This document shows positions 1 to 25,943 of a stretch of DNA of 25,943 nucleotides, one piece after another. Below the pieces are notes generated by a model. The model worked only from the letters and a program-made list of their open reading frames with translations. It ran no database searches and had not been told where the DNA came from. Position numbers and translations under genes: made by a program. The stretch comes from a virus. The DNA is taken from IMG/VR virus record IMGVR_UViG_3300047195_000568, positions 1-25,943 of that record, one strand, 5' to 3'. Positions within the stretch are counted from its first letter, which is position 1; every line of letters starts with the position of its first letter.

Positions 1-1211
1 GATAAAGATAAATCTCCAGTGGTTTGTTGAGTCCAATCGATTGCGTTTGGACTAGTGAATATTCCTAAATTGTCAGCCACTACATATTGTGCATTAGTTG
101 TGTCCCAAATAACCGAGTTAAGAACATTGCCAACCCTCGAAGTGAAGATCCAGTTAACACCGTCGGAACTGTAAAACACATCTCCGCCGCCACTGGTATC
201 AGGCCCTACAGCTAAAAATACATTGTCGGAACTATTCCAGCAGACTGATTTGAAATTTGCGCCCCAAGTATTAGGTTCGCGTTGGGTCCAGGTAACACCG
301 TCAGGACTAGTTAAAATAAGAGCGTAACCAGAATTGTCCACTCCGCCTGCTACATATTGATCAGTACCATTCCACGCAACCGAAGACAATCCGCCAGGAA
401 ATAAATTGACAGCTTGCTCGGTCCAGGTAATGCCGTCGGGACTGGTTACAATAAGAGCGGTGTTTACTGGATAATTATTACTGTTTCCAACTGCCACATA
501 TTGACTTTGGGTGTCTGACCAAACAATACTACTAAAATCTGGATGCGAGTGATTTAAATTGTTCCAAAATTGTTGAGTCCAGGTAACTCCGTCGGGACTT
601 GTCCATATATTATATGAGTTGCCAGGGTTGCTGTGTCCAACTGCTATAAATTGATTTAGGGTTGGATTCCAAATTATTGAATAAAATCCGCCGTCAATTT
701 GTGTCACCGGCTCTGCGGCATTTCGACCAATGGCTATATTAGTCGGTCCATAGGCATTGTTAATATTTGCAATATTGGCCCAGTCTACACTGGTAGCAGT
801 TACGCCAGTTAATTGACTGCCATTACCAATAAAATAATTACCAGAGACATTGCCAGTTACTGATAAATTTGCTAGTGTGCCGACTGTGGTTAAACTTGAA
901 TATATTACATTACTTGATAGCGTATTTCCAGTAAGTGCATTTGCGTCTACAGAACTTGCAGCTACACCAGTTAATTGACTGCCATTACCAAAATAATAAT
1001 TAGCGGTAATGTTACCTGCGGCACTAACTTCGCCTGCGGTGTAAAAATTTTGTCCAGTGATATTACCAGCGGCAGAAATATTGCCAGCCGCATCAATATT
1101 AACAAATCCAGTTGGTTGTCTAGTCCATGAATTGCTAGCGGCAGAGTAGACATAGGTAATCCCGTTTATTGTTGTGGTTTGTCCGTCGACTGGTGAAATT
1201 GGAAATGCCAT
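1..1211 (-). CDS. Fibre/propeller virion protein, N-terminal part (3' end cut by window edge)
   Basis: About 403 codons are open from an ATG at 1211 to the window edge, with no stop. The N-terminus (MAFPISPVDGQTTTINGITY) resembles the short leader seen on many marine phage fibre proteins. Residues ~40-155 carry the same fibre repeats as the 2114-aa protein next door (SAAGNIT, NYFIGNGSQLTG, NTLSSNV.YSSLTTVGTLANLSV). From ~170 on there are five imperfect ~45-residue repeats ending in TSPDGVTWT or a variant. This is an Asp-box-like motif, one residue shorter than the canonical S.D.G.TW, and it suggests a beta-propeller head. The protein is therefore a stalk-plus-propeller, probably a receptor-binding or adhesin virion protein. 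An AAGGA lies 22 nt before the ATG, an unusually long spacing; a small CGC/GCG hairpin between them could shorten it. A CTAAATA motif lies at 1251-1258. The fold and role are inferred. Confidence 0.8.
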   Translation of the reverse strand, partial: MAFPISPVDGQTTTINGITYVYSAASNSWTRQPTGFVNIDAAGNISAAGNITGQNFYTAGEVSAAGNITANYYFGNGSQLTGVAASSVDANALTGNTLSSNVIYSSLTTVGTLANLSVTGNVSGNYFIGNGSQLTGVTATSVDWANIANINNAYGPTNIAIGRNAAEPVTQIDGGFYSIIWNPTLNQFIAVGHSNPGNSYNIWTSPDGVTWTQQFWNNLNHSHPDFSSIVWSDTQSQYVAVGNSNNYPVNTALIVTSPDGITWTEQAVNLFPGGLSSVAWNGTDQYVAGGVDNSGYALILTSPDGVTWTQREPNTWGANFKSVCWNSSDNVFLAVGPDTSGGGDVFYSSDGVNWIFTSRVGNVLNSVIWDTTNAQYVVADNLGIFTSPNAIDWTQQTTGDLSL

Positions 1212-1250
1212 CGTTATTGAATTCGCAAATGCGTCCTTAATTTATATTCA

Positions 1251-1258
1251 TATTTAGC
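1251..1258 (-). promoter_or_regulatory. Late-promoter-like motif (GCTAAATA)
   Basis: This minus-strand octamer lies in the 85-bp gap before the propeller/fibre gene that starts at 1211. It differs from the T4 late consensus TATAAATA at its first two bases. The same CTAAATA core recurs before other genes here. It is assigned by recurrence and position only. Confidence 0.4.
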
Positions 1259-1296
1259 TAAAAACTAATTCCATGGTTTTATGGATACTACGGGTA

Positions 1297-4200
1297 TTAA
1301 AACCGACCAACAGCTATTTCTATAATTCCAATTTCGTTAGAATCATAATCTTCTAACGCTTTTCCAATGATACATCCTGGCTGATATTTTTTTATATCTA
1401 ATGCCGTTGCAACTCCAGCAATATTACTAGTAGTAAGACGATCGCCTCTGCAAATTTTTCCTACTACACAGCAAGGTGCGCGACCAGTTAATGCTACAGG
1501 AAGTACATGTTCTCCGACCTGGGCACTATTCATTAAATAACTTGGATTAGTAGAAATAATTCCAGCTACTAAAATAGAATGATCAGTTGAGCTTGCTGTA
1601 ATTTCATTAGGACCACCAAATTCTACCACTGTTCCTGGCACATAATTGCTATCGGCTGCATACATCTCTGCCAAGTCGGCATAAACTGCTGATGTCGCCT
1701 GTGCAAATACTGTGTTAAAGTAAGAACTTGCATTACCAATATTACCAACGCCGTTGCCATTACTGTTAACAATATTACCCACAGATATAGTTCCTGTAGA
1801 TACTGATAATACATTTGTTGCTTGGTTAAATGTAAAGTTAGATGAACCAGCTAGGTTACCAGAGTTATTATAAACGACTTGTGTATTTGTGCCGGGCGCT
1901 GTAACATTACCCGAAATACTACCAGCAAAAGTACCAAGGAAGAAGCCAGCGGTTGTAATGTTGCCAGTTGCTGAAATTAATCCACCCGTTAAAATATTAC
2001 CATGGATAGCGTTGCCGGTTGAACTCATCAATCCAGCAGTTAAAATATTTGCACCAGTAATGTTAGCGGCCGAAATAACTGTACTTGTTGCACTAATTAA
2101 TCCAGCAGTTAATACATTACCATGTATAGCATTACCGGTTGAACTCATCAGTCCACCAGTTAATATATTAGCTCCAATTACATTGCCGCTAGCACTTACA
2201 ACTCCAGAAACATATTCACCAGTTGTTGCAAATACTGCCACATTGGCGGTACCACCAACACCTACTATAACATTGGCATTAACTGCGGCATTGACATTTG
2301 AGGTTCCGTTAGCTACTGGGAATGTTGCCGCAACAGTTATTCCAGTTAATTGACTACCATTACCAATAAAATAATTAGCGGTAATATTACCAGTGGCACT
2401 AACGGTGCCTGTGGTTGTTAAAGCATTGGTAGCTGAATTAAAGGTAAGGGCTGCACTTGCACCAGCGTTACCGTTATTATTATAGATTATCTGTGTGTTT
2501 GCTCCTGGCACAGTAAAGTTACCAGTGATATTGCCAATAAGGTTTCCAATAAAGTTTCCACTAGTAGTAATATTGCCTGTGGCACTTACTTGCCCACCAG
2601 TTAATAAATTGGCACCAGTGATATTGGCCGCAGCACTTACCTGTCCGCCGGTTGATACATTGCCATGGATGGCATTACCAGTACTTGACATCAATCCAAT
2701 TGTTAAAATATTAGCGCCAGTTATGTTACCGGCAATCACCGCAGCGTTTGATGCTTGATTAAATGTAAATCCAGTGCTGGCGCCAGCGTTACCGTTATTG
2801 TTGTAAATGACTTGTGTATTTGATCCAGGTACTGATAGGTTTCCTGTAATATTACCTGCAAAGTTGCCAACAAAATACCCAGCAGTAGTAATGTTGCCAG
2901 TTGCTGATACCACTCCAACAGTTAACAAATTGCCGCCACTGATATTTGCATTGGCCGCTATGGTTGAAGAAGTTATGTTAAACGCATAAAAATTATTCCA
3001 CCAGTTACCACTAGTGCCTAAATTCAGTGTAGTATTAGCGGCTGGAGCAATGCTTACATTACTCATCCAGCCTTGTGTTATACTATTATAAACAAATGTT
3101 GCAAATGGTGTTCCAGCGTTATTTCCAGCTACCAATCCAATGCCATTTAGTGCAGCGCCAGTTGGCGCATTCCCGCCAGCAATGATATTAGCGGCCGATA
3201 CAATATTGCCAACGCTTGAAATTACAGCGGCACTGAATATGTTTCCGCCCGACACATTACCAGTGCTAGAAACAGTGCCAGTGACTATCAACAAGTTTGA
3301 TGCAGCGTTAAATGTAAGGCCTGGACTTGCTCCGGCATTGCCGTTGTCGTTATAAAGAACTTGTGTGTTTGATCCTGGTACAGTTAAATTACCGGTAATA
3401 TTACCTAGGAAATTACCAATAAAATACGCATTACTAGTAACATTACCTGAGGCTGAAATAATTCCGCCTGTTAATACATTACCACCGGTTATGTTAGAAG
3501 TCACAGCCAACGATGTCAATGTACCAACACTGGTAATATTTGGTTGTGCATTTGTATAAACCGTTCCAGCAATCAGGGCATTACTAACTTGACCAGTTAC
3601 ATTGGCTCCAGTAATATTACTCAATGAGTTGCCGCTACCAATGAATCTACTACCGGTAATATTTCCAGTTACAGAAACAGCGGCACCTGTATGTGAAGCA
3701 GCATTAACTGAATTAATTGCTAACACATTACCGCCAATAATATTACCAGTTACAGTTATCTGTCCAGCAGTACGTAAATTACCAACTATGGCATTTCCTG
3801 TGATTGTGGCCACATTGACAGCCGAATCAAAAGTAAATCCAGCACTTGCACCAGCATTACCGCTATTATTAAATATAACCTGAGTATTTGAGCCAGGAAC
3901 AGTTAAGTTGCCTGAAATATTTCCTAGGAAATTACCAATAAAATATGCATTGGTAGTAATATTACCGCCAGCACTTATTTGCCCGCTGTTGAGAACATTA
4001 TTGGTGGTAGCATTACCAGATATGGTTAATGATGTTAAAGTACCAACGCTGGTAATATTTGCTTGAGCATTAGCGGTAACTGTGTTGGCTGTAATAGCAC
4101 TAGTAACATTGCCACTTACATTGGCGCCTTGAATGTTGCTTAATGTATTACCGTTGCCAATAAATTGACCAGCAGTAATTGTTCCTGATGCTGATATTGT

Positions 4201-7200
4201 TGTACCGTTATAATTTGTAGATATAATATTAGCAGCATTTATATTTCCTGCGGCTGAAATTGAGCCACTGGTTAATAAATTAGCACTAGTGACATTGCCT
4301 GTGACTATTAATGCATTTGATGCCTGATTAAATGTAAATCCTGCACTAGCACCCACATTGCCTTGATTGTTGTACAATACTTGAGTATTTGATCCAGTGA
4401 TAGCAATATTGCCAGTAATATTACCAATAAGATTACCAACAAAGAATCCGGCAGTAACAATATTACCATTAGCACTTATGATATTGCTAACTGAAATATT
4501 ATTACCTATTGTATCGCCTGATACTGATAGTGATGTTAAAATGCCAATACTGGTAATATTTGCCTGTGCATTGGCGGTAACTGTACTTGCAGTAGTTGCG
4601 GCATTGGCATAGGCAGCGTTGGCCACCGATCCAACTACATTAGCACCAGTGATTGAAGATAATCCTGAACCGTTTCCAACAATATAATTGCCAGTAATAT
4701 TGCCTGCAGCACTGATTAGGCCACCAGTTAAGAAATTACTACCGGTAATGGTTCCTGTAGATACTAAGGCATTTGATGTTTGATTAAAAGTAAATCCAGG
4801 CGAGCCAGCGAGATTTCCATTATTGTTATAGATAACCTGTGTGTTTAATCCTGGTGCTGTGACATTGCCCGAGATACTACCAGCAAAAGCACCAACAAAG
4901 AATCCAGCAGTGATAATATTACCAGTGGCACTTATAATATTACCAACTGAAATATTGTTACCGGTTGTATTACCAGACACAGACAATGTTGTTAAGATGC
5001 CAACACTGGTAATGTTTGGTTGAGCATTTGTAGTTACTGTTGCAGTAACACCAGAAGTATTTGCGTAAGTGGCATTGGCCACTGGGCCGCTTATATTAGC
5101 ACCTTGAATATTGCTTAATGAATTACCATTACCAATAAATTGTCCGCTAGTAATATTGCCTGCAGCACTGATTAGGCCACCAGTTAAGAAATTACTACCA
5201 GTAATGGTTCCTGTAGATACTAAGGCATTTGTTCCTGGAGTAAATGTAAATCCAGGCGAGCCAGCGAGATTACCAGAACTGTTATAAATTACTTGTGTGT
5301 TTAATCCAGGAGCTACAACATTACCTGAAATGTTGCCAATAAGATTACCAATAAAATTTCCAGCAGTAACAATATTTCCAGCGGCACTAATCAATCCACC
5401 TGTTAGTACATTACCATGCACAGCATTGCCAGTACTCGATACTAATCCGGCGGTTAACACATTACCGCTTATAGTATTGCCAGTACTCGATACTAATCCG
5501 GCGGTTAACACATTACCGCTTATAGCATTGCCAGTACTCGATACTAATCCGGTAGTTAGAATATTTGCACCAACTAAGTTGCCAGTCGTACTAACTAAAC
5601 CACTTGAGGTAATACTAGTCAATATACCAACACTTGTAATGTTAGGTTGAGCATTTGTTGTTACTGTACCAGCAGTTCCAGATGTATTTGCGTAAACAGC
5701 ATTAGCTACAGAGCCAACCACATTTGCACCTGTAATTGAAGATAACCTTGAGCCATTACCAATAAAATAATTGCCGGTTATATTTCCAACAGCACTGATT
5801 AGGCCACCAGTTAAGAAATTACTACCGTTAATGGTTCCTGTAGATACTAAAGCATTTGTGCTTTGATTAAAAGTAAATCCAGCACTGGCCGATACAATAC
5901 CATTGCTGTTATATAATACCTGTGTATCTGATCCTGGCGCACTTAAATTTCCAAAAACATTACCAACTAAATTACCTACAAAAAAACTGCCTGAGCCAAC
6001 TGTTATATTACTAACTGACGATATTTGACCGTTGGTCAATATATTACCACCATTAACATTGCCACTAACAGCCAATTCTGTTAATATTCCAACTGAAGTT
6101 AGACTGCTAAACAAAACATTACTTGATAAAGTATTACCAACCAATGCATTGGCATAACCTGCTGTCGCTGATGTAATACCGGTTAATTGACTACCGTTAC
6201 CAATAAAATAATTGCCGGTAATATTACCTGTTGCGCTAATAAATCCGGTGGTTGATACATTACCACTATTAACATTGTTACTCACAGATAAATTTGACAA
6301 TGTACCAACTGCGGTTAAACTACTGAACAAAACATTGCTTGATAGTGTATTACCAATCAATGCATTGGCATAAAAATTAGATGACGATACAATTCCACTC
6401 AGCTGACTACCATTGCCAATAATATAATTTCCAGTTATATTGCCGGTAGCACTAACAACTCCAGTGGTGCGTATACTTCCGCCAACAATATTACCTAGAG
6501 CGCTGACAAATCCAGTGGCGCCAATAAATCCGCCGGTGCGTAGATTACCGCCAACAATATTACCTAGGGCACTGATAAATCCAGTGGTGTGTATATTACC
6601 ACTATCAACATTACCATTAACAGATAAATTTGCTAATATGCCAACTGCGGTTAAACTACTAAACAAAACATTACTTGATAATGTATCTCCAATTAATGCA
6701 TTGGCATAGACTGATGTAAGCCCGGTTAATTGACTGCCATTACCGATAATATAATTTCCAATTACATTACCTGCGGCACTAACTTCGCCTGCGGTATAAA
6801 AATTTTGTCCAATAATATTACCTGCGGCACTTACCTGTCCAGCAGTTAAAAAATTACCGCCTTGTATATCGCCAGCGATTGTAGCAATGCTTGTTGCTGA
6901 ATCAAAAGTAAATCCAGGACTGGCTCCAACATTGCCTTCGTTATTGTAAAGTACCTGAGTATTTGCACCAGGAACTGCAATACAACCAATAGTATTACCA
7001 ATAAGATTACCAATAAAAAATCCTGTTGGACTGACAACAATATTACCAGTTGCCGAAACTTGACCAGCAGTGTAAATATTACCTGATGCACTGATTACAC
7101 CGTTGACATATTCACCATTAGGAGACCATGTTACAACATTTCCAACTCCTCCTACTCCGGCTATAATATTTCCATTGTTAAACACTGCAACATTAGAGTT

Positions 7201-7641
7201 GCCATTTAATAGAATACTAAATGAACCAGTAGTACCTACGGTAGAACCATAGTCATCTACCCAAAAATAACTAGTACCATCAAAGGTAAATCGATATTGT
7301 ACATTGGTTGCTGTGTTGTACCAGAAATCGCCAACACTTGGATTTAATGGTGCGGTTGGACTTGAAGTCGATCGAATACCGCCGCCAAAGATGTTACCAG
7401 CAGCACTGATAATATTACCAGATGAAATATTGTTGGCAAAAATATTTCCTGTTAAAGTTAAAGCGTTTGCCCAGACTCTTGTGTTATCAGTACTGATAGT
7501 TAATACAGCATTATTGGCACCGGGGCCAAGATTTGGCTCTGCTTGGCCTAAACCTAAAAATTGATATCTGTCAGCTGATAGATTAGCATAGTCAACGACC
7601 GGTACTCTACCAGTAAGAAGTTTTGGCTTATTTACAGACAT
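1297..7641 (-). CDS. Giant repeat-rich tail fibre/adhesin (2114 aa)
   Basis: This is a very large Asn/Gly/Ser/Thr-rich virion protein. The N-terminus (GRVPVVDYANLSADRYQFLG, then LGQAEPNLG) and a following PLNPSVGDFWYN segment are typical of fibre-like structural proteins in T4-like aquatic phages. The body is a long array of short units: ten copies of PG.NTQV(L/I)YNN.GN.(G/A)(A/G)S.GFTF, five of NAQ.NITSVG(I/T)LTSL, several of NYFIGNGSQLTG and NTLSSNVLFSSLT, and a 17-residue tandem (GLVSSTGNAISGNVLTA). The last ~130 residues (from ~1984, starting YADLAEMY) are non-repetitive. They contain AGIISTNPSYLMN, VALTGRAPC, GKI.RGD and IEIAVGR, and probably form the trimer-end or chaperone domain. The ATG lies two bases past the upstream gene's TAA (TAAAATG) with AGGA as ribosome-binding site, so translation is probably coupled. 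Host-surface binding is an inference; no catalytic motif is certain. Confidence 0.85.
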   Translation of the reverse strand: MSVNKPKLLTGRVPVVDYANLSADRYQFLGLGQAEPNLGPGANNAVLTISTDNTRVWANALTLTGNIFANNISSGNIISAAGNIFGGGIRSTSSPTAPLNPSVGDFWYNTATNVQYRFTFDGTSYFWVDDYGSTVGTTGSFSILLNGNSNVAVFNNGNIIAGVGGVGNVVTWSPNGEYVNGVISASGNIYTAGQVSATGNIVVSPTGFFIGNLIGNTIGCIAVPGANTQVLYNNEGNVGASPGFTFDSATSIATIAGDIQGGNFLTAGQVSAAGNIIGQNFYTAGEVSAAGNVIGNYIIGNGSQLTGLTSVYANALIGDTLSSNVLFSSLTAVGILANLSVNGNVDSGNIHTTGFISALGNIVGGNLRTGGFIGATGFVSALGNIVGGSIRTTGVVSATGNITGNYIIGNGSQLSGIVSSSNFYANALIGNTLSSNVLFSSLTAVGTLSNLSVSNNVNSGNVSTTGFISATGNITGNYFIGNGSQLTGITSATAGYANALVGNTLSSNVLFSSLTSVGILTELAVSGNVNGGNILTNGQISSVSNITVGSGSFFVGNLVGNVFGNLSAPGSDTQVLYNSNGIVSASAGFTFNQSTNALVSTGTINGSNFLTGGLISAVGNITGNYFIGNGSRLSSITGANVVGSVANAVYANTSGTAGTVTTNAQPNITSVGILTSITSSGLVSTTGNLVGANILTTGLVSSTGNAISGNVLTAGLVSSTGNTISGNVLTAGLVSSTGNAVHGNVLTGGLISAAGNIVTAGNFIGNLIGNISGNVVAPGLNTQVIYNSSGNLAGSPGFTFTPGTNALVSTGTITGSNFLTGGLISAAGNITSGQFIGNGNSLSNIQGANISGPVANATYANTSGVTATVTTNAQPNITSVGILTTLSVSGNTTGNNISVGNIISATGNIITAGFFVGAFAGSISGNVTAPGLNTQVIYNNNGNLAGSPGFTFNQTSNALVSTGTITGSNFLTGGLISAAGNITGNYIVGNGSGLSSITGANVVGSVANAAYANAATTASTVTANAQANITSIGILTSLSVSGDTIGNNISVSNIISANGNIVTAGFFVGNLIGNITGNIAITGSNTQVLYNNQGNVGASAGFTFNQASNALIVTGNVTSANLLTSGSISAAGNINAANIISTNYNGTTISASGTITAGQFIGNGNTLSNIQGANVSGNVTSAITANTVTANAQANITSVGTLTSLTISGNATTNNVLNSGQISAGGNITTNAYFIGNFLGNISGNLTVPGSNTQVIFNNSGNAGASAGFTFDSAVNVATITGNAIVGNLRTAGQITVTGNIIGGNVLAINSVNAASHTGAAVSVTGNITGSRFIGSGNSLSNITGANVTGQVSNALIAGTVYTNAQPNITSVGTLTSLAVTSNITGGNVLTGGIISASGNVTSNAYFIGNFLGNITGNLTVPGSNTQVLYNDNGNAGASPGLTFNAASNLLIVTGTVSSTGNVSGGNIFSAAVISSVGNIVSAANIIAGGNAPTGAALNGIGLVAGNNAGTPFATFVYNSITQGWMSNVSIAPAANTTLNLGTSGNWWNNFYAFNITSSTIAANANISGGNLLTVGVVSATGNITTAGYFVGNFAGNITGNLSVPGSNTQVIYNNNGNAGASTGFTFNQASNAAVIAGNITGANILTIGLMSSTGNAIHGNVSTGGQVSAAANITGANLLTGGQVSATGNITTSGNFIGNLIGNITGNFTVPGANTQIIYNNNGNAGASAALTFNSATNALTTTGTVSATGNITANYFIGNGSQLTGITVAATFPVANGTSNVNAAVNANVIVGVGGTANVAVFATTGEYVSGVVSASGNVIGANILTGGLMSSTGNAIHGNVLTAGLISATSTVISAANITGANILTAGLMSSTGNAIHGNILTGGLISATGNITTAGFFLGTFAGSISGNVTAPGTNTQVVYNNSGNLAGSSNFTFNQATNVLSVSTGTISVGNIVNSNGNGVGNIGNASSYFNTVFAQATSAVYADLAEMYAADSNYVPGTVVEFGGPNEITASSTDHSILVAGIISTNPSYLMNSAQVGEHVLPVALTGRAPCCVVGKICRGDRLTTSNIAGVATALDIKKYQPGCIIGKALEDYDSNEIGIIEIAVGRF
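5431..5550 (-). repeat. 51-bp tandem repeat inside the 2114-aa fibre gene
   Basis: Two consecutive 51-bp units begin at 5431 and 5482 and differ at one base. A third copy begins at 5533 and diverges after about 20 bases. Each unit encodes 17 residues (GLVSSTGN.ISGNVLTA). The near-identity at DNA level, unlike the looser repeats around it, points to a recent slippage or recombination event. Confidence 0.85.
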
Positions 7642-7642
7642 T

Positions 7643-7975
7643 TTATCCTACAAGAGTTTCTAAAAGACTTAATACTAGTTGTCCGCTGGTGTCATCACTT
7701 GCGCTGAGTTCTAGACTATCTCCATAAGTTAGTATTAGTCGCCCTGTTAATATCGTAATAGCATCTGCTACTGGTATACTAATCCCTTGAACTAATGAAG
7801 TAGGACTTCCAAGTTTATTAACATCTGCAGAAACTTGAATAGTATCGAGTCCATTGTTACTAACTTGTGCCATTAATATCACTGTAGCATAGCCCAGTGG
7901 TGGAGTATAAACCACCGTGTTATTTGTAGTTACATTTGCTGTAACTGTTTTGAATATATTTAATGCGCCTGACAT
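7643..7975 (-). CDS. Small virion-type protein (110 aa), function unknown
   Basis: Not confidently recognised. The 110-residue product has alternating hydrophobic and polar stretches (TVVYTPPLGYATVILMAQVS, then DTIQVSADV, LTYGDSLELSASDDTSGQLV), consistent with a single beta-sandwich domain and no signal peptide or membrane segment. It resembles in general style the 104-aa protein encoded at 10036-10350, which also has a strand-rich layout and a GD.(L/I).A/S segment near its C-terminus. It sits between two fibre genes, 33 bp downstream of the beta-helix fibre and directly upstream of the 2114-aa fibre, with which it is probably co-translated. A CATAAATA motif and an AAGGA ribosome-binding site precede the ATG. 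A role as a small accessory tail or decoration protein is an inference from context. Confidence 0.75.
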   Translation of the reverse strand: MSGALNIFKTVTANVTTNNTVVYTPPLGYATVILMAQVSNNGLDTIQVSADVNKLGSPTSLVQGISIPVADAITILTGRLILTYGDSLELSASDDTSGQLVLSLLETLVG

Positions 7976-7993
7976 GTTTTTTCCTTATCCTAG

Positions 7994-8001
7994 TATTTAT
8001 G
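7994..8001 (-). promoter_or_regulatory. Late-promoter-like motif (CATAAATA)
   Basis: Seven of eight bases match the T4 late consensus TATAAATA. The motif ends 19 bp before the ATG of the 110-aa gene and sits within the 32-bp gap after the beta-helix fibre gene, so it could drive the 110-aa/2114-aa pair. Confidence 0.55.
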
Positions 8002-8007
8002 GGTACA

Positions 8008-9597
8008 TTAACCTTCAGACAATGCCAGAATAAATGGCGTCATTTGAGCAAATAAACTTCGATAAAAGTCTTGACCTGTAATAGTTCCTGTTGCTTGGCT
8101 AATGGTAAATCCTGACCCAACTTTGAAATTACCTTTTTGATCGGTACTGGTATAAGTTACTACTCCATAGTTAGTTTGTAATACTTCATTAGCTTCAATT
8201 GGAATTCCGCCGTATTGCGGCAAGGCCGTGGCTGGATTGATTCCAGCTCCAACATACTCAAAAGTATGGGCACTTGCGATAATAGAGCTGCGAACATAAA
8301 ATGCAACACTGGTACCAGGCGCTGCATTACCTAAATAAATTTGTTGTACTATAACCGTAGATTTACCAACACTTGGAATATTAGGCAGTATGGTATCAAT
8401 AGTATAGGCCTGTGGATCACTACCAACAAACATTAAGGTATTAACATGTGGTTCTCCGTTGGATAAATTATCAAGAACAAAAGCCCCTTGAAACTGTGAT
8501 TCAATAGTGGCTGTGGTTTGCTGTGTGCCATACCCGTCAGCCCACAATCCATAATTACCAATTGAACAATCCGATCCGTTCAAGGTACAGAAAGATCCTG
8601 ACTCAACTCTGACTCCAATATTACAAGCAATAGTATAGATATTAACTAATTGGCTGTACGCTTGATTTACCATTTTAATACCCACACCGCCTTTGTTGAT
8701 AATTGTGAAGAATCCCACAATCATGGCCTTGGTACTGGTAGGGCCGCAAGCCGCGCCGTCGATGAATACCGCAGTACCGGTGGTAGTATTAGATGTTAAA
8801 TTTTGAATATACGGGCTGACATAAGCGGTTGTTATTATGTTTGGATTATAACTAAATCCGTTGGCCAGATAGTCTCGAATAGTTATTCCCCAAACATAAC
8901 ATCCAGCACTGACATAAAATAAATCAGCACTTGGTGTCAATGGGTATATAAAAACATTACGAAGATTATCGCCCATTAAACTAACATTGGCAGGAATAGT
9001 TACTGGATTATCTTCGGTGTAATTACCTGGGGCTACATTAACAGAAACACTTCCACCAATTGCAGCTGCGGCGGCCATGGCCGCTTTAATTGTTAAAAAC
9101 GGTTGGTTTAAATTTCCATCATTAGCATCGTTACCGTTGATTGCAACAAATAATTGTCTATCACTTGCCGGTACTTTACCAAGAAAAGTGCCAGCAGTAA
9201 CATCACCAGTGACACTGACGCTGTTGCCAAAGAAATTATTGGCCGTAACATTTCCGGTGATACTAATGTTGTTTGGAAATTGAATATTACCAAAGAAATT
9301 ATCGGCTGTAACATTGCCATTAACACTGACATTGTTGGTTAAATTAATAGTACCCGTGCCGTCTGGACCAATGGTGATATTGCTATTTGCAGTATGCGAG
9401 GTAATAGAATCAACACGCATATTCCCTGCAATGTCAAGATTTGCCTGCGGTGTAGCGGTGTTTATTCCAATGACGCCGTTGGCAACATCTAAATAAAGTG
9501 TAGGTATACTGTTTGCGTTGTTGAGGAATGCTAAACTATTGCCATCTCTTACAAGATTGGACTGGAGCATTGACCCCGATATTTTACTGATTGCCAT
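8008..9597 (-). CDS. Tail fibre with right-handed beta-helix domain (529 aa)
   Basis: Residues 1-~140 form a stalk that shares the SVNGNVTADNFFGN and SVTGDVTAGTFLG type of unit with the giant fibre. A pectate-lyase-like right-handed beta-helix begins at ~146 with RQLFVAINGNDANDG, LNQPFLTIKAAMAAA, VSVNVAPGNYTE and SLMGDNLRNVFIYP. It runs through short strand-rich turns to ~440. This entry pattern (a .DGNDANDG.. .PF.TI..A segment, then a PG.Y.E..P segment) is a well-known phage and bacterial beta-helix signature. The C-terminus (KGNFKVGSGFTISQATGTI) is a conserved-looking end module. It is probably a trimeric receptor-binding or baseplate-associated fibre; no enzymatic residues are claimed. Its ribosome-binding site (GGGGAT) and start codon are buried in a perfect inverted repeat overlapping a late-promoter-like motif. 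Confidence 0.85.
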   Translation of the reverse strand: MAISKISGSMLQSNLVRDGNSLAFLNNANSIPTLYLDVANGVIGINTATPQANLDIAGNMRVDSITSHTANSNITIGPDGTGTINLTNNVSVNGNVTADNFFGNIQFPNNISITGNVTANNFFGNSVSVTGDVTAGTFLGKVPASDRQLFVAINGNDANDGNLNQPFLTIKAAMAAAAAIGGSVSVNVAPGNYTEDNPVTIPANVSLMGDNLRNVFIYPLTPSADLFYVSAGCYVWGITIRDYLANGFSYNPNIITTAYVSPYIQNLTSNTTTGTAVFIDGAACGPTSTKAMIVGFFTIINKGGVGIKMVNQAYSQLVNIYTIACNIGVRVESGSFCTLNGSDCSIGNYGLWADGYGTQQTTATIESQFQGAFVLDNLSNGEPHVNTLMFVGSDPQAYTIDTILPNIPSVGKSTVIVQQIYLGNAAPGTSVAFYVRSSIIASAHTFEYVGAGINPATALPQYGGIPIEANEVLQTNYGVVTYTSTDQKGNFKVGSGFTISQATGTITGQDFYRSLFAQMTPFILALSEG

Positions 9598-9619
9598 ATA
9601 TTATCCCCGGATAATATAT
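9596..9619 (-). promoter_or_regulatory. Inverted repeat covering the RBS and start of the beta-helix fibre gene
   Basis: Perfect 11-bp arms (plus strand ATATATTATCC at 9596-9606 and GGATAATATAT at 9609-9619) flank a 2-bp centre. On the minus-strand transcript the 3' arm contains the Shine-Dalgarno GGGGAU and the first two bases of the AUG. A read-through RNA would therefore fold into a hairpin of about ten base pairs that hides the initiation region. The inverted repeat is read directly; the regulatory role is inferred by analogy with T4 late genes. Confidence 0.75.
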
Positions 9620-9624
9620 TTAGC
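9617..9624 (-). promoter_or_regulatory. Late-promoter-like motif (GCTAAATA) overlapping the inverted repeat
   Basis: The motif overlaps the outer end of the 5' arm of the hairpin described for 9596-9619. With T4-like spacing, transcription would start near 9611, inside the 5' arm. Such an RNA would lack most of that arm and could not form the RBS-masking hairpin. Confidence 0.5.
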
Positions 9625-9634
9625 TAATTTGAAT

Positions 9635-10036
9635 TTACCCGGCTGGTAGGGTGTGTACAACGTTTACTGGGGAGTCTAAGGGCGGCGCATCCGTAAATGT
9701 AATGTCGTAGCCACCGTTTACGGTGTATACTGTGTTGGCCTGCTGGTACACCGAGCCTACAAACACAGTAATTTGAGTAGCATCGCTGACTTCTACACTC
9801 ATGGTGAATACTGTTTGGATTCCATCGCCGGTAAAGTTATCCACTGTATAAGTAGGTGCTCCGTTTGAAATGCTAACATAGATAATGCCATTAAAGTATT
9901 CAATTAGGCCTGTGTCGGTATTGTATCTAATAAGACCAAAAACTGGATTATTGGGGCGATTAGCCGTTGAGCCGGTAGGCAAGACTGTACCGGTACTACC
10001 CGATAATAATCGTCGATTTTTGTATAAATTGGCCAT
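9635..10036 (-). CDS. Small tail/fibre-associated protein (133 aa)
   Basis: The product has two recognisable parts. Residues ~1-60 (NRRLLSGSTGTVLPTGSTAN, RPNNPVFGLIRYNTDTGLIE) resemble the N-terminal segment of many phage fibre-like proteins with an RP..P..G.IRYNTDT..(I/L)E(Y/F)F motif. Residues ~65-133 (FTGDGIQTVFTMSV, ITVFVGSVYQQANTVYTVNG, ITFTDAPP, VNVVHT) match a strand-rich module widespread in aquatic phage structural proteins. The start ATG overlaps the stop of the preceding gene by one base (TAATG), implying translational coupling. It sits upstream of the beta-helix fibre. It is probably a virion protein linking or capping fibres; the exact role is unknown. Confidence 0.75.
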   Translation of the reverse strand: MANLYKNRRLLSGSTGTVLPTGSTANRPNNPVFGLIRYNTDTGLIEYFNGIIYVSISNGAPTYTVDNFTGDGIQTVFTMSVEVSDATQITVFVGSVYQQANTVYTVNGGYDITFTDAPPLDSPVNVVHTLPAG

Positions 10037-10350
10037 TAAAGATTGGTGTACGAGGTGATCGAAGTTACTGTAGTATCTGATGAATTTGCGTAAATTGCGT
10101 CGCCTGGGCCAAGCAATAATTTTTCTGAAAACATGTACATTTGTGCAGTTTCAGACGCCGGAATTGCAATATTTGACAAGGCAATATTTGTGGTATCTGG
10201 AGCACTACTATTTGGAACTACATACAAATTTGCAGTCACATTCCCTGGTCCCCAGTTACACATGGTCAATGAAGTAATTACAGTATTTCCTACACTGGTG
10301 TAAATTACATCAGCAGTTGAATTTGAAACTGGGTTAGTTGTTATTGTCAT
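10036..10350 (-). CDS. Small virion-type protein (104 aa), function unknown
   Basis: Not confidently recognised. The 104-residue product reads as one strand-rich domain (ADVIYTSVGNTVITSLTMCN, VTANLYVVPNSS, IPASETAQMYMFSEKLLLGP, GDAIYANSSDTTVTSITSY). This resembles small accessory proteins found among fibre genes of T4-like aquatic phages and is similar in layout to the 110-aa protein at 7643-7975. The ribosome-binding site is AAGGAT, ten bases from the ATG, and it overlaps the TAA stop of the 198-aa gene upstream. The stop overlaps the next start by one base. The 198-, 104- and 133-aa genes therefore form one tightly coupled cistron group, probably encoding parts of one virion substructure. 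Confidence 0.75.
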   Translation of the reverse strand: MTITTNPVSNSTADVIYTSVGNTVITSLTMCNWGPGNVTANLYVVPNSSAPDTTNIALSNIAIPASETAQMYMFSEKLLLGPGDAIYANSSDTTVTSITSYTNL

Positions 10351-10360
10351 AAAATTATCC

Positions 10361-10957
10361 TTAAAATATAATGCCGTAGACTATGGCTTTGTAGTTTGCT
10401 ACAAGCTCATCAACGCCGCCTGCGGCCTCTGAGGTTGTGTATAATCCAGTCCCACCCGAACTCACCACATCGCTATAAACAACTACAGCATTGGCTACAT
10501 TAGCCGGCGGTGTAACTACATTTGTGAATACTTGATGTCCTGTTAAAGTTAATGCATTTGCAGCTTGATCAAAAGTAAGAAAAGCAGAAGCTGCAAATCC
10601 ACCTTGGTAATTGTATTGAATTTGTGTGTTGGATCCAGCCGCAGTATTACCAATATTAGAATACGCAGTAATTGGAGCACCATTGGCACTTACACTATTA
10701 CTGGTTTGCCAGGCATTAACCAAGGTATCAAATCGAAAACCAGAAAATGTACTTGGCCCAGTTTGCATTAACAAACCGCCATCGGTGATAGCCCCACTGT
10801 TATTGGCCGCTACTGTAATAAACGGCGTAGTTGTAATTGCTGGGTATGTATAGGTAACATTACCGTTAAACAATGTTTGTGCATTGATCGTGAATAATCC
10901 ATTCCCGTCATTACAGGTTAGAGTATAATCAGTGTTTACATTTTTAAATGAGGCCAT
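10361..10957 (-). CDS. Structural protein with a single fibre repeat unit (198 aa)
   Basis: The N-terminal ~95 residues (MASFKNVNTDYTLTCNDGNG, TLFNGNVTYTYPAI) are not recognised. The middle contains one clear copy of the unit repeated ten times in the 2114-aa fibre (GSNTQIQYNYQGGFAASAFL, then TFDQAANALTLTG). The C-terminus (SSGGTGLYTTSEAAGGVDEL, then VANYKAIVYGIIF) is non-repetitive. It is first in a coupled trio with the 104- and 133-aa genes and has its own exact TATAAATA motif and an AAGGAT ribosome-binding site. It is probably a virion protein of the tail or fibre system. The shared unit shows common descent or module exchange with the giant fibre. Confidence 0.75.
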   Translation of the reverse strand: MASFKNVNTDYTLTCNDGNGLFTINAQTLFNGNVTYTYPAITTTPFITVAANNSGAITDGGLLMQTGPSTFSGFRFDTLVNAWQTSNSVSANGAPITAYSNIGNTAAGSNTQIQYNYQGGFAASAFLTFDQAANALTLTGHQVFTNVVTPPANVANAVVVYSDVVSSGGTGLYTTSEAAGGVDELVANYKAIVYGIIF

Positions 10958-10975
10958 TAGAAAGATCCTTTTGCT

Positions 10976-10983
10976 TATTTATA
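10976..10983 (-). promoter_or_regulatory. Late promoter, exact TATAAATA
   Basis: This is an exact match to the T4 late-promoter consensus, 18 bp before the ATG of the 198-aa gene and just downstream of the terminator at 11008-11034. It would drive the 198/104/133-aa group as an independent transcription unit. Confidence 0.65.
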
Positions 10984-11007
10984 CTAGTTTAAAGGTACCG
11001 CAATCAT

Positions 11008-11034
11008 AAAAAATCCGCCCGAAAGCGGATTTTT
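11008..11034 (-). terminator. Rho-independent terminator after the 393-aa gene
   Basis: The hairpin pairs ATCCGC (11013-11018) with GCGGAT (11025-11030) around a six-base loop. It is flanked by an A run (11008-11013), which reads as a U tract in leftward RNA, and a short T run. It lies 18 bp beyond the stop of the 393-aa gene. Confidence 0.85.
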
Positions 11035-11052
11035 CATCATAATAAAAGCTGA

Positions 11053-12234
11053 TTATGGATTACTTGGTACTTGTGCCAATACAATTTGGCCAGTTCCGTT
11101 GGTAAATGTCACTGCATCTGCACCTGATTTAGCCGCGGATATAACTTCACTAGCAACAGTGAATGTTAATCCGGTGGTTTGACCAGCTGTAGAAGTTACA
11201 GCGGCACCGCCTACAGTAGCTGACAATGTAAATGTTGTTGAACCGTTTGTAGTTTTAACATAATATGTTGTTGGAGCTGCATAGCCAATGATTGTTCCAG
11301 CTGTTAATGTGTATGTTACACCAGTTGGAGTACCAGCTGTAGTTACAACAGCAGCACCGCCTAAGGTAGCAGACAATGTAAATGTTGTTGAACCGTTGGT
11401 AGCAATGATGTAGTATGTTGTTGGATCACTGTAAGCTGGAGTATCAATACTGCCTGATCCACCAAATGTACCACTAATAGTTACTTTCTGACCTACAACC
11501 ATTGGACGGGCAGTTGCAGCGCAACTAAATTGACCAGCTGTGCCAGTAATGACTACAGTTGCTAATGTTGGGTTAGTAGTTGTTCCACTAACTGTAATTG
11601 GATCATTAACTAATAAAGTACTGAATGCGGCACTACTAAATGTGCCAGCTGTTCCAGTGATATTAACATTGCCAAGAGTAGCAGTTCCAATAGTTTGTGG
11701 CTCAAAGAAGTTAACAAAATACTGAACATTGGCCTGAGCAACACCTGTTGGGAAACTTAAACCATATTTGTTAGTCAAACGCTGTAGGTATACTGTGGCA
11801 ACATTGCCTGTACCATCAGGAACACCAACACCAATACTCATTGAGTTGGCTGTTAAACTAGCATTAGCAACGTTGGCCAAAAAGCAAACGCCTGTTGCAC
11901 CACTTACTGCGCCAGTTACCAAATACTTGCTTTGGCCTTTTTGGCGTGTGATAAATGCAGCCTCTGAACCTTGTCCTGAACCATAAATGTTGGCACTTAC
12001 AGCCACAACTGGAAAAGTTGCTGTACCATCAGCCATGTTGTAATCAGCATTTGGATAGCCAGTGTTTTGTGCGTTGAGTACATTACCACCAACTACACCG
12101 TAGAAGTTAGTACCAGTTAATCCTGGAGGTGTTACAGGATTGGTCAATGTATTGATTTGTGGAAAGCCTGCATCAACTGGAAGACCAGGTGTACCTGCAT
12201 AACCTTGTTTTTGAATTTTTAGAGGACGCCCCAT
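11053..12234 (-). CDS. Repeat-containing virion-type protein (393 aa), function unknown
   Basis: The N-terminus (MGRPLKIQKQGYAGTPGLP) is basic and looks like a particle-associated start. Residues ~85-180 form a mixed domain (AFITRQKGQSKYLVTGAVSG, GVCFLANVANASL, YFVNFFEPQTIG). The C-terminal half holds two pairs of repeats: V.ITGTAG.FS...... V....(I/V)SGT, and TYY(I/V)..TNGSTTFTLSAT, then GGAAV..TAG..TG(V/L)T(Y/F)T. The last pair is separated by exactly 150 bp at DNA level. Such modules are familiar in phage structural proteins, but no function is assigned here. The gene has a strong ribosome-binding site (AAGGAG), a ~90-nt leader with a CATAAATA motif, and its own terminator. It is thus a single-gene unit likely to be strongly expressed, and a head or tail decoration role is possible. 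Confidence 0.75.
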   Translation of the reverse strand: MGRPLKIQKQGYAGTPGLPVDAGFPQINTLTNPVTPPGLTGTNFYGVVGGNVLNAQNTGYPNADYNMADGTATFPVVAVSANIYGSGQGSEAAFITRQKGQSKYLVTGAVSGATGVCFLANVANASLTANSMSIGVGVPDGTGNVATVYLQRLTNKYGLSFPTGVAQANVQYFVNFFEPQTIGTATLGNVNITGTAGTFSSAAFSTLLVNDPITVSGTTTNPTLATVVITGTAGQFSCAATARPMVVGQKVTISGTFGGSGSIDTPAYSDPTTYYIIATNGSTTFTLSATLGGAAVVTTAGTPTGVTYTLTAGTIIGYAAPTTYYVKTTNGSTTFTLSATVGGAAVTSTAGQTTGLTFTVASEVISAAKSGADAVTFTNGTGQIVLAQVPSNP

Positions 12235-12325
12235 TTTGTTTTCTCCTTAAAGAAGTCCGATGTCGGTTCTAGCGACTACGCTGTGGGTATTAGTCCCAGC
12301 ATAAAAGCACTATTGCTTGTAGAAG

Positions 12326-12333
12326 TATTTATG
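12326..12333 (-). promoter_or_regulatory. Late-promoter-like motif (CATAAATA)
   Basis: This seven-of-eight match to TATAAATA lies 91 bp upstream of the 393-aa gene start, in the divergent gap before the glycosyltransferase. It implies a leader longer than that of the other late-type genes here. Confidence 0.45.
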
Positions 12334-12382
12334 TCTGTGCCTGTTTTTTAAGGTGGCTGGTTATATAGGGTTAAATATCATC

Positions 12383-13534
12383 ATGAACACAGACGAACTA
12401 ATCACTAGAGGTAATGAATTTAGAGCTCAGAATCAGCCCGCAGAAGCATTAAAATGCTATGCTCACGCATTTGGGGAAGATATGAATTCTGTGGCTGCTT
12501 TTAACAACTATGGCAATGTACTAAGAGAGTGCGGCCATGCTAAAAGAGCTATTCCGTTTTTACAAGCCGCTATCGAAATGGCTCCGCAATTTGTTACAGC
12601 ACAGTTTAACCTGGCTGTGGCCTACTTGATTTCTGGAGATTATGCTCGCGGATGGCCACAGTATGAGTGGCGCTGGCGTTATGAGCACTTGGATGGCTTA
12701 TTGCCTAAATTTGAACAGCCTCGCTGGTCTGGTCAAGACCTCAAAGACAAAACTATTCTGGTCATTGGCGAGCAAGGGCATGGCGATAACATTCAATTTA
12801 TTAGATTTGTTGAGCCCTTGATTGCAGCTGGCGCAAAGGTCATTGTTCATGTGGATGAAAATACTGCTGTGTTATTTAGAGTAAATTTATTACCACCCAC
12901 CCAGGTAATTACCAATGCTGATCCATTACCATCATTTGATTACTGGACTCCTATAATGAGTATTCCTGGAATTATAGGCGTAACTTTAGAAAATCTGCAA
13001 CATCGTGTGCAGTATTTAACCGCTAGTAAGCAAAGTATTCAACAGTGGCAACAAACATTAGGCCCAAAAAAAGGACTACGAGTTGGTGTTTGCTGGAGTG
13101 GCCGCAAAGATTCTTGGATTAATCAACACAAGGCTATTCCATTTGCGGAAATATTTGAAGTTATCAAACGCAATCCAGAATATCACTGGATTAATTTACA
13201 AGCAGATTGTTCAGAAGAAGAAGGCGCTGCCTTGGCTGGCATTGGAGTCAGTACTTATCCAGGTGCTATTCGTAATTGGGATGATACTGCTGGGCTAATT
13301 CAACACTTAGATGTGGTCATTGCTGTGGATACTGCGGTTGGGCACCTAGCTGGAGCCATGGGTCGTCCATTCTGGTTACCGTTGAATCAGTTTGGTCAAG
13401 ATTGGCGTTGGTTGTTGGATCGTGAAGACAGTCCGTGGTATCCAACTTGCCGTATATTCCGTCAGCCTAGTCTAGGTGATTGGAATACTCCCTTAAAGAA
13501 AATTGAGCAATACTTAACTTGGTTTAAAGTATAG
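12383..13534 (+). CDS. TPR plus GT9/GT41-like glycosyltransferase (383 aa)
   Basis: This is the only plus-strand gene. Residues ~5-105 form about three TPR-like helical repeats (EFRAQNQPAEALKCYAHAF, AFNNYGNVLRECGHAKRAI, AQFNLAVAYLISGDYARGW). They are followed by the WPQYEWRWRYE linker typical of bacterial TPR-glycosyltransferase proteins. The C-terminal ~270 residues are GT-B-like: GEQGHGDNIQFIRF begins the N-lobe, and VGVCWSGRKDSW, WINLQ, DDTAGLIQHLDVVIAVDTAV, GHLAGAMGRPFW and DWRWLLDREDSPWYPT belong to the nucleotide-sugar lobe, as in heptosyltransferase-like GT9 and O-GlcNAc-transferase-like enzymes. The donor and acceptor are unknown. A GTG at 12353 would add ten residues; the ATG at 12383 is preferred because it begins the conserved region. 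It looks like a moron with its own terminator. It could glycosylate Ser/Thr-rich fibres or alter host surface glycans; both are inferences. Confidence 0.85.
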   Translation: MNTDELITRGNEFRAQNQPAEALKCYAHAFGEDMNSVAAFNNYGNVLRECGHAKRAIPFLQAAIEMAPQFVTAQFNLAVAYLISGDYARGWPQYEWRWRYEHLDGLLPKFEQPRWSGQDLKDKTILVIGEQGHGDNIQFIRFVEPLIAAGAKVIVHVDENTAVLFRVNLLPPTQVITNADPLPSFDYWTPIMSIPGIIGVTLENLQHRVQYLTASKQSIQQWQQTLGPKKGLRVGVCWSGRKDSWINQHKAIPFAEIFEVIKRNPEYHWINLQADCSEEEGAALAGIGVSTYPGAIRNWDDTAGLIQHLDVVIAVDTAVGHLAGAMGRPFWLPLNQFGQDWRWLLDREDSPWYPTCRIFRQPSLGDWNTPLKKIEQYLTWFKV

Positions 13535-13540
13535 ACAACA

Positions 13541-13564
13541 AAAAGCCCGTCGACCGGGCTTTTT
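13541..13564. terminator. Bidirectional rho-independent terminator between convergent genes
   Basis: AGCCCG (13544-13549) pairs with CGGGCT (13555-13560) around a five-base loop, with an A run before and a T run after. It lies 7 bp after the glycosyltransferase stop and 100 bp beyond the stop of the 2050-aa fibre gene, and can serve both strands. The remaining gap (13565-13663) shows no gene or RNA that I can support. Confidence 0.88.
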
Positions 13565-13663
13565 ATTTTTGTATTCCAGGATTACCGACCCACCAGCTTA
13601 ATTTTATACTCCACTAAGTCAAGAGTGTAATATACTTATTAAGTGTTGACCGGCTGATAAAAT

Positions 13664-16600
13664 TTATGTGGTAATTGTAACACCCGTTAAATTAATATTG
13701 TTTATTATAGCTTGAGGAACAAAGGCCGCAAATATCCAACCAGTGTTGTTGCTGACATTGGTACTGTTGTCGCCAGCATACCAAGTGTTAGTGGATGGAG
13801 TTACTGTACTATCCCTAATGCTCATATAATTAACTGTAACTGGTCCAGGTCCAGCTAATGCCAGCGTACTTTGAACTCCTGCACTTGAACTATTTAAAGT
13901 TAATACGGCTCCTGTAGCTCCTGCGGCTAACCATTGATTAACCGTGGTAGTTCCGCTGGCTGGTAATGTAACTGTAAACGCTGCTGTTTTAGTATCTGAG
14001 ATAGTGTTCCAGGTATTATTTCCAGTAAATGTATAAGTGGCCGCACCTGTTCCGCTAACCAGCGTTGGACCAATGTTTAAATTATTGTAAGTTTTTCCAC
14101 CACCAGCAAAAGTTTTTGCTGCGGTTGAAGTATCAGATAATATTATAGTTGAAGTACCAGGAACAATAGTTGCTCCTGTGGCTGACCAAACGGTACCAAC
14201 TCCACTGGCAGACCAGCCACCGCGACCCATTACTATAGTACCGCCAGTCAACGAATACGATCCAGCACTAACATTATTTTCACTGGCGTTAAATGTTCCT
14301 GCTGAAACTGTTAATGTTCTGCCGGATCCTACAATCAAAGTATCAGCTAACCCTACAGTACCACCTGCGCCGCTTACCGTAATTGGAAAATCTAAAATTT
14401 GCCCGTTTGATGTTATAATTTGTGTGTCAGAGGTGGCTGCAAATGTTGTTGTTCCTGTGCCACCGGTTGCAGTCATGCCGCTGGATAATGTTAAATCTCC
14501 GTAAATTGTTCTGGCATTGGCTGCTAAAGTTCCACTAAATCCAGTAAAATTTATATCATTCCACATGCCTACTATGCTAACTGTGTCGGTACCGGCTGTG
14601 ACATTAACTGAAGGAACTGTTGCTTCTGTTCCTACCGCTGCAAATCCAAAATTAAGAGTTCTAGTTCCTGTTGCGCCCGAATATGTTGCGTTGATTATTG
14701 GTGTACCAGTATAGGTAAAATTGGTTGCGGTAGTTATTTGAAATATTGTTGCATTGTTACCGGTTAAACTAATTTGCCCAAAGCCAAAAACAATAACCCG
14801 AGTATTTGAATTGTTAGATAAAAATATTCCTGCGGTTAAAGTTTTATTGTTTAAATCTAAAGTACCATTGGTTAATGTGTACGCTTCGGTTGATGCTATT
14901 GTTGTACTATCATCCAATTGAACTGTGCCACCAACACCGTTTTGTGTAATTGATCCCAGTGTTTTACCTGCACTGGTAATGGCTTGTGTGCCTGAAGTGG
15001 CTGCAAATGTCCAGCTGCTGGTACCGGCAGTAAGAGTCATGCCTGAGACTAAAGTTAGATCACCATAAATGGTAGCTGTTGCTGCACCTGGCGACCATGA
15101 GCCAGCGAATCCAACAGTATTTGGAAAACTAATACCACTAAAGTTTAATGACCTAACTACAGAACCTGAAGTCAAGTTTAATGCGTAAGTACCATTGATA
15201 ACTTGAATATCAAGCGCATTAGATTCTGTAAAGCTGGTGGCTGTTACGGTGGTTGCTGTTGCTCCAGAGTTACTAATATATATAGTTGGAGTCCCAGTAT
15301 AAGTTAAACCGGTGCCAACTGCGTTGAACGCTGTGCCCGAGCCTGTGGTTGCAATCCATCCTGTGCCAAATTGGATTACACGAGTTCCGGTGGTTGAAGA
15401 AAATGCCGAGCATGAAAGTATTTGACTGTTGATGTCCAGCGTACCGGCAGTGTATGTATAGGTGCCCGACATAACCACAGTGTCAGCTATTTGTACAGTT
15501 CCGCCAGCAGTGGATTGAGTAATTGCTGCTGTAATTGGTTTACCATTAGTTGTAATTACTTGTATACCAGAGGTGGCTGCCAGAGTTAATGCGCCAGTGT
15601 TAGAGTAGGTCATTGTGGGGCTAAGAGTCAAACTGCCATAGATGGTTCTTATTGTTGCTCCTGAAGCGGTGCCACTAAATCCAATGTAGTTTAAATTATC
15701 ATAAACATTACCAGCTGTTTCAGTCAATGTGTAGGTGCCTGCAATGATGTTAACGTTTAATGCATTGGCCTCAGTAAATCCAATTGAGGTTGTTACAGTA
15801 GTAGCGGTGGCCGAGTTATTGTTGATGTTTACTGTTGGTGTTCCAGTATAGGTTAGGCCAGTTCCGGTAACGCTAAATGCGGTAGCGCCAGATCCTGTGA
15901 CAGTAATAGCACCTGTGCCAAATTGAAATGTACGAGTATTTGTACCTGTAGAACTAAATGATGAACAGGCTAGTTCAAAGTTGTTAAGGTTTAATATATA
16001 TATACCGGTGGTACCCATTGAAAAGCCGGCGGTTAACGACATGGTCAAGTTGTCGGCTAATTGTAATGTGGCTCCTGGATTAAGTTGACTAATTGGTAAT
16101 GTAACTATCAACCCATTGGTTGTAATTATTTGCGTGCCTGAGGTAGCTGAAAATGTTAACCCGCCAGCGCCAGAAGTGGTCATACTTGGAGTCAAGGTCA
16201 CATTGCCATATATAGTTTTAGTGGAGGCTGATATCAAATCGCCACTAAATCCAGTAAAGTCTAAATTATCATATACATTATTACCGCCCTCATTTAATTG
16301 GTAGGTACCTGCGGTAACGTTGACACTTAACGCATTGGTCTCTGTAAAACCTGTTGCAGCAACTATGGTTGCAGCAGTGGCCGAGTTATTACTGATGTTA
16401 ACTGTTGGAGTACCGGTATAAGTCAAGCTGGTACCAACAACGTTGAATGGTGTGCCTGACCCAGTTGTGGTAATTGCGCCAGTACCAAATTGAATTACTC
16501 GAGTTCCGGTGGTTGAAGAAAATGCTAGACAAGAAAGAGTGAAACTGTTAATGTTTAATGTACCAGCGGTGTAGGTATAGGTAGACGTTGACAACAATGC

Positions 16601-19600
16601 ATCTACTAATTGTAAGGTAGCGCCTGAATTATTTTGAGTAATTGCGCTGGACTGCTGGCCAAAAGAAGCAATAGTTTGTGTGCCGGAAGTGGCGGCAAAT
16701 GTCCATACTCCAGTGCCCGATGACAAGGTCATGCCCGACGATAAAGTCAGGTTGCCATAAAATGTGGTAGTATTTGTGCCCGGGGACCAAGAGCCTGTAA
16801 AGCCAGCGAAACTTAACGATCTAACCACAGAGCCTGAAATCAATGTTAGAGCATAGGTGCCTGTGGTAACGTTAAAGTTAAATGACTGACTTTCTCCAAA
16901 TCCGGGTGCTGATATAGTGGCAGCCACGCCTGAGTTATTGCTGATATTCACAGTTGGTGTGCCAGTATTAAATAATCCCAACCCAACTACAGCGTTAAAC
17001 ACTGTGCCGGACCCAATACAAGTAATTGCGCCCGTGGCGCCCCAAGTGTAGAATCTTGTGCCACTGGCACTGGCATCAAATAGACCACAAGTAAGTGTAA
17101 AGCTATTTAAATTAAGTGTACCACCACCCCATGTAAATGTTGCTGTTGTTGACATAGTTAAAGCATCAGCTAATTGAATAGTGGCCACAGTGGCTGGAAT
17201 TGTAATACTGCCAGTAATTGTTTTACCATTACTAGTGATTATTTGTGTGGCACTAGTAGATGATAATGTTAATGTGCCGGTATTGGTATAAGTCATACCT
17301 GATCCAAGAGTCAAGTTGCCATATATAGTTCTTGCTGTTGCTCCTGAAGCGGTGCCAGTAAACCCGGTATATATTAAATTGTTATATCCATTACCGGTTT
17401 GTTCAGACAATACATAGGTACCAACTGTGATATTAAAATTAAATGCGTTGGTCGCTGTAAAAGTACTTGCGGCTATGGTAGCGGCTGTGGCTGAGTTATT
17501 GCTGACATTTATAGTTGGTGTGCCAGTGTAAGTTAAACTAGTACCATCCACGTTGAATGCTGTACCTGAGCCAGTAACAGTAATTGAGTTTGTGCCAAAT
17601 GCAATCACTCGAGTGCCTGAGGTTGATGCAAATAGTCCGCAAGAAAGTGTAAAGTTGCTAAGATTTAATGTACCAGCAGTATAGGTATATGTTGCTGCGG
17701 GTGTTAAAGTTAATGCATCAGCTAATTGAACTGTTCCGCCTGCACCAGATTGAGTAATTGAAAATAATGTTTTACCGGCACTAGTAATTACTTGAGTAGC
17801 CGAGGTTGAAGCAAATGTCCATATGCCGGTGCCGACGGTAAATGACATACCAGAAACAAGTGTGAGTGAACCGTAAAATGTAGCGGTTGATGTTCCCGGG
17901 GCCCAAGTACCTGTAAACCCAGTAAAGTTTAATGACTTAAAGACGCCGGCAGTGGTCACAGTGAGTGCGTATGTACCCGTAGTAATATTAAAATTAAATG
18001 CAGTGGCTTCTGTAAAGCTAGTTGCTGTTAAAGTTAATGCAGTAGCACTATTGTTACTGATGTTCACCGTTGGAGTACCAGTGTAAGTTAAACTAGTACC
18101 AACTACGTTGAATGCTGTACCTGAGCCAGTGGTGGTGATGTTACCAGTGCCAAAGGCAATAACACGGGTACCTGAAGTAGAAACAAATAATCCACATGAA
18201 AGTGTAAATGTGCTCAATGATAGAGTGCCAGCGGTATAGGTATAAGTGCCTGTAGTTGACATGGTTAATGCAGAACCTAATGCAACTGTACCACCTGCAC
18301 CTGATTGGGTAATTGGTCCTAGTGTTTTTCCAGCACTGATAATAGTTTGTGTACCTGTGGTTGCCGCAAAAGTCCATAAGCCAGTACCGGTGGTAAATGT
18401 CATACCTGTGACCAAAGTCAATGAGCCGTATATAGTAGCTGTGGCTGTACCAGGAGCCCAGGTGCCTGAAAAGCCAGTAAAGTTCAACGAGCCTACTACC
18501 GATGCGGTGGTTAGTGTTAGTGCGTATGTACCTCTGTCACAGGTAAAGTTAAATACATTAGCTTCTGTGAAACCTGTGGTAGTTGTTATGGTCAATGCAG
18601 TAGCACTGTTGTTTGATACGTTTACAGTTGGAGTGCCGGTAACAGTTAAATTGGTTCCATTTACATTAAATCCACCAGTGCCAATCATTGTAATTGCACC
18701 ACCACTTGATGAAATAATTGCTCTATTATTAGTGTTGTTTGAACTAAATGAACCACAAATAATATTAAATGTGTTTAATGCCAAGATACCGTTGGTTAAT
18801 GTTACTGTTTGCGTGGTAGAAGTAGCACTGTTCAATGTGCTGCCTAGAGTAAATGTTTGACCAACTCCATCAAAGACTATTGACGAGGTTATATCAACGC
18901 TGGCATTGGTGCTGATTGTTCCTGTGCCAATAAATGTTATTGTTCCAGCATTTGTCCAGTTAGTGGTTGTCGACAAGGTCATACTACCGTTTACCGTTAT
19001 ACCACCAGTTATTGGTCCCCAGCTTGCGCCGGTTGTGTCTAAACTGCCACACACAGCCGACGATAAAGTAATTGTAGATACTCCTGAAGCGGCATTGATT
19101 ATCACTGCATCATTCTGTGTTGGAACTATTTTTCCGCCAGCACCTGCGCTGGCATCGGCCCAGTTTACACCTGTTGTTCCTGCTCCAGGAGCAGCCCAGG
19201 TTCCGTTGCCACCAACCCAGTAGACTATACGAGTTGGAATAAGTGCAAAAGCAAAGGCGCCCCAGGTGGCATTACCACTAAGAGTGGCTGCTCGTGCTGT
19301 AGATAGTCCGGCAGCCGCTTGTAGTTCGTCAGCAATTAACATTCCAGTTATGGTAGTGGTGTTGGCACTGTTGACTCTACTGGTGGTACTGGCATTGGCT
19401 GTCCAGGTTCTCGCTGGATTGTTTAAAGCATCAAGGTAAACGCTGATGACAAAGTCATTGACATAAGTGGTTGTCACTCTGTTAGGGGTTGCAGGACTGA
19501 CAGTTCCTGTGGCCCAGGCTGGTATGGCTTGAATTGCCCCGGCACCTCTGTAGGCAATCATTACTGCTTTGGTTGAATTGCCAGCCTGGGTCAGGGCCAC

Positions 19601-19816
19601 ACTGGCTTCTGTGGCTGTGGCATACCGGTATAATATGGTGCCAAATACACCAGCACCTTGTGCAGACAGTAGAGTCCATCCGGCAGGTGTTGTAGGTGTT
19701 GCTGTGCCGGTAGTGACAATTATGAGTATGTCGTTCTTGGCCGTACCAGCAGGAACTGTCACTGTGGGGTTAGCACCAGTGACTACTGTGCCTGCGGCTA
19801 CAAATGTAATGGCCAT
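13664..19816 (-). CDS. Giant repeat adhesin/fibre (2050 aa), paralogue of the 724-aa fibre
   Basis: Residues 1-~190 form an N-terminal domain (AKNDILIIVTTGTATPTTPA, GWTLLSAQG, LYRYATATEASVALTQ, MIAYRGAGA) of a type seen in aquatic phage fibres. At ~199 an IVYWVGGNGTW segment begins the part homologous to the 724-aa protein. The body holds eight copies of a ~183-residue unit containing TYTGTPTVNISNNSATA, NFTGFSGTWAPGTATATIYG, SLTLVTGM.F..GTGLWTFA, TAGTLNLNSFTLSCGLF and GTRVIAFGTGAITTTGSGTA. It reads as a long beta-solenoid of short Thr/Ser/Gly/Asn-rich strands. The C-terminal part (SIRDSTVTPSTNTWYAGDNS, SNNTGWIF) is shared with the 724-aa protein, but the tip (QAIINNINLTGVTITT) differs. The TAA of the 64-aa gene upstream overlaps this gene's AAGGAT ribosome-binding site, so the two are coupled. 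An adhesin or long-fibre role is inferred. Confidence 0.85.
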   Translation of the reverse strand: MAITFVAAGTVVTGANPTVTVPAGTAKNDILIIVTTGTATPTTPAGWTLLSAQGAGVFGTILYRYATATEASVALTQAGNSTKAVMIAYRGAGAIQAIPAWATGTVSPATPNRVTTTYVNDFVISVYLDALNNPARTWTANASTTSRVNSANTTTITGMLIADELQAAAGLSTARAATLSGNATWGAFAFALIPTRIVYWVGGNGTWAAPGAGTTGVNWADASAGAGGKIVPTQNDAVIINAASGVSTITLSSAVCGSLDTTGASWGPITGGITVNGSMTLSTTTNWTNAGTITFIGTGTISTNASVDITSSIVFDGVGQTFTLGSTLNSATSTTQTVTLTNGILALNTFNIICGSFSSNNTNNRAIISSSGGAITMIGTGGFNVNGTNLTVTGTPTVNVSNNSATALTITTTTGFTEANVFNFTCDRGTYALTLTTASVVGSLNFTGFSGTWAPGTATATIYGSLTLVTGMTFTTGTGLWTFAATTGTQTIISAGKTLGPITQSGAGGTVALGSALTMSTTGTYTYTAGTLSLSTFTLSCGLFVSTSGTRVIAFGTGNITTTGSGTAFNVVGTSLTYTGTPTVNISNNSATALTLTATSFTEATAFNFNITTGTYALTVTTAGVFKSLNFTGFTGTWAPGTSTATFYGSLTLVSGMSFTVGTGIWTFASTSATQVITSAGKTLFSITQSGAGGTVQLADALTLTPAATYTYTAGTLNLSNFTLSCGLFASTSGTRVIAFGTNSITVTGSGTAFNVDGTSLTYTGTPTINVSNNSATAATIAASTFTATNAFNFNITVGTYVLSEQTGNGYNNLIYTGFTGTASGATARTIYGNLTLGSGMTYTNTGTLTLSSTSATQIITSNGKTITGSITIPATVATIQLADALTMSTTATFTWGGGTLNLNSFTLTCGLFDASASGTRFYTWGATGAITCIGSGTVFNAVVGLGLFNTGTPTVNISNNSGVAATISAPGFGESQSFNFNVTTGTYALTLISGSVVRSLSFAGFTGSWSPGTNTTTFYGNLTLSSGMTLSSGTGVWTFAATSGTQTIASFGQQSSAITQNNSGATLQLVDALLSTSTYTYTAGTLNINSFTLSCLAFSSTTGTRVIQFGTGAITTTGSGTPFNVVGTSLTYTGTPTVNISNNSATAATIVAATGFTETNALSVNVTAGTYQLNEGGNNVYDNLDFTGFSGDLISASTKTIYGNVTLTPSMTTSGAGGLTFSATSGTQIITTNGLIVTLPISQLNPGATLQLADNLTMSLTAGFSMGTTGIYILNLNNFELACSSFSSTGTNTRTFQFGTGAITVTGSGATAFSVTGTGLTYTGTPTVNINNNSATATTVTTSIGFTEANALNVNIIAGTYTLTETAGNVYDNLNYIGFSGTASGATIRTIYGSLTLSPTMTYSNTGALTLAATSGIQVITTNGKPITAAITQSTAGGTVQIADTVVMSGTYTYTAGTLDINSQILSCSAFSSTTGTRVIQFGTGWIATTGSGTAFNAVGTGLTYTGTPTIYISNSGATATTVTATSFTESNALDIQVINGTYALNLTSGSVVRSLNFSGISFPNTVGFAGSWSPGAATATIYGDLTLVSGMTLTAGTSSWTFAATSGTQAITSAGKTLGSITQNGVGGTVQLDDSTTIASTEAYTLTNGTLDLNNKTLTAGIFLSNNSNTRVIVFGFGQISLTGNNATIFQITTATNFTYTGTPIINATYSGATGTRTLNFGFAAVGTEATVPSVNVTAGTDTVSIVGMWNDINFTGFSGTLAANARTIYGDLTLSSGMTATGGTGTTTFAATSDTQIITSNGQILDFPITVSGAGGTVGLADTLIVGSGRTLTVSAGTFNASENNVSAGSYSLTGGTIVMGRGGWSASGVGTVWSATGATIVPGTSTIILSDTSTAAKTFAGGGKTYNNLNIGPTLVSGTGAATYTFTGNNTWNTISDTKTAAFTVTLPASGTTTVNQWLAAGATGAVLTLNSSSAGVQSTLALAGPGPVTVNYMSIRDSTVTPSTNTWYAGDNSTNVSNNTGWIFAAFVPQAIINNINLTGVTITT
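14680..18660 (-). repeat. Eight ~550-bp imperfect coding repeats
   Basis: The codons for the TYTGTPTVNISNN segment recur eight times within the 2050-aa gene, at intervals of roughly 550 bp from about 18640 down to about 14690. Copies differ at many positions but keep long matching blocks, for example around the TATIYG.LTLV.GM segment. The same unit occurs twice in the 724-aa gene. Boundaries are approximate. Confidence 0.75.
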
Positions 19817-19825
19817 GGATTATCC

Positions 19826-20020
19826 TTAGACGGCATCCTGTGGTATGAATATTGCCAGCCAACGATCCAAGCGAGCTTGTTTTAGGGTGTCAATATCCTC
19901 GGTTGTTAAGGCCGCGTATTCATCGGGGGTCATGACTAGAGCGTCACTAAATCGGCCATAGGCTGTTTCAAATGAAAATGCATCGCTGATTTGTCCGTTT
20001 TCCAAGGTTGTTACTGTCAT
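19826..20020 (-). CDS. Small acidic protein (64 aa), function unknown
   Basis: Not recognised. The product starts MTVTTLENGQISDAFSFETA and ends with a probable helical segment (MTPDEYAALTTEDIDTLKQA, RLDRWLAIFIPQ). I chose the ATG at 20020 because AAAGGAG lies six bases before it; the frame is also open through an upstream TTG at 20038, but that would place the ribosome-binding site inside the gene. Its stop codon TAA forms part of the AAGGAT ribosome-binding site of the 2050-aa gene ten bases away, so expression of the two is tied. It could be a small fibre-assembly or capping protein, or part of the virion; the sequence alone does not decide. Confidence 0.7.
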   Translation of the reverse strand: MTVTTLENGQISDAFSFETAYGRFSDALVMTPDEYAALTTEDIDTLKQARLDRWLAIFIPQDAV

Positions 20021-20047
20021 TTTTTCTCCTTTAAACAATTGATTACT

Positions 20048-20055
20048 TATTTAGT
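20048..20055 (-). promoter_or_regulatory. Late-promoter-like motif (ACTAAATA)
   Basis: It lies 27 bp before the ATG of the 64-aa gene. The same CACTAAATA string precedes the 364-aa gene at 21258-21265, also a short distance after a GPGFTIS-encoding gene end, so the two intergenic regions look related. Confidence 0.4.
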
Positions 20056-20079
20056 GGCATTTGCGGCGGATATTTTGTA

Positions 20080-20112
20080 TCATGAAATGGTAAATCCTGG
20101 GCCTATTTGCAT
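20080..20112 (-). pseudogene. Fossil C-terminus of a fibre gene (MQIGPGFTIS)
   Basis: In the gap between the 364-aa and 64-aa genes the minus strand reads MQIGPGFTIS followed by TGA. The last seven codons and the stop encode exactly the tip of the 724-aa fibre (GPGFTIS), with one synonymous change in the final 18 coding bases and stop (TTC versus TTT). A TAA in the same frame lies six codons upstream of the Met, and no start signal is obvious. I read it as the remnant of a deleted or replaced fibre gene; a functional 10-residue peptide is much less likely. Confidence 0.6.
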
Positions 20113-20127
20113 TGCTGTATAGTGGTG

Positions 20128-20135
20128 TATTTATA
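20128..20135 (-). promoter_or_regulatory. Late promoter, exact TATAAATA
   Basis: This exact consensus match lies directly after the stop of the 364-aa gene and 107 bp before the ATG of the 64-aa gene. It could drive the 64-aa/2050-aa pair, or be left over from the gene whose tip survives at 20080-20112. Confidence 0.6.
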
Positions 20136-20137
20136 GG

Positions 20138-21232
20138 TCAGCCAAAGGTGCCAACTGCGTAGATAGGATAGCGATTGATAGTATCGTCAAATCCTACAGC
20201 AACAAACGGTCCAGAGCCACGCACTGCAACTGCTCTTGTAAAAGCCGGTGTGGTATTTAAGCCGTTCATAGTGGCAGGAGTAGTCCAGTTTGTGCCATTG
20301 GTACTAATAGCGTAAAGCGGTCGATTAGGAACAGTGCCGTTGCCTACTGCAACAAATATGCCTGAACTAGAAACTGTGACCGACTGCATGTAGGCTGCCA
20401 CAGCTGACCCATTCATACGAGCTGGAGTGGTCCAAGTTGATCCATCTGCGCTGGTGGCATACAAGGGATAACCAAAGCCAGGAGTGCCGTCATAGCCCAC
20501 TGCAACAAATAAGCCTGCGCTCAAAACTGCAACCGACTGCATAATAGCCGAGGCAGTACTGCCATTCATCTGTGCAGGTGTGGTCCAAGCAGAGCCATCG
20601 GCGCTGGTGGCATAAACAGGGTAATTGGTAGTAGGAATGTAGCCCACAGCCACAAACAGACCTGAACTTGAGACAGTGACCGAGAGCATAATAGCCGAGG
20701 CAGTACTGCCATTCATCTGTGCAGGTGTGGTCCAAGCAGAGCCGTTGGCGCTGGTGGCATAAACAGGAGCATTAGATGCGTCACAACCTACAGCCACAAA
20801 CAGACCCGAGCTTGAGACTGTAATTCCAAACATCTGAGCCGCTGTGGCGGATCCGTTCATAGTAGCCGGAGTAGTCCAGGTAGAACCATTGGCACTGGTA
20901 GCATACAAAGGAGCATTGGTACTGCTATAGCCTACAGCCACAAACAGACCTGAGGCATTGACTGTGACTGAACTCATGACTGCTGCAACGGCTGAGCCAT
21001 TCATACGAGCTGGAGTGGTCCAGGTTGATCCATCTGCGCTGGTGGCATAAACAGGGTAGTTAGTAGTAGGAGTGGAGCCCACTGCAACCCATAAGCCAGC
21101 TGCATTGACTGTGACTGAACTCATACTAGCACCTACAGAACTGCCGTTCATCAGAGCCGGAGTAGTAAATCCGTTGCTTGATACAGCAACTCCTGGGCCT
21201 ATTGACCATCCTGCGCCTATTGTGACTGGCAT
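20138..21232 (-). CDS. Seven-bladed beta-propeller-like virion protein (364 aa)
   Basis: After a short leader (MPVTIGAGWSIGPGVAVSS), seven tandem repeats of ~47-50 residues follow the pattern SVTVNASGLFVAVGY...N.P(V/L)YATSADGSTWTTPA.MNGS..A..M. The seventh blade stops after YPIYAVGTFG, and the missing last strand is supplied by the N-terminal TTPALMNGSSVGASM. That is how the ends of many beta-propellers are closed, so a seven-bladed ring is a strong structural inference. SADGSTW is an Asp-box-like motif. The GWSIGPG leader matches the C-terminal tip of the 724-aa fibre (GWSMGPGFTIS), which suggests the two proteins share an attachment element. It is probably a receptor- or glycan-binding knob; no catalytic residues are claimed. 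The ribosome-binding site is AAGGAT, and a CTAAATA motif lies upstream. Confidence 0.82.
   Translation of the reverse strand: MPVTIGAGWSIGPGVAVSSNGFTTPALMNGSSVGASMSSVTVNAAGLWVAVGSTPTTNYPVYATSADGSTWTTPARMNGSAVAAVMSSVTVNASGLFVAVGYSSTNAPLYATSANGSTWTTPATMNGSATAAQMFGITVSSSGLFVAVGCDASNAPVYATSANGSAWTTPAQMNGSTASAIMLSVTVSSSGLFVAVGYIPTTNYPVYATSADGSAWTTPAQMNGSTASAIMQSVAVLSAGLFVAVGYDGTPGFGYPLYATSADGSTWTTPARMNGSAVAAYMQSVTVSSSGIFVAVGNGTVPNRPLYAISTNGTNWTTPATMNGLNTTPAFTRAVAVRGSGPFVAVGFDDTINRYPIYAVGTFG
20541..20765 (-). repeat. Near-identical propeller blades, 147-bp period
   Basis: Blocks of about 80 bp starting at 20541 and 20688 differ at only a few bases, and 147 bp equals one 49-residue blade. This pair is much closer than neighbouring blades. 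Blocks near 20400 and 20990 (blades encoding TTPARMNGSAVAA) are also close. Recent blade duplication or gene conversion is indicated. Confidence 0.75.
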
Positions 21233-21257
21233 GACGAATCCTTGTTGATTGTGTGCA

Positions 21258-21265
21258 TATTTAGT
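21258..21265 (-). promoter_or_regulatory. Late-promoter-like motif (ACTAAATA)
   Basis: It lies in the 37-bp gap between the 724-aa and 364-aa genes, 25 bp before the ATG of the latter, and matches the string at 20048-20055. Confidence 0.4.
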
Positions 21266-21269
21266 GCAG

Positions 21270-23444
21270 TCATGAAATGGTGAATCCTGGACCCATGCTC
21301 CAACCTTGACCTATGGTAAAAGTTACGGGCGCTTGTGGTGCCGCTGTAAATATCCAACCTGTGTTGTTGCTAGTATTGGTACTGTTGGCCCCGGCATACC
21401 AAGTTAAAGTACTGGGTGTTGCGGCCAAATCTCTGATGCTTAAATAGTTTGCTGAAACTCGCCCGCCACCAGATTTGACCAGTGCAGCCTGAGTTCCAAG
21501 AGTACTACTGTTAGCCGTGACTAAATTGCCTGCTGTTCCAGACAAACTAAAATTTGCAAATGTTTGGGTAGTACTGGCAGTAAAAGTTACTGTGGCTGGT
21601 TGTACTGTATTGGTAATATTATTAAATGAGTTGGTTCCATCTATAGTTAATGCCCCTGCGCCACCTTGATTAATATTATAATACGGTAAACTACCTCCGG
21701 TAAATGTTTTAGCTGTGGCAGAAGTTAAGCTAATTGTGGAAGTTCCAGCGTTGAACGCTGAACTCGGTGTGCTTACACTAAAAGAGGCGCCTGTTATAGT
21801 CCAAGCACCAGAGCCCATATTAAGTGTGTCAACGGCGGCAAATGTTCCTGTAGTTACGTTATATATACCTGAGTTTAAACCACCAGAAACCTGGTTTAAC
21901 CTGGCTCCAAATGCAACAATAATATTTAAGTTACCAGTAAGAGTAACCGACGCAGGTGCGGTTTTGCTTATACGTACTTCAGCAAAAGTAAGAGGAGCGT
22001 CAGCACCATTAAAAACAGTACTTGTTGTTCCACCTAGCGTAAGTTGACTTCCGCCAGTACCTCCCATAGTGTTAGAAAGTATTATGTCACCGTAATATAC
22101 ACTACCATTTGCTACTGCCCAGAGACCGCTAAAACCAGTAAAATCAAGATTTCCCACACTGCCAGATATAGTTACTGTTCCTGTGCCTGCTTGGACATAA
22201 AGGTTAAGAATTTTATCGTCAGTAGTGCCTGCCGGCATTGACGGGGATCTAGATGTTGCAGAACTATTTGTCAAATAAACATTTCTACTGCCTGTGTAGG
22301 TACTAAATGTGCTGTTACCAATGGACATTACTCCTGTTCCTGAAATATAGATACCTCCAGTTGTTCCAAAAGCTATGATTTTGTTAGATGTGTCGCTGCC
22401 TCTAAATAGTCCAGTAAATAAATTTTTATTGTTGAGATTTAAAGTGCCGCTGAATAATGTAGTTAATTGAGTCGAAGAAGCCAAAGTTAAATCATCTTGT
22501 AGGATCCATTCACCACCAACTCCATTAAAAGTTATGCTGTAAAGTAATTTTCCTGCGGTTGTAATAGTCTGGCCGGTTGAAGTTGACGCAAATGTCCATA
22601 GACCAGATCCTGTGGTGAAGGTCATGCCTGTGACCAGAGTCAGCGATCCGTATATAGTAGCTGTGGCTGTGCCCGGTGCCCAAGTGCCAGTAAAACCAGT
22701 AAAGTTTAATGATTTAAGGAAACTACCAGTGGCCACAGCAAGTGCGTATGTACCTGTGGTAATGTTAAAATTAAACACATTGGTTTCTGTAAACCCTGTT
22801 GTGGTTGTTATAGTTCCAGCGGTGGCTGAGTTATTGCTGATATTTACGGTTGGTGTACCGGTATAAGTTAAGTTGGTACCAACAACCGTAAACATACTAG
22901 CACCAGACCCAGTTACAGTAATAGCGCCTGTACCAAATTGAATTACACGGGTAGCTCCGCTTATTGAAACAAACCCACCGGTGGAAATATTAAACGTTGC
23001 TAGGTTTAATGTGCCGTCCGAAAAAGTTATTGCTTTTGAGCTTGCCACTGTTAAGTTTGAACCCAATGTAAACACGGCTCCTGCAGCACCAATGGCCACG
23101 CTACAAGCAAAAGTTGTTATTGTAGTGGTAATTGTGCCTGTTGCTAAAAAAGTTAATAGTCCAGTTGCATTCCAGGTGGTGTTCCCCAAGGTCATGCTGC
23201 CACTAATGTTCAATGTACCCGTTGATGTAAAGGTAAGAACTGGAGCTCCTGTGGTCAGGCTTTGGCAATTCAGTGCACCGGTTAAGGTAATGGTTCCGGT
23301 ACCAGAAAAATTATCAAATACAACATCATCCACTGAGGTTGGAACCGTGCCCGTACCTCCGGTGCCGTTAGAAGTATTGGCCCAGTTAGTGGTACTTGTT
23401 GTATTCCATGTTCCTGTGCCGCCAACCCAGTATATTGTTGCCAT
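21270..23444 (-). CDS. Repeat fibre/adhesin (724 aa), short paralogue of the 2050-aa protein
   Basis: It begins directly with the IYWVGGTGTWNTTSTTNWAN segment that starts at residue ~199 of the 2050-aa protein, so it lacks that protein's N-terminal domain. It has two copies of the ~183-residue unit: one close match (LTYTGTPTVNISNNSATA, NFTGFTGTWAPGTATATIYG) and one diverged copy (STYTGSRNVYLTNSSATS). It then has the shared end part (SIRDLAATPSTLTWYAGANS, SNNTGWIF) and a distinct tip, FTIGQGWSMGPGFTIS. Parts are about 80% or more identical at DNA level to the 2050-aa gene by eye, for example 22621-22711 versus 18400-18490. The start uses AGGATTCGTCATG, identical over 13 bases to the start of the 364-aa gene. 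A beta-solenoid fibre or adhesin role is inferred. Confidence 0.82.
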   Translation of the reverse strand: MATIYWVGGTGTWNTTSTTNWANTSNGTGGTGTVPTSVDDVVFDNFSGTGTITLTGALNCQSLTTGAPVLTFTSTGTLNISGSMTLGNTTWNATGLLTFLATGTITTTITTFACSVAIGAAGAVFTLGSNLTVASSKAITFSDGTLNLATFNISTGGFVSISGATRVIQFGTGAITVTGSGASMFTVVGTNLTYTGTPTVNISNNSATAGTITTTTGFTETNVFNFNITTGTYALAVATGSFLKSLNFTGFTGTWAPGTATATIYGSLTLVTGMTFTTGSGLWTFASTSTGQTITTAGKLLYSITFNGVGGEWILQDDLTLASSTQLTTLFSGTLNLNNKNLFTGLFRGSDTSNKIIAFGTTGGIYISGTGVMSIGNSTFSTYTGSRNVYLTNSSATSRSPSMPAGTTDDKILNLYVQAGTGTVTISGSVGNLDFTGFSGLWAVANGSVYYGDIILSNTMGGTGGSQLTLGGTTSTVFNGADAPLTFAEVRISKTAPASVTLTGNLNIIVAFGARLNQVSGGLNSGIYNVTTGTFAAVDTLNMGSGAWTITGASFSVSTPSSAFNAGTSTISLTSATAKTFTGGSLPYYNINQGGAGALTIDGTNSFNNITNTVQPATVTFTASTTQTFANFSLSGTAGNLVTANSSTLGTQAALVKSGGGRVSANYLSIRDLAATPSTLTWYAGANSTNTSNNTGWIFTAAPQAPVTFTIGQGWSMGPGFTIS

Positions 23445-23465
23445 GACGAATCCTATTTGATAGCG

Positions 23466-23473
23466 TATTTATG
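23466..23473 (-). promoter_or_regulatory. Late-promoter-like motif (CATAAATA)
   Basis: This seven-of-eight match to TATAAATA ends 21 bp before the ATG of the 724-aa fibre gene and would start the fibre transcription unit. Confidence 0.5.
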
Positions 23474-23494
23474 GGCGGTGGTACAGGTCTAGCT

Positions 23495-23536
23495 CTAAAT
23501 TTTGTGGCGACAGTTAGATCCGTGCCAGCGGGCGTA
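23495..23536 (-). pseudogene. Fossil C-terminus of a homing endonuclease
   Basis: Immediately after the TAA of the 175-aa gene, and in the same frame, the minus strand reads YARWHGSNCRHKI and a TAG. This matches the C-terminus of the intact endonuclease next door (YTRWHADRCRQ): Y.RWH...CR is conserved. DNA identity begins exactly at the TAC after the stop and includes CCCGCTGGCA. The piece keeps the second half (H...C) of the zinc-finger-like motif. It has no start codon and is interpreted as a remnant. Confidence 0.65.
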
Positions 23537-24064
23537 TTAGCTATCTAAGCTAAATGTTACCATATAAAATTCAGTAATTTCTCCGTTGTCTGGCTTGGTC
23601 TTTTCTTTTGAAAAGCGGATATCTCCAAGCCCGCAATGATCTGGATCTTTGAGTAGAATAGCAGTCATTTCAAGAAAATCAACTACATCGTCGAGTGTTG
23701 GATACCAGTATACTTCTTCTACAAAATCTCTAACAAACAAAAATGGTATTTCTTTCTTAAACATTCTTTTGTATTTTGCCCGGTCTTTACTAGTAAGATA
23801 TACACTGATAGCGGGATCTAAATAATAATTAAGATTACGGTGCCGGCACTCTTTGGCTTCTTTCCAAGTCCACCCGTGATCTCGAACCATTGCTCGAACT
23901 TCTTTAATATCAGCAAACCAATGATTAAGATAGTTGTCCACTAACTCGTCTTCACTTTTTCGTTTTAAATGACGAATTAGTTTATTCTGAGTAGTGATAG
24001 CAGATTTACTTTTCTTTGCTGCATGTTCTGCTAATCGCATGGCCTCGTATTGTCTTGAGTTCAT
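23537..24064 (-). CDS. Unknown protein coupled to the homing endonuclease (175 aa)
   Basis: Not recognised. The 175-residue product has a basic N-terminal third (MRLAEHAAKKSKSAITTQNK, LIRHLKRKSEDELVDNYLNH) that looks helical, a central aromatic and charged part (HGWTWKEAKECRHRNLNYYL, YKRMFKKEIPFLFVRDFVEE), and a short strand-rich end (IRFSKEKTKPDNGEITEFYM). Its composition differs sharply from the Ser/Thr/Asn-rich fibres around it. Its ATG overlaps the stop of the endonuclease gene (ATGA), and a fossil endonuclease C-terminus follows its stop at once. This context suggests it moves with, or was captured by, the endonuclease element. Nucleic-acid binding is possible from the basic N-terminus but not shown. 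Confidence 0.75.
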   Translation of the reverse strand: MNSRQYEAMRLAEHAAKKSKSAITTQNKLIRHLKRKSEDELVDNYLNHWFADIKEVRAMVRDHGWTWKEAKECRHRNLNYYLDPAISVYLTSKDRAKYKRMFKKEIPFLFVRDFVEEVYWYPTLDDVVDFLEMTAILLKDPDHCGLGDIRFSKEKTKPDNGEITEFYMVTFSLDS

Positions 24065-24867
24065 TGGGTTTCCTTGCTAGGATTTTGTCGACAACGATCA
24101 GCATGCCAGCGGGTGTACATGCTTACGCTTGCAGTTTTACCACAATGCTCGCAAGTTTTCATCATTTGACTTGGATGAGTTCCAGCAGCAAGTCTATCTA
24201 AATTTGAACTTGGCCCAAGTAAATTATGTGTACCAGCTTTGATTCGGTTGGCATTGTGTTCAGAGCCAAGTAAATTGTGTGTACCGGCCTCTATTAACTT
24301 TTTGTTTAACTTGCCACCAGCGTTAGGGCTGTTACCATTTTGCCAGTGGTGTATTCCCGCTTTGCTACGCCATATACTTGGATTGTTAGTTAAGTTAATA
24401 TGCGTACCATTGGCTATTGCTGTTTTGGCATTACGGCCATCTTTATTGGGATTGCGGTCGCCTTGTAAATTATGCTTACCTTCTTGAACTAATTTATTTT
24501 GTTTTTGTCTTAAGATATCAACAGATTCAAAATTAGTTTTGGTCCAATGATTATCTCCGGCAATTTTTGCCGCTACGCTTGGGTCTTTCATTGGATTGCT
24601 ATCTGTATCAAATCCAACAGGGTCCGCGGTGCGATTCATACATCCTGGCTTACCATAGTGTTCTAGCAAGTATTGACCTTCAAGTGCTTTTACCTGGTCA
24701 ACTGAATCGGCATATTCAAGTATTTCTCGGGTCAGAGTAGATTTATCTTTTATAGAACTGGGCCATAGTCCCGAACCAACATATCCATCGTTGATGTTTT
24801 TTGTACTATGTCTTCCAATATAGTATTTGCCGTTTGTGTGAGTTGTTTTGTATATAAAGTGTTTCAT
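24061..24867 (-). CDS. GIY-YIG homing endonuclease with NUMOD-like repeats and zinc-finger end (268 aa)
   Basis: Residues 1-~85 form a GIY-YIG nuclease domain: FIYKTT (GIY position), YYIGRHST (YIG, with Arg19), DGYVGSG, and Glu63 in KALEGQYLLEHYG as the likely metal-binding residue. The middle holds short DNA-binding repeats of NUMOD type (GKHNLQGDRNPNK, GIHHWQNGNSPNAGG, GTHNLLGSEHNANRI, GTHNLLGPSSN, GTHPSQMM). The C-terminus is a zinc-finger-like CEHC, twelve residues, then H...C. The frame is open upstream to 25074, but that would overlap gp23 and its terminator; I chose the ATG at 24867, where the nuclease fold begins (MKHFIYKTTHTNGKYYIG). The ribosome-binding site is weak. Such genes are selfish, typically cutting cognate DNA near their insertion site. 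The position beside gp23 suggests a conserved capsid-region target. Confidence 0.9.
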   Translation of the reverse strand: MKHFIYKTTHTNGKYYIGRHSTKNINDGYVGSGLWPSSIKDKSTLTREILEYADSVDQVKALEGQYLLEHYGKPGCMNRTADPVGFDTDSNPMKDPSVAAKIAGDNHWTKTNFESVDILRQKQNKLVQEGKHNLQGDRNPNKDGRNAKTAIANGTHINLTNNPSIWRSKAGIHHWQNGNSPNAGGKLNKKLIEAGTHNLLGSEHNANRIKAGTHNLLGPSSNLDRLAAGTHPSQMMKTCEHCGKTASVSMYTRWHADRCRQNPSKETQ

Positions 24868-24872
24868 ACTTT

Positions 24873-24880
24873 TATTTAGC
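24873..24880 (-). promoter_or_regulatory. Late-promoter-like motif (GCTAAATA) very close to the endonuclease start
   Basis: The motif ends only 5 bp before the chosen ATG. With T4-like spacing the RNA would begin at or inside the start codon, so it is either a leaderless promoter, a chance match, or a sign that the true start is further in. Confidence 0.3.
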
Positions 24881-24946
24881 ATAGTCCGTAGCATTACTAA
24901 AGATAATACACTCAAAACATACCTTTTGTCAACTAATTTGGCCAAC

Positions 24947-24970
24947 AAAAAAGGACCTTTCGGTCCTTTT
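24947..24970 (-). terminator. Rho-independent terminator after gp23
   Basis: AAGGACC (24951-24957) pairs with GGTCCTT (24962-24968) around a TTTC loop. A run of A on the plus strand (24947-24952) gives a U tract in leftward RNA. It lies about 50 bp beyond the gp23 stop. Confidence 0.88.
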
Positions 24971-25021
24971 CTGCAACTTCCCATCCCTGGGTTGTTTACT
25001 ACTATTTGTACTGCGTTTGGA

Positions 25022-25943
25022 TCAACTAAAGCTAAGGTTCTGAACTGCAATTTCGCCAACGTAATCGGCTGCATTCCCGAAACTCGATGCGGTGTTTGTC
25101 AATTCGACAAAACCGTAACGAGTCATAAAGCTAACTACTGGTTCGAAACTATTTGGATCCAATACAACGCCACTACTCATCAGCGGAATGTATGGGCAAT
25201 AGAACGCAGCGGCATCAGCCTCTGAAGAACCTTTGTAACCAACCAATACTGATTGTGTATCTGGAGCATAGCTGTTTACAAACACACGCATTGCGCCATT
25301 CAATGTACCAACAAACTTGGTGTTTGTAGGAGCTTCGAATGTGCCTTCTGTTGTGCGAGCAAAAGCTGATGTTGTTGCACTTTGCAATACTGTCAAAGCA
25401 GCTGAACTTACAACAGCCCAGTTACCAGCGCCACGACGTGTACGCTGAGCAATCAAGTTAGCAACGCGGTTGATCAACACTGCCAAAGCGGCATGCTCAT
25501 CACCAACGAATGTTGCTGTACCAGATACAGTAGCTTGGTTGTATGTGTACTCAGTTGCAGCCAAAGAACTCAGACTCAAGAGGATCTCTTGGTCGATTTC
25601 AGCTGTGATTTCTTGAGCCAAAGCAGCCATAATTTCTGCTTCAACATCAATACCATGCATAGCTTGAGCATCTTGTGCTGATTCAAATGTCCAACGAGCT
25701 TGTAACTTGCGAGTCTTAGCTTCAACTGCTTGTTTCAAGATCTGGATGGAGATCTGCTTACCGCCTGTACCTTCCATTGTACTTGTGTTATTACCAGTGT
25801 ATCCAGTAGCTGGAGTAACTTGGTCATAAGGTACTGTGGAATATGCTGTAGCAATGGTGAATGGGCTTAGGGCTTCTTGACCAGCTGTTACAGAAGTAGC
25901 GGCTAATGAATTGTCTTGTAAACTTTGTGCATAGCGAACACGC
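25022..25943 (-). CDS. 23: Major capsid protein gp23, C-terminal part (5' end cut by window edge)
   Basis: The last ~306 residues of a T4-type major capsid protein are encoded; the frame enters from the window edge at RVRYAQSLQDNSLAATSVT, so the listed start is not the gene start. Family hallmarks are ISIQILKQAVEAKTRKLQAR followed by WTFESAQDAQAMHGIDVEAE (T4 gp23: I....K..V.AK.RKL.A.WT.E.AQD..A.HG.D.E.E), RTRRGAGNWAVVSS, VLVGYKGSSEADAAAFYCPY, VVLDPNSFEPVVSFMTRYGF and a short VGEIAVQNLSFS end. It builds the hexameric head shell. The whole T4 protein is about 520 residues, so somewhat over half is present. The N-terminal cleavage region is outside the window. A strong terminator follows. Confidence 0.95.
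   Translation of the reverse strand, partial: RVRYAQSLQDNSLAATSVTAGQEALSPFTIATAYSTVPYDQVTPATGYTGNNTSTMEGTGGKQISIQILKQAVEAKTRKLQARWTFESAQDAQAMHGIDVEAEIMAALAQEITAEIDQEILLSLSSLAATEYTYNQATVSGTATFVGDEHAALAVLINRVANLIAQRTRRGAGNWAVVSSAALTVLQSATTSAFARTTEGTFEAPTNTKFVGTLNGAMRVFVNSYAPDTQSVLVGYKGSSEADAAAFYCPYIPLMSSGVVLDPNSFEPVVSFMTRYGFVELTNTASSFGNAADYVGEIAVQNLSFS

Follow-up and report, generated by a model that had tools for sequence, protein, structure and literature searches.

A putative RNA switch of the T4 late-gene kind at a phage tail fibre gene, with predicted masking of ribosome-binding sites in related phages

Masked ribosome-binding sites in T4-like phages and the fibre locus

In gene e (lysozyme) of phage T4, a late promoter lies beside the ribosome-binding site (RBS); RNA reading through from upstream forms a helix over the RBS, and the late RNA, which lacks the 5' strand of that helix, is translated (PMC3014915). 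T4 soc also has an RBS-masking RNA helix (PMC3014915). The RBS of I-TevI is held in a hairpin that is relieved by a late promoter, and similar arrangements have been reported for I-TevII, segB, and Aeh1 mobE (PMC2988022). Between them, two sources (PMC3014915 and PMC2988022) describe I-TevI, I-TevII, gene 49, and gene e as masked.

We analyzed a complete IMG/VR virus record of 25,943 bp (hereafter the window), in which an 11-bp inverted repeat covers the start of a gene for a tail-fibre-like protein. Like T4 gene e, the fibre gene has a late promoter motif adjoining an RBS that is predicted to be masked in read-through RNA only; gene e, however, guards lysis against early RNA, whereas the fibre gene sits in a virion cluster whose upstream genes have late-type promoters. 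The hairpin around the RBS recalls T4 I-TevI, I-TevII, and segB and Aeh1 mobE, and relatives of the window likewise have such hairpins before GIY-YIG and HNH genes, but the masked gene in the window encodes a virion protein. T4 soc shares this last property, being a virion protein gene with an RBS-masking helix; unlike gene e, it was not among the top T4 matches listed in our masking test. We consider it probable that the repeat acts in cis as an RNA switch like those of T4 late genes, a reading that draws on the sequence itself, an asymmetry of folding in silico, recurrence and covariation in relatives, and a late sigma factor encoded by those relatives.

The fibre protein carries a DUF1565 region (PF07602) and a MAISKI-type N-terminus. 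Read-through RNA would include the hairpin, as the stop of a same-strand gene lies 37 nt upstream of the fibre start, and a TAAATA further upstream is likely a promoter of late type for RNA reading into the fibre gene (Table 1). The major head protein fragment of the window matches phrog_138 and is closest to those of the large phages Phosso, Vibrio 2.275.O, and PA5oct (71–75% identity); by sequence likeness, the window phage is among the jumbo-type phages of the T4 superfamily. A gp55-type late sigma factor (phrog_234) is encoded by 11 of the 16 related records, the other five of which may be incomplete; in the window, which is a fragment of 26 kb, we saw no gp55 gene. Genes were called by a simple open-reading-frame scan, in which a homing-endonuclease-like ORF (phrog_314) overlaps the major head protein gene by 53 nt, its start lying within the 3' end of that gene.

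Table 1. Features of the fibre locus and neighbouring elements in the window
Feature	Position	Strand	Sequence or basis
Inverted-repeat locus, strand as read	9624-9594	-	GCTAAATATATTATCCGGGGATAATATATGG
Late-promoter motif GCTAAATA	9617..9624	-	Position in window; Aeh1 consensus (PMC2988020)
5' arm AUAUAUUAUCC	9609..9619	-	Repeat search and leader folding
Predicted late transcription start (+1)	9611	-	Six nt after last A of motif, T4 spacing (PMC2988020)
Ribosome-binding site GGGGAT	9603..9608	-	Read from sequence
3' arm GGAUAAUAUAU	9596..9606	-	Repeat search and leader folding
Start codon ATG of fibre ORF	9597-9595	-	Read from sequence
Putatively controlled gene, 529-aa tail-fibre-like protein	8008..9597	-	phrog_17885 tail fiber protein 3.8e-64; PF07602 1.5e-8
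Upstream gene, 133 aa	9635..10036	-	Weak tail/fibre matches
TAAATA before gene 10361-10957	10976..10981	-	Motif search
phrog_314 ORF and phrog_138 gene, which overlap by 53 nt	24061-25777	-	ORF list and profile matches

Inverted repeat, late-promoter motif, and leader folding

The initial annotation had described a perfect 11-bp repeat with a 2-bp centre over the RBS and the AT of the start codon, and a late-promoter motif over the outer end of its 5' arm. Both descriptions hold, and the repeat itself is real: the arms are 100% complementary with 2 nt between them, the 5' arm starts inside GCTAAATA and almost all of it precedes the predicted +1, and the 3' arm takes in the AU of the start codon together with part of the RBS. 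This RBS differs from the AGGAT(A/T) form at other starts of the window, and GGATAA is a recurrent RBS in this phage. Because a 2-nt loop is impossible in RNA, the predicted hairpin has 10 bp closed by CGGG, which splits the RBS between the loop and the 3' arm; its stem is A+U-rich and moderately stable, the predicted fold of the 52-nt leader having a minimum free energy of -10.2 kcal/mol.

No other perfect repeat of at least 11 bp with a loop of 2–20 nt occurs in the 25,943 bases. In 60 dinucleotide-preserving shuffles of the window, the mean number of such repeats was 0.12 and at least one appeared in 6/60, giving a chance of about 0.1 for a repeat anywhere in the window; with its location on one of 14 gene starts included (14 starts × ~25 nt of 25,943), we estimate about 0.001–0.002. 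Rfam has no family for the fibre-leader element, a search with the DNA pattern of the hairpin matched only four contigs, two of them already known, and a DNA similarity search of the region against phages returned only short matches of 71–73%.

At -13/-12, GCTAAATA has GC, as in the Aeromonas phage Aeh1, whose late consensus has a/gC at these positions (PMC2988020); otherwise it is the T4 late box, and by this consensus match a gp55-type promoter would lie directly upstream of the RBS. The count of the motif in the window is not significant (3 found, 1.7 expected); what matters is its position, the first T of TAAATA being 25 nt before the fibre ATG. In related phages, TAAATA 20–34 nt before an ATG was found 192 times on the sense strand versus 18 times on the other strand, indicating that it behaves as a late-promoter element. 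From the T4 spacing we infer a start at 9611. A second sharp TAAATA peak in the relatives, 10–13 nt before the ATG with a mode of 11 (70 sense versus 9 antisense), gives independent, though indirect, support for a +1 at the first T + 11.

An RBS-like motif precedes only 16 of the 75 starts in the relatives with TAAATA 9–15 nt before the ATG, and those with TAAATA at 10–13 nt, where the predicted +1 falls on or beside the AUG, are candidates for leaderless late mRNAs. T4, KVP40, PA5oct, and Phosso show no such peak; HTVC008M (7) and cyanophages (6) have a small one. The window has a TAAATA of this spacing at 12372-12385 (+), before a TPR/glycosyltransferase-like ORF with its ATG at 12383. Nearby, an Rfam freshwater-2 RNA (RF02980, 60.7 bits) at 12232-12319 (-) extends from one base past the predicted +1 of a TAAATA at 12326-12331 to the start codon of gene 11053-12234; the freshwater-2 motif looks like the 5' leader of a late phage transcript.

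We quantified masking as the opening cost, the free energy needed to open positions -13 to +3 in the predicted RNA. As the initial annotation had anticipated, read-through and late RNA differ sharply when folded in silico: the cost at the fibre RBS and start falls from 10.7 kcal/mol in the long RNA, where the RBS and/or AUG is sequestered in a helix, to 0.5 kcal/mol in RNA from +1 = 9611, which lacks the 5' strand and leaves the RBS free. The other late leaders in the window cost 3.0–5.7 kcal/mol. Taken singly, the fibre leader is moderately unusual, as 1 of 60 swapped upstream halves equals it (about p = 0.02).

Masked late leaders and covariation in related phages

Across related phage records, we defined a late leader as one with TAAATA 20–40 nt before an ATG that has an RBS-like GGA, AGG, GAG, or GGG. 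Removal of near-duplicates left 167 late leaders, the window included, which even after this clustering remain partly interdependent. As a null, upstream halves (30 nt, motif, and 5 nt) were exchanged between genes, keeping motif, composition, and RBS. The mean opening cost was 5.22 kcal/mol versus 4.16 in swaps (sd of null means 0.17), and 1.63 for the versions truncated at +1. The excess was pronounced in the tail: 36 leaders had a cost of at least 8 kcal/mol (11.3 in swaps and 14.5 when each leader's own upstream half was shuffled), 19/167 at least 10 (3.1 in swaps, maximum 7 in 60 rounds; 4.9 in shuffles, maximum 10), and 9 at least 12 (0.8 in swaps). Leaders without TAAATA (n = 330) averaged 4.91 versus 4.83, with a mild excess at costs of at least 10 (19 versus 12.2, maximum 20). 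Positions pairing with the RBS showed only a small enrichment, 5–10 nt before TAAATA and 1–3 nt before the predicted +1.

With T4 as a positive control, I-TevI, I-TevII, gene 49, and gene e were among the top six; the matches were assigned to these genes from their N-termini, lengths, and map places. Costs of at least 10 were also in excess in the isolated jumbo phages PA5oct (4 versus 0.53) and Phosso (13 versus 2.75, maximum 8). No clear masking excess was seen in the cyanophages S-PM2, SynMITS9220M01, Syn9, and P-SSM2, the pelagiphage HTVC008M, or the vibriophage KVP40, so the device does not extend to every T4-like phage. Three sites in Phosso, a culturable Sinorhizobium phage, have very strong hairpins whose loop contains TAAATA and whose 3' arm contains the RBS: L432:9945 (+), L427:10894 (+), and L441:4311 (+); one example reads AATCTCCTTTCCTGGtaaataCAGGAAAGGAGATT.

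We called a case strong when the gain was at least 6 kcal/mol with a swap p of at most 0.05, finding 29 such cases, some of which will be chance, since about 5% of 167 leaders are expected to pass p ≤ 0.05. The strong cases that were checked include tail fibres, a virion structural protein, and four endonucleases, GIY-YIG and HNH types among them. A baseplate wedge gene (phrog_10646), with homologs in two phages, and the head-tail adaptor Ad2 (phrog_211) are also among the strong cases, and for both the hairpins differ between homologs. Ad2-like genes in L074:1539-2672 (-), L088 (-; assigned by sequence likeness only), and L105:15240-16001 (+) each have their own RBS-masking hairpin, lying round or after TAAATA. 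The initial annotation had taken the switch as specific to this fibre: this is accurate inside the window, where the other late leaders cost less, but not among relatives, where other fibres, the baseplate wedge, the head-tail adaptor, and homing endonucleases have masked starts too. In a literature search that covered few subscription journals, we found no paper describing such masking for fibre or baseplate genes.

These distributions bear on whether the fibre repeat is a functionless accident, an A+U-rich stretch after the promoter that happens to complement a GGATAA-type RBS. The modest rarity of this one leader among swaps leaves room for such an accident, and since GGATAA recurs as an RBS in the phage, half of the match needs only TTATCC. 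Against it stand the excess found throughout the group in late leaders, in relatives as in PA5oct and Phosso, the uniqueness of the repeat in the window, and the covariation and retention of masking in most homologs described below, and we consider it unlikely.

Ten distinct homologous fibre leaders, including that of the window, have TAAATA, and nine of them have an RBS hairpin (the window, L002, L078, L247, L249, L250, L257, L260, and L302; not clear in L004), retaining an anti-SD just after or round TAAATA. The pairings vary: UAUUAUC/GAUAAUA in the window, UUAUC/GAUAA in L002, CCC-GUAU-CAUA around the box in L078, CCCUA/UAGGG in L247, CCCU/AGGG in L260, and AUCCU/AGGGAU in L250. The stems of L249, L250, and L257 have only 3–6 bp and may be weak in vivo. 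Homologs lacking TAAATA cost 1.7–5.2 kcal/mol (L005, L254, L054, and L266, with no clear hairpin in L254 and L054), yet L246, also lacking TAAATA, is nonetheless masked (8.9 kcal/mol). Compensatory change in the arms, proposed as a check in the initial annotation, gave a divided answer. In L002, two outer pairs of the 11 are lost and uncompensated, but 5 bp over the RBS persist as a core; L078 has a different helix in its place, masking the same RBS. Masking is thus kept though the exact stem of the window is not.

Covariation was strong and clear in leaders of a sister fibre family, MxQQIINVG, and not for the exact stem of the window. The N-terminus of this family resembles that of T4-type baseplate proteins annotated gp9/gp10, and in its leaders the loop contains TAAATA and the 3' arm the RBS. 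The arms change in step: UCUGG/CCAGA (L203), CUCUGC/GCAGAG (L215), CUUUAGC/GCUAAAG (L241), UUUCCCGC/GCGGGAAG (L170), and also CCCGC/GCGGG round TAAATA. Over 30 distinct leaders, the longest uninterrupted helix averaged 6.1 bp versus 4.18 with swapped 5' arms, the best of 500 swaps reaching 4.97. RBS-masking helices contained 55 G.U pairs versus 35.7 in swaps (maximum 44), and 55 A.C mismatches, potential pairs on the opposite strand, versus 47.5 (maximum 54); the larger G.U excess modestly favours sense-strand RNA over a DNA palindrome.

A DNA palindrome is what would be expected if the repeat were an operator that binds a dimeric repressor and blocks late transcription, as I-TevI does. The overlap of repeat and promoter fits an operator, and the I-TevI operator occupies such a place (PMC2988022). 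The arms, however, differ between homologs and genes while their complementarity stays, G.U pairs are the more enriched class, and the test that revealed the excess scores RBS masking specifically; an operator is quite improbable.

Proposed mechanism and its reach

In 27 of the 29 strong cases, a same-strand upstream reading frame ends within 400 nt. None of these 27 hairpins has an upstream stop within 20 nt of the start, versus 12/121 other late leaders, which makes read-through plausible and disfavours opening by upstream ribosomes. Coupling by upstream ribosomes was accordingly set aside as disfavoured.

The same counts weigh against a hairpin present in all transcripts, an RNA thermometer or coupled switch with the true start further upstream. 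The +1 is a predicted position and the A+U-rich stem has only moderate stability, as such a hairpin would have it, but in one hairpin after another the TAAATA spacing puts +1 within the 5' arm or beyond it, and the 11-nt spacing peak of other genes indicates +1 = first T + 11. We regard a hairpin in all transcripts as very unlikely. An intrinsic terminator of the upstream gene, overlapping the start by coincidence, would explain a hairpin between two genes, but the stem is A+U-rich, overlaps the start codon, and is followed by no U run, and this scarcely credible reading was rejected.

For a switch of the T4 late-gene kind, we infer the start site, the read-through, the repression, and its benefit as follows. 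RNA from the upstream genes would carry both arms, close the RBS and start codon in the 10-bp hairpin, and be hardly translated. RNA from the fibre gene's own late promoter would begin inside the 5' arm, at about 9611, where the stem is impossible, and would be translated. Fibre synthesis would then depend on the gene's own gp55-type promoter and be shielded from the transcription of neighbouring genes. The interpretation in the initial annotation is partly supported: the masking mechanism has good comparative support, from the folding asymmetry, the excess in late leaders, the re-pairing in homologs, and the T4 cases. The analogy to the T4 timing, early versus late, was not upheld: the same-strand upstream genes have their own late-type TAAATA, read-through RNA may itself be late, and it may be other late transcription, not early transcription, that the switch insulates the fibre gene from.

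By sequence, the device appears to be used at roughly 10–15% of late leaders in this phage group. We hold it evenly balanced whether promoter-relieved masking is a general layer of control in the group, PA5oct and Phosso included, in which about 1 in 7–10 late leaders would have an independently evolved hairpin, often with the promoter box in its loop, restricting translation of a virion or endonuclease gene to that gene's own late transcript, also against late read-through. Until now only a few genes were known to carry the T4 switch. Should the comparative signal hold up, environmental and jumbo phages of the T4 superfamily have reinvented this control point widely, for fibre and assembly proteins and also for homing endonucleases, and encode promoter and anti-RBS together in one stretch of ~25 bases. 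This would provide a testable rule for which cistrons of an operon are translated from which transcript, and it points to phages that can be cultured, Phosso on Sinorhizobium meliloti and PA5oct on Pseudomonas aeruginosa PAO1.
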